Source: Mycobacterium colombiense (GTDB lineage: Bacteria > Actinomycetota > Actinomycetes > Mycobacteriales > Mycobacteriaceae). Taken from it: 64,000 bases of DNA. A program made the translations under genes and the position numbers. Location: contig NZ_LZKI01000073.1 of the NCBI RefSeq assembly GCF_001672755.1, forward strand, positions 124,001 to 188,000, given 5' to 3'. The notes beneath the pieces are model-generated. The model saw only the letters and a list, made by a program, of their open reading frames with translations, did no database searches and was not told where the DNA came from. Below, one piece after another: positions 1-64,000 of this stretch. Within the stretch, counting starts at the first letter, position 1. Each line of letters opens with the position of its first letter.

Positions 1-400
1 CCACCGGGACCGCGGTGCGGCCCAGGCCGATGCTGGCGCCGTCGGACATCTCCGGACCGCTGGTGTACGCCGGTGTCAGCTGAATGAACCGGGCCGCCAC
101 CAGGTTTGGCGACATGATGATCGCCTTGGCATCCTTCGGTATCTTCACGTCCTTGCTCACCGACATGGTGATCTTGACGTCGGAAGGCCGCGGGTCGATC
201 GTGTCGATGGTGCCGACCGGCACACCCAGGACGCGCACCTGGTCACCGGGGTACAGGCCGACCGCGGAGGCGAAGTAGCCGACGATCTTGCGGTTGTTCG
301 CTTGCGACGAAAGCACGTACACGCCACCCACCAGCACCGCGACGAGCGCGATGATGGTGGCGTAGCGCAGCCCCCTGCTGCCGAGGATCCGCTGCGTCAT
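1..400 (-). CDS. mce4D: Mce4D, sterol import substrate-binding protein (N-terminal part, cut by window edge)
   Basis: The reverse strand starts with ATG (398-400) and reads MTQRILGSRGLRYATII, a hydrophobic N-terminal anchor, followed by the start of an MCE domain (GYFASAVGLYPGDQVRVLGV) and the MCE-typical segment SPNLVAARFIQL. The frame stays open to base 1, so only about 133 residues are seen. The start overlaps the mce4C stop as ATGA, indicating translational coupling in the mce4 operon. Mce4 proteins form the periplasmic tunnel of the cholesterol importer powered by MceG (family knowledge). The identity as the D subunit rests on its position directly after mce4C. Confidence 0.93.
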   Translation of the reverse strand, partial: MTQRILGSRGLRYATIIALVAVLVGGVYVLSSQANNRKIVGYFASAVGLYPGDQVRVLGVPVGTIDTIDPRPSDVKITMSVSKDVKIPKDAKAIIMSPNLVAARFIQLTPAYTSGPEMSDGASIGLGRTAVPV

Positions 401-1461
401 GGCGACTTCGGCCTGATCACCCAGCGTTCCTGAATCAGACCACGCAGGTAGTCGGCGAGGCTGGCAGGCATCTTGCCGGGCTGATAGAAGAAGTCGAACA
501 TGGTCGCAATCAGCGGCGCCGGGATCACGCCGTAGACGTTGACGTTGAATCCGGGACCCGAACCGACGACCTCACCCAGCTCGGTGGCGTAGGTGGGCAG
601 CCGCTTGAGAGCCTCGGTGATGTAGTCGCGACGCTCGTTGAGGTTGGACAGCACGTCGTTGAGCTTGTTCAGCGCAGGACCGAATTCCTTGCGGTTATCG
701 GCGACAAAGCCGGAGATCTGCGTGGAAAGGTCCTGGATCCCCGAGATCAACTGACTCAGGGCGCTGCGCCGTTCGTCGAGGGCGGCGAACAACTCGTTAC
801 CGTCATCGACCAGTTTGTTGACCTGGTCGGCGCGCTGCGACAACACGCCGGTAACCGACTTCGCATGTGCCAGCAGGCTTTGCAGCGCCTCGTCGCGGCG
901 GTCCAGCGTGCGCGACAGCGACGTCACGCCGTCCAGCGCGCCGCGCAACTGCGGGTTGGCGTCGTGCAACGTGTCGGTCAGGACGTTCAGCGCCTTCTCG
1001 AACTGCGGCTTGTCCAGGTTGTTGGCGTTCTGACCCAGATCCTCGAGCGCGCCGGCGAGCGTGTACGGCGTCGTCGTGCGGCTGAGCGGGATGGTGGTCG
1101 CCTTGCCACCGCCGGCCGGGGTCACCGAGATGGAGCGCTCACCGAGGATGGTGTCGGTGCGGATCGCGGCCAGCGACTGGTCGCCGACCCCGACGTGGCG
1201 ATCGACGCTGAAGCTGATCTTGGCGCTGTCGCCGGCCAGACCCACCGAGGTCACCTTGCCGACCTTGAAGCCCGAAACATAAACGGCGTTGCCGGGATTG
1301 ATGCCGCCGGCGTCGGTGAAATAGGCGTCGTAGATCTTGCCCTGGGGCCAGAACGGTAACCCGGAGTAGCCGAACGCAATGAGCACGACACACACCACCA
1401 GCACCACGCCGAAGATGCCGGTGCGCAGTGGATCGCGCTCACGCCCTGCGTTACTTGACAA
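397..1461 (-). CDS. mce4C: Mce4C, sterol import MCE protein
   Basis: 354 residues. A transmembrane anchor at about residues 14-33 (GIFGVVLVVCVVLIAFGYSG) is followed by an MCE domain (about 40-120, with YVSGFKVGKVTSV and DTILGERSISV) and a long helical region that would line the hydrophobic tunnel. The chosen start is TTG at 1461, inside the last codons of mce4B (11-nt overlap). No in-frame ATG or GTG lies nearby, and the N-terminus from here matches the length of the family. It belongs to the yrbE4AB-mce4ABCD cholesterol import operon and ends in an ATGA overlap with mce4D. Confidence 0.94.
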   Translation of the reverse strand: MSSNAGRERDPLRTGIFGVVLVVCVVLIAFGYSGLPFWPQGKIYDAYFTDAGGINPGNAVYVSGFKVGKVTSVGLAGDSAKISFSVDRHVGVGDQSLAAIRTDTILGERSISVTPAGGGKATTIPLSRTTTPYTLAGALEDLGQNANNLDKPQFEKALNVLTDTLHDANPQLRGALDGVTSLSRTLDRRDEALQSLLAHAKSVTGVLSQRADQVNKLVDDGNELFAALDERRSALSQLISGIQDLSTQISGFVADNRKEFGPALNKLNDVLSNLNERRDYITEALKRLPTYATELGEVVGSGPGFNVNVYGVIPAPLIATMFDFFYQPGKMPASLADYLRGLIQERWVIRPKSP

Positions 1462-2506
1462 AAGCGCACCTGCCCTTGCTGGGATCCACCTGGCCCCCGA
1501 GCGGCAGCAGGATGTCGCTGCCGGCCGGGCCGTTGATCTTGATCGTCACGGAGCAGAAGTAGATGTTGAAGAACGAACCGTAGGCGCCGAGGGCGGACAG
1601 CCGCAGATAGTCCTCGCCCAGCTGCTCGACGTCGTTGTTCACCTCGGCCTTGCGGTTGTCCAGTTCGGTCGCCAGCGGGCGGGTGTTCTCCAGGATGCCC
1701 TGCAGCGGACGCCGCGAATTCTTCAGCAGCTCAGTCAGATCCGTCGTCGTCGAAGCCAGTGGTGGAATGGCACCGGCGATATCGTCCTTGTGCTGGGCCA
1801 GCCCGGTGATCAGTTGTTGCAGCTGATCGACGCTGGTCGAGAATTGTGCGCTGCGTTGGTCCACGGTCGTCAGCACCGTGTTGAGGTTGTTGATCACGTC
1901 GCCGATGAGCTGGTCGCGCTGGCCCAGGGCCGAGGAGAACGCGCTGGTGTCGGCCAGCACATTGGACAACGCGCCACCCTGGCCCTGCAGCAACTGGATG
2001 ACCGCGCTGCTGATGGTGTTGACCTTGTCGGCGTCAAGGCCTTTGAGCACCGGTCGCAGCCCGCCCAGCAGTGCGTCGAGATCCAGTGCGGGCTGGGTGT
2101 GTTGGCTGTTGATCGTCGCGCCGGCCGGCAGCTTCCGCAGCTCCCCGGGGCCCGACGTGATTTCCAAAAACCGGTCGCCGACCAGGTTTTCGTAGCGGAT
2201 CACCGCGCGCGTGGACGAATAGAGCGTGTAGCGCTTGTCGACCCCGAACTTCACGTCGATGGTGTTGTCGGGGTTGAGCTTGATGCCCGACACCGCGCCG
2301 ACCGGCACCCCGGCGATGCGCACCTTCTGACCGGACTTCAGCCGTGACACGTCGGTAAACGTTGCGTGGTAGGTGCTTTCGGGGCCGAAGCGGAAGTCGC
2401 CGAAGACCACCACCAGTCCCGCGGACACCAGCAGCATCGCCACCGCGAAGATGCTGACCTTGGTGATCATCTCGCGGTGCGACGGCATTCCTGAGGAGCC
2501 GGCCAT
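1451..2506 (-). CDS. mce4B: Mce4B, sterol import MCE protein
   Basis: 351 residues with an N-terminal membrane anchor (about 14-35, ITKVSIFAVAMLLVSAGLV), an MCE domain (about 40-125: KVRIAGVPVGAV and ENLVGDRFLEI) and a helical C-terminal tunnel domain. The C-terminal part contains two cysteines (FCSV and RCAF) that could form a disulfide outside the cytoplasm. The ATG start overlaps the mce4A stop by one base (TGATG), so the two are coupled. Function: subunit of the Mce4 cholesterol transporter, by family and operon position. Confidence 0.95.
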   Translation of the reverse strand: MAGSSGMPSHREMITKVSIFAVAMLLVSAGLVVVFGDFRFGPESTYHATFTDVSRLKSGQKVRIAGVPVGAVSGIKLNPDNTIDVKFGVDKRYTLYSSTRAVIRYENLVGDRFLEITSGPGELRKLPAGATINSQHTQPALDLDALLGGLRPVLKGLDADKVNTISSAVIQLLQGQGGALSNVLADTSAFSSALGQRDQLIGDVINNLNTVLTTVDQRSAQFSTSVDQLQQLITGLAQHKDDIAGAIPPLASTTTDLTELLKNSRRPLQGILENTRPLATELDNRKAEVNNDVEQLGEDYLRLSALGAYGSFFNIYFCSVTIKINGPAGSDILLPLGGQVDPSKGRCAFVK

Positions 2507-3708
2507 CAGAAGTCGTCCCGTTCCGCGAAGGCGCCGTGGAACAAGAACTGCAGCGTGGAGGGCGCGTCGAACTGCAGCTCGGTGAACGGCTCGTACGGGA
2601 TGTTCGCGTTGTCGGTCACCAGGAACGGGGAACGGAAGAACGATCCGCCGGTCTGCTTGGTCGGAATGTCAGGCAGCCCACGGCAATTCGGGCCGCCGGA
2701 GGCGTTCACGATCGGCAGCGATTCGGGGTAGGTGTAGGCAGGGGCACCCAGCACGAAGCTCGACGACGTGAACAGGCCCGCCTTGCGGACACCGAGCAGC
2801 GGGGCGAATTCCTTGATACCGCGCTCGACGCCGGCGAACAGGCAGCCGAGTTCCGGCGAGTAGTCGGCGGCCACCTTGAGCGGGGCGCGCAGCCGGTTGA
2901 TGGCGGCGATGAAATCCTCTTCGGCCGGCGCCAACGTTTCGTACGCGTTGTTCGACAGGCCGATGGTGGCCAACAGCGTGCTGTCCAGGTTCTTCTGCTG
3001 GTCCACGACCGTCTTGTTGATCGTCGGCAGGTTGTCGATCACGGTGGTCAGGTCCGGCGCGGCGTCGGCGTAGACATTGGCCACCACCGCGGCCTTGCGG
3101 AAGTCCTCCTGCAGCGCGGGCAGCTTCGGGTTCGCCTGGCGCGTCAGCGTATTCAGGCCGGTCAGGATGCCGCCCAGGTCGTCGCCGTGGCCGCGCAGGC
3201 CTTCCGCGAACGCGCTCAGCGTGCCGTTGAGTTCGACGGGGTCGATCTTGTGCAGCAGGTCCATCAACGACTGGAACAAGGTGTTGACTTCCAGCTGCAC
3301 CGAAGAGGCGGCCACGTGCGCGTCCGGACGCAGCGAAGTCGGCGAAGGAGCCTGCGGCGGAATGAATTCCACCGCCTTGGCGCCGAAAATGGTGTTACCG
3401 GCGATGTGCACCGTCGCGTTGGACGGAATGAAATGCATGTCGTCGCTGGTGATCCCCAGCGTCAGCCGCGCCTGGTCACCGGAATAGTCGATGGCTTCGA
3501 CCTTGCCGATCTGGATACCCCGGTATTTGACCTTGGCGCCCTTCTCCATCACCAGCCCGGCCCGGGGTGCCGACACCGTGACGGTGTCGATCGACGCGAA
3601 GGCCGCCGTGTAGGAAAGGTAAGTCAGCACAGCGAAAGCCACTATCAGGCTGGCCAGCACTGCTGCTGCCAGCCGGACGGTTGTGCGGCGCGCGTCTGTT
3701 TCTGCCAT
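2506..3708 (-). CDS. mce4A: Mce4A, sterol import MCE protein
   Basis: 400 residues. Basic N-terminus, one membrane segment (about 13-35), then an MCE domain (about 40-120: VMEKGAKVKYRGIQIGKVE and GNTIFGAKAVEFI), then the long alpha-helical tail typical of Mce A proteins. ATG at 3708 is preceded by AAAAGGGAC, a good ribosome site. It is the first mce gene after the two yrbE permease genes, the universal order of mce operons. It binds or conducts sterol across the periplasm (family knowledge). Confidence 0.95.
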   Translation of the reverse strand: MAETDARRTTVRLAAAVLASLIVAFAVLTYLSYTAAFASIDTVTVSAPRAGLVMEKGAKVKYRGIQIGKVEAIDYSGDQARLTLGITSDDMHFIPSNATVHIAGNTIFGAKAVEFIPPQAPSPTSLRPDAHVAASSVQLEVNTLFQSLMDLLHKIDPVELNGTLSAFAEGLRGHGDDLGGILTGLNTLTRQANPKLPALQEDFRKAAVVANVYADAAPDLTTVIDNLPTINKTVVDQQKNLDSTLLATIGLSNNAYETLAPAEEDFIAAINRLRAPLKVAADYSPELGCLFAGVERGIKEFAPLLGVRKAGLFTSSSFVLGAPAYTYPESLPIVNASGGPNCRGLPDIPTKQTGGSFFRSPFLVTDNANIPYEPFTELQFDAPSTLQFLFHGAFAERDDF

Positions 3709-3728
3709 GTCCCTTTTAAGCGGTCCTC

Positions 3729-4571
3729 TTATCCGGAGAGGTTGAAGTTACCGGACGCCCCATACACAGCGAGCGAGATGAACAATGTAATGACGACCAC
3801 GACGATCAGCGAGGTCCGCACGGCCTGGCCGACCGCGATCCCGACTCCGACCGGACCGCCGTGGGCGTTATAGCCGTAATAGGTATGTACGAGCATCACC
3901 GCGATCGACATCACGATCGCCTGCAGGAACGACCACAGCAGGTCCGACGGAATAAGGAAGGTATTGAAGTAGTGGTCGTAGAGGCCCTTTGACTGCCCGT
4001 TGATGTACACAGTGGTGAAGCGGGCGGCGAAGAACGCGGCCAGCACCGACAGCGAATACAGCGGGATGATCGCGATGAGGCCGGCGATCAGGCGGGTCGA
4101 TACCAGGTAGGACACCGAGTGCACCGCCATGCATTCGACGGCGTCGATCTCCTCGGACACCCGCATGGCGCCCAACTGTGCGGTGGCGCCGGCGCCGATG
4201 GTGGCGGCCAGCGCGATACCGGCGATCACCGGCGCGACGACCCGGACGTTCAGGAATGCCGACAGGAATCCCGTCAGCGCCTCGATGCCGATGTTGCCCA
4301 GCGACGAATACCCCTGCACGGCAATGACACCGCCGGAGGCCAGGGTCAGGAAGGCGGCCACACCGACCGTGCCACCGATCATGACGAGCGCTCCCGCGCC
4401 CATCGTCATCTCGGCGATCAGCCGGACGGTCTCCTTGCGGTAGCGGGTGAGCGCATTGGGGACATACCGCATGGTCTGCCCGTAGAACAACGCCTGCTCG
4501 CCGAAGTCGTCGACCGGCTCTTGCAGCCGGGTGAAGATGCGGCGGAACCGCAGTGTTGCGTCGTAACTCAT
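3729..4571 (-). CDS. yrbE4B: YrbE4B, MlaE-type permease of the Mce4 transporter
   Basis: 280 residues, an MlaE/YrbE integral membrane protein with about five hydrophobic segments and the conserved EEIDAVECMAV loop (EEIDA motif) that couples to the ATPase in this family. Paired with yrbE4A to form the heterodimeric inner-membrane permease for cholesterol. It lies 19 nt downstream of yrbE4A and 20 nt upstream of mce4A on the same strand, so it is cotranscribed. Confidence 0.95.
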   Translation of the reverse strand: MSYDATLRFRRIFTRLQEPVDDFGEQALFYGQTMRYVPNALTRYRKETVRLIAEMTMGAGALVMIGGTVGVAAFLTLASGGVIAVQGYSSLGNIGIEALTGFLSAFLNVRVVAPVIAGIALAATIGAGATAQLGAMRVSEEIDAVECMAVHSVSYLVSTRLIAGLIAIIPLYSLSVLAAFFAARFTTVYINGQSKGLYDHYFNTFLIPSDLLWSFLQAIVMSIAVMLVHTYYGYNAHGGPVGVGIAVGQAVRTSLIVVVVITLFISLAVYGASGNFNLSG

Positions 4572-4590
4572 GGCGTGCGCACCCGTCCCA

Positions 4591-5355
4591 TCACTTCGCC
4601 GAGATCCGCACGCCGATGGCGGTCATCACCACGTTGATCACGAACAGACAGATGAAGGCGTAGACCACGGTTTCGTTGACCGCGTTGCCGACGCCCTTGG
4701 GCCCACCCTTGACGGTGAGGCCGCGGTAGCAGCCCACCATGCCGGCCATCACGCCGAACAGCAGCGCCTTGACTTCGGCCAGCACCAGCTCGCGCAGGCC
4801 GGTCAGCACTGTCAGGCCGTTGATGAACGCGCCGGGGTTGACGCCCTGCAGGAAGACGGAGAACACGTAGCCGCCGGAGAGACCGATGGCGCACACCAAG
4901 CCGTTGAGCAGCAGGGCCACCACCGTGGAGGCCAGCACGCGGGGCACGACCAGCCGCTGAATCGGGTCGATGCCGAGCACCCGCATCGCGTCGATCTCTT
5001 CGCGGATGGTGCGAGCGCCGAGGTCGGCGCAGATCGCGGTAGCACCGGCGCCGGCCACGACGAGCACGGTCACCACCGGCCCCAGCTGGGTGATGGTGCC
5101 GAATGCCGTCCCGGCGCCGGACAGGTCGGCGGCGCCGATCTCGCGCAGCAGGATGTTGAGGGTGAAGGCCACCAGGACCGTGAACGGGATGGACACCAGC
5201 AGCGTGGGGACCAGCGACACGCGCGCGATCATCCACGTCTGGTCGAGGAACTCACCGAATTGAAACGGCCGGCGAAAAGCTGCCCGGCCGGTATCCAGCA
5301 TCATTTCGAAAAATCCGCCGACGGCGCGGGCGGGAACCGCAAGTTGTTCCCTCAA
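4591..5355 (-). CDS. yrbE4A: YrbE4A, MlaE-type permease of the Mce4 transporter
   Basis: 254 residues, hydrophobic, with the MlaE signature region (GAGATAICADLGARTIREEIDAMRV region around residues 100-125). The start is TTG at 5355, preceded by a G-rich ribosome site (GAGGGGGGAA). An N-terminus starting here matches the family (REQLAVPARAVGGFFEM). First gene of the mce4 transporter block. The 236-nt region upstream contains a palindrome and a degenerate KstR box, suggesting an internal promoter separate from hsd4A. Confidence 0.94.
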   Translation of the reverse strand: MREQLAVPARAVGGFFEMMLDTGRAAFRRPFQFGEFLDQTWMIARVSLVPTLLVSIPFTVLVAFTLNILLREIGAADLSGAGTAFGTITQLGPVVTVLVVAGAGATAICADLGARTIREEIDAMRVLGIDPIQRLVVPRVLASTVVALLLNGLVCAIGLSGGYVFSVFLQGVNPGAFINGLTVLTGLRELVLAEVKALLFGVMAGMVGCYRGLTVKGGPKGVGNAVNETVVYAFICLFVINVVMTAIGVRISAK

Positions 5356-5532
5356 CGCGGTTCCCCCCTCGGTTTGGTCTCGGCGAAGTCTATGTGTGGC
5401 CTTTGCGTCGTCTACGGTCGCACGTGGCTCGGTGTGAGCCGGATCATATTAACTCAGAACAACTTCACCATGTCAATGAACAGCGCTTCCTTATCCAAAC
5501 CGTTAATTTGCCAGGTCAGACGCACTTATCAC

Positions 5533-5555
5533 GTGTCAAACTGACACACGTTCTA
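5533..5555. promoter_or_regulatory. Palindrome overlapping a degenerate KstR box upstream of yrbE4A
   Basis: GTGTCAAACTGACAC (5533-5547) is a perfect 6-bp inverted repeat with a 3-nt spacer, a shape typical of TetR-type operators. It overlaps TGACACACGTTCTA (5542-5555), which matches the KstR consensus TnnAACnnGTTnnA at all fixed positions except one (CAC for AAC). It sits in the 236-nt, locally AT-richer gap between hsd4A and yrbE4A, about 180 nt before the yrbE4A start. A role as the mce4 operator is inferred. The rest of the gap shows no gene. Confidence 0.5.
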
Positions 5556-5591
5556 CCTGGCGATTCCCCCCGGTCAACCAGCCATTTACGG

Positions 5592-6506
5592 CTATTGCTC
5601 CATCAGCGCGCCAGCCGAGAAATTGTGCTCAGGATCACGGCCAGCAAAGTAATCCTGCAGCGTCGAACTCAGCTGTGCGGGGTTCCAAGCGACGCCGTCG
5701 GCGCTGAATTTCCGCTCCACGGTCGGCGCGGCGACCAATGTCACCTGTGGACCGTAGACGATGAACACCTGACCGTTCACCTCGGCAGCCGCCGGGGACG
5801 ACAGAAACTTCACCAGACTGACCACATGCTCGGGCGACAACGGGTCGACACCGCCCGCTTCCACGTCGGGTGCGTCGCCGAACACGTCGGCGGTCATCGC
5901 GGTGCGCGCGCGGGGGCAGATGGCGTTGGCGCACACCCCGTAGCGGCCCAGCGCCCGTGCGGCCGTGAGGGTGAGCGAGATGATGCCCGCCTTGGCGGCG
6001 CCGTAGTTCGCCTGCCCGACCGGACCGACCAGCCCGGCCTCCGAGGCGGTGTTGACGATGCGCCCGAACGTCTGGCCGCCGGCGTCCTTGGCCTTGGAGC
6101 GCCAATAGGTCGCCGCGTTGCGGGTCAGCAGGAAGTGCCCACGCAGATGCACGGCGATGACAAGGTCCCACTCCTCGTCGGACATGTTGAACAGCATCCG
6201 ATCGCGAGTGATCCCGGCGTTGTTGACCACGATGTCGAGGCCACCCAGCGAATCGGCCTGGGCAACCAGTTCGTCGGCGGTGGAGCGTTCGCTGATGTCG
6301 CCGGCCACCGCGACGGCCTTCGAACCGGCGGAATTGATTTCGTCGATGACATCGGAGGCGTCCAACGCCGCGGCGATGTCGTTGACGACGACGGTCGCGC
6401 CCTGGCGCGCCAAGCCGAGCGCCTCGGCGCGTCCCAGGCCCGCGGCCGCACCGGTCACCACCGCGACCTTTCCGGAGAGATCGGTCGCGTTCGTGCTGCT
6501 AGTCAA
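5592..6506 (-). CDS. hsd4A: Hsd4A, SDR-family 17beta-hydroxysteroid / beta-hydroxyacyl-CoA dehydrogenase
   Basis: 304 residues, classical short-chain dehydrogenase: cofactor loop TGAAAGLG (about 18-25), NNAG motif, catalytic Ser in NTASEAG and YGAAK (YxxxK). The C-terminal extension of about 50 residues is like that of peroxisomal multifunctional enzymes. Orthologue of Rv3502c, which oxidises 17-hydroxysteroids and the 3-hydroxyacyl-CoA of the sterol side chain (family knowledge). The best start is TTG at 6506, with AGAGGT about 11 nt upstream and no ATG or GTG in frame nearby. It follows fdxD on the same strand. Confidence 0.9.
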   Translation of the reverse strand: MTSSTNATDLSGKVAVVTGAAAGLGRAEALGLARQGATVVVNDIAAALDASDVIDEINSAGSKAVAVAGDISERSTADELVAQADSLGGLDIVVNNAGITRDRMLFNMSDEEWDLVIAVHLRGHFLLTRNAATYWRSKAKDAGGQTFGRIVNTASEAGLVGPVGQANYGAAKAGIISLTLTAARALGRYGVCANAICPRARTAMTADVFGDAPDVEAGGVDPLSPEHVVSLVKFLSSPAAAEVNGQVFIVYGPQVTLVAAPTVERKFSADGVAWNPAQLSSTLQDYFAGRDPEHNFSAGALMEQ

Positions 6507-6550
6507 TTTATGAATACCTCTAGTTTCGGGTTACGCGCTCTGGGCTCGGA

Positions 6551-6742
6551 TTAATCGCCGCGCAGAAGTGCCGCGCGCGGGCATTCGGCGATCGCCTGCT
6601 CGGCCAGTTGCTCCTGATCCGCGGGAACCGGGTCGAGCTTCACCACGGCGTAGTCCTCGTCGTCCAGGTCGAAGATATCTGGCGCAATTCCCAAGCACAC
6701 CGCGTTACCTTCGCACCGGTCACGGTCCACAATCACCCGCAC
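6551..6742 (-). CDS. fdxD: FdxD, small [3Fe-4S] ferredoxin
   Basis: 63 residues starting VRVIVDRDRC. The cluster ligands visible are Cys10 and Cys16 (C-EGNAV-C) and Cys54 (ECPRA). The residue where a fourth Cys would sit is Asn13, the pattern of 3Fe-4S ferredoxins that serve cytochromes P450. The GTG at 6742 was chosen because AAGGAGGG lies just upstream. A longer reading to 6943 would run through the KstR box and has no ribosome site. Rv3503c orthologue, a likely electron donor for CYP125 and CYP142. Confidence 0.9.
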   Translation of the reverse strand: MRVIVDRDRCEGNAVCLGIAPDIFDLDDEDYAVVKLDPVPADQEQLAEQAIAECPRAALLRGD

Positions 6743-6849
6743 AACACCCTCCTTGAACCTGGCCTCCACCGCAGGACTCGCCTCGTCAGTCCGTAGGTCC
6801 ACCATAGGGCCCCGACACCTCTGGCGAAACGGTCGCTGGATTCCCAGAC

Positions 6850-6863
6850 TAGAACGTGTTACA
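6850..6863. promoter_or_regulatory. KstR box, fdxD/hsd4A and fadE26 divergent promoter
   Basis: TAGAACGTGTTACA matches TnnAACnnGTTnnA exactly. It lies in the 212-nt divergent gap between fdxD (start 6742) and fadE26 (start 6955), so one KstR dimer pair could repress both directions. The remainder of the gap holds no gene. Confidence 0.9.
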
Positions 6864-6954
6864 ACCGGGGAGGCGAACGGGTAGCCGTTGGTCGAGCTGC
6901 AGCCTGTGACGAGGCTTGTTACTCCGAACGTCGTTAACCTCAAGGACGGCCGAA

Positions 6955-8136
6955 ATGCGTATCAGTTACACCCCGGAACAAGAGGAGCTGCGTCGCGAGC
7001 TGCGGTCGTACTTCACCGAGCTGATGACCCCCGAGCGGCGGGAGGCGCTGACCTCGTCAGGGGGTGGCGAGGTCGGCACCGGCACCGCCTACCGCGACAC
7101 CGTCGCGCAGATGGGCAAGGACGGGTGGCTCACCCTGAACTGGCCCAAGGAGTACGGCGGCCAGGACCGCTCCCCGATGGACTCGCTGATCTTCACCGAC
7201 GAGGCCGCCATAGCCGGCGTGCCGGTGCCGTTCCTGACCATCAACAGCGTGGCGCCGACCATCATGGCTTTCGGCACCGAGGAACAGAAGAAGTTCTTCC
7301 TGCCCAAGATCGCGGCCGGCGAACTGCACTTCTCCATCGGCTACTCCGAGCCCGGCGCCGGCACCGACCTGGCCAACCTGCGCACCACGGCGGTGCGCGA
7401 CGGTGACGACTACGTCATCAACGGTCAGAAGATGTGGACCAGCCTGATCGCCTATGCGGACTGGGTGTGGCTGGCGGTGCGCACCAACCCCGAGGCCAAG
7501 AAGCACCGCGGCATTTCCATGCTGACCGTGCCGACGACCGCCGAGGGTTTCTCCTGGACGCCGGTGCACACCATGGCCGGCGTGGACACCAGCGCCACCT
7601 ACTACTCCGATGTGCGCGTCCCGGTGACCAACCTGGTCGGCGAGGAGAACGGCGGCTGGAAACTGGTGACCAACCAGCTCAACCACGAGCGGGTCGCGCT
7701 GGTCTCGCCGCAACCGATCTTCCTGGCCCTGCGCGAGGTTCGCGAATGGGCGCAGAACACCAAGGACGCCGGCGGCGCCCGGCTGATCGACTCGGAATGG
7801 GTGCAGATCAACCTGGCCCGCGTGCACGCCAAGGCCGAAGTGCTCAAGCTGATCAACTGGGAACTTGCCTCGGCGGCAGACGAAGCGCTGTCACCCGCCG
7901 ACGCGTCGGCGGCCAAGGTGTACGGCACCGAGCTGGCCACCGAGGCCTACCGGCTGCTGATGGAGGTGCTGGGTACCGCCGCGACGGTGCGCCAGAATTC
8001 GCCGGGCTCGTTGCTGCGCGGCCGGGTCGAACGGATGCACCGGGCCTGCCTGATCCTGACGTTCGGCGGCGGCACCAACGAAGTGCAGCGCGACATCATT
8101 GGCATGGTCGCCCTCGGCCTGCCCCGGAACCGCTGA
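6955..8136 (+). CDS. fadE26: FadE26 (ChsE4), sterol side-chain acyl-CoA dehydrogenase subunit
   Basis: 393 residues, full acyl-CoA dehydrogenase: N-terminal helices, beta-domain with GYSEPGAGTDLANLRT flavin/substrate segment, and C-terminal helix bundle ending GGGTNEVQRDIIGM. ATG at 6955 is preceded by AAGGACGG. An upstream in-frame start at 6916 has no ribosome site. The Rv3504 product pairs with FadE27 as a heterotetramer that dehydrogenates the cholesterol side chain CoA ester in the first beta-oxidation round (published for M. tuberculosis). Followed 29 nt later by fadE27. Confidence 0.93.
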   Translation: MRISYTPEQEELRRELRSYFTELMTPERREALTSSGGGEVGTGTAYRDTVAQMGKDGWLTLNWPKEYGGQDRSPMDSLIFTDEAAIAGVPVPFLTINSVAPTIMAFGTEEQKKFFLPKIAAGELHFSIGYSEPGAGTDLANLRTTAVRDGDDYVINGQKMWTSLIAYADWVWLAVRTNPEAKKHRGISMLTVPTTAEGFSWTPVHTMAGVDTSATYYSDVRVPVTNLVGEENGGWKLVTNQLNHERVALVSPQPIFLALREVREWAQNTKDAGGARLIDSEWVQINLARVHAKAEVLKLINWELASAADEALSPADASAAKVYGTELATEAYRLLMEVLGTAATVRQNSPGSLLRGRVERMHRACLILTFGGGTNEVQRDIIGMVALGLPRNR

Positions 8137-8165
8137 GCCGCTACGGAATAGAAGGACGGACGTTC

Positions 8166-9263
8166 ATGGATTTCACCACCACCGAAGCGGCCAACGACCT
8201 CGGAAACCTGGTCGACACCATCGTGGATTCGGTATGCACCCCCGAGCACCAGCGTGAGCTCGACGGGCTCGACCAGCGGTTCGACCGCGACCTGTGGCGC
8301 AAGCTGATCGACGCCGGCATCCTGTCCAGCGCCTCGGCTTCATCGCTGGGCGGCGACGGTTTCGGCGCGCTCGAGCAGATCGCGATCCTGGTCGCGCTGG
8401 GACACCAGCTGGCTGCGGTGCCCTACCTGGAGTCGGTGGTGTTGGGCGCCGGAGCGCTGGCCCGGTTCGGCTCCGATGAGCTGCGACAGAGTTGGGGCGT
8501 GCCCGCGGTCAATGGTGAGAAGACGCTGGCCGTCGCCCTCGACGGCGAGATGGGCGACGGCCCCGTGCAGGCGGTCGGCGCCGGCGGCGGGTACCGGCTG
8601 ACCGGAACCCGCACCCAGGTCGGCTTCGGCCCGGTGGCCGACGGGTTCCTGGTGCCCGCCGAAACGGACTCCGGCACGGCGGTTTTCCTGGTCGCCGCCG
8701 ACGACCCCGGTGTCACGGTGACCGCACTGGAAACCACCGGCCTGGGCAGCGTCGGGCACCTGGCCCTGGATGGGACCGAGGTGGACGAGGGCCGCAAGGT
8801 CGGCGGCGCCGAGGTGGTGACGTGGCTCGGAACGCTGGGCAGCTTGGGCCGCAGCGCTTTCCAGCTCGGCGTGCTCGAGCGGGGCCTGCAGATGACAGCC
8901 GAATACGCGCGCGAGCGTGAGCAGTTCGACCGCCCGATCGGCAGCTTCCAGGCGGTGTCGCAGCGACTGGCCGACGGCTACATCGACGTCAAGGGGCTAC
9001 GACTCACGCTCACCCAGGCTGCATGGCGCGTCTCGGAGGACATTCCGGCCGAAATCGATGTCGCCAGCGCCGCGTTCTGGGCGGCGGATGCCGGTCATCG
9101 GGTGGCGCACACCATCGTGCACGTGCACGGCGGCGTCGGCGTCGACACCGATCACCCCGCGCACCGCTACTTCCTGGCCGCCAAGGAGACCGAGTTCGCC
9201 CTGGGCGGTGCCACCGGGCAGCTGCGCCGGATCGGCCGGGAGCTGGCCGAGACACCCGCTTAG
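8166..9263 (+). CDS. fadE27: FadE27 (ChsE5), sterol side-chain acyl-CoA dehydrogenase subunit
   Basis: 365 residues starting MDFTTTEAANDLGN. Acyl-CoA dehydrogenase fold with EQFDRPIGSFQAVSQRLAD and HVHGGVGVDTDHPAHRYF near the C-terminus. Shorter and more divergent than FadE26, as expected for the partner subunit of the ChsE4-ChsE5 heterotetramer. ATG at 8166 has GAAGGACGG upstream. The frame is open far upstream (to 7434), but that part is antisense-like noise inside fadE26. Five bases separate it from fadD17. Confidence 0.93.
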   Translation: MDFTTTEAANDLGNLVDTIVDSVCTPEHQRELDGLDQRFDRDLWRKLIDAGILSSASASSLGGDGFGALEQIAILVALGHQLAAVPYLESVVLGAGALARFGSDELRQSWGVPAVNGEKTLAVALDGEMGDGPVQAVGAGGGYRLTGTRTQVGFGPVADGFLVPAETDSGTAVFLVAADDPGVTVTALETTGLGSVGHLALDGTEVDEGRKVGGAEVVTWLGTLGSLGRSAFQLGVLERGLQMTAEYAREREQFDRPIGSFQAVSQRLADGYIDVKGLRLTLTQAAWRVSEDIPAEIDVASAAFWAADAGHRVAHTIVHVHGGVGVDTDHPAHRYFLAAKETEFALGGATGQLRRIGRELAETPA

Positions 9264-9268
9264 GCGCA

Positions 9269-10780
9269 ATGGATCTCACCGATGACCTGACGGTCACCAA
9301 GCTGCTGGCGCCGCTGACCGAGATCGACGACCGGGGTATCTACTTCGAGGACTCGTTCACCAGCTGGCGCGATCACCTGCAGCACGGTGCCGCCATCGCC
9401 GCGACGTTGCGGGCGCGGCTCGACCCCGGCCGACCGCCTCATGTCGGCGTGCTGCTGGAGAACACCCCGTTCTTCTCGGCGATGCTGGCGGCGGCGGGAA
9501 TGTCGGGGATCGTGCCGGTGGGGCTCAACCCGGTGCGCCGCGGCGAGGCGCTGCAGCGCGACATCGCAAGGGCCGACTGCCAACTGGTGCTGGCCGACTC
9601 GACGTCGGCTGAGACGCTGGGCGACATCGAGCATCTGAACGCCGACTCGCCCGAGTGGGCCGACGAGATCGCCGCGCACCGCGGCGCGGCGATCTCTTTT
9701 CAGAACGCCTCGCCGGCCGATCTTTTCATGCTGATCTTCACGTCGGGCACCAGCGGCGAGCCCAAGGCGGTCAAGTGCAGCCACGGCAAGGTCGCGATCG
9801 CGGGCGTGACGATGTCGCAGCGCTTTGCCCTCGGCCGCGACGACGTCTGCTATGTGTCGATGCCGCTGTTTCATTCCAACGCGGTGCTCGTCGGCTGGGC
9901 GGTGGCGGCGGCCTGCGCGGGCTCGATGGCATTGCGGCGCAAGTTCTCCGCCTCGAACTTCATCGTCGATGTGCGTCGCTACGGCGCCACCTACGCCAAT
10001 TACGTCGGCAAGCCGCTGTCGTATGTGCTCGCCACGCCCGAGCGCCCCGACGACGCCGATAACCCGCTGCGCGCCGTCTACGGCAACGAGGGCGTGCCCG
10101 ATGACATCGAGCGCTTCGGGCGCAGGTTCGGGTGCGTCGTGCAGGACGGATTCGGTTCCACCGAAGGCGGCGTTGCGATCGCGCGCACGCCGGACACGCC
10201 GGCGGGTTCACTGGGCCCGCTTCCCGACGGCATCGACATCATCGACCCCGACACCGGCACGTCATGCCCGCCGGGCGTGGTCGGCGAGCTGGTCAACAGC
10301 GCGGGGCCGGGCCGTTTCGAGGGTTACTACAACGACGAGGCCGCCGAGGCCGAGCGGATGGCCGGCGGGGTGTACCACAGCGGTGACCTCGCCTACCGCG
10401 ACGACGCCGGGTACGCGTACTTCGCTGGGCGGCTGGGCGATTGGATGCGGGTCGACGGCGAAAACCTCGGTGCGGCCCCGATCGAACGGGTGTTGCTGCG
10501 CCACCCCGACATCACCGAGGTCGCGGTGTACCCGGTGCCGGACGCGATAGTCGGCGACCAGGTGATGGCCGCCGTGGTGATGGCGCCGGGCACCGAGTTC
10601 GACGACGGGAAGTTCCGCGCCTTCCTGGCCGAGCAGCCGGACCTGGGACCCAAACAGTGGCCGTCGTACGTGCGAATCAGCGCCGAACTCCCGCGGACGG
10701 TGACGTTCAAGGTGCTGAAGCGACAGCTGGCCGCCCAGGGCGTCGACTGCGGCGATCCGGTGTGGAAGATCCCCCGTTAG
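9269..10780 (+). CDS. fadD17: FadD17, steroid side-chain acyl-CoA ligase
   Basis: 503 residues of the ANL superfamily: phosphate-binding loop FTSGTSGEPKAVK (about residues 157-169), adenylate motif GFGSTEGG, and the YHSGDLAYRDDAGY A8 hinge region. Activates steroid side-chain carboxylates as CoA esters (Rv3506, which prefers shorter C5 side chains in published work). Start ATG 9269, 5 nt after fadE27, so cotranscribed under the KstR box at 6850. Length matches the family. Confidence 0.93.
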   Translation: MDLTDDLTVTKLLAPLTEIDDRGIYFEDSFTSWRDHLQHGAAIAATLRARLDPGRPPHVGVLLENTPFFSAMLAAAGMSGIVPVGLNPVRRGEALQRDIARADCQLVLADSTSAETLGDIEHLNADSPEWADEIAAHRGAAISFQNASPADLFMLIFTSGTSGEPKAVKCSHGKVAIAGVTMSQRFALGRDDVCYVSMPLFHSNAVLVGWAVAAACAGSMALRRKFSASNFIVDVRRYGATYANYVGKPLSYVLATPERPDDADNPLRAVYGNEGVPDDIERFGRRFGCVVQDGFGSTEGGVAIARTPDTPAGSLGPLPDGIDIIDPDTGTSCPPGVVGELVNSAGPGRFEGYYNDEAAEAERMAGGVYHSGDLAYRDDAGYAYFAGRLGDWMRVDGENLGAAPIERVLLRHPDITEVAVYPVPDAIVGDQVMAAVVMAPGTEFDDGKFRAFLAEQPDLGPKQWPSYVRISAELPRTVTFKVLKRQLAAQGVDCGDPVWKIPR

Positions 10781-10839
10781 CCGCCCGACGGCGGCCGTTG
10801 CCGCCTGATGCGTGGCCCTGGCAGTAAACTCAGTGGTTG

Positions 10840-11070
10840 ATGAAAATCCGCGAAGTGATCGCCGGCTCGATCCTGGTCGGGTCGCTGGGCGTTGCCGCGC
10901 TCGGACTGGGTGCCGGTTTCGTCGCGGCGGAGCCGCCCCCGCCGCCTCCGCTGCCGCCCCCGCCGCCGCTGGTGTGGTCACCGCCGACGCCGGACCCCGA
11001 ACAGTGGCAAGCTCCTCCCCCGCCGGAACAAGGGCCGCCGCTGCCGCCGCTCCCGCCACCGGCGGGCTGA
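10840..11070 (+). CDS. Small secreted proline-rich protein
   Basis: 76 residues. A Sec-type signal peptide is plain: MKIR, hydrophobic core VIAGSILVGSLGVAALGLGA, then FVAAE. The mature part is about 45 residues and more than half proline (PPPPPPLPPPPP, then QAPPPPEQGPPLPPLPPP). A TTG directly before the ATG is an alternative start. No enzyme domain. Function unknown; polyproline segments usually act as flexible spacers or protein ligands. It begins 59 nt after fadD17, in the slot where H37Rv has PE_PGRS genes. Confidence 0.7.
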   Translation: MKIREVIAGSILVGSLGVAALGLGAGFVAAEPPPPPPLPPPPPLVWSPPTPDPEQWQAPPPPEQGPPLPPLPPPAG

Positions 11071-11140
11071 CGACCTGGCCCCGCACCCGCCGCAGACCGC
11101 GGGGCCGCAAATCAGAATGCCGCAACGATAAGGAGACGCG

Positions 11141-11209
11141 ATGGTGGATGCGCAGGTCGCCCACCTCGGCGTCAACGTCGCGGACGCGGATAGGGAAATC
11201 AGCGCATGA
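11141..11209 (+). CDS. Possible 22-residue peptide coupled to the beta-lactamase-like gene
   Basis: ATG at 11141 sits 5 nt after a strong AAGGAGA ribosome site, and the frame reads MVDAQVAHLGVNVADADREI-SA before TGA at 11207-11209. That stop overlaps the ATG of the next gene as ATGA. The next gene otherwise has no clear ribosome site, so this short frame may exist to deliver ribosomes to it. The peptide faintly resembles the first strand of glyoxalase/VOC domains and could be a remnant. Function is not known. Confidence 0.4.
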   Translation: MVDAQVAHLGVNVADADREISA

Positions 11210-11919
11210 CCGCACGGCCTCTCGAACTCGCACTGGAAGCCAGCTTCGAACAGCTCTCCGCCGCGGCACCCGCGAACGTCGGCGTCGCGATCGCCCGGCC
11301 GGACAGAACGTTTTCCCTGGGCAGCTGGTGGTCGGGCGTGGCATGGTCAACCATCAAGGTGCCCTTGGCGATCGCGGCGCTGCGCAACGATTGGCTGGGC
11401 TCGCGCGAGCTGGTCGTGAAGGCCATCACCGAATCCGACAATCGCGCCTCCGAACAGTTGTGGTCGCAACTGGGCGAGCCGATGGACGCGGCGCGGCGGG
11501 TCCAGGGCGTGGTGGCCGAAGGCGGTGACACCGCGACGGTGGTCGAATCGCGGCGACTTCGCCGCGGCTTCACCGCTTTCGGCCAAACCCAGTGGAGCCT
11601 GCAGCGCCAAGCGCGATTCGCCGCGGAGCTGTCTACCATCCCCGATGCGGTGGAAGTGATCGACCTGATGCAGCGGCTGGTCGCCGGCGACCAGTGGGGG
11701 CTGGCCGCCAAAGGTCATGCCGCGAAGGGTGGTTGGGGACCGGGCGTGCATGGCGGATACCTGGTCCGCCAGTTCGGCATCGTTCCGACGCCGTCCGGCC
11801 AATGGGGTGTGGCGCTGGCTGCGGACGCGGACGACGGCGCGTTCGAAACGGGCATCGACGTGGTCAATACGATGACGGACTGGCTGCTGAGCCGGCTGCC
11901 GACCCTAGCCCGTTATTGA
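11206..11919 (+). CDS. Class A beta-lactamase-like serine hydrolase without signal peptide
   Basis: 237 residues. Motifs of the penicillin-recognition fold occur in order: S48-T-I-K51 (SxxK nucleophile and base), S77-D-N79 (SDN loop) and K174-G-G176 (KTG-like strand). No signal peptide or lipobox is visible (starts MTARPLELALEASFEQL), so it would be cytoplasmic unless exported another way. The usual Glu166 omega-loop motif is not obvious. Probably a DD-peptidase/beta-lactamase relative of unknown substrate. Its last 15 nt overlap the convergent ilvX-like gene. Confidence 0.72.
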   Translation: MTARPLELALEASFEQLSAAAPANVGVAIARPDRTFSLGSWWSGVAWSTIKVPLAIAALRNDWLGSRELVVKAITESDNRASEQLWSQLGEPMDAARRVQGVVAEGGDTATVVESRRLRRGFTAFGQTQWSLQRQARFAAELSTIPDAVEVIDLMQRLVAGDQWGLAAKGHAAKGGWGPGVHGGYLVRQFGIVPTPSGQWGVALAADADDGAFETGIDVVNTMTDWLLSRLPTLARY

Positions 11920-13455
11920 CGGCACCACGGCGTCGATCAGGTGCGGCCCGGGTTCGGCGAAGGCGGCGCGCAGCGCATCGGCCAATTCCTCGGCGGTGGT
12001 GGCGCGGCGCGCGGGCACACCCATGCCCTCGCTAATCTTCACGAAATCCATTGTGGGGTCTGATAAATCGAGCAACGCGAGCGCTTCGGGCCCGGGCGCG
12101 GACCCGGCGCCGACGCGTTGCAGCTCAATCCGGAGGATGTCGTAGGCGCTGTTGTTGTACAGCACGGTGGTCACGTTGAGGTTCTCGCGGGCCTGGGTCC
12201 ACAATCCCGAAATCGTGTACATCGCAGAGCCATCGGATTCCAGACACAGCACCGGACGGTGCGGGGCGGCCACCGCGGCGCCCACCGCGGCCGGGATGCC
12301 ATAGCCGATCGCCCCGCCGGTCAGGGTCAGCCAATCGTGCGCCGGCGCGCCGGCGGTCGCCCCAGCGAGCAATACACCTGAGGTGTTCGACTCGTCGACC
12401 ACGATCGCGCCTTCGGGCAACAGCGCCCCGATCACGTCGGCGGCCGACGCGGAGGTCAGCGGACCCGTCGGCAGCTGAGGACGCGATGCGGGCGCCACCG
12501 GCGCTTCGGTGCCCGGCGCCAGCTGATCGGCCAGGGCGATCAAAGCGTCTGCCGCGCCGCTGTATTCGGCGAGCACATGCACCTCGCAGCCGGCCGGTAC
12601 CAGATCGCTGGGCATGCCCGGGTAGGCGAAGAACGACACCGGCGACTTGGCGCCGGCCAGCACCAGATGCTTGGCGCCGTCCAGCTGGGCCGTCGCGGCC
12701 TCGGCGAAATACGCCAGCCGGTCGACCGCGGGGACGCCGGCGCCGCGCTCCAGCCGGGTCGGGAAGGTCTCGCACAGCACGCGGGCGCCCGTGGCCGCCG
12801 CGATGCGGGTGGCCGCCGCCAGGCCGGCGTGGCGGGTGGCGTCGCCGCCCACCATGATCACCGTGGGCTCCCCGGAGCGAAGCACCTCGAGCACCTCGGG
12901 CGCCAGCAGCGGGTCGGCGCCCGTCGGTTGCGCCTCCATGTTGGAGAACAGCTGGGCGCCGTCGGACCAGGACACGTCGGCGGGCAGGATCAGCGTCGAG
13001 ATCTGCGAACCCCACCGGCTGGCCGCGATGCCCTCGACGGCGTCGGCCGAGACCTGGGAGGCGTCACCGGTTCGGCGCACCCATCCCGAGACGCTGCCGG
13101 CAAGGGCGTCGATGTCGGATTCCAGTGGGGCGTCGTACTTTTTGTGATACGTGGCGTGGTCGCCGACCACCACCACCATCGGCACCCGCGCGCGACGGGC
13201 GTTGTGCAGGTTGGCCAGGCCGTTGCCGAGTCCGGGGCCCAAGTGCAGCAGGACCGCGGCCGGGCGATCGGCGATGCGGGCATAACCGTCGGCCGCGCCG
13301 GTGGCGACCCCCTCGAACAACGTCAGCACGCCGCGCATCCGCGGCACGGCGTCCAGGGCGGCGACGAAGTGCATCTCCGACGTGCCCGGGTTGGCGAAAC
13401 ACACGTCGACGCCACCGTCGACCAGGGTGTTGATCAGGGCCTGGGCACCGTTCAC
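11905..13455 (-). CDS. ilvX: IlvX-like thiamine-diphosphate enzyme (acetolactate synthase family)
   Basis: 516 residues. N-terminal TPP Pyr domain with ANPGTSEMHF and the catalytic glutamate in LFEGVATGAADGYAR, a central domain, and a C-terminal PP domain with the metal/TPP motif ESDGSAMYTISGLW...NN. Orthologue of Rv3509c (515 residues). The real substrate is unsettled: it lacks a regulatory subunit partner and sits beside an amidohydrolase rather than ilv genes. GTG at 13455 overlaps the stop of the upstream amidohydrolase gene (GTGA). The much longer open frame upstream is spurious. Confidence 0.85.
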   Translation of the reverse strand: MNGAQALINTLVDGGVDVCFANPGTSEMHFVAALDAVPRMRGVLTLFEGVATGAADGYARIADRPAAVLLHLGPGLGNGLANLHNARRARVPMVVVVGDHATYHKKYDAPLESDIDALAGSVSGWVRRTGDASQVSADAVEGIAASRWGSQISTLILPADVSWSDGAQLFSNMEAQPTGADPLLAPEVLEVLRSGEPTVIMVGGDATRHAGLAAATRIAAATGARVLCETFPTRLERGAGVPAVDRLAYFAEAATAQLDGAKHLVLAGAKSPVSFFAYPGMPSDLVPAGCEVHVLAEYSGAADALIALADQLAPGTEAPVAPASRPQLPTGPLTSASAADVIGALLPEGAIVVDESNTSGVLLAGATAGAPAHDWLTLTGGAIGYGIPAAVGAAVAAPHRPVLCLESDGSAMYTISGLWTQARENLNVTTVLYNNSAYDILRIELQRVGAGSAPGPEALALLDLSDPTMDFVKISEGMGVPARRATTAEELADALRAAFAEPGPHLIDAVVPSITG

Positions 13456-14279
13456 TTCATTGCCTCCAGTCGGAAAACTCGTTCGGCGTTGCCGCGCAGG
13501 AAGTCTCGGCGGGCCTCGTCCGTCAGCCCGAGTTCGTCCAGTCCCGCCAGCGCGTGCTCGTGGGTGATCATCGGATAATTGGTGCCGAACAACACTTTTC
13601 GCTGCCCGGTTCCGGTCTTCATGAACCGGACGAGTTCGTCCGGCAACCGCTTGATCGTGTACGCCGAGGTGTCGATGTAGACGTTTTCGTGCTTGCGCGC
13701 CACCGCGACCATCTCCTCGGTCCACGGGTAGCCGACGTGGCCGCAGACGATCACCAGCTCCGGGAAGTCCAGAGCCACCTGGTCGATGTAGGGAATCGGC
13801 CGGCCGGTCTCCGACGGGCGCAGTGGGCCGGTGTGGCCGACCTGGGTGCAGAACGGCACGCCGGATTCCACGCACTGGGCGAACAGCGGGTAGTAGCGAC
13901 GATCGGTGGGTGGGGCGTTCCACAACCACGGCACCACCCGCAGCCCCACGAATCCCCCGTCGGCTATCCGGTGCCGCAACTCCCGGACGGCGTCCATCGG
14001 GCGGTCCAGGTCGACGGTGGCCAGGCCGGCGAGCCGGTCCGGGTGCGCGGCAATCCATTGCGCCACCTCGTCGTTGGAGACGAGGTCCGCTCCGCCCGGC
14101 CCGCGCCACGCGCTGAGCAGACCCAATTCGACGCCGGCGGCGTCCATCGCGGCCAGGGTCGCCTCGATCGGGATGTCGGTGTCGGGGATCGTCCCGCCCG
14201 TCCACCGCCGCAGGGATGCCAGCATGTCGCTGCGCAGGAACCGCGCAGTCGGATGCTGCATCCAGACATCGATCGTCAT
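13452..14279 (-). CDS. Amidohydrolase-2 family metal-dependent hydrolase/decarboxylase
   Basis: 275 residues, TIM-barrel amidohydrolase_2: MTIDVWMQHP start, ESGVPFCTQVGHTGP, VIVCGHVGYPW, ENVYIDTSAY, and KVLFGTNYPM near the C-terminus, which carries the usual metal-site Asp position as Asn. Relatives include 2-amino-3-carboxymuconate semialdehyde decarboxylase and many unassigned hydrolases. Orthologue of Rv3510c by position. Coupled (GTGA overlap) to the TPP enzyme downstream, so the two may act in one pathway. Substrate unknown. Confidence 0.82.
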   Translation of the reverse strand: MTIDVWMQHPTARFLRSDMLASLRRWTGGTIPDTDIPIEATLAAMDAAGVELGLLSAWRGPGGADLVSNDEVAQWIAAHPDRLAGLATVDLDRPMDAVRELRHRIADGGFVGLRVVPWLWNAPPTDRRYYPLFAQCVESGVPFCTQVGHTGPLRPSETGRPIPYIDQVALDFPELVIVCGHVGYPWTEEMVAVARKHENVYIDTSAYTIKRLPDELVRFMKTGTGQRKVLFGTNYPMITHEHALAGLDELGLTDEARRDFLRGNAERVFRLEAMK

Positions 14280-14318
14280 GCGATTCGACTCTAGACCGGG
14301 GGGCGCCGCGGACCGAGG

Positions 14319-15086
14319 TCAGATGGTCAGCGCCGCGCGGGCGCAGGCGTGCGTCTGCTGCGCGTACCCGCCGCCGAACAGCACGACGTGCGCCAGCAGC
14401 GGGAAGAGTTGGTGCAGCCCGATGCGGTCGCGCCAGCCGGGCCGTAGCGGTCGCACCGCCTGGTAGCCGGCGATCACCGCGTCGTAGTGCGGACAGCCGA
14501 ACAGCGCGAGCATCGCCAGGTCGGTCTCGCGGTGGCCGGCGTGCGCGGCGGGGTCGATGAGCACCACACCGTCGGGCGTCCACATCACGTTCCCGCTCCA
14601 CAGATCGCCGTGCAGCCGGGCCGGCCGCTCGTCGTCGTCGAAATCGCCCGCACGGCAACGCGCCGCCACGGAGTCGACGGCGTCGCGGATGCCGGCGTCG
14701 AGCCGGGGGGCCGCGAGTTCGGCCATCGGGGCCAGCCGTCCCTCGGCGTAGAACTCGCCCCAGTGGCGGTGCGGGCGCAGCGACATCGGCAGGGGCTGCG
14801 ACAGCGGGCCGAAGAAGCCCGGGCCGTCCCAGCCTTCCGGGCCGGCCCCGAACGCGCGGGCGCCGGCGTCGTGCGTGACGGCCAGCCGGCCGCCGAACGC
14901 GCGTGCGGCCTCGGGGGTCGGACCCACCGATTCCAGTCGCCGCAGGGTCAGGCTCGTGTCGTCCACGGCGACCACCTGCGCGCACGGAGCGCCGCCTTCG
15001 ACGGCCGAAAGCCATTGCAGCCCTGCGGCTTCGGCCGCGAAGAAATCGACCGGTGCGGCCGGATTACGTTTGACGAAGTCGGTCAC
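14319..15086 (-). CDS. Fructosamine-kinase family protein
   Basis: 255 residues of the fructosamine/ketosamine-3-kinase (APH-like) fold: LHGDLWSGN catalytic loop with Asp161, and the metal motif VLIDPA with Asp178. Predicted to phosphorylate sugar-protein adducts or a small amino sugar (family knowledge). GTG at 15086 overlaps the fadD19 stop (GTGA), so it is translated from the KstR-controlled fadD19 mRNA, although no link to sterols is evident. I do not recall a counterpart at this place in H37Rv. Confidence 0.85.
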   Translation of the reverse strand: MTDFVKRNPAAPVDFFAAEAAGLQWLSAVEGGAPCAQVVAVDDTSLTLRRLESVGPTPEAARAFGGRLAVTHDAGARAFGAGPEGWDGPGFFGPLSQPLPMSLRPHRHWGEFYAEGRLAPMAELAAPRLDAGIRDAVDSVAARCRAGDFDDDERPARLHGDLWSGNVMWTPDGVVLIDPAAHAGHRETDLAMLALFGCPHYDAVIAGYQAVRPLRPGWRDRIGLHQLFPLLAHVVLFGGGYAQQTHACARAALTI

Positions 15087-16735
15087 GCAGTGGCGTGAGC
15101 GGCGTGCACGTCGTCGGCGGGGCGGGCCTCGGTCTGCTCCTTGGCCCAGCGGTAGTCGGGTTTACCCGCGGGCGAGCGCTTGACCTCGTCGACCAGCCAG
15201 AGGCTGCGCGGCACCTTGTAGCCCGCGATCTCGGAGCGCACGAAGCTGTCCAGCTCCGACAGCGCCGGTCGGGCGCCGGGCCGGGGCTGCACGACGGCGG
15301 CGACGTGCTGCCCGTACCGCGGGTCGGGCACGCCGACCACCAGGGCGTCGAAGACGTCGGGGTGGCCCTTGAGCGCGGCCTCGACCTCCTCGGGGTAGAT
15401 CTTCTCGCCGCCGCTGTTGATCGACACCGAGCCGCGGCCCAGCATCGTGACGGTGCCGTCGGCCTCGACCTCGGCGAAGTCACCGGGGATGGCGTAGCGC
15501 ACGCCGTTGAAGGTCTTGAACGTCTCGGCGGTCTTCTTCTCGTCCTTGTAGTAGCCGACCGGGATGTTGCCCTTCTTCGCGATGAAGCCGCGCACACCGG
15601 AGCCGGGCTTGACCTCGTTGCCCTCTTCGTCGAGGACGACGGTGCGGTGGTCGATCGTCACGCGTGGGCCACCGGCGTGCGGCGCGTCCTTGGCGACGAT
15701 GCTGGTGCCACCGAATCCGGTCTCCGACGATCCGATGGAGTCGGTGATCACCCGGTTGGGCAGCAGCTCGAGGAACTTCTCCTTGATGCTCGGCGAGAAC
15801 AGCGCCGCGGTGGAGGCGAGCAGGAACAGCGAGGACAGGTCGTATTCGTTGCCCTTGTCCTGGTGGGCCAGCAGTGCATCCAGCAGCGGCCGCGCCATCG
15901 CGTCGCCGGTGAAGAACAGCAGGTTCACCTTGTGGTCGTGGATGGTGCGCCAGACCTCGTCGGCGTTGAATTCCGGTGCCAGCACGGTGGTTTGGCCCGA
16001 GAAGATCGACATCCAGGTGGCCGACTGGGTGGCGCCGTGGATCATCGGCGGAATCGGGTGGCGGACCATCGGCGGGTTCTCCGCGGCGGCCTTGGCCAAG
16101 TCGTACTCGTCCTTGACGAATTCCCCTGTGGCGAAGTCGGTTCCACCGAACAGCACCCGATAGATGTCCTCGTGGCGCCACATCACGCCCTTCGGGAAGC
16201 CGGTGGTGCCGCCGGTGTAGAGCAGGTAGATGTCGTCGGCGCTGCGCTCACCGAAGTCGCGCTCGGGCGAGCTCCCCGCGATCGCGGAGTAGAACTCGAC
16301 ACCGCCGTAGCTGCTGAAGTCGTTGTCGCTGCCGTCCTCGACGACCAGGATCGTCTTGACGTCGGGGGTCTCGGGCAGCACGTTGGCCACCCGGTCGGAG
16401 TACTGGCGCTCGTGGACCAGCGCGACCATGTCGGAGTTCTCGAACAGGTAGCGCAGCTCGCCCTCGACATAGCGGTAGTTGATGTTCACCAGGATCGCTC
16501 CGGCCTTCACGATGCCGAGCATCGCGATGACGATCTCGATGCGGTTGCGGCAGTACAGTCCGACCTTGTCGTCCTTTTTCACCCCCTGCTCCAACAGGTA
16601 GTGAGCCAGGCGGTTGGCCTTCTCCTCTAGCTGGGCATAGGTCAACTTCTCGTCGCCGCAGATCAGGGCGACACGGTCGGGCACAGCGTCAATGGCGTGC
16701 TCTGCAAGGTCGGCAATATTCAAGGCCACGGCCAC
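15083..16735 (-). CDS. fadD19: FadD19, C27 steroid-26-oyl-CoA ligase
   Basis: 550 residues, ANL ligase: [21 protein letters not shown]-loop, [11 protein letters not shown] adenylate motif, and the C-terminal [12 protein letters not shown] catalytic lysine region. FadD19 thioesterifies the carboxylated cholesterol side chain made by CYP125/CYP142 (published in M. tuberculosis; Rhodococcus FadD19 also handles C24-branched sterols). The GTG at 16735 gives [13 protein letters not shown], matching the family. The KstR box ends 5 nt upstream with no ribosome site, so a leaderless message is likely. Confidence 0.94.
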
Positions 16736-16740
16736 CAAAT

Positions 16741-16754
16741 TAGAACGTGTTACA
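16741..16754. promoter_or_regulatory. KstR box, fadD19 / echA19 divergent promoter
   Basis: TAGAACGTGTTACA, an exact KstR consensus match and identical to the box at 6850. It lies 5 nt upstream of the fadD19 GTG and 45 nt upstream of the echA19 start, so one site serves both directions. Confidence 0.92.
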
Positions 16755-16799
16755 TTTCGAGGCAAGCTCGTGCCCATTGTCGAGGGAAAGGCGGTAGCC

Positions 16800-17633
16800 G
16801 TGTCCGTGGAGAATGCCGGAACCCCAGCAAACACAGAAAACGGGGAGACCGGACCCGACGCGCTGGTCGAACAGCGTGGTCACACCCTCATCGTGACCAT
16901 GAATCGGCCACACCGCCGCAACGCCTTGAGCACGGAAATGATGGAAATCATGGTCCAGGCCTGGGACCGCGTCGACAACGACGACGACATCCGCTGCTGC
17001 ATCCTGACGGGCGCCGGTGGCTACTTCTGCGCTGGCATGGACCTCAAGGCGGCAACCCAGAAGCCGCCGGGTGAGTCGTTCAAGGACGGCAGCTACGACC
17101 CGTCGCGAATCGACGCGTTGCTCAAAGGTCGTCGGCTGAAAAAGCCACTGATCGCCGCCGTCGAGGGCCCGGCCATCGCCGGGGGCACCGAGATCCTGCA
17201 GGGCACTGACATCCGGGTCGCCGGCGAGAGCGCCAAATTCGGCATCTCGGAGGCCAAGTGGAGCCTGTACCCGATGGGCGGCTCGGCGGTCCGCCTGGTG
17301 CGCCAGATCCCCTACACCGTGGCCTGCGACCTGCTGCTGACCGGACGGCACATCACCGCCACCGAAGCCAAGGAGATGGGCCTGATCGGGCACGTCGTTC
17401 CCGACGGGCAGGCGCTGACCAAGGCGCTCGAGATCGCCGAGGTCATCGAGAACAACGGGCCCCTGGCCGTGCAGGCGATCCTCAAGACGATCCGTGAGAC
17501 CGAGGGCATGCACGAGGAAGAGGCCTTCAAGCCCGACACCGCCAACGGCATCCCGGTGTTCCTCTCCGAGGACTCCAAGGAAGGCCCGCGGGCCTTCGCC
17601 GAGAAGCGCAAGCCCAACTTCAAAAACAAGTAA
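16800..17633 (+). CDS. echA19: EchA19, sterol side-chain enoyl-CoA hydratase
   Basis: 277 residues, crotonase fold: oxyanion-hole segments CAGMDLKAA and [13 protein letters not shown]-terminal [11 protein letters not shown]. EchA19 (Rv3516) hydrates unsaturated sterol side-chain CoA esters. The start is not certain. GTG at 16800 has GAGGGAAAG about 10 nt upstream and gives about 15 residues more than the M. tuberculosis protein; GTG 16806 is an alternative. The longer frame from 16692 would cross the KstR box. Divergent from fadD19. Confidence 0.92.
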
Positions 17634-17687
17634 CCTCCGCTCTCGAGCGCCTGCCCTCGTCGCCGATCTCAGCCGCCCTCTGCTTTC

Positions 17688-17749
17688 CGCCGAGCGTGAA
17701 CTCAGGGCGGCTTTTCGGCCGATTTTTCACCCGGAGTTCACACTCGGCG
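17688..17749. repeat. Long inverted repeat between echA19 and the DUF559 gene
   Basis: CGCCGAGCGTGAACTC (17688-17703) and GAGTTCACACTCGGCG (17734-17749) are inverted copies differing at one base. The 30-nt spacer contains GGGCGGCTTTTCGGCCG and a T-run. It could be a terminator for echA19 or a small repetitive element. It ends 31 nt before the DUF559 start. The rest of the 147-nt gap shows nothing. Confidence 0.6.
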
Positions 17750-17780
17750 TCTTGTCAGTCCTTCGCGCCACACTGCTCGC

Positions 17781-18584
17781 GTGCACGAACCCTTCATCGG
17801 CAGCGAGGCGCTCGCGGCCGGCGCCCTAACCCGGCATCAGCTGCGGAGTCGATTCGTCGCTCTGCACCCCGGCGTCTACGTCACCCCCGGCACGGAACCG
17901 ACGGCCACATCACGTGCGTGCGCGGCGTGGCTGTGGTCGCGGCGCCGGGGCATCGTCGCCGGCCGCTCCGCCTCGGCGCTGCACGGAGCCAAATGGGTCG
18001 ACCACCGGGCGCCGGCGCAATTGTTCTACCAACACCGCCGTCCGCCGACCGGGATCAACACATGGTCGGATTCACTGGCGCGCAACGAAGGCCGAGTGAT
18101 CGGCGGCATACCCACGACATCCGCGGCGCGGACAGCTTTTGACATTGCCTGCCGCAACCCCATCGACAAGGCGGTCGCGGCCCTCGACGCGCTCGCTCGG
18201 GCAACGAAACTCGACATCGCCGAAGTCGAGTCGCTCGCTGAGCGCTACAAGGGCCATCGCAACGTTCGCCGCGCGCGCCGCGCACTACGACTCGTCGATG
18301 CGGGGGCCGAATCTCCCCGCGCAACATGGCTGCGCCTGCTGCTCATCGATGCCGGTTACCCGCGCCCGAGCATGCAGATTCCTGTTTACGGCGATTACGG
18401 AGAGCTGGTCGCCATGCTCGATATGGGCTGGGAGAACGTCAAATTAGCCGTCGAGTACGACGGGGATCACCACCGTTCTGACCGACGACAATTCAACAAA
18501 GACATTCGACGTGCGGAATCACTCGCGCAGATGGGTTGGACCAACATACGAGTTACCGCGGACGACACGGCAGGGGGCGTCTGA
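17781..18584 (+). CDS. DUF559-type nuclease-like protein with AbiEi-like N-terminus
   Basis: 267 residues. The N-terminus (GSEALAAGALTRHQLRSRFVALHPGVYV) looks like the AbiEi/winged-helix domain found in such mycobacterial proteins. The C-terminus (VKLAVEYDGDHHRSDRRQFNKD, about residues 215-236) carries the DUF559/Vsr-like endonuclease motif E-Y-D-G-xx-H. Rv3517 holds this position in H37Rv. Biological role unknown. A broken second copy lies at 37881-38725 on the other strand. It ends 20 nt before convergent cyp142. Confidence 0.75.
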   Translation: MHEPFIGSEALAAGALTRHQLRSRFVALHPGVYVTPGTEPTATSRACAAWLWSRRRGIVAGRSASALHGAKWVDHRAPAQLFYQHRRPPTGINTWSDSLARNEGRVIGGIPTTSAARTAFDIACRNPIDKAVAALDALARATKLDIAEVESLAERYKGHRNVRRARRALRLVDAGAESPRATWLRLLLIDAGYPRPSMQIPVYGDYGELVAMLDMGWENVKLAVEYDGDHHRSDRRQFNKDIRRAESLAQMGWTNIRVTADDTAGGV

Positions 18585-18604
18585 GACCACGGCGCAAGTC
18601 AAGA

Positions 18605-19828
18605 TCAGCTCAGCAGCGGCGCGCTCGGGGTGAACACCACCGGCATCGCTTCCAGACCGCTGACGAAGTTCGCCGGCCGCAGCGGCAGGCTCGAATCCTC
18701 GTCGGCCAGCCGGAGATCCGGCAGCCGCTTGAGCACCCGCTCGGTCATCATCGAAAGTTCCAGGCGGGCCAGCTGATTCCCCAGGCAGAAGTGAGTACCG
18801 AAGCCGAAAGCCATGTGACTGTTGGGGTTACGCCGGATGTCGAAATTGTCCGGCTCCTCGAACACCGACTCGTCGAAGTTGCCCGACTCGAACAGCAGCA
18901 TGATCTTCTCGCCCTCACGCAGTGAGGTGCCGTGGAATTCGGTGTCGGCGGTCAGGATCCGGCACATGTTCTTCACCGGCGACGTCCAGCGCAGCATCTC
19001 CTCGATGGCCCCGGGCAGCAGCGACGGGTCGCGCACCAGGGCATCCCACTGGTCGCGGTGGCGCACCAGCTGCTCGGTGCCCCCGCTCAGCGTGTGGCGG
19101 GTGGTCTCGTCGCCGCCGATGAGGATGAGCAGCGTCTCCATGACGATCTCGTCGTCGGACATCCGCTGCCCCTCCACCTCGGCGTTCACCAAAATGGAGA
19201 ACAGGTCGTCGGTGGGCTCGGCTCGCCGCTTGGTGATGATGTCCATGGTGAACGCGGTATAGGCGGCGAAAGCGTTCATCACGCTCTGGGCCACCTTCGA
19301 TTCCGGGTCGATGTGCGAGCTCAGCCCGCACACCAGGTCGTCGGACCACTTCAGCAGCATGCTGCGTTCGGTGGGCAGCACGCCCAGCATGTCGCCGATC
19401 ACCGCCATCGGCAGCGGGGCGGCGATGTCGCGGACGAAGTCACACTCGCCGCGCTCACACACCGCGTCGATCAGGGTGTCGCACAGCTTGGCGATGGACG
19501 GCTCCTTCTCCTTCACCCGCTTACGGGTGAAGCCGGCGTTGACCAGCTTGCGCCGCACCAGGTGTGCCGGATCGTCCATGTCGATCATGTAGGGCATGCC
19601 GGGCTGATCGGGACGGATGCCGCCCGTACTGGAGAACAGTTCCGGGTTGCGCTCGGCGTCGAGGATGGCTTGATACGTGGTAGCACCGGCCAGTCCGTTG
19701 CGATCACGAAACACCGGCTGGTTGGCCCGCATCCAGCGATAGGCCTCGCGTGATGTGCGACGGCCGGAGTAGAAGTTGCCGTCGGTCAGGTCGATGTTCG
19801 AGATCGCTTCGGGGATGGTCGAAGTCAT
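18605..19828 (-). CDS. cyp142: CYP142, cholesterol side-chain C26 monooxygenase
   Basis: 407 residues, cytochrome P450: I-helix GGDETT (238-243), ExxR at E277-R280, and heme loop FGFGTHFCLG with Cys348. CYP142 oxidises C26 of cholest-4-en-3-one to the carboxylate, backing up CYP125 with opposite stereochemistry (published). Start ATG 19828 with GAGGCT upstream. It is divergent from an acetoacetate-decarboxylase-like gene across 42 nt in which I find no KstR consensus, unlike cyp125. Confidence 0.93.
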   Translation of the reverse strand: MTSTIPEAISNIDLTDGNFYSGRRTSREAYRWMRANQPVFRDRNGLAGATTYQAILDAERNPELFSSTGGIRPDQPGMPYMIDMDDPAHLVRRKLVNAGFTRKRVKEKEPSIAKLCDTLIDAVCERGECDFVRDIAAPLPMAVIGDMLGVLPTERSMLLKWSDDLVCGLSSHIDPESKVAQSVMNAFAAYTAFTMDIITKRRAEPTDDLFSILVNAEVEGQRMSDDEIVMETLLILIGGDETTRHTLSGGTEQLVRHRDQWDALVRDPSLLPGAIEEMLRWTSPVKNMCRILTADTEFHGTSLREGEKIMLLFESGNFDESVFEEPDNFDIRRNPNSHMAFGFGTHFCLGNQLARLELSMMTERVLKRLPDLRLADEDSSLPLRPANFVSGLEAMPVVFTPSAPLLS

Positions 19829-19870
19829 TCATAGCCTCCAAATATTGACGAGCGGATTACAGTAACCGGC

Positions 19871-20593
19871 ATGCCTGAGTCACAACACGTAGTTGCGGGG
19901 ACAGTCCTCACCATGCCGGTGCGGATACGAAAAGCGGACGTACACACCGCCATGTTCTCGGTGGATGCGCAAGCGGCACAACGCCTTATCGACTACAGCG
20001 GTCTGCAGGTCTGCCAGCCCCGCCCTGGCCGGGCGGTGGTGAACCTGATGCTGGCGCGCTACATCGACGGCGATTTGGGGCAGTACCACGAATTCGGTAC
20101 GTGCGTCATGGTCAACCCGCCCGGCTCGACGGCGCGCGGCTGGCGGGCCCTGGGTGATGCGGCCGCGTTCATCCACCATCTGCCCGTCGACCAGAGCTTC
20201 ACCCTGGAGGCCGGACGCTCGATCTGGGGATTCCCGAAGATCATGGCGGACTTCACCGTTCGCGAGCACGGCCGGTTCGGATTCGACGTCAGCGCCGACG
20301 GCGCCCACATCGCCGGCATCGACTTCGCCCGCGGAGTGCCGGTGCCCTCGAGGTTCACGTCGCGCCCGCAGGTGCTCAAGACCTACACCTACGCCGACGG
20401 CACCACCCGGGAAGTGCCCTGGGAGATGCGGGTGCGCGGGCTGCGCGGTCGGCTCGGCGGGGCGAAGTTGCGACTGGGCGATCACGCCTACGCCGAGGAG
20501 CTGGCGTCGCTGGGCCTGCCAAAGCGGGCGATGGTCTCTGGATCTGTCGGCCACGTCGAGATGACATTCGGCGACGCCCACCCGCTCGGCTGA
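19871..20593 (+). CDS. Acetoacetate decarboxylase-fold protein (Rv3519-like)
   Basis: 240 residues with the ADC-family core: PPGSTARGW, GRSIWGFPKIMADF (the region of the Schiff-base lysine in true decarboxylases is FPK here), and a C-terminal beta barrel. Orthologue of Rv3519, whose reaction is not established; a role on a keto acid or CoA-derived fragment of sterol breakdown is only inferred from the neighbourhood. Divergently transcribed from cyp142. Confidence 0.8.
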   Translation: MPESQHVVAGTVLTMPVRIRKADVHTAMFSVDAQAAQRLIDYSGLQVCQPRPGRAVVNLMLARYIDGDLGQYHEFGTCVMVNPPGSTARGWRALGDAAAFIHHLPVDQSFTLEAGRSIWGFPKIMADFTVREHGRFGFDVSADGAHIAGIDFARGVPVPSRFTSRPQVLKTYTYADGTTREVPWEMRVRGLRGRLGGAKLRLGDHAYAEELASLGLPKRAMVSGSVGHVEMTFGDAHPLG

Positions 20594-20620
20594 CCGGCCG
20601 GGCCGGAGTCGATTGCCCGG

Positions 20621-20660
20621 CTCCTCCGCATCGCGCTGCGCGCTCTGCATCGTCGTCGGG
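20621..20660. repeat. Dispersed repeat, variant copy 1
   Basis: On the minus strand this reads CGATGCAGAG-CGCGCAG-CGCGATGCGGAGGAG, a diverged copy of the element at 29953-29981 and 55314-55350. Here no gene starts downstream of the GGAGGAG end: it lies between convergent genes. Confidence 0.55.
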
Positions 20661-20678
20661 CGTGCCATCCGGACAATC

Positions 20679-20692
20679 TAGAACGCGTTCTA
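20679..20692. promoter_or_regulatory. KstR box (first of a pair) in a convergent intergenic region
   Basis: TAGAACGCGTTCTA, a perfect 14-bp palindrome and exact KstR consensus match. It lies 86 nt after the stop of the ADC-like gene and 51 nt beyond the 3' end of the F420 oxidoreductase gene, so it is not at any visible gene start. Confidence 0.85.
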
Positions 20693-20710
20693 AGTCCCTG
20701 GCAAGAAAAT

Positions 20711-20724
20711 TAGAACGTGTTCTA
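20711..20724. promoter_or_regulatory. KstR box (second of a pair) in a convergent intergenic region
   Basis: TAGAACGTGTTCTA, an exact consensus match, centred 32 nt (about three helical turns) from the first box. Both are in the 149-nt gap 20594-20742 between two 3' ends. Confidence 0.85.
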
Positions 20725-20742
20725 GTTTGTCGTGGGCAAGGG

Positions 20743-21774
20743 TCAGATCAGGGTCGCCAGCTCGCGGACCTGCTCTGTACTACGGCCGGATACCACCATC
20801 ATGGTGACGCCGGCGGCCTCCCAGGCCTTGATCTGCTTACGCACGTAGTCGAGGTCGCCGACGATCGCGGCGTCGTCGATCACCTCGTCGGGGATGATTT
20901 CCGCCGCCTTGTCCTTCTGGTTGCTGCGGAACAGTTTCGTCACGTCGTCGACCACTTCGGAGTAGCCCATCCGGCGGTAGACGTCGGCGTGGAAGTTGGT
21001 GTCCTCCGCACCCATCCCACCCATGTAGAGCGCGATGTAGGGCTTCATGGCCGCGAAGGCCGCGCTGCGGTCCTCGGTGATGACGATGTTGGCCGTCGCG
21101 CAGATCTCGAAGTTCTCGCGGCTGCGGCGCGCGCCCGGGCGGGCGAATCCCTCGTCCAGCCATTCGTTGTAGGTGTCGGCCATGCGTGGCGTGTAGAAGA
21201 TCGGCAGCCAGCCGTCGCAGATCTCGGCGGCCAGCGCGACGTTCTTCGGTCCCTCGGCGCCCAGCATGATGGGGATGTCGGCCCGCAGCGGATGGGTGAT
21301 GGGCTTGAGCGGCTTGCCCAGACCCGTTGCGCGCTCGCCGGTCAGCGGCAGCGGGTAGTGCGGCCCGGCGCTGGCCACCGGGGCCTCGCGCGCCCACACC
21401 TGCCGGATGATGTCGATGTATTCACGGGTGCGGGCCAGCGGCTTGGGGAACGACTGGCCGTACCAGCCCTCGACCACTTGCGGGCCGGAGACGCCGAGGC
21501 CGAGGACGTGCCGCCCGCCGGACAGGTGGTCGAGCGTCAGGGCCGCCATGGCGCAGGCCGTCGGGGTGCGGGCGGACAGCTGGACCACCGAGGTGCCCAG
21601 CCGCACCCGCGACGTCGACGAACCCAGCCAGGCCAGCGGTGTGTAGGCGTCCGAACCCCAGGCCTCGGCGGTGAAAACGGCGTCGTATCCGGCATCCTCG
21701 GCCGCGGCGACGAGCTCGCCATGGTTTTGCGGCGGCTGAGCGCCCCAATATCCCAGCTGCAATCCCAGCTTCAT
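20743..21774 (-). CDS. F420-dependent LLM-class oxidoreductase (Rv3520c-like)
   Basis: 343 residues, luciferase-like TIM barrel: MKLGLQLGYWGAQPPQNH start, SSTSRVRLGTSVVQLSARTP, GVSGPQVVEGWYG, and IPIMLGAEGPKNVALAAEICDGWLP, all typical of F420-dependent enzymes. Substrate unknown; KstR control implies a steroid or a product of it. Start ATG 21774 with GAAGGGCG upstream. It is divergent from the DUF35 gene, with the KstR box at 21818 between them. Confidence 0.88.
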   Translation of the reverse strand: MKLGLQLGYWGAQPPQNHGELVAAAEDAGYDAVFTAEAWGSDAYTPLAWLGSSTSRVRLGTSVVQLSARTPTACAMAALTLDHLSGGRHVLGLGVSGPQVVEGWYGQSFPKPLARTREYIDIIRQVWAREAPVASAGPHYPLPLTGERATGLGKPLKPITHPLRADIPIMLGAEGPKNVALAAEICDGWLPIFYTPRMADTYNEWLDEGFARPGARRSRENFEICATANIVITEDRSAAFAAMKPYIALYMGGMGAEDTNFHADVYRRMGYSEVVDDVTKLFRSNQKDKAAEIIPDEVIDDAAIVGDLDYVRKQIKAWEAAGVTMMVVSGRSTEQVRELATLI

Positions 21775-21817
21775 CGTCTTCGCCCTTCCTTCGCGGACCC
21801 GATGTTGAATCCGTTCT

Positions 21818-21831
21818 TAGAACCTGTTCTA
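21818..21831. promoter_or_regulatory. KstR box, F420 oxidoreductase / DUF35-ltp4-ltp3 divergent promoter
   Basis: TAGAACCTGTTCTA matches the KstR consensus. It lies 43 nt upstream of the F420 oxidoreductase ATG and 9 nt upstream of the DUF35 GTG. Confidence 0.9.
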
Positions 21832-21840
21832 CTCGATGGC

Positions 21841-22836
21841 GTGACAGCCAGCTCGAGTAGCCCGCCCCTGATGGATCACCCTGAGCCACCGCTCGCCGCG
21901 CCACTGACGTTGTCCTTCGACTACACCCGTTCGGTCGGCCCCACGCTGAGCAAGTTCTTCACCGCGCTGCGTGACCGCCACGTCCTGGGTGTGCGCGGAT
22001 CGGATGGCCGGGTGCACGTGCCGCCGGCGGAATATGACCCGGTCACCTATGAGCCGCTGGGCGAGATGGTACCGGTGTCCAGTGTCGGCACCGTGGTCTC
22101 GTGGACCTGGCAGCCCGAGCCGATCGAGGGCCAGCCGCTGGACCGACCGTTTGCCTGGGCGCTGGTCAAGCTCGACGGCGCTGACACCCCGCTGATCCAC
22201 GCGGTGGACGCGGGCGAGCCGAACGCCATCAAGACCGGCACCCGGGTGCACGTGCACTGGGTGGACGAGCCGGTAGGCGCCATCACCGACATCGCCTATT
22301 TCGCGCTCGGCGACGAAGCCGAAACGGTGACCGAGCAGTCGGACGGCGACAAAGACCCGGTGACCATGATCGTCACGCCCGTGTCGCTGACCATCCAGCA
22401 CAGCGCCTCGCACGAGGAGAGCGCCTACCTGCGGGCCATCGCGCAGGGCAAGCTGCTCGGCGCGAAGACGGGCGAGAACGGCAAGGTCTATTTCCCGCCG
22501 CATGGCGCCGACCCGGCCACCGGTCAACCGACGACCGAGTTCGTGGAGCTGCCGGACAAGGGCACCGTCACGACGTTCGCGATCATCAACATCCCGTTCC
22601 AGGGCCAGCGCATCAAGCCGCCCTACGTCGCGGCCTACGTCCTGCTCGACGGGTCCGACATCCCGTTCCTGCATTTGGTCGCCGACATCGACGCCCACGA
22701 GGTCCGGATGGGCATGCGCGTCGAGGCGGTATGGAAACCCCGCGAGGAGTGGGGATTCGGCATCGACAACATCGAGTACTTCCGGCCGACCGGGGAACCC
22801 GACGCCGACTACGACACCTACAAGCACCACCTGTAA
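21841..22836 (+). CDS. Tandem DUF35 OB-fold protein, partner of Ltp3/Ltp4 (Rv3521-like)
   Basis: 331 residues (from GTG 21841) containing two DUF35-like halves, each with an N-terminal helical hairpin (SKFFTALRDRHVLGVR; YLRAIAQGKLLGAKT) and an OB domain (GTVVSWTW...; GTVTTFAII...). DUF35 proteins channel acyl-CoA substrates to thiolase-like aldolases such as Ltp2-ChsH2. Position just before ltp4-ltp3 suggests the same for these. The GTG follows the KstR box by 9 nt without a ribosome site (leaderless); ATG 21871 is the alternative. Confidence 0.85.
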   Translation: MTASSSSPPLMDHPEPPLAAPLTLSFDYTRSVGPTLSKFFTALRDRHVLGVRGSDGRVHVPPAEYDPVTYEPLGEMVPVSSVGTVVSWTWQPEPIEGQPLDRPFAWALVKLDGADTPLIHAVDAGEPNAIKTGTRVHVHWVDEPVGAITDIAYFALGDEAETVTEQSDGDKDPVTMIVTPVSLTIQHSASHEESAYLRAIAQGKLLGAKTGENGKVYFPPHGADPATGQPTTEFVELPDKGTVTTFAIINIPFQGQRIKPPYVAAYVLLDGSDIPFLHLVADIDAHEVRMGMRVEAVWKPREEWGFGIDNIEYFRPTGEPDADYDTYKHHL

Positions 22837-22851
22837 AGGGCCTACCTGCAC

Positions 22852-23916
22852 ATGAGCGCTCGCAACGTTGCGGTCGTCGGCTTTGCCCACGCCCCACACG
22901 TCCGCCGCACCGACGGCACCACCAACGGTGTCGAGATGTTGATCCCGTGCTTCGCCCAGCTGTACGAGGAGCTGGGCATCAGCAGGACCGACATCGGCTT
23001 CTGGTGTTCCGGATCATCCGATTACCTTGCCGGACGGGCATTTTCGTTCATCTCGGCGATCGACTCGATCGGTGCCGTCCCGCCGATCAACGAGTCACAC
23101 GTCGAAATGGACGCAGCCTGGGCACTTTACGAGGCCTACATCAAGATCCTGACCGGCGAGGTCGACACCGCGCTGGTGTACGGCTTCGGTAAGTCGTCGG
23201 CCGGCATCCTGCGTCAGATCCTGTCGCGGCAGACCGACCCCTACACCGTCGCGCCGTTGTGGCCCGATTCGATCTCGATGGCCGGGCTGCAGGCGCGCAT
23301 CGGGCTCGATACCGGCAAGTGGACCCAGGAGCAGATGGCCCGCGTGGCCTTCGACTCCTTCGGCAACGCGCGCCGGGTCGACAATGTGGAGGGATCCATC
23401 AGCGTGGCCGAATTGCTCGAGCGGCCGTTCTTCGCCGACCCGCTGCGCCGGCACGACATCGCTCCGGTCACCGACGGCGCCGCGGCCATCGTGCTCGCGG
23501 CCGGCGACCGGGCGCGCGAGTTGCGCGAAAACCCGGCGTGGATCACCGGAATCGAGCACCGCATCGAGACCCCGTCGCTGGGCGCACGGGATCTCACCGA
23601 ATCCCCGTCGACCAAGGCCGCGGCGCACGTGGCCACCGGCGGGCGGACCGACAACCTCGATGTGGCCGAGATCTGCGCGCCCTTCACCCACCAGCACCTG
23701 ATCATCGCGGAAGCCATCCGGATACCGGGACCGACCAAGGTCAATCCGTCCGGCGGCGCGCTGGCGGCCAATCCCATGTTCGTCGCCGGTCTCGAGCGTA
23801 TCGGCTTTGCGGCACAACACATCTGGGACGGATCGGCTGAGCGGGTGCTGGCGCACGCCACCAGCGGGCCCGCGCTACAACAGAACCTGGTCGCGGTGAT
23901 GGAAGGAAAGAACTGA
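22852..23916 (+). CDS. ltp4: Ltp4, thiolase-like steroid side-chain lyase subunit
   Basis: 354 residues, thiolase/SCP-x-like fold (NVAVVGFAHAPHVRR; SPVTDGAAAIVLAA-type segment; NPSGGALAANP near the C-terminus). It lacks the two-cysteine thiolase chemistry, as do other Ltp aldolases. Ltp3 and Ltp4 are needed for C24-branched sterol side-chain degradation in Rhodococcus (published), and this is Rv3522. Starts 16 nt after the DUF35 gene; the stop overlaps ltp3 as TGATG. Confidence 0.9.
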   Translation: MSARNVAVVGFAHAPHVRRTDGTTNGVEMLIPCFAQLYEELGISRTDIGFWCSGSSDYLAGRAFSFISAIDSIGAVPPINESHVEMDAAWALYEAYIKILTGEVDTALVYGFGKSSAGILRQILSRQTDPYTVAPLWPDSISMAGLQARIGLDTGKWTQEQMARVAFDSFGNARRVDNVEGSISVAELLERPFFADPLRRHDIAPVTDGAAAIVLAAGDRARELRENPAWITGIEHRIETPSLGARDLTESPSTKAAAHVATGGRTDNLDVAEICAPFTHQHLIIAEAIRIPGPTKVNPSGGALAANPMFVAGLERIGFAAQHIWDGSAERVLAHATSGPALQQNLVAVMEGKN

Positions 23917-25115
23917 TGGCCGGTGCAGGGCCAAACGTTGCTGCGGTACTAGGTACCGGACAAACGAAGTACGTCGCCAAACGCCAAGACGTTTCGATGA
24001 ACGGCCTGGTGCGCGAGGCGATCGACCGGGCGCTGGCCGACTCCGGCAGCACCTTCGACGACATCGACGCCGTCGTGGTCGGCAAGGCGCCGGACTTCTT
24101 CGAGGGCGTCATGATGCCCGAGCTGTTCATGGCCGACGCCATGGGCGCCACGGGCAAGCCGCTGATCCGGGTGCACACCGCGGGATCGGTCGGCGGGTCC
24201 ACCGGGGTGGTGGCCGCCAGCCTGGTGCAGTCCGGCAAGTACCGGCGCGTGCTCGCGATGGCGTGGGAGAAGCAGTCGGAATCGAATGCCATGTGGGCGT
24301 TGTCGATTCCGATCCCGTTCATCAAGCCGGTGGGTGCCGGCGCGGGCGGGTACTTCGCCCCGCACGTGCGCTCATACATCCGCCGGTCCGGCGCGCCGAC
24401 GAACATCGGTGCCATTGTCGCGGTCAAGGATCGGCTCAATGGCAGCAAGAACCCGCTGGCGCACCTGCACCAGCCCGACATCACCGTCGAGAAGGTGATG
24501 TCGTCGCCGATGCTGTGGGACCCGATCCGCTACGACGAAACCTGCCCGTCGTCCGACGGTGCCGCCGCCGTCGTGATCGGCAACGAGGAGGCCGCCGAAG
24601 CCCGTCTGGCGCAAGGACATCCGGTGGCGTGGATCCACGCCACCGCGCTGCGCACCGAGCCGCTGCAGTTCTCCGGGCGCGACCAGGTCAGCCCGCAGGC
24701 CGGCCGTGACGCTGCCGCGGCGCTGTGGGCGGCCGCCGGCATCGAGAGCCCGATCGACGAGATCGACGCTGCGGAGATCTACGTGCCGTTCTCTTGGTTC
24801 GAGCCGATGTGGTTGGAAAACCTCGGGTTTGCCGCCGAGGGCGAAGGCTGGAAACTCACCGAAGCCGGCGAAACCAAGATCGGCGGCCGGCTGCCGGTGA
24901 ACCCGTCGGGCGGCGTGCTGTCGTCGAACCCGATCGGCGCTTCCGGCCTGATTCGCTTCGCCGAAGCGGCCATTCAGGTGATGGGCAAGGGTGGCGACCA
25001 CCAGGTGCCCAACGCGCGAAAGGCTTTGGGACACGCCTATGGCGGTGGCTCGCAGTACTACTCGATGTGGGTGGTGGGCGCCGACAAGCCCGCGGCCCAA
25101 AAGGTCGATGCGTGA
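23916..25115 (+). CDS. ltp3: Ltp3, thiolase-like steroid side-chain lyase subunit
   Basis: 399 residues, full thiolase-like fold: VAAVLGTGQTKYVAKR, HTAGSVGGSTGVVAA (residue at the thiolase nucleophile position is not Cys), SSDGAAAVVIG, NPSGGVLSSNPIGASG, and GHAYGGGSQY at the C-terminus. Rv3523 orthologue and partner of Ltp4. Coupled upstream by TGATG and downstream by a GTGA overlap to an NTF2-like gene, forming a four-gene operon controlled from the KstR box at 21818. Confidence 0.9.
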   Translation: MAGAGPNVAAVLGTGQTKYVAKRQDVSMNGLVREAIDRALADSGSTFDDIDAVVVGKAPDFFEGVMMPELFMADAMGATGKPLIRVHTAGSVGGSTGVVAASLVQSGKYRRVLAMAWEKQSESNAMWALSIPIPFIKPVGAGAGGYFAPHVRSYIRRSGAPTNIGAIVAVKDRLNGSKNPLAHLHQPDITVEKVMSSPMLWDPIRYDETCPSSDGAAAVVIGNEEAAEARLAQGHPVAWIHATALRTEPLQFSGRDQVSPQAGRDAAAALWAAAGIESPIDEIDAAEIYVPFSWFEPMWLENLGFAAEGEGWKLTEAGETKIGGRLPVNPSGGVLSSNPIGASGLIRFAEAAIQVMGKGGDHQVPNARKALGHAYGGGSQYYSMWVVGADKPAAQKVDA

Positions 25116-25519
25116 GCGAGCATCTCGCGCATGAGGCCGGCCGCCGCTCCCGAGAGGCGGTGGCGGCCCGGGACAAGGGCGCCTGGCTGGCGGTGTTCGC
25201 CGACGACGCCATCGTCGAGGATCCGATCGGACCTTCGGTCTTCGACCCCGAAGGCCTGGGGCACCGCGGCCGCGACGCGATCTCGGCGTTCTGGGACAAG
25301 GCCATCGCCCCCACCACGAAGATCGAGTTCTTCTTCCGCGACACGTATCAGTGCGGCAACGAGGAAGCCAACGTGGGGCACATCCTCATCACGACGGGTG
25401 AGTACCAGACAACCGCCGAGGGTGTCTTCACCTACCGAGTGAACGCCGAGGGCAAGATGGTGGCCCTGCGCGCCTACTGGGAGATGGAGCGCGCGGCGGC
25501 CAACACGCGCAAGGTCTAG
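25112..25519 (+). CDS. NTF2-like / ketosteroid-isomerase-type small protein
   Basis: 135 residues from the GTG at 25112 (VSEHLAHEAGRRSREAVAARDK). SnoaL/NTF2 pattern: an N-terminal helix with GAWLAVFADDAIVEDP, GHRGRDAISAFWDKAI, then antiparallel strands, ending EGKMVALRAYWEMERA. Such folds act as steroid isomerases, dehydratases or cyclases. Overlapping the ltp3 stop (GTGA), it belongs to the ltp operon. I do not recall an annotated gene here in H37Rv. Its stop codon lies inside the 20-bp direct repeat at 25515. Confidence 0.8.
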   Translation: MSEHLAHEAGRRSREAVAARDKGAWLAVFADDAIVEDPIGPSVFDPEGLGHRGRDAISAFWDKAIAPTTKIEFFFRDTYQCGNEEANVGHILITTGEYQTTAEGVFTYRVNAEGKMVALRAYWEMERAAANTRKV

Positions 25520-25534
25520 AGCGGTTCCAGCCCG
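25515..25534. repeat. 20-bp direct repeat, left copy
   Basis: TCTAGAGCGGTTCCAGCCCG, exactly repeated at 26400-26419. The left copy contains the stop codon of the NTF2-like gene. The bases beyond both ends differ between copies. Confidence 0.9.
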
Positions 25535-25609
25535 CCGTGAAACCCACGGCGCGACACGCCGGTTGAACATCGCAGATTTCACATTCGGCGGGACATCGGT
25601 GTCAGGCTG

Positions 25610-26404
25610 ATGCCCATGTCCGACAAGCACGTCGTGCTCGTTCACGGCTCGTGGAGCCGCGGGCAGCAGTGGGTTCCCGCCCGGGCCGCTTTTGAGGAAC
25701 GCGGCTTCACCGTGCACACCCCGACTCTGCGGCATCACGAACTGCCTCTGCGCGAAGGCGCGGCCAAAATTGCGTCGTTGAGTATCCGTGATTACGCGGA
25801 CGATCTCGTCGCCCTGGTCGCCGCGCTGGACTCCCCGCCGCTCCTGGTCGGACATTCGTTGGGCGGTCTGTTGGTCCAACTGGTCGCCGCCCGCACGGCG
25901 CACGTCGGCTTGATCGCCGCATGTCCGTCGTCAGTGGGCCCGTCGGGGCTCAACCCGACGACTCTTGGGATCGCTCTGCCGCATGCTTTCAAGGCGAAAG
26001 CATGGGCCAAGCCGGTTTATCCACCGACCTGGCAACGGTTTCGGCGAGGAGTCGCGGGCAGGCAGACCGAGGAGGTCGCGCGTACAGCGTTCGACGATCT
26101 GGTCTGCGAATCCGGACGGGTGCTGTTCTTCGAACTGGCTATGCCGCGGCTGGACCGGGCCGAGGCCGCGAAAGTGGACCGCAACGCCGTTCCGGGACCA
26201 GTGCTCGTGATCGCGGGCGGGCAAGACCGTATTGTGCCCCCGCGGCTCGCGCGCCGGACCGCTGCCCGGTTTACAAACGCGAGTTATGCCGAAATTCCCG
26301 GTTCGGATCACATGGTTTTCAATGGTGCGGCATTACCCGTCACCATGCACTACATCGATGATTGGATCGCGCAAAACATCCGCCTGACCGGTGATCCGCT
26401 CTAG
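25610..26404 (+). CDS. Alpha/beta hydrolase
   Basis: 264 residues, alpha/beta-hydrolase fold: VLVHGSWSRG oxyanion region (about 9-18), nucleophile elbow GHSLGG with Ser83, acid in AGGQDRIVPP, and catalytic His in GSDHMVF. Resembles small esterases/lyases; substrate unknown. ATG 25610 and ATG 25616 are both possible. It is bracketed by an exact 20-bp direct repeat whose right copy holds its stop codon, suggesting arrival as a unit between the ltp operon and the carbonic anhydrase gene. Confidence 0.85.
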   Translation: MPMSDKHVVLVHGSWSRGQQWVPARAAFEERGFTVHTPTLRHHELPLREGAAKIASLSIRDYADDLVALVAALDSPPLLVGHSLGGLLVQLVAARTAHVGLIAACPSSVGPSGLNPTTLGIALPHAFKAKAWAKPVYPPTWQRFRRGVAGRQTEEVARTAFDDLVCESGRVLFFELAMPRLDRAEAAKVDRNAVPGPVLVIAGGQDRIVPPRLARRTAARFTNASYAEIPGSDHMVFNGAALPVTMHYIDDWIAQNIRLTGDPL

Positions 26405-26419
26405 AGCGGTTCCAGCCCG
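26400..26419. repeat. 20-bp direct repeat, right copy
   Basis: Same 20 bases as 25515-25534. This copy carries the hydrolase stop on the plus strand and, on the minus strand, encodes the last residues GLEPL and the stop of the carbonic anhydrase gene. It is therefore probably the original copy. Confidence 0.9.
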
Positions 26420-26925
26420 GCCAGATGCCGCAGGGCGAGGTCGCGGTAGGCCTGCGGGTTCACCTTCACCCACATTTCGGCGCCCGTCCCGGCGACCGGT
26501 CCCCTGATCTGCGCCGGTGCGCCGACGGCCAGCATCCCGGGCGGGATTTGGGTGCCTGCCGTCACCAGTGAGTGCGCGGCGATCAGGCTGCGTGCGCCGA
26601 TCACCGCACCGTCCAGAACGGTGGCGTGGTTGGCGATCAGTGCCTCCTGCCCGACGTGAACCCCGTGAATGACGCACAGATGCGCGATTGTCGCGCCGGG
26701 ACCGATGTCGACCGGGATACCGGGAGGCGCGTGCAGAACCGACCCGTCTTGGACGTTGGCACCCTCGCGCACCACGATGGGCCCGTAGTCGCCGCGCAAT
26801 ACGGCGTTGAACCAAACCGAGGCCCCCGCCTCCACCACGACGTCGCCGATCAGCGTGGCCGTCGGGGCCACGAAAGCGGTGGGATCGACCCGTGGCGCGC
26901 GGCCCTCGAACGCAAACATCGGCAT
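26401..26925 (-). CDS. Gamma-class carbonic anhydrase-like hexapeptide protein
   Basis: 174 residues, left-handed beta helix: ATLIGDVVVEAGASVWFNAVLRGDYGPI, NVQDGSVLHAPP, AHLCVIHGVHVGQEALI. Histidines 65, 82 and 87 fit the zinc-ligand triad, and Arg44, Asp46 and Gln59 fit the conserved gamma-CA core. Rv3525c orthologue. Activity as carbonic anhydrase is not assured for bacterial YrdA/PaaY-type members. Convergent with the alpha/beta hydrolase gene, sharing four bases at the stop codons. Confidence 0.87.
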   Translation of the reverse strand: MPMFAFEGRAPRVDPTAFVAPTATLIGDVVVEAGASVWFNAVLRGDYGPIVVREGANVQDGSVLHAPPGIPVDIGPGATIAHLCVIHGVHVGQEALIANHATVLDGAVIGARSLIAAHSLVTAGTQIPPGMLAVGAPAQIRGPVAGTGAEMWVKVNPQAYRDLALRHLAGLEPL

Positions 26926-26996
26926 CGTTTAGATATACCCCAGCGCGCATATGTAGTGGCCAGGCTCGCCGTCGTTGCGCGGCCCCGCCGCAAAAC

Positions 26997-27010
26997 TGTA
27001 ACGTGTTCTA
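26997..27010. promoter_or_regulatory. KstR box upstream of kshA
   Basis: TGTAACGTGTTCTA, an exact consensus match, 30 nt before the kshA GTG, which here has a normal ribosome site (GGAGGTGAC). Confidence 0.92.
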
Positions 27011-27040
27011 GTTAGAGGCCCAGTGACTTGGAGGTGACAG

Positions 27041-28219
27041 GTGAGTACCGACACCAAGGCGGTCGGCATCCGGGAAATCGATCCCGGCGACTTGCCGACC
27101 AGATACGCCCGCGGCTGGCACTGCCTGGGTGTTGCGAAGGACTTCCAGGACGGTAAGCCGCACTCGATTGAGGCGTTCGGCACCAAGCTGGTGGTGTTCG
27201 CCGACTCGCACGGGGACATCAAGGTCCTCGACGGGTACTGCCGCCACATGGGCGGGGACCTCTCGGAGGGCACCATCAAGGGCGACGAGGTCGCCTGCCC
27301 GTTCCACGACTGGCGCTGGGGCGGCGACGGCCGGTGCAAGCTGGTCCCCTATGCCAAGCGCACACCCAAGACGGCGCGGACCCGGTCGTGGACGACCGAC
27401 GTGCGCGGTGGCCTGCTGTTCGTGTGGCACGACCACGAGAACAACCCGCCGGACCCCGCCGTCCGCATTCCGGACATCCCGGAATCCCACAGCGACGAGT
27501 GGACCGAGTGGCGCTGGAACAGCATCCTCATCGAGGGATCCAACTGCCGCGACATCATCGACAACGTCACCGACATGGCGCACTTCTTCTACATCCATTT
27601 CGGGTTGCCGACGTACTTCAAGAACGTCTTCGAGGGCCACATCGCGTCGCAGTACCTGCACAACGTGGGCCGGCCCGACGTCAACGACCTCGGCACGTCG
27701 TACGGTGAGGCGCACCTGGATTCGGAGGCGTCCTACTTCGGGCCGTCGTTCATGATCAACTGGCTGCACAACAGCTACGGCGGCTACAAAGCCGAGTCGA
27801 TCCTGATCAACTGCCACTACCCGGTGACCCAGAACTCGTTCGTGCTGCAGTGGGGCGTCATCGTCGAAAAGCCCAAGGGCATGGACGAAAAGATGACCGA
27901 CAAGCTGTCGAAGGTGTTCACCGAGGGCGTCAGCAAGGGCTTCCTGCAAGACGTCGAGATCTGGAGGCACAAGACCCGCATCGACAATCCGCTGTTGGTC
28001 GAGGAGGATGGTGCGGTTTACCAGCTGCGCCGGTGGTACCAGCAGTTCTACGTCGACGTCGCCGACATCGAACCGGAAATGGTGGAGCGCTTCGAGATCG
28101 AGGTGGACACCACCCGCGCCAACGAGTACTGGAATGCCGAGGTCGAGCAGAACCTCAAGGCCAAGGACTCCGAGGCCGACGAGGCGGTCACCGACGACGT
28201 GCCGGCCGAACAACACTAG
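27041..28219 (+). CDS. kshA: KshA, Rieske oxygenase of 3-ketosteroid 9alpha-hydroxylase
   Basis: 392 residues. Rieske centre C67-R-H69 and C86-PF-H89, then the mononuclear iron motif DNVTDMAHFFYIHFG with its two histidines. KshA with reductase KshB hydroxylates C9 of ADD/AD; with KstD this opens ring B. Orthologue of Rv3526. GTG start at 27041 supported by GGAGGTGAC. First gene of a short operon with the Rv3527-like gene. Confidence 0.96.
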   Translation: MSTDTKAVGIREIDPGDLPTRYARGWHCLGVAKDFQDGKPHSIEAFGTKLVVFADSHGDIKVLDGYCRHMGGDLSEGTIKGDEVACPFHDWRWGGDGRCKLVPYAKRTPKTARTRSWTTDVRGGLLFVWHDHENNPPDPAVRIPDIPESHSDEWTEWRWNSILIEGSNCRDIIDNVTDMAHFFYIHFGLPTYFKNVFEGHIASQYLHNVGRPDVNDLGTSYGEAHLDSEASYFGPSFMINWLHNSYGGYKAESILINCHYPVTQNSFVLQWGVIVEKPKGMDEKMTDKLSKVFTEGVSKGFLQDVEIWRHKTRIDNPLLVEEDGAVYQLRRWYQQFYVDVADIEPEMVERFEIEVDTTRANEYWNAEVEQNLKAKDSEADEAVTDDVPAEQH

Positions 28220-28224
28220 GAATC

Positions 28225-28677
28225 ATGGGCGACGATCAGCCGGCGGTACCTGACGTCGATCAGCTTGCGCGGTCGATGTTGTTGCTGCACGGCGATCATC
28301 ACGACCACGACGAGCATCCGGCAGCCCCCGAGCGCAAGGGCGGAACCTGGTCGAAGTCACGGGATTTCGCCAACGATCCACAACGCGCGGCGGCGGTTTC
28401 CGAAGCCAGTCGCGCCGACCGCGAGCGATACCTGAACTCGGGTCTGCTGCCGGTGGACTGCCGGTTCTGCCACGTGCGGGTCACCGTCCGCAGGCTCGGG
28501 CCGGGACACACCGCGGTGCAGTGGAACACCGAAGCGTGGCAACGCTGCGCGCACTTCACCGAGGTGCGCGAGTCCGGGGGCGACACCGCGCGCACGAGGT
28601 CGTGCCCGAAACTCGGTGACAGCATTGAACATGCGGTCGCCGAGGGTTATCTCGACGACGAGCCGGACGACGACTGA
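28225..28677 (+). CDS. Conserved hypothetical protein downstream of kshA (Rv3527-like)
   Basis: 150 residues, acidic and His-rich at the N-terminus (LLLHGDHHDHDEHP), with CRFCHVRV in the middle and two further cysteines (QRCAHF, RSCPKL) that together could bind a metal. No known domain recognised. It starts 5 nt after kshA, so it is probably cotranscribed and KstR-controlled. A helper in iron or redox handling for KshA is a guess. Convergent with the sulfotransferase gene. Confidence 0.82.
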   Translation: MGDDQPAVPDVDQLARSMLLLHGDHHDHDEHPAAPERKGGTWSKSRDFANDPQRAAAVSEASRADRERYLNSGLLPVDCRFCHVRVTVRRLGPGHTAVQWNTEAWQRCAHFTEVRESGGDTARTRSCPKLGDSIEHAVAEGYLDDEPDDD

Positions 28678-28696
28678 GCGAACGTCGCCCGTGTTC

Positions 28697-28742
28697 GAGC
28701 GACAACTCGGGGCGCCCCAGCGATTCGTGAATCTTGTCGCTC
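28697..28742. terminator. Inverted repeat between convergent genes, possible bidirectional terminator
   Basis: GAGCGACAA (28697-28705) pairs with TTGTCGCTC (28734-28742). The 28-nt loop contains the palindrome GGGGCGCCCC. It lies in the 119-nt gap between the 3' ends of the Rv3527-like gene and the sulfotransferase gene, where no gene is visible. It lacks a T-run. Confidence 0.5.
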
Positions 28743-28796
28743 AGAGGGGGCAAAAGGTACACCCTCCGACTCAGAAACCCTTGTGGCGCTCGTGAC

Positions 28797-29942
28797 TCAG
28801 AGGTGCGCGAACCGCTCCTTGACCGTCTCGGTGCTGAGGCCGTAGTCGGCCAGCGAGTAGGTGTGCTTGGGCGCCCGCGCGCCGGACTGGCTGTCGGCGT
28901 GGGTCTTCTCCATGGCTGCCCTGGCCTCTTCGGTCAACGTCAAATCGAAGTGCCGGTAGATGTCGGCCACCGTGCCCATCGGGTCGGCGATCAACTCCTT
29001 GTAGTTCACGTCGTAGAACTGCGACGGGCTGTATTTGGCCCGCGCGGTGTTGAACCGCTCCAGCCCGCGGGACCAGGTTTCCATTGCGTCAGAGCCGATT
29101 TGGGCGCCGGTGAACGACGTCGACCACCCCTCGGCGGTGTGCTGCGCCAGCGAGCACATCGAGGCCATGATGGTTTCGACCGGACGATGGGTCTGGATCA
29201 CCAACGCGTCGGGATAGGTCGCCATCAACGCGTCCAACGCGAACAGGTGGCTGGGATTCTTCAGCACCCACCGCTTGTCGGCCTCGTTGAGGCCGATCAG
29301 CTGAAGGTTGCGGCGGTGCCGCTGATACGACGGGGTCCAGTCCTGCTGGGACAGCCACCGCGAGTAGGTGGGCAGGTGCGCCAGCGTCTCGTAGGACGCC
29401 GAGTGCAGCGACTGCCGCAGCAGCTGCCAGCACTCCTCCAGCTCGTACGCGGCCATGAAATGCAGGCCCGTGTAGTCCGGGTTTTCGGCATGATGCTTCT
29501 CGAACTGTGCGTTCAGTTGGCTGTAAAACGGGTTGGATTCCCAGGTTTCGCGGGGCGGGCGCGGTTGCGGAAATTCGGCCAACCACAGATGCAGGCCCTG
29601 GTGCGCGGGATCGGCCCCGAGCAGCCGATGCAACGCGGTGGTGCCGGTGCGCACCAGCCCGGTGACGAAAATCGGCCGCTCGATGGCGACGTCCGCGTGC
29701 TGCGGGTATTGCTTCCAGGCGGCCTCGGACAGCAACCGCGCCACCAGCGCACCGCGCAGGAAGAACCGATTCATCTTGCTGCCCAACGGCGTCAAGTCGG
29801 CGTCGCGCCGGTAGGAGTCCAGCAGCACTTCCAGCGCTTCGAGGTAGTTGTCGTCGTTGCTACCGAAATCGTCCAGCCCGATCATCTTGCTGGCCGACGC
29901 TTTCAGGTCGTCAACGGTGCCGACATCGGTGCGCTCAGGCAC
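28797..29942 (-). CDS. Sulfotransferase family protein (Rv3529c-like)
   Basis: 381 residues, sulfotransferase fold: PAPS 5'-phosphosulfate loop FVTGLVRTGTTALHRLL (about residues 93-109), KNPSHLFALDALMATYPDALVIQTHR 3'-phosphate segment. The acceptor is unknown; its location in the sterol locus hints at a sterol or lipid alcohol. The start is GTG at 29942, with GAGGAGG about 9 nt upstream supplied by the dispersed repeat at 29953-29981. Probably cotranscribed with the SDR and Rv3531c-like genes upstream. Confidence 0.86.
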   Translation of the reverse strand: MPERTDVGTVDDLKASASKMIGLDDFGSNDDNYLEALEVLLDSYRRDADLTPLGSKMNRFFLRGALVARLLSEAAWKQYPQHADVAIERPIFVTGLVRTGTTALHRLLGADPAHQGLHLWLAEFPQPRPPRETWESNPFYSQLNAQFEKHHAENPDYTGLHFMAAYELEECWQLLRQSLHSASYETLAHLPTYSRWLSQQDWTPSYQRHRRNLQLIGLNEADKRWVLKNPSHLFALDALMATYPDALVIQTHRPVETIMASMCSLAQHTAEGWSTSFTGAQIGSDAMETWSRGLERFNTARAKYSPSQFYDVNYKELIADPMGTVADIYRHFDLTLTEEARAAMEKTHADSQSGARAPKHTYSLADYGLSTETVKERFAHL

Positions 29943-29952
29943 TATTACGCCA

Positions 29953-29981
29953 CCTCCTCATCGCTTCGCTCTGCATCGTCG
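29953..29981. repeat. Dispersed repeat, copy 2
   Basis: On the minus strand CGACGATGCAGAGCGAAGCG is followed by ATGAGGAGG. Its end provides the ribosome site of the sulfotransferase gene. Near-identical to copy 3 (55314-55350). Confidence 0.75.
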
Positions 29982-29990
29982 GCGTCGGCA

Positions 29991-30773
29991 TCAGGTGTGA
30001 TACTCCCCGCAATTGACGTCCAGGGTCTGCCCGGTGATGCCGCTGGACAGGTCGCTGGCCATGAATAGGATCGCCGAGGCCACCTCGTCCTCGGTCGGCA
30101 GCCGCTTCAGGTCGGAGTCGGCCGCGGTGGCCTGGTAGATCTGCTCGGCCGTGGTGCCGTACTTGCCGGCCTGGTGGTTGAAGTAGCCCTGCAGTGTCTC
30201 GCCCCAGATATAGCCGGGTGCAACAGAATTGACCCGGATCCCCTGCTCGCCCAGCTCGGTGGCCAGCGAATGCGACATGGACAGCAGCGCGGACTTGGCC
30301 ATCTTGTAGGCGCCGTACTTCGCCTGCGAGTGCCGCAGCACCATAGAGTTGACGTTGACGATCGAGCCCTTCGACTCGGCCAGCGCCGGCGTGAACCCTT
30401 GGATGAGGCGCAGTGCGCCGAGCGCGCTGAGTTCGATCGCGTCACGGATATGCTGAAAGCTGGTGCCCGAGAATGGCTTCAGCGACGGCACCCGGAACGC
30501 GTTGTTGATCAGCACGTCGACCTTGCCATAGGCCTCCAACGTGGCGTCGACCAGGTTGCTCACCTGGTCGTCCTCGGTGATGTCGGTGCGCACCGTTGTC
30601 GCACGGCCGCCGAGGTCGGCGATCTGTTTGGCGACGTCGTCCAGGCGTTCCGGCGTGCGGGCCGCCAGCACCAGGTCGGCGCCTTCGCGCGTGCACCGGT
30701 GCGCCAGCGTCGTGCCCAGACCCGGGCCCACGCCGCTGATCACCACTACCTTGCCGTCCAGCAACTTCGTCAT
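29991..30773 (-). CDS. Short-chain dehydrogenase (Rv3530c-like)
   Basis: 260 residues, SDR: cofactor loop SGVGPGLG (14-21), NNAF in place of NNAG, catalytic Ser in VNSMVLRHSQ and YGAYKMAK (YxxxK). C-terminal SSGITGQTLDVNCGEYH. NAD(P)-dependent oxidoreductase, probably on a steroid or CoA intermediate. ATGA overlap with the upstream Rv3531c-like gene places it under the KstR box at 31908. Confidence 0.87.
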   Translation of the reverse strand: MTKLLDGKVVVISGVGPGLGTTLAHRCTREGADLVLAARTPERLDDVAKQIADLGGRATTVRTDITEDDQVSNLVDATLEAYGKVDVLINNAFRVPSLKPFSGTSFQHIRDAIELSALGALRLIQGFTPALAESKGSIVNVNSMVLRHSQAKYGAYKMAKSALLSMSHSLATELGEQGIRVNSVAPGYIWGETLQGYFNHQAGKYGTTAEQIYQATAADSDLKRLPTEDEVASAILFMASDLSSGITGQTLDVNCGEYHT

Positions 30774-31897
30774 CCCAACATCCTCGCCTGAATCTGTTGA
30801 TGGCGCAGCGTAATTCGGGCGCGCCAGTCGTCCTCTGAAATCTTGTTGTGGTCGAAGTACGGCAACGCGGCCGGAACCTTGTCGATGTCGACCACCTCGA
30901 CGGTCGGACCGTCGGCGTCGGTGAGTTCACGCGACACCCGCTGCCAGCGGAACTGCAGGAAGCCACGCCCGTGGCCGACCGTCTCGGCCCAGTTCGTCAC
31001 TCCCGGGTTCTGCTCGGCGACGACGATGCGGACCTTGCCGTCCGGATCAACCTGCGCCTGAGTGTTGTTCAGCGAGGTCTGGTGGTTGATGTAGTCCAGC
31101 GAGATGTACCAGAGGCTGCCCAGCTGGAAGCCGAGGTAGGGCGCGTCGGAGGCCGGGATGGTGATGACCATCGCCTGATCGGGTCGCAGGTCGAAATGGC
31201 CGACCGACGAGTACTGCGTGGCCAGCCCGCCCGGCGTCAGCCGCGGCGGCACCATGGTGTTCACCGGCAGGTCGAGATAAAACCATTGCGGGAATTGCAG
31301 CCAGGTCTTCACCCGCTGGACAAGCTGCTTTCCCGCTGTGGCATAACGCTTTTCGATAAGCTCGCGGGTCAACGGCGGCGGTGCGGTGCCCGCCGTGTCA
31401 AGGCGGGAGATGGCCAGCGTGCCGCGCTGCGCCGCCCAGTCGCCGTACACCTCGCGGATCACCAGTTGCCCGGGACTCGTCGGCCGCACCCGCCACTCGA
31501 AGCTGCCGTCGGGCGCGATCTCGAGCTCGCGGTCGTCGAACGCGGCCTGACTGACGGGCACGAAGTCGTCCGTGTACTCGCCGCCGAGTAGCTGAAAACT
31601 CAGGTCGGTGGTGGTCCCGCGCCGGCCGGTGACCACGTAGTCGTGGTTCGCGTGCACCCGCGTACCGAAGTAGAGGGTGTCGGGATTGTCCAGGCCCATC
31701 TTGGTGAACGGCCCGGTGCCCGACTGCAGGAAGGGATGGTCGCGGTCGTAGTCCACGGCCAGATGGATGCAGCCCGAGATACAGCCGGCTAGATACTGCA
31801 ACCCTTCAAGCAGGTCGGCTTCGGTCTCGATGAACGGTGCATCGGCCACCAACTGCTCGGCCTCTGCGATCGCAGCGGTGAGGGAATCAGAGAACAC
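30770..31897 (-). CDS. Conserved hypothetical protein of the KstR regulon (Rv3531c-like)
   Basis: 375 residues, no signal peptide. Resembles DUF1214/DUF1254-type beta-rich proteins (FQLLGGEYTDDFVPV, DGSFEWRVRPTSPGQLVIREVYGDW, ASDAPYLGFQLGSLWYISLDY). No catalytic motif recognised. The GTG at 31897 follows the KstR box by 10 nt with no ribosome site, indicating a leaderless mRNA. It heads a three-gene unit with the SDR and, probably, the sulfotransferase. Confidence 0.84.
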   Translation of the reverse strand: MFSDSLTAAIAEAEQLVADAPFIETEADLLEGLQYLAGCISGCIHLAVDYDRDHPFLQSGTGPFTKMGLDNPDTLYFGTRVHANHDYVVTGRRGTTTDLSFQLLGGEYTDDFVPVSQAAFDDRELEIAPDGSFEWRVRPTSPGQLVIREVYGDWAAQRGTLAISRLDTAGTAPPPLTRELIEKRYATAGKQLVQRVKTWLQFPQWFYLDLPVNTMVPPRLTPGGLATQYSSVGHFDLRPDQAMVITIPASDAPYLGFQLGSLWYISLDYINHQTSLNNTQAQVDPDGKVRIVVAEQNPGVTNWAETVGHGRGFLQFRWQRVSRELTDADGPTVEVVDIDKVPAALPYFDHNKISEDDWRARITLRHQQIQARMLG

Positions 31898-31907
31898 GCC
31901 TAGACGC

Positions 31908-31921
31908 TAGAACGTGTTCTA
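31908..31921. promoter_or_regulatory. KstR box upstream of the Rv3531c-like gene
   Basis: TAGAACGTGTTCTA, an exact palindromic consensus match, 10 nt upstream of the GTG start. On the other side is the 3' end of the hemophore-like gene, so it serves the minus strand only. Confidence 0.92.
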
Positions 31922-31985
31922 CTTTTTCGTCAATGGCGAACGTTCCCGCGCGTCGGCCGCAGCGTTCAAAGACGACGCCGACTCA

Positions 31986-32297
31986 CTAGGGTGGGCAGGC
32001 GTGGGAAAGGTCGATCAGATGCTGGCGGACGTCGGGATGCCGGTTGAGGTAGTCGATGACGTTGCCGTTGCCGCCCTCAGCCTGCGACTTGGCCTGCAGT
32101 TGCTGGTGAAGGTCGGGATGCCGCTGCAGGTACGAGTCGATGGATGAACCGACGTCCTGATTGCACTGCGGGTCCGCACTGGCTATGCCCGCCACGGGTA
32201 GCGCGATCACCGTTGCGGCGGTAGCGGTCATTAACCCCCCGGCGAGCAGGCCGTACAGCCCACGGCGACGTGCGCCGACTGTCTTGGATGTGCTCAT
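31986..32297 (-). CDS. Secreted hemophore-type small protein
   Basis: 103 residues from ATG 32297 (MSTSKTVGARRRG). Signal peptide with basic start and core LYGLLAGGLMTATAATVIALPVAG, cleavage near IASADP. The mature domain has two cysteines (PQCNQD and SHACPP) and a duplicated pattern SYLQRHPDLHQQL / DYLNRHPDVRQHL typical of mycobacterial haemophore/haem-binding proteins. It lies 63 nt downstream of hsaF on the same strand, where H37Rv has PPE61/PPE62. Haem binding is inferred from family resemblance. Confidence 0.75.
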   Translation of the reverse strand: MSTSKTVGARRRGLYGLLAGGLMTATAATVIALPVAGIASADPQCNQDVGSSIDSYLQRHPDLHQQLQAKSQAEGGNGNVIDYLNRHPDVRQHLIDLSHACPP

Positions 32298-32360
32298 ACG
32301 CGCCAGGATACCCGCGGCACCTTTGCGCAGCCTGTGTGCGCCGTCACCCAAAAGGGCGGG

Positions 32361-33419
32361 TCAGCGCGCGGGGGCGGCGCCGCTCTCCTGCTCGCGCTTG
32401 ATCTCCAGCGCGATGTCGATGAGTTGGTCTTCCTGGCCGCCGATAAGTTTGCGCTGGCCCGCGCGGTGCAGCAGTTGGTGGGCCGGCACACCGTAGCGCT
32501 CGGACTGGCGGATTGCGTGCTTCAGGAAGCTCGAATACACGCCCGAGTACCCCATGATCAGCGCGTTGCGGTCGAGCAGACACTCGGCGGGCATGGCGGG
32601 GGCGACCACCTCTTCGGCGGCGTCGGCGATGTCGAAGAAGTCGATCCCGGTCTTCACGCCGATCTTGTCGAACACCCCGATCAGCGCTTCGACGGGGGCG
32701 TTGCCTGCGCCGGCGCCGAACCGGCGGCAGGAGCCGTCGATCTGCTTGGCGCCCGCCCGCACGGCCTCGACGCTGTTGGCGACGCCGAGCCCGAGGTTCT
32801 CGTGGCCGTGAAAGCCGACCTGGGCGTCGTCGCCGAGCTCGGCGACCAGAGCGGCGACCCGGTCACGCACGCCCTCGAGGACCAGGGCCCCGGCCGAATC
32901 GACCACGTAGACGCATTGGCAGCCCGCGTCGGCCATGATGCGGGCCTGCGCGGCCAGCTTCTCGGGCGAGATGGTGTGGCTCATCATCAGGAACCCGACG
33001 GTTTCCAGGCCGAGTTCGCGGGCCAGGCCGAAGTGCTGGATCGACACGTCGGCCTCGGTGCAGTGCGTGGCGATCCGGCAGATCGAGCCGCCGTTGTTCT
33101 GGGCCTCTTTGATGTCCTCCTTGGTGCCGACGCCGGGCAGCATCAAGAAGGCGATCTTGGCTTCTTTGGCCGTGTCGGCGGCCAGCTTGATCAGCTCCTG
33201 CTCAGGGGTCTTGGAGAACCCGTAATTGAAGCTCGAGCCGCCCAGGCCGTCGCCGTGGGTGACCTCGATGACGGGCACCCCCGCAGCGTCCAGGGCGGCC
33301 ACGATGGCGCCGACCTCGTCCGTGGTGAACTGGTGGCGCTTGTGGTGGGAGCCGTCCCGCAACGACGTGTCGGTCATCCGGACGTCCCAGATCGGGTTGA
33401 AGAAGATATCGGTGGTCAT
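32361..33419 (-). CDS. hsaF: HsaF, 4-hydroxy-2-oxoacid aldolase
   Basis: 352 residues, HMG-CoA-lyase-like TIM barrel: [10 protein letters not shown] (16-25) metal and catalytic segment, GFHGHENLG metal-binding HxH. Cleaves 4-hydroxy-2-oxohexanoate into pyruvate and propionaldehyde in cholesterol ring A/B degradation (Rv3534c). It channels the aldehyde to HsaG; the genes overlap as ATGA and the proteins form a complex in the literature. Confidence 0.95.
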
Positions 33420-34348
33420 GATTGCGCTCCTCCGGCCGTCGCGCTCAAGGACTCCTTGGCGATCTCCTCGCCGACCTTGGTCGCCGCGGCGGTCATGATG
33501 TCCAGGTTGCCCGCATAAGGCGGCAGGTAATCGCCGGCGCCCTCGACCTCAACGAACGTGGTGACCAGCGCCTGGCCGCCGGAGTTGATCGACGGGTCGT
33601 CGAACTGGGGCTCGTTGAGCAGCCGGTAACCCGGCACATAGGTCTGCACCTCGGCCACCACGTCGTGGATGGACTTGGCGATCGCGTCCCGGTCGGCGTC
33701 CTCCGGGATGGCGCAGAAGATGGTGTCGCGCATGATCATCGGCGGGTCCGCCGGATTCAAGATGATGATCGCCTTGCCGCGTTTGGCGCCGCCGATGGTC
33801 TCCACACCCCGGCTGGTGGTCTTGGTGAACTCGTCGATGTTGGCGCGGGTGCCGGGGCCGGCCGACAGCGAGGCGACCGAGGCGACGATCTCGGCATACG
33901 GCACGCCGCCGAGGTCGGCGACGGCGCGTGACACCGCGTAGACAATCGGGATGGTCGCCTGCCCGCCGCAGGTGATCATGTTGACGTTCGGCGCGTCCAG
34001 GTGCTGGCGCAGGTTGGCCGGCGGGATCACCGCGGGGCCCACCGCGGCCGGCGTCAGGTCGATGGCCCGGATCCCGGCGGCCTCGTACTTGGGGGCCGCA
34101 TCGCGGTGCACGTAGGCGCTGGTCGCCTCGAACACCAGGTCGGGCTTCTCCGACTGGGCCAACAGCCAGTCCACCCCCTCGTGGGTGGTCTCCAGACCCA
34201 GCTTGCGGGCCCGGGCCAAGCCCTCGCTCTCCGGATCGATGCCCACCATCCAGCGCGGTTCCAGCCACTCCGATCGCAGCAGCTTGTAGAGCAGGTCAGT
34301 GCTGATGTTCCCCGACCCGACAATGGCCACAGTCGCCTTAGTCGGCAT
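33416..34348 (-). CDS. hsaG: HsaG, acylating propionaldehyde dehydrogenase
   Basis: 310 residues: Rossmann motif GSGNIS (11-16), catalytic Cys127 in [12 protein letters not shown], dimer domain with [12 protein letters not shown]. Converts the aldehyde from HsaF to propionyl-CoA with NAD and CoA (Rv3535c). Coupled to hsaF (ATGA overlap) and 52 nt downstream of hsaE. Confidence 0.95.
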
Positions 34349-34400
34349 GATGCCCCTTTTCGAAGCGTTTGAGATTTAAGTTAGACGATTTAATTCGAGC

Positions 34401-35186
34401 TTATTCGAACGATAAACGCACGGAACCGAGGCCCGCGAAGTCGGCGACGAAGTTGTCGCCGGGGTGCGCGTCGATCGCCCGCGTGCACGATCCGGGCAGC
34501 ACGACGTCGCCTTTGCGCAGGCGGACACCGAAGCCGTCCACCTTGCGGGCCAGCCAGGCCACCGCGGTGACCGGATTGCCCAGCACCGCGTCGGTACGGC
34601 CTTCCGCGACCACCTCGTCGTTGCAGCGCAACACGGCGTCGATCCCCTTGACGTCGATGTCATTAGGGGAAACGCGCGCCTCACCGAGCACGAAACCCGC
34701 CGACGACGCGTTGTCGGCGATGGTGTCGCACAGTTCGATCTTCCAGTCGGTGATCCGGGTGTCGATCAGCTCGATGGAGGGCACCAGTGCCTCGGTGGCG
34801 GCCAGCACGTCGTCCTCGGTGCAGCCGGCTCCAGGCAGGTCCGCGTTCAGGACGAACCCGACTTCGACCTCCACCCGGGGGTACAGGTAGCGGTTCGCCT
34901 TGACCGGGGTGTCTTCGAACAGCTGCATCTCGTCGAGCAGATGTCCGTAGTCCGGCTCGTCGACACCCATCATTTGCTGGATGGCCAACGACGACAGCCC
35001 CACCTTGTGGCCCAGCACCCGGGCCCCCTCCGCGACTCTCTGGCGGATGTTGATCAGCTGAATCTCGTAGGCGTCGACGACGTCGATGTCCGGATAGGCG
35101 GCGGTAAGCGGGGCGATCGGCTCGCCGCTCCGCTCGGCTTGCGCCAAGTCGGCAGCCAGCTCGTCGCGCGTGGCAACACTGAGCAT
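34401..35186 (-). CDS. hsaE: HsaE, 2-hydroxyhexa-2,4-dienoate hydratase
   Basis: 261 residues of the fumarylacetoacetase-like hydratase family: VLGHKVGLSSLAIQQMMGV, YPRVEVEVGFVLNADLPG with metal-binding Glu residues, SFRNNAVAW-equivalent GNPVTAVAWLARK. Hydrates 2-hydroxyhexa-2,4-dienoate, the ring-A fragment released by HsaD (Rv3536c). ATG 35186 with GAGGAGA upstream. Heads the hsaEGF operon, divergent from kstD across 71 nt with a shared KstR box. Confidence 0.94.
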   Translation of the reverse strand: MLSVATRDELAADLAQAERSGEPIAPLTAAYPDIDVVDAYEIQLINIRQRVAEGARVLGHKVGLSSLAIQQMMGVDEPDYGHLLDEMQLFEDTPVKANRYLYPRVEVEVGFVLNADLPGAGCTEDDVLAATEALVPSIELIDTRITDWKIELCDTIADNASSAGFVLGEARVSPNDIDVKGIDAVLRCNDEVVAEGRTDAVLGNPVTAVAWLARKVDGFGVRLRKGDVVLPGSCTRAIDAHPGDNFVADFAGLGSVRLSFE

Positions 35187-35242
35187 TTTTCACGTCTCCT
35201 CGTACGGTCGACCGGGTCAGTAGCGGTCGCCCGGGGCAATTC

Positions 35243-35256
35243 TATAACGTGTTCTA
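35243..35256. promoter_or_regulatory. KstR box, hsaE / kstD divergent promoter
   Basis: TATAACGTGTTCTA, a consensus match. It ends one base before the kstD ATG and lies 56 nt upstream of the hsaE start. Confidence 0.92.
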
Positions 35257-35257
35257 C

Positions 35258-36949
35258 ATGTCAGCGCAGGAGTACGACGTCGTCGTGGTCGGGAGCGGCG
35301 GGGCCGGCATGGTCGCGGCCCTTACCGCCGCTCACCGGGGTCTTTCCACCATAGTCATCGAGAAGGCCCCACACTTCGGCGGTTCGACCGCACGCTCAGG
35401 CGGCGGCGTTTGGATCCCAAATAACGAAGTCCTCAAGCGTGACGGGGTCCGCGATACCGCCGAGGCCGCCCGCACCTATCTGCACGGGATCGTCGGCAAC
35501 GTCGTCGAGCCGGAACGCATCGATACCTACCTCGAGCGCGGCCCCGAGATGCTGTCGTTCGTGCTGAAGCACACCCCGCTGAAGATGTGCTGGGTGCCCA
35601 AGTACTCCGACTACTACCCCGAGTCCCCGGGCGGGCGCGCGGAGGGGCGATCGATCGAGCCGAAGCCGTTCAACGCCCGCAAGCTCGGCGCCGACGAAGC
35701 CGGCCTGGAACCGGCCTACGGCAAGGTCCCGCTCAACGTCGTGGTGATGCAACAGGATTACGTGCGGCTGAACCAACTGAAGCGTCACCCGCGTGGCGTG
35801 CTGCGCAGTCTCAAGGTCGGGGCGCGCACCATGTGGGCCAAGGGGACAGGCAAGAACCTCGTCGGCATGGGCCGGGCATTGATCGGGCCGTTGCGAATCG
35901 GGTTGCAGCGGGCCGGGGTTCCGGTAGTGCTCAACACCGCGCTCACCGACCTCTACGTCGAAGACGGTGTGGTGCGCGGTGTCTACGTGCGCGGCGCCGG
36001 CGATGCCGAATCGGGTGAGCCCCAGCTGATCCGGGCCCGGCGCGGCGTGATCCTGGCGTCGGGTGGGTTCGAGCACAACGAACAGATGCGGGTGAAATAC
36101 CAGCGCGCACCGATCACCACCGAGTGGACCGTCGGCGCGGTCGCCAATACCGGCGACGGGATATTGGCGGGCGAAAAGCTCGGCGCCGCACTGGACATCA
36201 TGGAGGACGCCTGGTGGGGGCCGACCGTCCCGCTGGTGGGTGCACCGTGGTTCGCGTTGTCCGAGCGCAATTCGCCGGGGTCGATCATCGTCAACATGTC
36301 GGGCAAGCGGTTCATGAACGAGTCGATGCCCTACGTCGAAGCCTGCCATCACATGTACGGCGGCGAATACGGTCAGGGACCGGGCCCGGGCGAGAACATC
36401 CCCGCGTGGCTGGTGTTCGACCAGCAGTACCGGGACCGCTACATCTTCGCGGGATTGCAGCCTGGACAACGTATTCCGCGCAAGTGGCTGGAGTCCGGCG
36501 TCATCATCACCGCCGACACTCTGGCGGAGCTGGCGCAGAAGGCCGGCCTCCCGGTGAGTGAATTCACGGCGACCGTGGAACGTTTCAACGGCTTCGCCCG
36601 CTCCGGCATCGACGCAGACTTCCAGCGCGGCGAGAGCGCCTACGACAAGTACTACGGCGACCCGACCAACAAACCGAACCCCAACCTCGGCGAGATCAGT
36701 CACGCGCCGTACTACGCGGCCAAGATGGTGCCCGGCGACCTGGGCACCAAGGGCGGCATCCGCACCGACATCCACGGCCGGGCGCTGCGCGATGACGGCA
36801 GTATCATCGAAGGCCTCTACGCCGCGGGCAACGTCAGTGCTCCGGTGATGGGCCACACGTACCCCGGTCCGGGTGGCACCATCGGCCCGGCCATGACGTT
36901 CGGCTACCTGGCGGCGTTGCACATAGCCGGCGAAGCCGGGGAAAGGTAA
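35258..36949 (+). CDS. kstD: KstD, 3-ketosteroid delta1-dehydrogenase
   Basis: 563 residues, flavoprotein: FAD motif VVVVGSGGAG (8-17), GGVWIPNN, FAD C-terminal segment GHTYPGPGGTIGPAMTFGY. Introduces the 1,2 double bond in ring A (AD to ADD, or 9-OHAD), which with KshA leads to ring B opening. ATG 35258 gives exactly the M. tuberculosis length. The GTG 9 nt upstream lies inside the KstR box. With no ribosome site and the box one base upstream, the mRNA must start at or near the ATG. Confidence 0.96.
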   Translation: MSAQEYDVVVVGSGGAGMVAALTAAHRGLSTIVIEKAPHFGGSTARSGGGVWIPNNEVLKRDGVRDTAEAARTYLHGIVGNVVEPERIDTYLERGPEMLSFVLKHTPLKMCWVPKYSDYYPESPGGRAEGRSIEPKPFNARKLGADEAGLEPAYGKVPLNVVVMQQDYVRLNQLKRHPRGVLRSLKVGARTMWAKGTGKNLVGMGRALIGPLRIGLQRAGVPVVLNTALTDLYVEDGVVRGVYVRGAGDAESGEPQLIRARRGVILASGGFEHNEQMRVKYQRAPITTEWTVGAVANTGDGILAGEKLGAALDIMEDAWWGPTVPLVGAPWFALSERNSPGSIIVNMSGKRFMNESMPYVEACHHMYGGEYGQGPGPGENIPAWLVFDQQYRDRYIFAGLQPGQRIPRKWLESGVIITADTLAELAQKAGLPVSEFTATVERFNGFARSGIDADFQRGESAYDKYYGDPTNKPNPNLGEISHAPYYAAKMVPGDLGTKGGIRTDIHGRALRDDGSIIEGLYAAGNVSAPVMGHTYPGPGGTIGPAMTFGYLAALHIAGEAGER

Positions 36950-36954
36950 CCGCG

Positions 36955-37815
36955 ATGCCCATCGACGTAGACGTCGCGCTGAATGCCGAGCTGGATCCCA
37001 TCGAATTCTCTTGGGCCAGCAGCGATGTGCAGCTCTACCACCTGGGGCTGGGTGCCGGCGCCGATCCGATGGATCCGCGCGAGCTCCGCTACCTGATCGA
37101 TGACACCCCGCAGGTGCTGCCGACGTTCGGCAACGTCGCCGCCACCTTCCATGTCACGAAGCCGCCGACCGTCAAGTTCCCCGGCATCGACATCGAGTTG
37201 AGCAAGGTGCTGCACGCCAGCGAGCGCGTCGAGGCGCCCGCTCCGCTGCCCCCGTCGGGGTCGGCCACGGCCGTCACCCGGTTCACGGACATCTGGGACA
37301 AGGGCAAGGCCGCGGTGATCTGGAGCGAGACGACGGTGACCGCGCCGGACGGCACGCTGCTGTGGACGCAGCGACGCTCCATCTTCGCCCGCGGCGAAGG
37401 CGGATTCGGCGGCGAGCGCGGGCCGTCGACGTCGGACGGCGCGCCCGACCGTGCCCCCGATCTCGAGGTCGACATGCCGATTCTGCCGCAGCAGGCGCTG
37501 CTCTACCGGTTGTGCGGCGACCGCAACCCGCTGCACTCCGATCCCGAATTCGCCGCTGCCGCAGGCTTTTCCCAGCCCATCCTGCACGGGCTGTGCACCT
37601 ACGGCATGACCTGCAAGGCGATCACCGATGCACTGCTCGACGGCGATGCCGGAGCGGTGGCGGCCTACGGTGCCCGTTTCGCCGGGGTGGCTTTCCCCGG
37701 CGAAACGCTCAAGGTCGGCATCTGGAAGGACAACGGCCGCTTCCTGGCCAGCGTTGTCGCGCCCTCGCGCGACAACGCCGTCGTGCTGTCGGGCGTCGAA
37801 CTGGTGCCCGCATAG
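36955..37815 (+). CDS. MaoC-type 2-enoyl-CoA hydratase (Rv3538-like)
   Basis: 286 residues, double hot-dog fold: the N-terminal half is degenerate and the C-terminal half has the hydratase 2 motif LYRLCGDRNPLHSDPEFAAAAGFSQPILHGLCTYG (Asp and His catalytic pair). Similar to eukaryotic MFE-2 hydratase domains and the protein called Hsd4B in some actinobacteria. Probably hydrates steroid side-chain enoyl-CoAs. It starts 5 nt after kstD, so it is KstR-controlled. ATG 36955, with GGGGAAAGG upstream. Confidence 0.88.
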   Translation: MPIDVDVALNAELDPIEFSWASSDVQLYHLGLGAGADPMDPRELRYLIDDTPQVLPTFGNVAATFHVTKPPTVKFPGIDIELSKVLHASERVEAPAPLPPSGSATAVTRFTDIWDKGKAAVIWSETTVTAPDGTLLWTQRRSIFARGEGGFGGERGPSTSDGAPDRAPDLEVDMPILPQQALLYRLCGDRNPLHSDPEFAAAAGFSQPILHGLCTYGMTCKAITDALLDGDAGAVAAYGARFAGVAFPGETLKVGIWKDNGRFLASVVAPSRDNAVVLSGVELVPA

Positions 37816-37839
37816 GAGTTTCGGCGCTTCCTTTTTCGC

Positions 37840-37899
37840 CGAGCGCCCGGCTAGCCGGGCCCAAGCGTCCGAGCGCCCGTCTAGCCGGGGTTTCGTCCA
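37840..37899. repeat. Two tandem 30-nt palindromic repeat units, left of the DUF559 pseudogene
   Basis: Each unit starts CGAGCGCCC, centres on CTAGCC, and repeats after exactly 30 nt (37840 and 37870). The first holds the perfect palindrome GCCCGGCTAGCCGGGC (37845-37860); the second is imperfect. The second unit runs into the end of the pseudogene. Confidence 0.8.
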
Positions 37900-38725
37900 T
37901 CGCGCGCGGCGCGAACCCTGCGAACGATGTCGCCGGGCCGGTCACCAGTGACCACCCGAATGACGGTCCACCCCAACCGCTCAAGCATCTCTGAGCGTCG
38001 TATGTCCCAGGTGTATTGACGCCGACTGCTTCGATGCTGCTCGCCATCGTATTCGACAGCGACTTTGACGTCCCCCCACCCCATGTCGAGATAAGCGAAG
38101 GCGCTACCGAATTCGTCGACCACTGGAATCTGGGTCTGGGGCCGAGGCAAGCCCGCCTGGACCAAGACGAGCCGCAGCCATGTCTCCTTCGGAGACTGAG
38201 CACCCGCGTCGAACAGCCCCATCGCAACGCGTGCTCGCGCGATGCCTCGGCGCCCCGCGTACCTGCGGCCCAGCAGCTCAACGTCGGCCGGCTTGATTTC
38301 CGTCGCTGCGGCCAGCGCATCGATGGCCGCCACCGCAGTCATCGTCGGGTACCAGCAGCCGAGGTCGAGGGCCGTCCTGGCCGGCGATGTAGTCGCTATG
38401 CCACGGATCATTTCGATTTCGTCTGCCTCGACGAGGTCTCGATGCAGCTGTATTCCCGGCGCGCAATGGTGGTTGTCGTGGATCAGCTCTACGGCTCTTG
38501 CCTTGTCAACCCATTTGCTTCCGTGCAGCGCGGCGGCCGAGAACCCGCCACAATTCCCTGGCAGCCGGTCCACAACCACCCGGCTTTGGCGCGCACCGCG
38601 GCCGTCAGCTCAGCGTCTCGATCAATGTAGACGCCTCGAAACAGCCGGATATAGCGCGTTTCCAGCTGACTTTTGGTCAGCAGACCGCGTGCAATGGCTT
38701 CGCTCCCGACAAATGGCTCGCCCAT
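37881..38725 (-). pseudogene. DUF559-type gene inactivated by a one-base frameshift
   Basis: The N-terminal half starts at ATG 38725 (MGEPFVGSEAIARGLL) and reads to GWLWTGCQGIVAG. The frame then changes near 38544-38546, and the next frame continues FSAAALHGSKWVDKARAV to the C-terminal nuclease-like motif VAVEYDGEQHRSSRRQY. Aligned to the intact paralogue at 17781 (CAAWLWSRRRGIVAGRSASALHGAKWVDH), one base is missing after GTGGCGGG. The two parts together give about 280 residues. It could also be a sequencing error. Located where H37Rv has PPE63. Confidence 0.8.
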
Positions 38726-38769
38726 CGCCGCAGCGTCGCATGCCATATCATCGGCGTCACTTCAGCCGA

Positions 38770-38829
38770 CGAGCGCCCAGCTAGCCGGGCGTTGAGGCGC
38801 GAGTGCCCCGCTGGCCGGGCACTCGGCCC
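38770..38829. repeat. Two tandem 30-nt palindromic repeat units, right of the DUF559 pseudogene
   Basis: Units start at 38770 (CGAGCGCCCAGCTAGCCGGG) and 38800 (CGAGTGCCCCGCTGGCCGGG), the same 30-nt period and sequence type as at 37840-37899. They fill most of the 126-nt gap before the 3' end of ltp2. Confidence 0.8.
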
Positions 38830-38851
38830 AACCGAGAGGGGCAGCCGGGGC

Positions 38852-40021
38852 TTAGCCCAGGATCAGGCCGGAGGTGGGCACACCGGTTCCCGCGGTGACG
38901 AGGACGTGCTCGACGTCGGGAACGGGGTTGACCGAAGTGCCCCGCAGTTGCCGCACGCCCTCGGCGATGCCGTTCATGCCGTGGATGTAGGCCTCGCCGA
39001 GCTGGCCACCGTGGGTGTTGATCGGCAGCCGCCCACCGATCTCGATGGCGCCGTCGGCGATGAAGTCCTTGGCCTCGCCCTTGCCGCAGAATCCCAACTC
39101 TTCCAACTGAATCAGGGTGAACGGCGTGAAGTGGTCGTACAGGATCGCGGTCTGGATGTCGGTCGGCTTCAACCCCGACTGCCCCCAGAGCTGCTGGCCC
39201 ACCACACCCATCTCGGGCAGGCCGAGCTCGGGCCGGTAGTAGCTGACCATCGTGTACTGGTCGGGGCTGGAACCCTGGGCCGCCGCCTCGATGATGGCCG
39301 GTCGCTGCTTGAGATCCTTCGCGCGCTCCGGCGACGTCACGACGATCGCCACCGCGCCGTCGGTCTCCTGGCAGCAATCCAGCAGTCGCAGCGGCTCGGC
39401 GATCCACCGTGAATTTTGGTGGTCCTCAATGGTTATCGGCTTTTCGTAGAAGTACGCCTTCGGGTTCTTGGCCGCATGCTTACGATCGGCCACCGAAATC
39501 GCACCGAAGTCCCGACTGGTCGCGCCGGACAGATGCATGTAGCGCTGCGCGATCATGGCGACCTGCGCGGCCGGCGTCGAGAGCCCGTGCGGGTAGGAGA
39601 AAGAGTTGTCCGCCGCCGTCGAATCCGCCTGCACACCGGCGTTTCCCACCAGCCGGGTCTGCACCTGACCGAACCGCATGCCCGAGCGCTCGTTGAAAGC
39701 CCGGTACGCGACGACGACGTCGGCCACCCCGGTGGCCACGGCGATCGCCGCCTGCTGGACGGTCGCGCACGCGGCGCCGCCGCCATACCCGATCTGCGAG
39801 AAGAACTTCAGGTCACCGATACCGGCCGCACGCGCCACCGCGGTCTCGTTGTTGGTGTCCATCGTGAACGTGGTCAGCCCGTCGACGTCCGAGGGGCTCA
39901 ACCCCGCGTCGTCCAGCGCATCCAGGACCGCCTCGGCCGCCAGCCGCAGCTCGCTGCGGCCGGAGTCCTTGGAGAAGTCGGTGGCGCCGATGCCGACGAT
40001 CGCAGCCTTACCCGACAACAT
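38852..40021 (-). CDS. ltp2: Ltp2, steroid side-chain retro-aldolase
   Basis: 389 residues, thiolase-like fold: AAIVGIGATDFSKDSGRSELRLAAEA, IGYGGGAACATVQQAAIAVATG, NTHGGQLGEAYIHGMNGI. Cleaves the 17-hydroxy-3-oxo-pregnenoyl-type CoA ester to the C17 ketone plus propionyl-CoA, with the DUF35 part of ChsH2 (published, Rv3540c). Last gene of the igr operon; its ATG follows the chsH1 stop without a gap. Confidence 0.94.
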   Translation of the reverse strand: MLSGKAAIVGIGATDFSKDSGRSELRLAAEAVLDALDDAGLSPSDVDGLTTFTMDTNNETAVARAAGIGDLKFFSQIGYGGGAACATVQQAAIAVATGVADVVVAYRAFNERSGMRFGQVQTRLVGNAGVQADSTAADNSFSYPHGLSTPAAQVAMIAQRYMHLSGATSRDFGAISVADRKHAAKNPKAYFYEKPITIEDHQNSRWIAEPLRLLDCCQETDGAVAIVVTSPERAKDLKQRPAIIEAAAQGSSPDQYTMVSYYRPELGLPEMGVVGQQLWGQSGLKPTDIQTAILYDHFTPFTLIQLEELGFCGKGEAKDFIADGAIEIGGRLPINTHGGQLGEAYIHGMNGIAEGVRQLRGTSVNPVPDVEHVLVTAGTGVPTSGLILG

Positions 40022-40423
40022 CTACGAACCCCCGATCGTGAGCGTCACGTTCGCGATGACGTGATCGCCAAGGCTGTTGCGGCCGAACACCTTCAGCGTG
40101 ATCAGACCGTCGTCGATGGCGGTCACCTCACCGGAGAAGGTGACGGTGTCGTAGGCGTACCATGGCACGCCGAGCCGCAGCCCGATCGATTTGATCCGCG
40201 CCGTCGGACCCGCCCAGTCGGTGACGTAGCGCTGCACCAGGCCGGTGTCGGCGAGGATGTTGACGAAGATATCCTTGGAGCCCTTGGCCTGGGCCAGGTC
40301 CCGGTCATGGTGCACATCCTGAAAGTCCCTGGTGGCCAGGGCCGTTGAGATGATGAATGTCGGCGTACCGTGCAGCTTGAGTTCGGGCAGCGTGGTGCCC
40401 ACTTCGGTAACGGGTGCGCTCAT
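40022..40423 (-). CDS. chsH1: ChsH1, MaoC-like hydratase subunit
   Basis: 133 residues from ATG 40423 (MSAPVTEVGTTLPELKLHG), single hot-dog fold with the hydratase region TRDFQDVHHDRDLAQAKGSKDIFVNILAD. With ChsH2 forms the heteromeric hydratase for the C22 steroid enoyl-CoA (Rv3541c). The start chosen gives an ATGA overlap with chsH2; an ATG at 40462 would lengthen the overlap without a ribosome site. Confidence 0.94.
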   Translation of the reverse strand: MSAPVTEVGTTLPELKLHGTPTFIISTALATRDFQDVHHDRDLAQAKGSKDIFVNILADTGLVQRYVTDWAGPTARIKSIGLRLGVPWYAYDTVTFSGEVTAIDDGLITLKVFGRNSLGDHVIANVTLTIGGS

Positions 40424-41382
40424 GCTTGATCTCCCAAGGGCTCCCAGGCGTAGAGGCTCCATTCCGGGCCGGACTCACCGGCCGGGAAGTCGATATAGGT
40501 TGCGCGGACCGGCATTCCGATCTTGATCTCGGCGTGGTCGACGTTGCGTAGTTCGCCGAGCATCCGAACGCCCTCTTCCAGTTCGATCAGTGCGATCACG
40601 AACGGCAGGGTGCGACCGGGCACCTTCGGCGCGTGGTGCACCACGAAGCTGAAGACCGTGCCGCGGCCGCTGGCCACCGCGTAGTCGATGGGCTCGGCCT
40701 TGTCCTGCCACACCGCCGGCACCGGTGGGTGCTGCAGCGTGCCGTCGGCGAGGCGCTGGATGCGCAGTTCGTGCGCTTTGACGCCCTCCCAGAAGAAGGC
40801 GGTGTCGCGCGACACCGCGGGACGCATCATGGCGTCGGCGTCCAGGTCCTGTGGGACGGATCCGGTGGCGCCGGAATCCTCGCGTGGTCTGAACTTCAGT
40901 ATGCGCCAGGCCATTTCGGCGACATCCTCGTCGCCGACCCGCCAGGTGATGTGCTGATTGATGAACCAACCCTCGCCGAGGCCGGTCTGCTTGGGGCCGA
41001 CCACGTCGCGCATCTCGGAGTGGACGGTGACCTGCTCACCCGGACGCAGATACCGGTGATAGGTCTGCTCGCAGTTGGTCGCGACCACACCGATGTAGCC
41101 GGCGTCGTCGAACAGCTGCATGATCGGGCCCATGGGGTCGTCGGTCGGGCGTTCGCCACCCAGTCCGAACATGGTCCACACCTGAATCATGGCCGGCGGT
41201 GCGACGATTCCGGGATGACCGGCGGCCTTGGCGGCGGCCTCGTCGACGTAGATCGGGTTGGCATCGCCGAGCGCCTCGACCCAGTTGTTGATCGTCGGCT
41301 GGTTCACCGGATCCCGGGCGTCGCGCGGTTTAGCGACGACGGTGGCGGTGATTTCCGCTACCGCTTCTTTGATATCGGTCAT
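40420..41382 (-). CDS. chsH2: ChsH2, hydratase subunit fused to a DUF35 domain
   Basis: 320 residues: N-terminal MaoC-like hot-dog domain (about 1-175, WVEALGDANPIYVDEAAAKAAGHPGIVAPPAM) and C-terminal DUF35 domain (about 195-315, FFWEGVKAHELRIQRLADGTLQHPP). The first domain pairs with ChsH1 as hydratase, the second binds Ltp2 and passes substrate to it (published, Rv3542c). Start ATG 41382 overlaps the chsE2 stop (ATGA). The longer open frame upstream is spurious. Confidence 0.95.
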   Translation of the reverse strand: MTDIKEAVAEITATVVAKPRDARDPVNQPTINNWVEALGDANPIYVDEAAAKAAGHPGIVAPPAMIQVWTMFGLGGERPTDDPMGPIMQLFDDAGYIGVVATNCEQTYHRYLRPGEQVTVHSEMRDVVGPKQTGLGEGWFINQHITWRVGDEDVAEMAWRILKFRPREDSGATGSVPQDLDADAMMRPAVSRDTAFFWEGVKAHELRIQRLADGTLQHPPVPAVWQDKAEPIDYAVASGRGTVFSFVVHHAPKVPGRTLPFVIALIELEEGVRMLGELRNVDHAEIKIGMPVRATYIDFPAGESGPEWSLYAWEPLGDQA

Positions 41383-42542
41383 CGAGGCACCCTCGGCACT
41401 TTGAGGCCGGACGCGGCGATCATCTCGCGCATCACTTCGTTCACGCCCCCGCCGAAGGTGATGACCAGGTTGCGCTTGGTCTGGGAGTCCAGCCAGTTGA
41501 GCAGGTCGGCGGTGTCCGAATCGGCGGGGTTGCCGTACTTGCCGACGATTTCCTCGGCGAGCCGGCCGATGTACTGGATGCGCTCGGTGCCAAAGACTTT
41601 CGTCGACGCTGCGTCGGCCACGTTGATGTCCTCGCCCGCCGCGGCCACCTGCCAGTTGAGCAGCTCGTTGATCCGCCACATCGCGTGGATCTCGCCGAGC
41701 GCCCGCTTGACATCCTGGTGGTCGATCGGCGTGACGCCGTCGCTGCCCGGCTTGGACGCCCAGGCGTGCACCCGGTCGTAGATGCCGGCGGTGCGGCCCG
41801 CGGGGCCCAGCATGACCCGCTCGTTGTTGAGCTGGGTGGTGATCAGCCGCCATCCGCCGTTCTCCTCGCCGACCAACATGTCCGCGGGCACCCGTACGTC
41901 GTTGTAGTAGGTGGCGTTGGTGTGGTGGGCGCCGTCGGACAGGATGATCGGCGTCCAGGAGTAACCGGGATCCTTGGTGTCGACGATCAGGATCGAAATG
42001 CCCTTGTGCTTCACGGCTCCCGGGTCGGTGCGGCAGGCCAGCCAGATGTAATCCGCGTCGTGGGCGCCGGTGGTGAAGATCTTCTGCCCGTTGACGATGT
42101 ACTCGTCGCCCTGGCGCACGGCGGTGGTCCGCAGGGAGGCCAGGTCGGTGCCCGCCTCGGGCTCGGTGTAGCCGATCGCGAAGTGAACCTCGCCCGCCAG
42201 GATGGCCGGCAGGAACTTCTTCTTCTGCTCATCGCTGCCGAACTGCTGCAGAACCGGGCCGACCGTCTGTAGCGTCACCGCCGGCAGCGGCACGTCGGCC
42301 CGATGCGCCTCGTTGACGAAGATCGACTGCTCGATCGGACCGAAGCCCAAGCCGCCGAACTCCTTTGGCCATCCGACGCCGAGTTTGCCATCGCGACCCA
42401 TCCGCCGGATCACCGCGCGGTAGGCCTCGTTGTGGCGGTCCTGCTCCATCGCCTTCATCTCGTCGGACGAGATCAGGTTCGAAAAGTATTCCCGCAGTTC
42501 CGCTTGCAGCTGGCGCTGCTCCGGAGTCAGGTCTATGAACAT
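41379..42542 (-). CDS. chsE2: ChsE2 (FadE29), acyl-CoA dehydrogenase subunit for the C22 steroid side chain
   Basis: 387 residues, complete ACAD: IGYTEPEAGTDLASLRTTAVR, NGQKIFTTGAHDADYIW, ending ITFGGGVNEVMREMIAASG. Pairs with ChsE1 in an alpha2beta2 enzyme that dehydrogenates 3-oxo-4-pregnene-20-carboxyl-CoA (Rv3543c). The ATG start at 42542 overlaps the end of chsE1 by 10 nt. Confidence 0.95.
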   Translation of the reverse strand: MFIDLTPEQRQLQAELREYFSNLISSDEMKAMEQDRHNEAYRAVIRRMGRDGKLGVGWPKEFGGLGFGPIEQSIFVNEAHRADVPLPAVTLQTVGPVLQQFGSDEQKKKFLPAILAGEVHFAIGYTEPEAGTDLASLRTTAVRQGDEYIVNGQKIFTTGAHDADYIWLACRTDPGAVKHKGISILIVDTKDPGYSWTPIILSDGAHHTNATYYNDVRVPADMLVGEENGGWRLITTQLNNERVMLGPAGRTAGIYDRVHAWASKPGSDGVTPIDHQDVKRALGEIHAMWRINELLNWQVAAAGEDINVADAASTKVFGTERIQYIGRLAEEIVGKYGNPADSDTADLLNWLDSQTKRNLVITFGGGVNEVMREMIAASGLKVPRVPR

Positions 42543-43546
42543 TGCGCTCCCACCAGATCGAGACGATGAGAAGGACCGCCCAGCAACCGGGACAGGTCCT
42601 TGATCGTGGAGTAGTACCGGTGCATCGGATAGGTGATGTCCATTCCCATCCCGCCGTGCAGGTGATGGCAGATCTGCATGACCGGCGGTGCCTGAGAGGT
42701 GATCCAGTAGCCGAGGACATCCAGGTCGTCGTCGGCGTCCCGGCCCTCCGACAGCCGCCAGGCAACGGACTTCGCCACCAAATCGATGGTCCGCGAGGCG
42801 ATGTAGACCTCGGCGAGCTGGGCGGCCACGGTTTGGAACGTCGACAGCGGCTTGCCGAACTGCTTGCGGTTGGCCACGTAATCGGCGGTCAGGCGCAGCG
42901 CGCCGGCCACCAGTCCGTCGGCGTAGGCGCCGATCGCCGCCAGCACCAACTGATTGACCCGGGAAGCCGTCGCGCCCGCCAGAACGTCGGAGTCGTCGAC
43001 CGCGACGTCGGCGAACGTGACCGTGTACTCCTCGGAGTCGTTCGAGGCCGGGGTTTGAACCACCTCGACCCCGTTGGCCTTCGCCGACACCACGACCACC
43101 GCGCTGTCGGCGGTGACGAGGATCCAATCCGCTTGTCCGGCATAGCCGACGCCGACCTTGGTGCCCGACAACCGTCCGCCTGCGAACGTGGTCGAGGGCC
43201 GGTCCGGCAGCGCGTTACCCGGCTCGTTGAGGGCGGCGGTCAGGACCGCGCCCTTGGCGACGCTGGCCAAAAACCGGTCCTGCTGTTCGTCGGAGGCCAG
43301 ATCGAGCAGCGGCAGCACGCCGAAACCCAGGGTGGCCAGCGCCGGCGTGATGGCGCCGTGGCGGCCGATCTCGGTAAGCACGGTGGCGACCTCGGGCAGA
43401 CCCACGCCGTCGCCACCGAGACGCTCGGGCACCGGAAGCGCCGTCACGCCCCCGCTGACCAAAGCGTCCCAGCTCAATTCGCGCTCGGACACCGACGTCA
43501 CCACATCGGCGACGGCCTGTTGCGTCGCGGTGAGATCGAAGTCCAT
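42533..43546 (-). CDS. chsE1: ChsE1 (FadE28), acyl-CoA dehydrogenase subunit for the C22 steroid side chain
   Basis: 337 residues, short ACAD subunit starting MDFDLTATQQAVADVV, with RKQFGKPLSTFQTVAAQLAEVYIASR and HHLHGGMGMDITYPMHRYY. Partner of ChsE2 (Rv3544c). Start overlaps the cyp125 stop by one base (TGATG), so cyp125 to ltp2 is one tightly coupled operon, known as igr. Confidence 0.95.
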   Translation of the reverse strand: MDFDLTATQQAVADVVTSVSERELSWDALVSGGVTALPVPERLGGDGVGLPEVATVLTEIGRHGAITPALATLGFGVLPLLDLASDEQQDRFLASVAKGAVLTAALNEPGNALPDRPSTTFAGGRLSGTKVGVGYAGQADWILVTADSAVVVVSAKANGVEVVQTPASNDSEEYTVTFADVAVDDSDVLAGATASRVNQLVLAAIGAYADGLVAGALRLTADYVANRKQFGKPLSTFQTVAAQLAEVYIASRTIDLVAKSVAWRLSEGRDADDDLDVLGYWITSQAPPVMQICHHLHGGMGMDITYPMHRYYSTIKDLSRLLGGPSHRLDLVGAQCS

Positions 43547-44796
43547 CAGGACGTCACCGCGGCCTTGCCGGCGTAGTCGACCTGCCAATGCTTGATGCCG
43601 TTGAGCCAGCCCGACCGCAACCGCTCGGGCTCGCCGATCGGCTTGAGATCGGGCATGTGATCGGCGACCGCGTTGAAGATCAGGTTGATCGTCATGCGGG
43701 CCAGGTTGGCACCGATGCAGTAGTGGGCTCCGGTGCCGCCGAATCCGACGTGCGGGTTCGGGTCGCGCAGGATGTTGAAGCTGTGCGGGTCCTCGAAGAC
43801 CTCTTCGTCGAAGTTGGCCGACCGGTACGACATCACCACCCGCTGGCCCTTCTTGATCTGCACGCCGCCCAACTCGGTGTCCTCGTTGGCGGTGCGCTGG
43901 AAGGCCGAAACCGGTGTGGCCCAACGGATGATCTCGTCGGCCGCAGTCGCCGGGCGCTCCTTCTTGAAGAGCTCCCATTGATCGGGGTTGTTCGCCATCG
44001 CGATCATGCCGTGGGTGATCGAGTTTCGCGTCGTCTCGTTGCCCGCCACGGCCAGCATCACCACGAAGAAGCCGAATTCGTCGTCGGACAGCTTCTCGCC
44101 GTCGATGTCGGCCTGGATGAGCGTGGTGACGATGTCGTCGGTGGGGTTCTGGTTGCGCTCCGCAGCCATCGCCATCGCGTACATGATCAGTTCCATCGAC
44201 GACTGCGCCGGGTCGACGGTGGCGTACTCGGGGTCGGTGCCACCGGTCATCTCGTTGGACCAGCGGAAGAGCTTGTCGCGATCCTCCTGCGGAACGCCCA
44301 GCAGGCCCGCGATGGCCTGCAGGGGCAGCTCGCACGACACCTGTTCGACGAAGTCACCGCTGCCTTCTTTCGCGGCGGTCTCGGCGATGTTCTGAGCGCG
44401 CTGGGCCAGCTCGGCCTCCAGCCGTCCGATGGCCCGCGGCGTGAACCCGCGGGAGATGATCTTGCGCAGCCGGGTGTGGTGCGGCGCGTCCATGTTGAGC
44501 ATGACGCTGCGCTGCAGCTCGACCTGCTCGCGCTTCATCTCCGGTGGCCAGGTGGGGATGGCGCCGTTCATCCAGCTGGAGAAGATGTCGCTGCGCTTCG
44601 ACACCTCCTTGACGTCGGCATGCTTGGTGACGATCCAATATCCGTGGTCCTCGAACCCGCCCGCGCCGTTCGGGATGTCAACCCAGTGGATCGGCTCTGC
44701 CTTACGCAGCTGGGCAAGTTCCTCGACGGGCAACCCGGCGAGGTTGACGTCGGGGTCAAGAAAGTCGAAGTCGGCGGGAATGTTGGGGGGTGCCAT
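43546..44796 (-). CDS. cyp125: CYP125, cholesterol side-chain C26/C27 monooxygenase
   Basis: 416 residues, P450: I-helix AGNETT (251-256), E288xxR291, heme loop GFGGTGAHYCIG with Cys360. Oxidises the terminal methyl of cholest-4-en-3-one through to the acid, starting side-chain breakdown (Rv3545c). ATG 44796 with GAGGAGCG upstream. First gene of the igr operon; KstR box 18 nt upstream. Confidence 0.95.
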   Translation of the reverse strand: MAPPNIPADFDFLDPDVNLAGLPVEELAQLRKAEPIHWVDIPNGAGGFEDHGYWIVTKHADVKEVSKRSDIFSSWMNGAIPTWPPEMKREQVELQRSVMLNMDAPHHTRLRKIISRGFTPRAIGRLEAELAQRAQNIAETAAKEGSGDFVEQVSCELPLQAIAGLLGVPQEDRDKLFRWSNEMTGGTDPEYATVDPAQSSMELIMYAMAMAAERNQNPTDDIVTTLIQADIDGEKLSDDEFGFFVVMLAVAGNETTRNSITHGMIAMANNPDQWELFKKERPATAADEIIRWATPVSAFQRTANEDTELGGVQIKKGQRVVMSYRSANFDEEVFEDPHSFNILRDPNPHVGFGGTGAHYCIGANLARMTINLIFNAVADHMPDLKPIGEPERLRSGWLNGIKHWQVDYAGKAAVTS

Positions 44797-44814
44797 GCGT
44801 ATGCGCTCCTCAAT

Positions 44815-44828
44815 TGCAACGTGTTCTA
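44815..44828. promoter_or_regulatory. KstR box upstream of cyp125
   Basis: TGCAACGTGTTCTA, a consensus match, 18 nt upstream of the cyp125 ATG in the 121-nt divergent gap with fadA5. Confidence 0.9.
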
Positions 44829-44893
44829 GTGCCAGTAAAACACGCCTCCTGCGCAGATAAAAGGCAGGTCACCATCCTCGCTTGTCAGAGTAA

Positions 44894-44907
44894 TGAAACG
44901 TGTTCTA
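44894..44907. promoter_or_regulatory. KstR box upstream of fadA5
   Basis: TGAAACGTGTTCTA, a consensus match, 10 nt upstream of the fadA5 ATG. cyp125 and fadA5 thus have separate boxes 79 nt apart. Confidence 0.9.
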
Positions 44908-44908
44908 G

Positions 44909-46081
<1,173 letters not shown>

Positions 46082-46103
46082 CGCTCGGTCGTTTCATTAT
46101 CTG

Positions 46104-46508
46104 GTGAGCGTCTCCGACGATAGCCGCATCGCCGCGGCGCAGGCCTACATCGACGCATTGGTCAACCATGACGGTGACGCGGTTCCGTTCGCGCGCGGGT
46201 GCACCCGCATCGAGCAGGGAATCAAGAACGGCTTCTCCGGAAATCATCTGCGGCGCAGCCTCAATCGCGGGCTTCAATATCGGTTGCTCGCGGACACGAC
46301 GCCGCCGGACTACCGCATCGAGGGCGACCGGGTGCACGCGTCGTACCAGGTGCTGACCAAAGCCGCGTTCGGCGGTAGGCGGCTCGCCGCGCACGTCGAC
46401 GAAACCTTCGTGATTCCGGCCGAAAGCGCAAGCGGGAAAGCCGAAATCCATCACATCAAGGTTCGCTTCCAACCCTTTGTCCAGCGTCAGGGACGTCAAG
46501 GAGCTTAA
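46104..46508 (+). CDS. Uncharacterised small protein between fadA5 and ddn
   Basis: 134 residues from GTG 46104 (VSVSDDSRIAAAQAYIDALVNHDGDAV). The pattern of an N-terminal helix, then FARGCTRIEQGIKNG, then several strands ending IHHIKVRF suggests an NTF2-like cone, but I cannot name the family. It lies 22 nt after fadA5 and its stop directly precedes the ddn ATG, so it is cotranscribed with both. I do not recall an H37Rv gene in this gap. Confidence 0.7.
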   Translation: MSVSDDSRIAAAQAYIDALVNHDGDAVPFARGCTRIEQGIKNGFSGNHLRRSLNRGLQYRLLADTTPPDYRIEGDRVHASYQVLTKAAFGGRRLAAHVDETFVIPAESASGKAEIHHIKVRFQPFVQRQGRQGA

Positions 46509-48354
<1,846 letters not shown>

Positions 48355-48368
48355 AGTCCTTCTCTCCT

Positions 48369-49163
48369 CTACTTGATCGCGCTCGCGTTCGTGGTGGCCA
48401 GATAGTGCGGCGGCTCGCCGCCACCGTGCACCTCCAACGAGGCCCCGCTGATGTAGGACGCTACGTCGGAGGCCAGAAACGCTGCGGCCCAACCGATATC
48501 GGCGGGCTCGGCCAGCCGGCCGAGTGGCACATTCTTCGAGATCGCGGCGATGGAGTCGGCATCGCCGTAGAACAGTTCGGATTGCTCGGTCTCCACCATG
48601 CCCACGACGCAGGCGTTCACCCGGACCTTCGGGCCCCACTCCACCGCCAGGGTCTGCGTCAGGCTTTCCAGGCCGGCCTTGGCGGCGCCGTAGGCGCCCG
48701 TCCCCGGGGACGGGCGGCGGCCGCTGAGGCTGCAGATGTTGATGATCGACCCGCCCTGCTGCTGGGTTTGCATATGGTCGTTCGCGTGCTGCGAAACCGA
48801 CAGCGCACCAATCAAATTGAGTTCGATGATCTTGCGGTTGAACTTGGCGCTGGCCTCCGCGGTCATCACGTAGGGGGATCCCCCGGCGTTGTTGACAACG
48901 ACGTCGAGCCGCCCGTGCCGGTCCACGATGGTGTCGATCAATCCCTTGACGGCGTCGTCGTCGCGAACGTCGCACGAATGGAATTCGTAGGGCAATCCCT
49001 CGACCGCCCGTCGCGCGCAGGTGACGACGGTGGCGCCCTGCTTGGCGAAAACGGAGCTGATGCCGGCACCCACCCCGCGGACTCCGCCGGTGACGAGAAC
49101 CACCCGCCCGGCCAGCCCCAAGTTGATGGCTTCAAATGGGGGGCATGCTTCGGCGCGAGTCAC
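48369..49163 (-). CDS. Short-chain dehydrogenase of the KstR2 regulon (Rv3549c-like)
   Basis: 264 residues, SDR: TGGVRGVGAGIS cofactor loop, NNAGGSPYV, Ser in NICSLSGRR and YGAAK. C-terminus SGASLEVHGGGEPPHYL. Predicted oxidoreductase in C/D-ring propionate breakdown; precise step unknown. ATG 49163, 15 nt from the KstR2 box, divergent from echA20. Confidence 0.88.
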   Translation of the reverse strand: MTRAEACPPFEAINLGLAGRVVLVTGGVRGVGAGISSVFAKQGATVVTCARRAVEGLPYEFHSCDVRDDDAVKGLIDTIVDRHGRLDVVVNNAGGSPYVMTAEASAKFNRKIIELNLIGALSVSQHANDHMQTQQQGGSIINICSLSGRRPSPGTGAYGAAKAGLESLTQTLAVEWGPKVRVNACVVGMVETEQSELFYGDADSIAAISKNVPLGRLAEPADIGWAAAFLASDVASYISGASLEVHGGGEPPHYLATTNASAIK

Positions 49164-49178
49164 TGTGCTAGCGTACCA

Positions 49179-49192
49179 AGCAAGTGCTTGCT
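49179..49192. promoter_or_regulatory. KstR2 box, Rv3549c-like / echA20 divergent promoter
   Basis: AGCAAGTGCTTGCT matches AnCAAGnnCTTGnT exactly. It lies 15 nt from the SDR start and 31 nt from the echA20 start in a 60-nt gap, serving both directions. Confidence 0.93.
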
Positions 49193-49223
49193 TAGGTAGT
49201 TACCCCCACAAGGAAGTGGCACC

Positions 49224-49979
49224 TTGCCCATCACATCCACAACCACCGAGCCGGGCATCGTCGCGGTCACCGTCGACTTCCCGCCCGTCAACGCCATCCC
49301 ATCGCGCGGCTGGTTCGAGCTTGCCGACACCATCACCGCGGCCGGCCGAGATCTCAACACCCACGTGGTGATCCTGCGCGCCGAGGGCCGCGGCTTCAAC
49401 GCCGGGGTCGACATCAAGGAGATGCAGCGCACCGAGGGATTCACCGCGCTGATCGACGCCAACCGCGGCTGCTTCGCCGCGTTCCGCGCGGTCTACGAGT
49501 GCGCGGTGCCCGTCGTCGCCGCCGTCAACGGGTTCTGCGTCGGCGGCGGCATCGGGCTGGTCGGCAACTCCGACGTCATCGTGGCCTCCGACGACGCCAC
49601 CTTCGGGCTGCCGGAGGTGGAACGCGGCGCGCTCGGCGCGGCGACCCACCTGTCGCGACTGGTTCCGCAGCACATGATGCGGCGGCTGTTCTTCACCGCG
49701 GCCACCGTCGACGCCGCCACCCTGCACCACTTCGGTTCGGTGCACGAGGTGGTGCCGCGCGGCGAACTCGACGAGGCCGCCCTGCGGGTGGCGCGCGACA
49801 TCGCCGCCAAGGACACCCGCGTCATCCGTGCGGCCAAGGAAGCGCTGAACCTGATCGACGTGCAACGAGTCAACTCGAGTTACCGCATGGAGCAAGGCTT
49901 TACGTTCGAGCTCAACCTCGCCGGGGTTTCCGACGAGCACCGTGACGCGTTCGCCGGTACCGAGAAGGGCAAGAAGTAG
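49224..49979 (+). CDS. echA20: EchA20, ring-D-opening crotonase
   Basis: 251 residues, crotonase fold: NAGVDIKEMQ and CVGGGIGLVGNSDVIVAS oxyanion segments. In M. tuberculosis EchA20 hydrolytically opens ring D of the HIEC-CoA intermediate (published). The start is TTG 49224 with AAGGAAGTG upstream; the N-terminus PITSTTTEPGIVAVTV fits the family. Its stop overlaps ipdA by one base (TAGTG). Confidence 0.92.
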   Translation: MPITSTTTEPGIVAVTVDFPPVNAIPSRGWFELADTITAAGRDLNTHVVILRAEGRGFNAGVDIKEMQRTEGFTALIDANRGCFAAFRAVYECAVPVVAAVNGFCVGGGIGLVGNSDVIVASDDATFGLPEVERGALGAATHLSRLVPQHMMRRLFFTAATVDAATLHHFGSVHEVVPRGELDEAALRVARDIAAKDTRVIRAAKEALNLIDVQRVNSSYRMEQGFTFELNLAGVSDEHRDAFAGTEKGKK

Positions 49980-50863
49980 TGGGCGACAAGAGAACCACAC
50001 TCGACGAGGCCGTCGCGCAATTGCGCAGCGGCATGACCATCGGTATCGGCGGCTGGGGATCGCGGCGCAAGCCGATGGCGTTCGTGCGCGCGCTGCTGCG
50101 CACCGACATCACCGACCTGACGGTGGTGACCTATGGCGGGCCGGACCTGGGCCTGCTGTGCTCGGCCGGCAAGGTCAAGCGCGTCTACTACGGATTCGTC
50201 TCGCTGGACTCCCCGCCCTTCTACGACCCCTGGTTCGCCAAGGCCCGCGCCAACGGCGCGATCGAGGCCCGGGAGATGGACGAGGGCATGCTGCGCTGCG
50301 GACTGCAGGCCGCCGCGCAGCGCCTGCCGTTCCTGCCGATCCGCGCCGGGCTGGGCAGCTCGGTGCCGGACTTCTGGGAGGGCGAGCTGCAGACGGTGAC
50401 CAGCCCGTATCCGGCACCCGGCGGTGGGCACGAGACCCTGATCGCGATGCCGGCGCTGCGCCTGGATGCCGCGTTCGCGCACCTCAATCTCGGTGACGCG
50501 CAGGGCAATGCGGCCTACACCGGGATCGACCCGTACTTCGACGACCTGTTCCTGATGGCCGCCGAGAAGCGTTTCCTGTCGGTGGAACGCGTCGTGTCCA
50601 CCCAGGAATTGGTCAAGGCGGTACCCCCGCAGGCGCTGCTGGTGAACCGCATGATGGTCGACGGCGTGGTCGAGGCGCCGGGCGGCGCCCACTTCACCAC
50701 CGCCGCACCGGATTACGGCCGCGACGAGAAGTTCCAGCGGCACTACGCCGAGGCGGCCTCGACGGACGAGGGCTGGCGGCAGTTCGTGCAGACCTTCCTG
50801 TCGGGCAGCGAAGAGGACTATCAGGCGGCCGTGCGCGCTTTCAAAGAGGAGGCCTCGTCATGA
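49979..50863 (+). CDS. ipdA: IpdA, alpha subunit of the COCHEA-CoA hydrolase
   Basis: 294 residues, class I CoA-transferase alpha fold: TLDEAVAQLRSGMTIGIGGWGSRRKPMAFVRALL, VTYGGPDLGLLCSAGKVKRVYYGFVSLD. IpdAB looks like a CoA transferase but hydrolyses the carbocyclic ring C in COCHEA-CoA (published, Rv3551). GTG start at 49979; ATGA overlap with ipdB. Confidence 0.93.
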   Translation: MGDKRTTLDEAVAQLRSGMTIGIGGWGSRRKPMAFVRALLRTDITDLTVVTYGGPDLGLLCSAGKVKRVYYGFVSLDSPPFYDPWFAKARANGAIEAREMDEGMLRCGLQAAAQRLPFLPIRAGLGSSVPDFWEGELQTVTSPYPAPGGGHETLIAMPALRLDAAFAHLNLGDAQGNAAYTGIDPYFDDLFLMAAEKRFLSVERVVSTQELVKAVPPQALLVNRMMVDGVVEAPGGAHFTTAAPDYGRDEKFQRHYAEAASTDEGWRQFVQTFLSGSEEDYQAAVRAFKEEASS

Positions 50864-51612
50864 GCGGCGTTGTGATCACTCGTCCCGAGATCTGCGCGGT
50901 GGCCTGCGCCGAATTGTTCCGGGATGCCGGCGAGATCATGGTCAGCCCGATGACCAACATGGCCTCGGTCGGAGCCCGGCTGGCCCGGTTGACCTTTTCA
51001 CCGGACATCCTGCTGACCGACGGCGAGGCGCAGCTGCTGGCCGAGACCCCGGCCCTGGGCGCGTCCGCTCCCGTCGAGGGCTGGATGCCGTTCGGCCGGG
51101 TGTTCGAAACCCTGGCCTGGGGCCGACGGCACGTGGTGATGGGCGCCAATCAGGTCGACCGCTTTGGCAATCAGAACATCTCGGCGTTCGGCCCGCTGCA
51201 GCAGCCCAAGCGCCAGATGTTCGGTGTCCGGGGTGCGCCCGGCAATGCCATCAACCACGCGACCAGCTACTGGGTGGGCAACCACTCCAAGCGGGTGTTC
51301 TGCGAGAAGGTCGACATCGTCTGCGGAATCGGTTGGGACAACGTCGACGCCGACAACCCGGCGTTCCGCTTCGCGAACACGTATCGGGTGGTGTCCAACC
51401 TCGGTGTCTTCGACTTCGGCGGGCCGGATCGAACCATGCGGGCGGTGTCCCTGCATCCCGGCGTCACGGCCGCCGAGGTCGCCGAGAACACCTCGTTCGA
51501 GGTGCACAGCCTGGACGGCGCCGCGGAGACCAGGCTGCCGACCGACGACGAGCTGCGCCTGATCCGCGAGGTCATCGATCCGAAGGCGCTGCGCGACAGA
51601 GAGATCCGTTGA
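50860..51612 (+). CDS. ipdB: IpdB, beta subunit of the COCHEA-CoA hydrolase
   Basis: 250 residues, CoA-transferase beta-like: MVSPMTNMASVGARLARLTFSPDILLTDGEAQLL and the late YRVVSNLGVFDFGG. The usual catalytic Glu motif of CoA transferases (SENG) is absent, consistent with the hydrolase role. ATGA overlap with ipdA and TGATG overlap with ipdC. Confidence 0.93.
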   Translation: MSGVVITRPEICAVACAELFRDAGEIMVSPMTNMASVGARLARLTFSPDILLTDGEAQLLAETPALGASAPVEGWMPFGRVFETLAWGRRHVVMGANQVDRFGNQNISAFGPLQQPKRQMFGVRGAPGNAINHATSYWVGNHSKRVFCEKVDIVCGIGWDNVDADNPAFRFANTYRVVSNLGVFDFGGPDRTMRAVSLHPGVTAAEVAENTSFEVHSLDGAAETRLPTDDELRLIREVIDPKALRDREIR

Positions 51613-52685
51613 TGAAGCTGCGCACGCCGCTGACCGAGCTGGTCGGTGTCGAGCACCCGGTGGTCCAGACCGGGATGGGCTGGGTGGCCGGTGCCCGGCT
51701 GGTGTCCGCAACTGCCAACGCCGGCGGGCTGGGCATCCTGGCCTCGGCCACCATGACGCTCGACGAATTGGCCACCGCCATCGCGAAGGTCAAGGCGGCC
51801 ACCGACAAGCCGTTCGGCGTGAACATCCGCGCCGACGCCGCCGACGCCGGCGACCGCGTCGATTTGATGGTCCGCGAGGGCGTCAAGGTGGCGTCGTTCG
51901 CCCTGGCGCCCAAGCAGGAACTCATCGCCCGGCTGAAAGATGCCGGTGCCGTGGTGATTCCGTCGATCGGCGCGGCCAAGCACGCCCGCAAGGTGGCGAG
52001 CTGGGGCGCCGACGCGATGATCGTGCAGGGTGGCGAGGGCGGCGGCCACACCGGGCCGGTCGCCACCACCTTGCTGCTGCCCTCGGTGCTGGATGCCGTG
52101 CAGGGCAGCGGGATTCCGGTGATCGCGGCCGGTGGATTCTTCGACGGGCGCGGCCTCGCGGCCGCGCTGAGCTACGGCGCCGCCGGCGTCGCGATGGGCA
52201 CCCGCTTCCTGCTGACCTCGGATTCGACCGTGCCCGATGCGGTGAAGCGCCGTTACCTGGAGTCGGCGCTGGACGGCACGGTCGTGACGACGCGCGTTGA
52301 CGGCATGCCGCACCGGGTGCTGCGCACCGGCCTGGTCGAGAAGCTGGAAAACGGCACGCCGATCAGGGGTCTGACCGCCGCGGTGCGCAACGCCGCCAAG
52401 TTCAAGCACATGTCGCAGATGACGTGGCGGTCGATGATCAGCGACGGCCTGGCGATGCGCCACGGCAAGGAGCTGACCTGGTCGCAGGTGGTGATGGCGG
52501 CCAACACCCCGATGCTGTTGAAAGCCGGTTTGGTGGACGGGAACACCGAGGCCGGCGTGCTGGCTTCCGGACAGGTGGCCGGGATTCTCGAGGACCTGCC
52601 GTCGTGCGCCGAACTGATCGAATCGATCGTGTGCGACGCGGTCAAACACCTGCAGGCGGCATCCGGGCTGGTGGAGGGTCCGTAA
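51612..52685 (+). CDS. ipdC: IpdC, flavin-dependent oxidoreductase of C/D-ring degradation
   Basis: 357 residues, nitronate monooxygenase/2-nitropropane dioxygenase-like TIM barrel: HPVVQTGMGWVAGARLVSATANAGGLGILAS, DAMIVQGGEGGGHTG flavin phosphate region, VIAAGGFFDGRGLAAALSYGAAGVAMGTRFL. Required for HIP degradation in M. tuberculosis and Rhodococcus (Rv3553). Last gene of the echA20-ipdABC operon; 65 nt separate it from the SatD gene. Confidence 0.92.
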   Translation: MKLRTPLTELVGVEHPVVQTGMGWVAGARLVSATANAGGLGILASATMTLDELATAIAKVKAATDKPFGVNIRADAADAGDRVDLMVREGVKVASFALAPKQELIARLKDAGAVVIPSIGAAKHARKVASWGADAMIVQGGEGGGHTGPVATTLLLPSVLDAVQGSGIPVIAAGGFFDGRGLAAALSYGAAGVAMGTRFLLTSDSTVPDAVKRRYLESALDGTVVTTRVDGMPHRVLRTGLVEKLENGTPIRGLTAAVRNAAKFKHMSQMTWRSMISDGLAMRHGKELTWSQVVMAANTPMLLKAGLVDGNTEAGVLASGQVAGILEDLPSCAELIESIVCDAVKHLQAASGLVEGP

Positions 52686-52704
52686 CCGGCCGGCGCGCAG
52701 CGAT

Positions 52705-52749
52705 TGAAGCCTATAGCTAAAGTTATGCGCTATTAAGCTATAGTCTTCA
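52705..52749. promoter_or_regulatory. AT-rich inverted repeat immediately before the SatD gene
   Basis: Left arm TGAAGcCTATAGCT (52705-52718) and right arm AGCTATAGtCTTCA (52736-52749) match at 13 of 14 positions around a 17-nt spacer. The right arm ends one base before the ATG at 52751. The segment is far more AT-rich than its surroundings. It can be an operator, perhaps for the HTH of the SatD protein itself, or an mRNA hairpin covering the start codon. No ribosome site is apparent. Confidence 0.7.
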
Positions 52750-52750
52750 T

Positions 52751-53398
52751 ATGGTCCGGATGAAGCAATATTCTTCACCGCGCGCGACCCTCATCGGCGA
52801 CGTCGTCGGCTCCCGCCGCGCCACCGACCGCTCGAAGCTGCACCGGGCCCTGGCGAACGCCTTGCGGCATATCGCCGTCGGCGCCATCGACCCGCCGGCG
52901 TTCACCGTCGGTGACGAGTTTCAGGGCAGCTACCCGACCGTGGGTGCGGCGATCGATGCCGCGCTGTCGCTGCGGCTGGCCGTCGGCCCCGACGTCGACG
53001 TCCGGTTCGGCATCGGCTGGGGCGCGGTCACCGTCCTGGATGCCGACGCGGGAATCCAGGACGGGCCGGGCTGGTGGAGCGCGCGAGAGGCCATCCAGCA
53101 GACTGCGGCGGCTCAGCGGCAGCCGGGCTTCCAGCTGGTGCGCACGACCTTCCGGGCGGACGGTGACACACGCGATGACGTCGCCGCGGTCAACGCGGCC
53201 CTGATTTGTCGGGACCATCTGCTTGGATCGCTCGATGAGAGGTCGTTGCGGATTGTGACGGGGTTGATGACAGGCCGGACCAAAAAGGAGCTCGCCGCCG
53301 ACGAGGCCATCAGCCCGTCGGCGGTGTCCCAGCGCGCCAGTCGCGACGGCTTGGATCTGGTTGTCCTTGCCAGCCAATATCTTCGGAGCCTGCCGTGA
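52751..53398 (+). CDS. SatD-family protein: palm-like domain plus C-terminal HTH
   Basis: 215 residues. N-terminal part: ATLIGDVVGSR (Asp17), helix, FTVGDEFQGSY (Asp55-Glu56), helix AAIDAALSLRLA, strand VRFGIGWGAVTVLD (84-97), then DGPGWWSAREAIQ (104-116). The order and spacing resemble class III cyclases and GGDEF proteins. C-terminal part (about 163-200, TGRTKKELAADEAISPSAVSQRAS) is an HTH. ATG 52751 and ATG 52760 are both possible. GTGA overlap with the membrane protein gene. SatD functions are not established; nucleotide chemistry is my inference. Confidence 0.78.
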   Translation: MVRMKQYSSPRATLIGDVVGSRRATDRSKLHRALANALRHIAVGAIDPPAFTVGDEFQGSYPTVGAAIDAALSLRLAVGPDVDVRFGIGWGAVTVLDADAGIQDGPGWWSAREAIQQTAAAQRQPGFQLVRTTFRADGDTRDDVAAVNAALICRDHLLGSLDERSLRIVTGLMTGRTKKELAADEAISPSAVSQRASRDGLDLVVLASQYLRSLP

Positions 53399-54135
53399 GC
53401 GCCATCGCGGTCTTTCTCATCGCACTGGGAGTCGCCGACCTCTGCCGGCGGGCGACCCGCGCGGTCTGGCCGCCGCTGTTGATCGGGCCGGTGGTATTGG
53501 CGGCGTGTGCGGCGCTGGGGGCTCTGTGGCATGCCGGCGACATCGCATTGCTGGTGTTGGCCGCCGCGGCGGTCATCGCCTGGGAATGGCTGTGCGGGCG
53601 AAGCGAGCGCAGCGGCACCGGGCAAGGCGCACCGTTGGCCGTCTTCGGCTCCGCGCTGGCGCTGCTGGCCGTGTCGTCCGGCTGGTCCTCGCCGGCCGAC
53701 GGCGCCGTCGCGCGGTGGTCGGCCTGGGTTCACCTGCCGCTCGACCACGTCGCGCCCACCCGGCTGCTGATGCTCATCGGAGTGGTCCTGGTCCAGTTCG
53801 CCACCGCAAATCAGTTGGTGCGCTTGGTACTTGGCTCGGTGGGCGCGGTGCGCCCGGCCGGTGAGCCGCAACCGTCGGACCGGCTCAAGGGCGGCAGGCT
53901 GTTGGGACCGATGGAGCGCCTGCTGATCCTGAGCCTCGGTGTCGGCGGACAGGTGGCCGCGGCCAGCGCCGTGGTCGCCGCCAAGGGCATCATCCGGTTT
54001 CCCGAATTGAACGCTCAAACCAACCGTAACGGCGGCGTCGGCATCGACGAGGTGACCGAGTACTTCCTGGTCGGCAGCTTCACGAGCTGGCTGCTCGCCC
54101 TGGGCAGCATCGGGCTGGTGGTGGCAACCCCCTAG
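53395..54135 (+). CDS. Multi-pass membrane protein coupled to the SatD gene
   Basis: 246 residues with about seven hydrophobic segments (roughly 2-17, 24-46, 48-67, 78-96, 121-145, 174-196, 223-244). The C-terminus has AAKGIIRFPELN followed by EVTEYFLVGSFTSWLLAL, which recalls DUF3307-type membrane proteins encoded with SatD in other phyla (from memory, unverified). The GTG start overlaps the SatD stop as GTGA, so the two are made together. Function unknown. Convergent with fadA6, 12 nt apart. Confidence 0.75.
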   Translation: MSAIAVFLIALGVADLCRRATRAVWPPLLIGPVVLAACAALGALWHAGDIALLVLAAAAVIAWEWLCGRSERSGTGQGAPLAVFGSALALLAVSSGWSSPADGAVARWSAWVHLPLDHVAPTRLLMLIGVVLVQFATANQLVRLVLGSVGAVRPAGEPQPSDRLKGGRLLGPMERLLILSLGVGGQVAAASAVVAAKGIIRFPELNAQTNRNGGVGIDEVTEYFLVGSFTSWLLALGSIGLVVATP

Positions 54136-54147
54136 CGGCGCAACGAG

Positions 54148-55308
54148 TTACAGGCGCTCGATGATCGTGACGTTGGCCGTGCCGCCGCCCTCGCACATCG
54201 TCTGCAGGCCGTAGCGCCCGCCGATGCGCTCCAGCTCGTTGAGCATGGTGGTGAACAGCTTGGCGCCAGTGGCGCCCAGCGGGTGACCGAGCGCGATCGC
54301 GCCGCCGTTGGGATTGACCTTCTCCGGGTCGGCCTTGATTTCCTTGAGCCAGGCCAAGACCACCGGCGCGAAGGCCTCGTTGATCTCCACGGTGTCGATG
54401 TCGTCGATGGACAGCCCGGCCTTGTCCAGCGCATAACGGGTCGCCGGGATGGGTCCGGTCAGCATGAAGACCGGGTCGGCGGCGCGCGCGCTGATGTGGT
54501 GGATACGCGCCCGCGGCGTCAAATTGTGCTCCTTGACGGCCTTTTCGGACGCCAGCAGCACCGCACTGGCACCGTCGGAGATCTGACTGGCCATGGCCGC
54601 CGTCAGCCGGCCCCCTTCGACCAGCGGCTTGAGGCCGGCCATCTTCTCCAGCGACGACTCACGCGGACCCTCGTCGACCCGGAACGGCCCGGATTCCGTT
54701 TCGACGGTGATGATCTCGTTGTCGAAGTGGCCGCCGCGGATGGCCGCGAACGCGCGCTCGTGACTGGTGAGCGCGTAGCGCTCCATCTCCTCGCGAGACA
54801 GGTTCCACTTCTCGGCGATCAGCTCCGAACCGCGGAACTGCGAGATCTCCTGGTCGCCGTAGCGATGCAGCCACTGCTTGGACTCGTTGGTGGGCGAGGT
54901 GAATCCGAACTGCTCGCCCACCGTCATGGCCGACGAGATCGGGATCTGGCTCATGTTCTGCACGCCGCCGGCGACGATCAGGTCGGCCGTGCCAGACAGA
55001 ACCGCCTGCGCCCCAAAGGAAATGGCCTGCTGACTGGAACCGCACTGCCGGTCGACGGTGACGCCGGGAACCTCTTCGGGATAACCGGCGGCCAGCCACG
55101 AGAGCCGGGCGATGTTGCCGGCCTGCGCGCCGATGGCATCGACACAGCCGGCGATCACGTCGTCAACGGCGGCGGGATCGACGTCGACCCGGTCAAGCAG
55201 TCCGCGCCAGCCCAGGGCACCCAGATCCACCGGGTGAACCCCGGCCAGCGATCCGCCGCGCTTGCCGACCGCGGTACGCACAGCGTCGATGACGTACGCC
55301 TCAGTCAT
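54148..55308 (-). CDS. fadA6: FadA6, thiolase of C/D-ring degradation
   Basis: 386 residues, thiolase: nucleophile Cys89 in VDRQCGSSQQ, NEAFAPVVLAW, GHPLGATGAKL and MCEGGGTANV with the second Cys. Cleaves a beta-ketoacyl-CoA late in HIP breakdown (Rv3556c, KstR2 regulon). ATG 55308 with GAGGAGGAG 7 nt upstream, provided by the dispersed repeat. Follows kstR2 on the same strand with a 53-nt gap. Confidence 0.94.
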   Translation of the reverse strand: MTEAYVIDAVRTAVGKRGGSLAGVHPVDLGALGWRGLLDRVDVDPAAVDDVIAGCVDAIGAQAGNIARLSWLAAGYPEEVPGVTVDRQCGSSQQAISFGAQAVLSGTADLIVAGGVQNMSQIPISSAMTVGEQFGFTSPTNESKQWLHRYGDQEISQFRGSELIAEKWNLSREEMERYALTSHERAFAAIRGGHFDNEIITVETESGPFRVDEGPRESSLEKMAGLKPLVEGGRLTAAMASQISDGASAVLLASEKAVKEHNLTPRARIHHISARAADPVFMLTGPIPATRYALDKAGLSIDDIDTVEINEAFAPVVLAWLKEIKADPEKVNPNGGAIALGHPLGATGAKLFTTMLNELERIGGRYGLQTMCEGGGTANVTIIERL

Positions 55309-55313
55309 TGTGT

Positions 55314-55350
55314 CGCTCCTCCTCATCGCTTCGCTGTGCATCGTCGCCGA
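55314..55350. repeat. Dispersed repeat, copy 3
   Basis: On the minus strand GTCGGCGACGATGCACAGCG continues AAGCGATGAGGAGGAGCG, almost identical to copy 2 at 29953-29981, and its end forms the fadA6 ribosome site. Confidence 0.75.
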
Positions 55351-55361
55351 CACGTGGCATT

Positions 55362-55982
55362 TCAGACTCCTTCTTCGATCTTCTTCGATTCCGCAGTGAT
55401 TCCGCCAAGAACGATGGCGAGGTATTGCCGGCCGACCTGCTCCGCGGAGAGCGGCCCGCCCGGTTGATACCAGCGCACCGACACCCACGTGGTGTCCCGG
55501 ATGAAGCGGTAGATCAGGTCGACGTCGAGGTCGGGCCGGAAACAGCCCTCCTCCACGCCCTGATTGAGCAACTCGAGCCACATTTTGCGTTGCTGCCGGT
55601 TCATGTCCTCGATGTAGGAGAACCGGGGCTGGGACAGCAGCCGCTGGGCCTCATCCTGGTAGATGACGACCTGCGCGTGCCGGTGCTCGATCGCCTCGAA
55701 CGACACCATGAACAATCCCTTGAGCCGCTCCAGCGGATTGGCCTCGCTGTCCACGATCTCGCGGTAGCGCGCGAACAACCAATCCAGGAAACTGCGCAGG
55801 AGCTCGTCGACCATCTCCTCCTTCGAGGAGAAGTGGTGATACAGGCTGCCGGACAGGATGCCGGCGCTGTCGGCGATGTCGCGCACGGTGGTGGCACGCA
55901 ATCCACGCTCGGCGAACATGGTCGCGGCAAGCTCCAGTAGCTCGTCTCGCCGGCTGTTGGCCTGACCGGGCACTCGGTCCAC
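55362..55982 (-). CDS. kstR2: KstR2, TetR-family repressor of C/D-ring degradation
   Basis: 206 residues. TetR HTH at about residues 12-58: RDELLELAATMFAERGLRATTVRDIADSAGILSGSLYHHFSSKEEMV, then an all-helical ligand domain. In M. tuberculosis KstR2 represses about 14 genes and is released by HIP-CoA. GTG start at 55982; its own box lies 15 nt upstream, so it autoregulates. All three boxes expected for this regulon are in the window. Confidence 0.95.
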   Translation of the reverse strand: MDRVPGQANSRRDELLELAATMFAERGLRATTVRDIADSAGILSGSLYHHFSSKEEMVDELLRSFLDWLFARYREIVDSEANPLERLKGLFMVSFEAIEHRHAQVVIYQDEAQRLLSQPRFSYIEDMNRQQRKMWLELLNQGVEEGCFRPDLDVDLIYRFIRDTTWVSVRWYQPGGPLSAEQVGRQYLAIVLGGITAESKKIEEGV

Positions 55983-55997
55983 CCGATCAGAGTATCA

Positions 55998-56011
55998 ACC
56001 AAGCGCTTGCT
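55998..56011. promoter_or_regulatory. KstR2 box upstream of kstR2
   Basis: ACCAAGCGCTTGCT matches AnCAAGnnCTTGnT, 15 nt upstream of the kstR2 GTG. Confidence 0.93.
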
Positions 56012-56057
56012 TGGCTACCGAGGTGTGGTTTCCCGCCCCCGGGGGCCGCCGCAAGCG

Positions 56058-57230
56058 TCAGCGCAACGAGACCACCGGCGGGCTCTGCGACTCGTCGGCG
56101 TTGCCGGACACGAACGCGTTCACCACGCTCGTCTTGGTGCCGCCCGATCGGGTCTGGGCGGTCAGCGGGAAGTTGACCGACCCGGAGAAGGACGCCTCGA
56201 GCCGGAACGGGTCGAACAGATTGATCTTGAGGCCACTGATGTCCGGCTTGCCCCACGCCGCGGTCCCGTCCACCAGGTCGTAGTCGAAGGCGTGCTGGGG
56301 ACAGTCAGTCGGCCGCAGCTGGGTGGAGTTCGCGCAATTCCCCAGCGCCGCCGAGATCGCGGAACTGGTCGCCGCCACCCCCTGGTCGCTCAGCTTGAAC
56401 TCCAGATCGTTGAAGTACGCGCCCGCCGTCGTCAGATTGTCAAGCAGGAAAGGCTTTTTCGGGTTGACGGCCAGATTCGGGTTGCTGCTGGCGACGTCCA
56501 GCCAACCCGGAAAGACGTAGACCGGTGCGGTGCCGACGGGCTTGCCGAAGAACGTCGCGGTTTTCACGGCGGCCTGTTCGATGCCCGCGTTGAGCGTGTC
56601 CACCTTGATCGCGGCGTGGTCGAGCTTCCAGTCGTTGCCGGCCTTCTTGATCGACATGGTCACGTCCGAGGTGTTGTCGCCGAATTTCGCCGACACGTGC
56701 ACCTGCCCGAAACCGAAGCCGCGCGCGGAATTGTCGTCGAGGATCTTGATGTCGGTGATCGGCCACCGCGCGATCTGCCGTTTGAGGACGTCGTCGGTCA
56801 GGAATTCTTTGGACGCCGGCTGGTCGGTGCTGTACGTGAGCGCGGCCTGCGCGTCCCCGCGGGCGAGCGCTTCCAGGTAGCCCTTCGCGGCATCCCCGGC
56901 GCTGCCCGATCCGCCGCCACTGCTGACGGCGATCACGGCGATGACGATCACGACAAGCACGGCGGCGGCCACGCTCAGCCCGATGATCAACGGCTTGCGG
57001 TTGCGTTGACCGGGCCCACCGTGCGGGCCGTTGAAGTGGGCGACGGTGACCGGCGGCGGCGACGACCACGGCCCGTATGCGGGCTGTTCGAAAGGCGTCG
57101 CCGGGCCGCCTTGGCCCCACTGCTCCGGCCAGCCCGCGCCCGATTGCCAGGGGGCGCCGGGCGGCTGGCCGGGTGTGCTTGCGGGAGTCGGGTTCTCACC
57201 CCACGGCCGGTGACCCGGTCCTTCGCTCAC
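56058..57230 (-). CDS. Single-pass membrane protein with proline/glycine-rich cytoplasmic tail
   Basis: 390 residues: residues 1-75 are Pro/Gly/Trp-rich and disordered (MSEGPGHRPWGENPTPAS, GAPWQSGAGWPEQWGQGG), one transmembrane helix (about 80-102, IIGLSVAAAVLVVIVIAVIAV), then an exported domain. Its first part (GDAAKGYLEALARGDAQAALTYS...) looks like a DUF4878/NTF2-like lumazine-type module. Two cysteines (NCANS, DCPQH) may pair. Function unknown. It sits between kstR2 and ipdF where H37Rv has PPE64. Confidence 0.78.
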   Translation of the reverse strand: MSEGPGHRPWGENPTPASTPGQPPGAPWQSGAGWPEQWGQGGPATPFEQPAYGPWSSPPPVTVAHFNGPHGGPGQRNRKPLIIGLSVAAAVLVVIVIAVIAVSSGGGSGSAGDAAKGYLEALARGDAQAALTYSTDQPASKEFLTDDVLKRQIARWPITDIKILDDNSARGFGFGQVHVSAKFGDNTSDVTMSIKKAGNDWKLDHAAIKVDTLNAGIEQAAVKTATFFGKPVGTAPVYVFPGWLDVASSNPNLAVNPKKPFLLDNLTTAGAYFNDLEFKLSDQGVAATSSAISAALGNCANSTQLRPTDCPQHAFDYDLVDGTAAWGKPDISGLKINLFDPFRLEASFSGSVNFPLTAQTRSGGTKTSVVNAFVSGNADESQSPPVVSLR

Positions 57231-57312
57231 AGCGCCCTCCCACCTGCATCAACCGCGTTGGTCGACAATTGTAAACACGTCGCGGCGTCGCGCTAGTCAG
57301 CGAGACCGCAGC

Positions 57313-58101
57313 TCACGGGTGCTGGCTGGACACCGAGATGACCTCGCCGGTGAGGTAGCTGGAGTAGTCGCTGGCGAGGAACGCGATGGTGGCCGCCACC
57401 TCCCATGGCTCGGCGGCCCGCCCGAAGGCCTCGCCGGCCGACAGCCGGTCGAGCAACTCCGACGACGACGTCTTCTCCAGGAACTTGTGCCGCGCGATGC
57501 TCGGCGACACCGCATTGATCCGCACGTCGTATTCGGCGGCTTCGATTGCGCTGCAACGGGTCAGCGCCATCACCCCGGCCTTGGCCGCGGCGTAGTGCGA
57601 CTGCGAGTGCTGCGCGCGCCAGCCGAGGACACTGGCGTTGTTGACGATCACCCCGCCGTGCGGTGCATCGCGGAAGTAGCGCAGCGCCGCGCGGGTGGCG
57701 CGAAACACCGACGTGAGGGTGACGTCCAGCACGCGGTCCCATTCCTCGTCGGTCATGTCGACCACCGGGGTCTGCCCGCCCAACCCGGCGTTGTTCACCA
57801 GGACGTCGATGCGTCCCATCCGCGCGGTGGCCGAGGCGAACAGCGCATCGATCTGCGCGGTCGACGTCACGTCGCACAACACGCTTTCCACCCTGCCCTG
57901 TCCAAGTGCCGTGAGCTCGTCGGCGGTCTCCCCCAGCCGGCGTTCGTGGTGATCCGAGATCACCACGTCGGCGCCCTCGGCCAGCGCCCGTCGCGCCGTC
58001 GACGCGCCGATGCCGGTGCCCGCGGCCGCGGTCACGACCACCACCTTGCCCTGCAGAAGCCCGTGTCCGGCAATCTCTTTCGGAGCTTCGGACAGACTCA
58101 T
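57313..58101 (-). CDS. ipdF: IpdF, short-chain dehydrogenase of HIP degradation
   Basis: 262 residues, SDR: VTAAAGTGIGASTARR cofactor loop, NNAGLGGQ, NNASVLGW and YAAAK catalytic set. Oxidises the 5-hydroxy group of 5-OH-HIP-CoA in the C/D ring pathway (Rv3559c). ATGA overlap with fadE30 upstream; controlled from the KstR2 box at 59264. Confidence 0.92.
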   Translation of the reverse strand: MSLSEAPKEIAGHGLLQGKVVVVTAAAGTGIGASTARRALAEGADVVISDHHERRLGETADELTALGQGRVESVLCDVTSTAQIDALFASATARMGRIDVLVNNAGLGGQTPVVDMTDEEWDRVLDVTLTSVFRATRAALRYFRDAPHGGVIVNNASVLGWRAQHSQSHYAAAKAGVMALTRCSAIEAAEYDVRINAVSPSIARHKFLEKTSSSELLDRLSAGEAFGRAAEPWEVAATIAFLASDYSSYLTGEVISVSSQHP

Positions 58102-59246
58102 CCTTTGACCTCTCGGGGTAGGCCGAGCACCCGCTCGGCGATGATGTTGCGCTGGATCTCATTGGATCCGCCATAGATGGTGTCGGCGCGGGTGAACAGG
58201 AACAGCCGCTGCCATTCGTCGAACTCGCCGTCTGTGAGCGTGAGTCCCGGCTTGCCGATGACGTCCATGGCCAGCTCGCCCAGATCGCGATGCCAGTTGG
58301 CCCACAACAACTTCGACACGTTGTCCTGGCCGGGCTGCTCGACGTCCATGGTGGCAAGCGCGTAGCTGCGCATCGCCCGCAACCCGGTCCAGGCCCGGGT
58401 CAGCCGCTCGCGGATGAACGGGTCGTCGGCGGCACCGGTGCGCCGGGCAAGCTCGGCCAGGTTGGAAAGCTCACGGGCGTACTGGATCTGCTGTCCCAGC
58501 GTCGACACGCCGCGCTCGAAAGTCAACGTCCCCATCGCGACCCGCCAGCCGTCGCCGGGCTCGCCGACCACCAGGTGAGCCTCGGTGCGGGCGTCGTCGA
58601 AGAACACCTCGTTGAATTCCGAGTCGCCGGTCAGCTGGATGATCGGGCGGACTTCCACGCCCGGCTGATCCAGCGGCACCAGCAGATACGACAGCCCGGC
58701 GTGGCGCTTGGAGCCCTTCTCGGTGCGCGCGACCACGAAGCACCACTGCGCCCAGTGCGCCAGCGACGTCCACACCTTCTGGCCGTTGATCACCCACTCG
58801 TCGCCGTCGAGTTCGGCGGTGGTCGCCACGTTGGCCAGGTCACTGCCGGCGCCGGGCTCCGAATAGCCCTGGCACCACAGCTCGGTGACGTCGAGGATGC
58901 GCGGCAGGAAGCGCTGCTGCTGCTCGGGTGTCCCGAAGGCGATCAGCGTGGGGCCGAGCAGCTCCTCGCCGAAGTGGTTGACCTTGTCCGGGGCGTCAGC
59001 CTTGGCGTACTCCTCGTAGAACGCCACCCGGTGCGCGGTGGACAGGCCGCGACCGCCGTGCTCGACCGGCCAGCCCAGGCAAGTCAGCCCGGCTTCGGCC
59101 AGATGCTGGTTCCACGCCCGGCGCTCCTCAAACGCCTCGTGCTCGCGTCCGGGCCCACCGAGGCCCTTGAGAGCTGCGAATTCGCCGACCAGATTGTCGG
59201 CGAGCCACTGACGGACCTCGGCCCGGAACTCCTCGACGTCCTGCAT
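58098..59246 (-). CDS. fadE30: FadE30, acyl-CoA dehydrogenase for HIP-CoA
   Basis: 382 residues, ACAD: CQGYSEPGAGSDLANVATTAE, NGQKVWTSLAHWAQW, C-terminal DTIYGGSNEIQRNIIAERVLGLPRE. Dehydrogenates HIP-CoA in the first step after FadD3 (Rv3560c). ATG 59246, 17 nt from the KstR2 box; divergent from fadD3. Confidence 0.93.
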   Translation of the reverse strand: MQDVEEFRAEVRQWLADNLVGEFAALKGLGGPGREHEAFEERRAWNQHLAEAGLTCLGWPVEHGGRGLSTAHRVAFYEEYAKADAPDKVNHFGEELLGPTLIAFGTPEQQQRFLPRILDVTELWCQGYSEPGAGSDLANVATTAELDGDEWVINGQKVWTSLAHWAQWCFVVARTEKGSKRHAGLSYLLVPLDQPGVEVRPIIQLTGDSEFNEVFFDDARTEAHLVVGEPGDGWRVAMGTLTFERGVSTLGQQIQYARELSNLAELARRTGAADDPFIRERLTRAWTGLRAMRSYALATMDVEQPGQDNVSKLLWANWHRDLGELAMDVIGKPGLTLTDGEFDEWQRLFLFTRADTIYGGSNEIQRNIIAERVLGLPREVKG

Positions 59247-59263
59247 GCCCTGTAGGCTAACCT

Positions 59264-59277
59264 ACCAAGCACTTGCT
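59264..59277. promoter_or_regulatory. KstR2 box, fadE30 / fadD3 divergent promoter
   Basis: ACCAAGCACTTGCT matches AnCAAGnnCTTGnT; 17 nt from the fadE30 start and 54 nt from the fadD3 start. Confidence 0.93.
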
Positions 59278-59331
59278 TTGTTAGGCCGTCGGCGACTGCG
59301 CTTCGCGGACGGAACTTTGTAGGAGCATTCG

Positions 59332-60867
59332 ATGACCAACGATCCGCGCACGGTGCCCGCGGCGCTGGATCGTTTCGCGGGCCAGCTCGCCGATCACGAC
59401 GCGTTGATCACCGACGAACGGTCCTTCACCGCGGCCACGCTGCGCGACGAAGTGCACCGGGCCGCCGCCGCCCTGATCGACCTCGGCGTGCGGGCGGGCG
59501 ACCGGGTGGCGGTCTGGTCGCCGAACACTTGGCATTGGGTGGTGGCCTGCCTGGCGATCCACCACGCCGGGGCGGCCATGGTGCCACTGAACACCCGCTA
59601 CACCGCCGCCGAGGCCAGCGACATCCTGGCCCGCACCGGCGCGCCCGTGCTGTTCGGGATGGGCCGATTCCTGGGCAACGATCGCATCGCCGACCTGGAC
59701 CGCGCGGCGCTGCCCGCGCTGCGGCACGTCGTGCGGATACCGATCGACGCAGACGACGGAACCTGGGACGAATTCGTCGCGCGCGGCAGCGACCTCGACG
59801 CGGTTGCCGCTCGCGCGTCCGCCGTCGTACCCGACGACGTCAGTGACATCCTCTTCACGTCCGGTACCACCGGCCGCAGCAAAGGCGTGCTGTGCGCGCA
59901 CCGGCAGTCGCTGTCGGCCTCGGCGGCCTGGGCGGCCAACGGCAAGATCACCAGCGACGACCGCTACCTGTGCATCAACCCGTTCTTTCACAACTTCGGT
60001 TACAAGGCCGGCATCCTGGCCTGCCTGCAGACCGGCGCGACGCTGATCCCGCATCTGACCTTCGATCCGCTGCGCGCATTGCAAGCCATTGAGCAACACC
60101 GCATCACGGTGCTGCCGGGGCCGCCCACCATCTACCAGACGCTGCTGGACCACCCGGCGCGCGGCGACTACGACCTGAGCTCACTGCGGTTCGCGGTGAC
60201 CGGCGCCGCGACCGTGCCGGTTGTGCTCGTCGAGCGCATGCAATCCGAACTCGACATCGACATCGTGCTGACCGCCTACGGGCTGACCGAGGCCAACGGC
60301 ATGGGCACCATGTGCCGCGCCGACGACGACGCCGTCACCGTGGCCACCACCTGCGGACGGCCCTTCGCCGACTTCGAACTGCGCATCGACGCCAACTCAC
60401 CCGGGGCATCGGGCGAGGTGTTGCTGCGCGGGCCGAACGTGATGCTGGGCTACCTCGAAGACCCGGAGGCCACCGCGGCCGCCATCGACGCCGACGGGTG
60501 GCTGCACACCGGTGACATCGGCGCCGTCGACGCCGCCGGCAATCTGCGGATCACCGACCGGCTGAAAGACATGTACATCTGCGGTGGATTCAATGTGTAC
60601 CCCGCCGAGGTCGAGCAGGTGCTGGCGCGCATGGACGGTGTGGCCGACGCCGCCGTGATCGGGGTTCCCGATGAGCGGCTCGGCGAAGTGGGCCGGGCGT
60701 ACCTGGTGACCCGGCCCGGCGCCCAACTCGACGAACAATCCGTGATCGCTTACACCCGTGAACATCTGGCGAACTTCAAGGCACCGCGGTCGGTGCGGTT
60801 CGTCGACGCGTTGCCGCGCAATGCGGGCGGCAAGGTGGTCAAACCACAACTGCGAGAGCAGGACTAA
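59332..60867 (+). CDS. fadD3: FadD3, HIP-CoA ligase
   Basis: 511 residues, ANL ligase: LFTSGTTGRSKGVLCAHRQ P-loop, LTAYGLTEANGMG adenylate motif, WLHTGDIGAVDAAGNLRITDRLKDM hinge, and RNAGGKVVKPQLRE catalytic lysine. Activates the bicyclic HIP propionate left after side chain and A/B ring removal (Rv3561), producing the KstR2 effector. ATG 59332, with TAGGAGCA upstream. TAATG junction to fadE31. Confidence 0.94.
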   Translation: MTNDPRTVPAALDRFAGQLADHDALITDERSFTAATLRDEVHRAAAALIDLGVRAGDRVAVWSPNTWHWVVACLAIHHAGAAMVPLNTRYTAAEASDILARTGAPVLFGMGRFLGNDRIADLDRAALPALRHVVRIPIDADDGTWDEFVARGSDLDAVAARASAVVPDDVSDILFTSGTTGRSKGVLCAHRQSLSASAAWAANGKITSDDRYLCINPFFHNFGYKAGILACLQTGATLIPHLTFDPLRALQAIEQHRITVLPGPPTIYQTLLDHPARGDYDLSSLRFAVTGAATVPVVLVERMQSELDIDIVLTAYGLTEANGMGTMCRADDDAVTVATTCGRPFADFELRIDANSPGASGEVLLRGPNVMLGYLEDPEATAAAIDADGWLHTGDIGAVDAAGNLRITDRLKDMYICGGFNVYPAEVEQVLARMDGVADAAVIGVPDERLGEVGRAYLVTRPGAQLDEQSVIAYTREHLANFKAPRSVRFVDALPRNAGGKVVKPQLREQD

Positions 60868-62012
60868 TGGATCTGGAACTCGATGAAGACACCGTGGCCT
60901 TTCAGGCGGAGGTGCGGGAATTCTTGTCGGCCAACGCCGATTCGATCCCGACGAAGTCATACGACAACGCCGAAGGCTTCGACCAGCACCGGCATTGGGA
61001 CCGCGTGCTGTTCGACGCCGGGCTCTCGGTGATCAACTGGCCGAAGAAGTACGGGGGCCGTGACGCGCCGCTGCTGCACTGGGTGGTGTTCGAGGAGGAG
61101 TACTTCCGGGCCGGCGCGCCGGGCCGGGCCAGCGCCAACGGCACCTCGATGCTGGCGCCGACGCTGTTCGCGCACGGCACCGAGGAACAGCGGATGCGCA
61201 TTCTGCCGAAAATGGCGAGCGGCGAGGAGATTTGGGCCCAGGCGTGGTCGGAACCCGAGTCCGGCAGCGACCTGGCGTCGTTGCGGTCCACCGCCACCCA
61301 GACCGACGGCGGCTGGCTGCTCAACGGGCAGAAGATCTGGAGCTCGCGGGCACCGTTCGCCGAGCGCGGTTTTGGGCTGTTCCGCTCCGACCCCGGCGCC
61401 GAGCGGCACAACGGGCTGACCTACTTCATGTTCGACCTGAAGGCCGAGGGCGTCACGGTGCGGCCCATCGTCCAGCTGGGCGGCGACACCGGGTTCGGCG
61501 AGATCTTCCTCGACGACGTGTTCGTGCCCGACGAGGACGTGATCGGCACCCCGCACGAGGGCTGGCGCGCGGCCATGAGCACCTCAAGCAACGAGCGCGG
61601 CATGTCCCTGCGCAGCCCGGCCCGCTTCCTGGCCACCGCCGAGCGGCTGGTGCAGCTGTGGAAGGAGATTGGCTCACCCGACGCGTTCGCCGACCGGGTC
61701 GCCGACGGCTGGATCAAGGCGCAGGCCTACCGGCTGCAGACCTTCGGCACGGTGACCCGGCTGGCCCTCGGCGGCGAGCTGGGCGCCGAATCGTCGGTGA
61801 CCAAGGTGTTCTGGTCTGACCTCGACGTCGAACTGCACCAGACCGCGCTCGACCTGCTCGCCGCCGACGGCGAGCTCACCAGCCGGTGGACCGAGGGCCT
61901 GCTGTTCGCGTTGGGCGGCCCGATCTACGCCGGCACCAACGAGATTCAGCGCAACATCATCTCCGAGCGGTTGCTGGGCCTGCCGCGCGAGAAGTCCGGG
62001 GGCAAGAAGTGA
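60867..62012 (+). CDS. fadE31: FadE31, acyl-CoA dehydrogenase of C/D-ring degradation
   Basis: 381 residues, ACAD: AQAWSEPESGSDLASLRSTA, NGQKIWSSRAPFAERGFGLFR, ending GGPIYAGTNEIQRNIISERLLGLPREK. Rv3562 orthologue. The catalytic base region and both neighbours suggest it pairs with FadE32 or FadE33. Starts on the last base of the fadD3 stop and overlaps fadE32 as GTGA. Confidence 0.91.
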   Translation: MDLELDEDTVAFQAEVREFLSANADSIPTKSYDNAEGFDQHRHWDRVLFDAGLSVINWPKKYGGRDAPLLHWVVFEEEYFRAGAPGRASANGTSMLAPTLFAHGTEEQRMRILPKMASGEEIWAQAWSEPESGSDLASLRSTATQTDGGWLLNGQKIWSSRAPFAERGFGLFRSDPGAERHNGLTYFMFDLKAEGVTVRPIVQLGGDTGFGEIFLDDVFVPDEDVIGTPHEGWRAAMSTSSNERGMSLRSPARFLATAERLVQLWKEIGSPDAFADRVADGWIKAQAYRLQTFGTVTRLALGGELGAESSVTKVFWSDLDVELHQTALDLLAADGELTSRWTEGLLFALGGPIYAGTNEIQRNIISERLLGLPREKSGGKK

Positions 62013-62953
62013 AATTTGCGCTAGACGAACAGCAGCGCGACTTCGCGGCCAGCATCGACGCCGCGCTCGGCGCGGCGGATCTGCCCGGCGCGGTGCGCGC
62101 GTGGTCCGCGGGGGATACCGCACCGGGCCGCAAGGTGTGGGAGCAGCTGGCCAACCTCGGCGTCACCGCCCTGGCCGTGCCGGAGAAATTCGACGGCATC
62201 GAGGCCGATCCGGTCGACCTCGTCGTCGCCATCGAGCGCCTCGGCCGTTGGTGCGTGCCGGGACCGGTGGCCGAATCCATCGCCGTGGCACCGGTATTGC
62301 TCGCCTCTGACGATCACGCCGAGCGCTGCGCCGGATTGGCATCCGGTGAGCTGATCGCCACCGTCGCTCTGCCGCCGCAGACGCCACGCGCCGTCGACGC
62401 CGACGTCGCCGGCCTGGTGCTGCTGGCCGGCGAGGACGGCGTCACCGAGGCCACGCCGGGTGAGGTCCACGAGTCCGTCGACCCCAGCCGGAGGCTCTCC
62501 GACGTGACCGCGACCGGCGCGGCGTGGCAGGCAGACGTCAAGCGCGCCTACGAATTCGGTGCACTGGCCACCGCGGCCCAGCTGGTCGGTGCGGCCGAGG
62601 CGCTGCGTGACGGCGCGGTCGACTACGCGAAGCAACGCACCCAGTTCGGCCGGGTGATCGGCTCGTATCAGGCGATCAAGCACAAGCTCGCCGACGTGCA
62701 CATCGCGATCGAACTGGCCCAGCCGCTGGTCTACGGCGCGGCGCTGACGATGGACCCGCGCGATGTCAGCGCGGCCAAAGCGGCCGCGTCCGAGGCGGGG
62801 CTGTTGGCGGCGCGGTCGGCGTTGCAGACCCACGGCGCAATCGGTTTCACCCAGGAACACGACCTGTCGCTGTTGCTGCTGCGCGTGCAGGCGTTGCGGT
62901 CGTCCTGGGGGACGCCAGAGGGACATCGGCGGCGAGTGTTGGAGGCGCTATGA
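62009..62953 (+). CDS. fadE32: FadE32, acyl-CoA dehydrogenase subunit of C/D-ring degradation
   Basis: 314 residues, short ACAD subunit from GTG 62009: KFALDEQQRDFAASIDAALG, RTQFGRVIGSYQAIKHKLADVHIAIE, ALQTHGAIGFTQEHDLSLLLLR. Rv3563. FadE32 is implicated in dehydrogenating a linear intermediate of C/D-ring breakdown (published). GTGA overlap with fadE31 and ATGA overlap with fadE33. Confidence 0.91.
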   Translation: MKFALDEQQRDFAASIDAALGAADLPGAVRAWSAGDTAPGRKVWEQLANLGVTALAVPEKFDGIEADPVDLVVAIERLGRWCVPGPVAESIAVAPVLLASDDHAERCAGLASGELIATVALPPQTPRAVDADVAGLVLLAGEDGVTEATPGEVHESVDPSRRLSDVTATGAAWQADVKRAYEFGALATAAQLVGAAEALRDGAVDYAKQRTQFGRVIGSYQAIKHKLADVHIAIELAQPLVYGAALTMDPRDVSAAKAAASEAGLLAARSALQTHGAIGFTQEHDLSLLLLRVQALRSSWGTPEGHRRRVLEAL

Positions 62954-63900
62954 GTGAAGAACGCGAGCTGCTCCGGGAGACCGTCGCCGCCCTGGTGGCC
63001 AAGCACGCCGGCCCGGCGGCCGTGCGCGCGGCCATGGACTCCGACCGCGGCTACGACGAATCACTGTGGCAGCTGCTGTGCGAGCAGGTCGGCGCCGCGG
63101 CGCTGGTGATACCCGAGGAGTTGGGCGGTGCGGGCGGCGAATTGGCCGACGCCGCAGCCGTTCTGCAGGAGCTCGGCCGCGCCCTGGTGCCCTCGCCGCT
63201 GCTGGGCACCACGCTGGCGGAGCTGGCGCTGTTGAGCGCGACCGAGCCGGACGCCGCGACGCTGGAAGCCCTCGCCGAGGGCACCTCGATCGGTGCCCTG
63301 GTGCTCGATGCCGACTACGTGGTGAACGGCGATGTCGCGGACGTCGTGGTCGCCGTCGAGGACGGCACGGTGAGCAGGTGGACGCGATTCGGTGCGGAGC
63401 CCGTCACCACCATGGACCCCACCCGGCGCCTGGCGCGACTGACAGCCGAGGAGACCGAGTCGATCGGCACCGACCCGGGGCTGGCGGACCAGGCGGCCGT
63501 CCTGGTGGCCGCCGAGCAGGTCGGCGCCGCCGAGCGCTGTTTGGAACTGACCGTCGAATACGCCAAGGACCGAGTGCAATTCGGCCGGCCGATCGGCAGC
63601 TTCCAGGCCCTCAAGCATCGGATGGCCGACCTGTACGTCACCGTCGCCGCCGCGAAGGCCGTCGTCGCCGACGCGTGCGATGACCCCACTCCCACCAACG
63701 CCGCCGCCGCCCGCCTGGCCGCCACCGAGGCGCTGAACACGGTGGCCGCCGAGGGCATCCAGCTGCACGGCGGCATCGCGATCACCTGGGAGCACGACAT
63801 GCACCTGTACTTCAAGCGTGCCCACGGCAGCGCGCACCTGCTGGATTCGTCGCAGGAATTGCTTAGGCGACTGGAATCCGAGGTACTCAAGACGCCGTGA
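62950..63900 (+). CDS. fadE33: FadE33, acyl-CoA dehydrogenase subunit of C/D-ring degradation
   Basis: 316 residues, short ACAD subunit: LVIPEELGGAGGELADAAAVLQELGRALVPSP, KDRVQFGRPIGSFQALKHRMADLYVTV, GIQLHGGIAITWEHDMHLYFKRAHG. Rv3564. Together with FadE31 and FadE32 it probably forms heteromeric dehydrogenases, as with the ChsE pairs. ATGA overlap upstream and GTGA overlap with aspB downstream. Confidence 0.91.
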   Translation: MSEERELLRETVAALVAKHAGPAAVRAAMDSDRGYDESLWQLLCEQVGAAALVIPEELGGAGGELADAAAVLQELGRALVPSPLLGTTLAELALLSATEPDAATLEALAEGTSIGALVLDADYVVNGDVADVVVAVEDGTVSRWTRFGAEPVTTMDPTRRLARLTAEETESIGTDPGLADQAAVLVAAEQVGAAERCLELTVEYAKDRVQFGRPIGSFQALKHRMADLYVTVAAAKAVVADACDDPTPTNAAAARLAATEALNTVAAEGIQLHGGIAITWEHDMHLYFKRAHGSAHLLDSSQELLRRLESEVLKTP

Positions 63901-64000
63901 CCGACCGTGTCTCGTTGCGCGCCGGCATCCCTCCGTTTTATGTGATGGATGTCTGGCTGGCGGCCGCGGAACGCCAGCGCAGCCACGGCGACCTGGTCAA
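63897..64000 (+). CDS. aspB: AspB, class I aminotransferase (start only, cut by window edge)
   Basis: 34 codons visible from GTG 63897: VTDRVSLRAGIPPFYVMDVW then LAAAERQRSHGDLV, the N-terminus of the Rv3565-type aspartate aminotransferase. The GTGA overlap with fadE33 makes it the last seen gene of the fadD3 operon. The PLP site is beyond the window. Confidence 0.85.
   Translation, partial: MTDRVSLRAGIPPFYVMDVWLAAAERQRSHGDLV

Follow-up and report, generated by a model that had tools for sequence, protein, structure and literature searches.

The window analyzed here, a stretch of 64,000 nucleotides from Mycobacterium colombiense, carries a pair of overlapping genes encoding a SatD protein and a SatE-like membrane protein (below simply SatE) downstream of a putative operator array (Table 1). 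SatD is known mainly by its name, which refers to secretion and acid tolerance. The protein of the window matches the PF16264 family with 53.1 bits at a cut-off of 29, as do all 64 aligned relatives, and the Pfam search returned no family for the membrane protein, which AlphaFold2 models as polytopic with seven long helices and some shorter ones. The motifs, their positions, the GTGA overlap, and the multi-pass nature of the partner had all been described in an earlier note on this DNA and are borne out by the sequence and the model. Directly 3' of satD, the membrane protein gene recurs in most of 80 actinobacterial loci, mostly with a 4-base overlap, so the coupling of the two genes is not a matter of chance. 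We take the neighbors of the pair to be a CoA-transferase/ipdC-like gene cluster on one side and a fadA6-like thiolase gene on the other. The contig that holds the window is 223.8 kb long and belongs to a genome with many mycobacterial relatives.

Table 1. Features of the satD-satE locus in the window.
Feature	Position	Strand	Basis or remark
Putative operator O1, TGAAGCCTATAGCTAAA	52705..52721	.	8/10 to TGAAG-N7-CTTCA
Putative operator O2, TTAAGCTATAGTCTTCA	52733..52749	.	9/10 to TGAAG-N7-CTTCA; 28 bp from O1
-10 box TATAGT, within O2	52739..52744	+	six bases 5' of ATG; inferred leaderless promoter
satD	52751..53398	+	215 aa; PF16264 match
Putative operator O3, TGAAGCAATATTCTTCA	52761..52777	.	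10/10; inside satD codons 4-9; 28 bp from O2
Class III cyclase-type palm domain, residues 11-136	52781..53158	+	AlphaFold2, Foldseek, profile alignment, conservation
D17	52799-52801	+	palm metal-site position
G54-D55-E56	52910-52918	+	palm metal-site motif
R112	53084-53086	+	palm
C-terminal HTH region, residues 160-212	53228..53386	+	family matches, PDB profile search, AlphaFold2
GTGA shared by the satD stop and the start of the membrane gene	53395..53398	+	sequence; same pair in related loci
satE-like membrane protein gene	53395..54135	+	246 aa; about 7 transmembrane helices
SatE C-terminal module GGRLLGPMER...AAKGIIRFPE...EYFLVGSF	53890..54117	+	common to DUF3307-type SatD partners

Members of the SatD family occur in Actinobacteria, Alphaproteobacteria, Fusobacteria, streptococci, and haloarchaea. 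A survey of co-occurrence, as the earlier note had proposed, showed the association with a membrane protein to be genuine and wide; it includes SatD-DUF3307 pairs of haloarchaea and Fusobacterium besides the actinobacterial loci. On haloarchaeal plasmids, the SatD-DUF3307 pair also has the 4-base overlap. The gene order is swapped in Nocardioides zeae (L083, 3556-3903), where a SatE-like gene lies 5' of satD, and an unannotated SatD-DUF3307 pair is found in Fusobacterium vincentii (L188, 2992-4525) on a 2.1-Mb record that is labelled a plasmid and has one annotated feature.

The SatD of the window features Asp17 in IGDVVGSR, GDEF at residues 54-57, VRFGIGWG at 84-91, and GPGWWSAREA at 105-114, which the earlier note had interpreted as signs of a palm-type nucleotide enzyme fold. 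An AlphaFold2 model built from 64 SatDs of genome contigs (pLDDT 96.5, pTM 0.92) supports this assignment, with secondary structure elements in the order b1 (11-19), a (27-40), b2 (47-51), b3 (56-61), a (64-78), b4 (83-91), short strands, a (106-122), and b (132-136), followed by helix throughout. The Foldseek comparison that the earlier note had suggested found the palm core present: Rv1900c, a class III adenylyl cyclase, heads the PDB matches (1ybt; E 2.8e-5, probability 1.00, rmsd 2.8). The remaining matches at E<=0.001 are other class III cyclases plus the PucR/CdaR-type structure 3onq and one GGDEF protein, with a Cas10 (Csm) complex ranking 43rd. Rv1900c is also the first match of a nine-sequence SatD profile among 177,635 PDB sequences (E 6e-4), and a larger SatD profile (E 0.019) aligns D17 and D55 with its first and second metal Asp (FTDIVGS and AGDGF). 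All of 24 divergent SatDs share D17, S21, G54, D55, E56, and G105, which is therefore no chance resemblance; R112 is kept in 21 of these proteins, which span at least four phyla (Actinobacteria, Alphaproteobacteria, Fusobacteria, and haloarchaea) and are in many cases 20-40% identical to the SatD of the window. These computations support the palm assignment: the N-terminal two thirds of SatD are predicted to form a class III nucleotide-cyclase-type palm. No match to the GGDEF family PF00990 was obtained for SatD, with PF16264 as the sole Pfam family at E up to 10. When the SatD palm was aligned with hhalign to sequences from its own genome, namely eight cyclase fragments and seven GGDEF domains, the matches were weak, as were those between cyclases and GGDEF domains in the same comparison. 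Besides SatD, the genome of the window (G000) has 24 class III cyclase and 7 GGDEF matches. A search of viral folds with SatD gave nothing at E<=0.001, and the palm matches there were cyclase or GGDEF proteins. A viral origin of SatD was rejected, given that the protein is absent from the viral contigs and phage records searched.

Similar to SatD, class III adenylyl and guanylyl cyclases such as Rv1900c and Ma1120 combine the palm fold and its strand order with metal Asp residues that align with D17 and D55 and with an Arg in the helix that follows the DGP turn. Compared to these enzymes, SatD is a minimal domain of 125 residues fused to an HTH, and it lacks the conserved Lys and Asn: the position of the base-selecting Lys (51) is variable and that of the transition-state Asn (108) is aromatic (W/F/Y), with both equivalences resting on alignment only. 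Any catalysis by SatD is thus hypothetical. It could nonetheless be that SatD works mainly as a nucleotidyl cyclase or related palm enzyme whose nucleotide signal acts on SatE in a Pycsar-like manner and whose HTH only tunes expression. This reading draws on a class III palm that keeps both metal Asp, Glu56, and—in 21/24 proteins—Arg112, but the changed Asn and Lys positions speak against it, as does the fact that the HTH and the operators account for the gene pair without any enzyme, and we consider it unlikely.

C-terminal to the palm, the model of SatD shows helices across residues 163-212, and computed family matches among the 64 SatDs place an HTH there (Sigma70_r4 in 42, HTH_24 in 36, and KORA in 29). 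A search of the PDB with the SatD profile also returned sigma4 and response-regulator HTHs. SatD would thus unite a palm and an HTH in one chain, which is the plan of a one-component regulator, and it is predicted to bind DNA; satD has already been labelled "DNA-binding protein" in a recent table for Streptococcus suis (PMC12005413). We call SatD a variant of the known palm-HTH regulator plan, given that PucR/CdaR proteins (MabR Rv2242; BAD_0249, PDB 3onq) likewise place an HTH C-terminal to an alpha-beta domain of the cyclase/GGDEF type. The PF13556 HTH_30 and PF17853 GGDEF-like domains of PucR/CdaR were both not reported for SatD in the Pfam search. SatD differs from PucR/CdaR in its smaller size, its retained metal acids, its 28-bp operator arrays, and its membrane partner. 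One may therefore ask whether the palm of SatD is a relic serving dimerization or the binding of a non-nucleotide ligand, with SatD being an ordinary repressor. This is what the joining of a GGDEF-like fold that lost its catalytic motif to an HTH in PucR/CdaR (PMC11617747) would suggest, and 3onq is the third best Foldseek match of the SatD model. However, the GGDEF position of MabR reads HGTWL (PMC11617747), whereas D17, D55, and E56 are kept in all 24 divergent SatDs, and we regard a relic palm as somewhat unlikely.

Three TGAAG-N7-CTTCA palindromes in an exact 28-bp register cover the promoter and first codons of satD, from 52705 to 52777. Across 81 loci, such palindromes (>=9/10) occur 1.65 times per satD promoter region compared to 0.003 times per region in the remainder of these loci, and the 28-bp steps are the same in most loci from Mycobacterium to Phycicoccus, Janibacter, Terrabacter, and Aeromicrobium. 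TATAGT, TATAAT, or TATGAT is found at the same place as the -10 box in most loci, and the ATG follows exactly 18 bases from the start of the O2 site, in frame, in 46/53 loci. This fixed distance implies a leaderless transcript, which a protein bound at the array would block. The Ser codon within O3 is the rare TCA in 39/44 loci compared to 41/571 Ser codons elsewhere; it is O3 that fixes this codon, so the conserved N-terminal "MK...S" would reflect a constraint on the DNA and not on the protein. A sigma-70 promoter scan, which needs a -35 box, gave no match, and neither did an Rfam search.

Among 118 congeners, the double-site pattern was detected in 43/44 that have SatD and in 2/74 that lack it (Fisher P 1.4e-28). 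The lone SatD-positive exception (G407) has sites that are in register but mismatched (L187), and the two SatD-negative genomes with an array are relics in which the array beside ipdC was kept and satD is gone. Both relic arrays occupy the corresponding chromosomal position (L185, about 2035-2080; L186, about 2208-2250), and a separate broken satE fragment is also present in G434. Genome-wide, single sites are no commoner in the genome of the window than in a reversed control, and its only array is the one at sat. A few SatDs have no clear array (e.g., L020, L023, and L088). From the HTH and the co-occurrence, we infer that SatD itself binds the array.

Spacing is conserved much further than sequence. 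Significant paired palindromes are found in 16/36 divergent loci, and all 16 have a spacing of 28 bp (11 loci) or 29 bp (5 loci), while the half-sites read TAAG..CTTA in Microbacteriaceae, GTTCG..CGAAC and ACAACC..GGTTGT in haloarchaea, and TTAGCCC..GGGCTAA in Sphingomonas; the palindromes on Agrobacterium pAt are spaced by 28. In a first null test for spacing in the distant loci, seven lag-28 matches were present. In the full scan, most lag-28/29 matches are located at satD starts on either strand, and among the others are GC-rich repeats, exact tandem repeats, arrays by satE (L113 and L137), and one beside a gene for PycTM. The arrays by satE are second palindrome pairs of Microbacteriaceae with 28/29-bp spacing, just 3' of satE in L113 (5465-5510) and near the satE end in L137 (5381-5427), and two haloarchaeal plasmids with SatD-DUF3307 (L138 and L140) have four GTTCG-N10-CGAAC palindromes in two pairs 29 bp apart. 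Judged by these loci, the 28/29-bp register appears to be older than the palindrome sequence. Its maintenance while the half-sites drift along with the HTH seems to fit SatD as the binder; in an informal comparison, the recognition helix of Microbacteriaceae has other residues than that of Actinobacteria carrying TGAAG sites. The array could in principle be bound by another regulator, with a different role for the HTH region of SatD, but this is highly improbable with an array that tracks satD among congeners, has its sole copy in the genome of the window at sat, and holds its register beside satD across domains of life despite changed sequence.

The C-terminal half of SatE is homologous to SatD-adjoining DUF3307 proteins (hhalign probability 98.9, E 3e-17), so by sequence SatE is best described as a divergent relative of these proteins. 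The SatD partners of Sphingomonas, Agrobacterium, and Natronosalvus consist of little beyond this C-terminal module, which suggests that the module, and not DUF3307, is the common partner of SatD. In line with this, the membrane protein of the window has only the C-terminal module in common with DUF3307 partners, and the Pfam model of DUF3307 (PF11750), an N-terminal one, misses it, with no match listed among 54 membrane-protein relatives. The sat operon of Streptococcus mutans encodes SatD/SatE proteins (PF16264) that resemble the pair of the window and the SatD-DUF3307 pairs in that they combine the same SatD family with an adjoining multi-pass membrane protein. A fold search with SatE gave no significant PDB match. 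Among the 118 congeners, SatE is intact in 41/44 with SatD and in 0/74 without it. In four loci (L085, L086, and L128 of M. persicum, M. ostraviense, and M. gastri as well as L034), satE is truncated or internally deleted with satD and the array intact.

The earlier note had gone on from the palm to a nucleotide enzyme coupled to a membrane effector. While the palm fold and the co-occurrence stand, this enzyme-effector interpretation is not supported as stated, as SatD has an HTH at its C-terminus and a dedicated operator array at its promoter, both of which had been missed. Similar to SatD-SatE, Pycsar systems encode a class III-type palm (the PycC cyclase) beside a membrane protein (PycTM), but cyclase activity of SatD is only putative, SatD has an HTH, and SatE is not PycTM-like, with no PycTM match in Pfam or PADLOC and none in the genome of the window. 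One Aeromicrobium-like lineage has satD without SatE, tail-to-tail with PycTM (Pfam E 1e-16, PADLOC 6e-18), at 4654-5307 (-) in L132 and 2163-2738 (-) in L024, and the satD-adjoining gene is the sole PycTM match in the genome of L132. Near the PycTM start, two ATCAAG..TTGAT palindromes lie 28 bp apart and are unlike the satD palindrome. This neighbor is a point in favor of SatD as chiefly an enzyme and keeps the signalling idea alive, but it is a lead and not proof, given that it is seen in one lineage only and with a palindrome that differs from that of satD. The enzyme-effector reading is therefore possible but second to SatD as a transcription factor. Cyclic-nucleotide defence by annotation was rejected, with neither SatD nor the membrane protein matched by PADLOC.

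With a C-terminal HTH and a dedicated operator array, transcriptional regulation is the simplest role for SatD. Our preferred explanation, which we consider likely, is that SatD is an autoregulatory one-component transcription regulator that uses a metal-competent cyclase palm as its sensor and limits expression of satD-satE. In this model, SatD dimers would bind via their HTH to two to three palindromes 28 bp apart over their own promoter and first codons, and the bound protein would limit transcription of the operon, i.e., act by autorepression rather than activation. The palm with its two-metal acidic site would most likely bind a metal-nucleotide ligand or slowly turn one over, and this ligand would change DNA binding by SatD; conservation of the metal site suggests a metal-associated nucleotide as the signal, whether bound or turned over. 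SatE would be the controlled product, a membrane protein that is probably harmful when over-produced. Against this model, 28 bp correspond to about 2.7 helical turns, so that neighboring dimers would point to different sides of the double helix.

In S. pyogenes, satD is reported to be essential where present yet accessory, as it is found in 178/249 genomes (PMC11323703), i.e., absent from 29% of them. Since SatD accompanies every intact SatE among the congeners, has a dense array at its own promoter, and is reported to be essential yet accessory in S. pyogenes, the most fitting role for it would be to repress a product that is harmful in excess. Transposon essentiality of satD can instead reflect polarity or another role. 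Compatible with SatD as such a repressor, and not mutually exclusive with it, is a toxin-antitoxin-like or defence module in which SatE would be a growth-stopping effector and SatD the repressor that is released by a nucleotide-linked signal. SatE that is never intact without SatD among the 118 congeners, the decay of SatE while SatD persists, the essentiality of satD only where present (PMC11323703), and the patchy distribution across species with plasmid-borne loci in archaea and proteobacteria all favor such a module, whereas the absence of PADLOC matches for both proteins and of SatD from the phage or viral records searched argues against it; we see it as a real possibility, though short of an even chance. 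More speculative still, and doubtful at present, is a "cyclase repressor" family of bacteria and archaea that would join a catalytically live class III-type palm and an HTH on 28-bp-phased arrays, use nucleotide binding or turnover as a sensor or timer, and free the harmful SatE (or, in one lineage, PycTM) under stress or phage attack.

If SatD is a regulator with a metal-competent cyclase palm, this would explain the paradox of a gene that is reported to be essential in those Streptococcus pyogenes strains that carry it yet is missing from others. With such a regulator, the chemistry of class III cyclases and DNA binding would be directly connected within a single small protein, and a little-studied gene family that has been without a known function would gain one.
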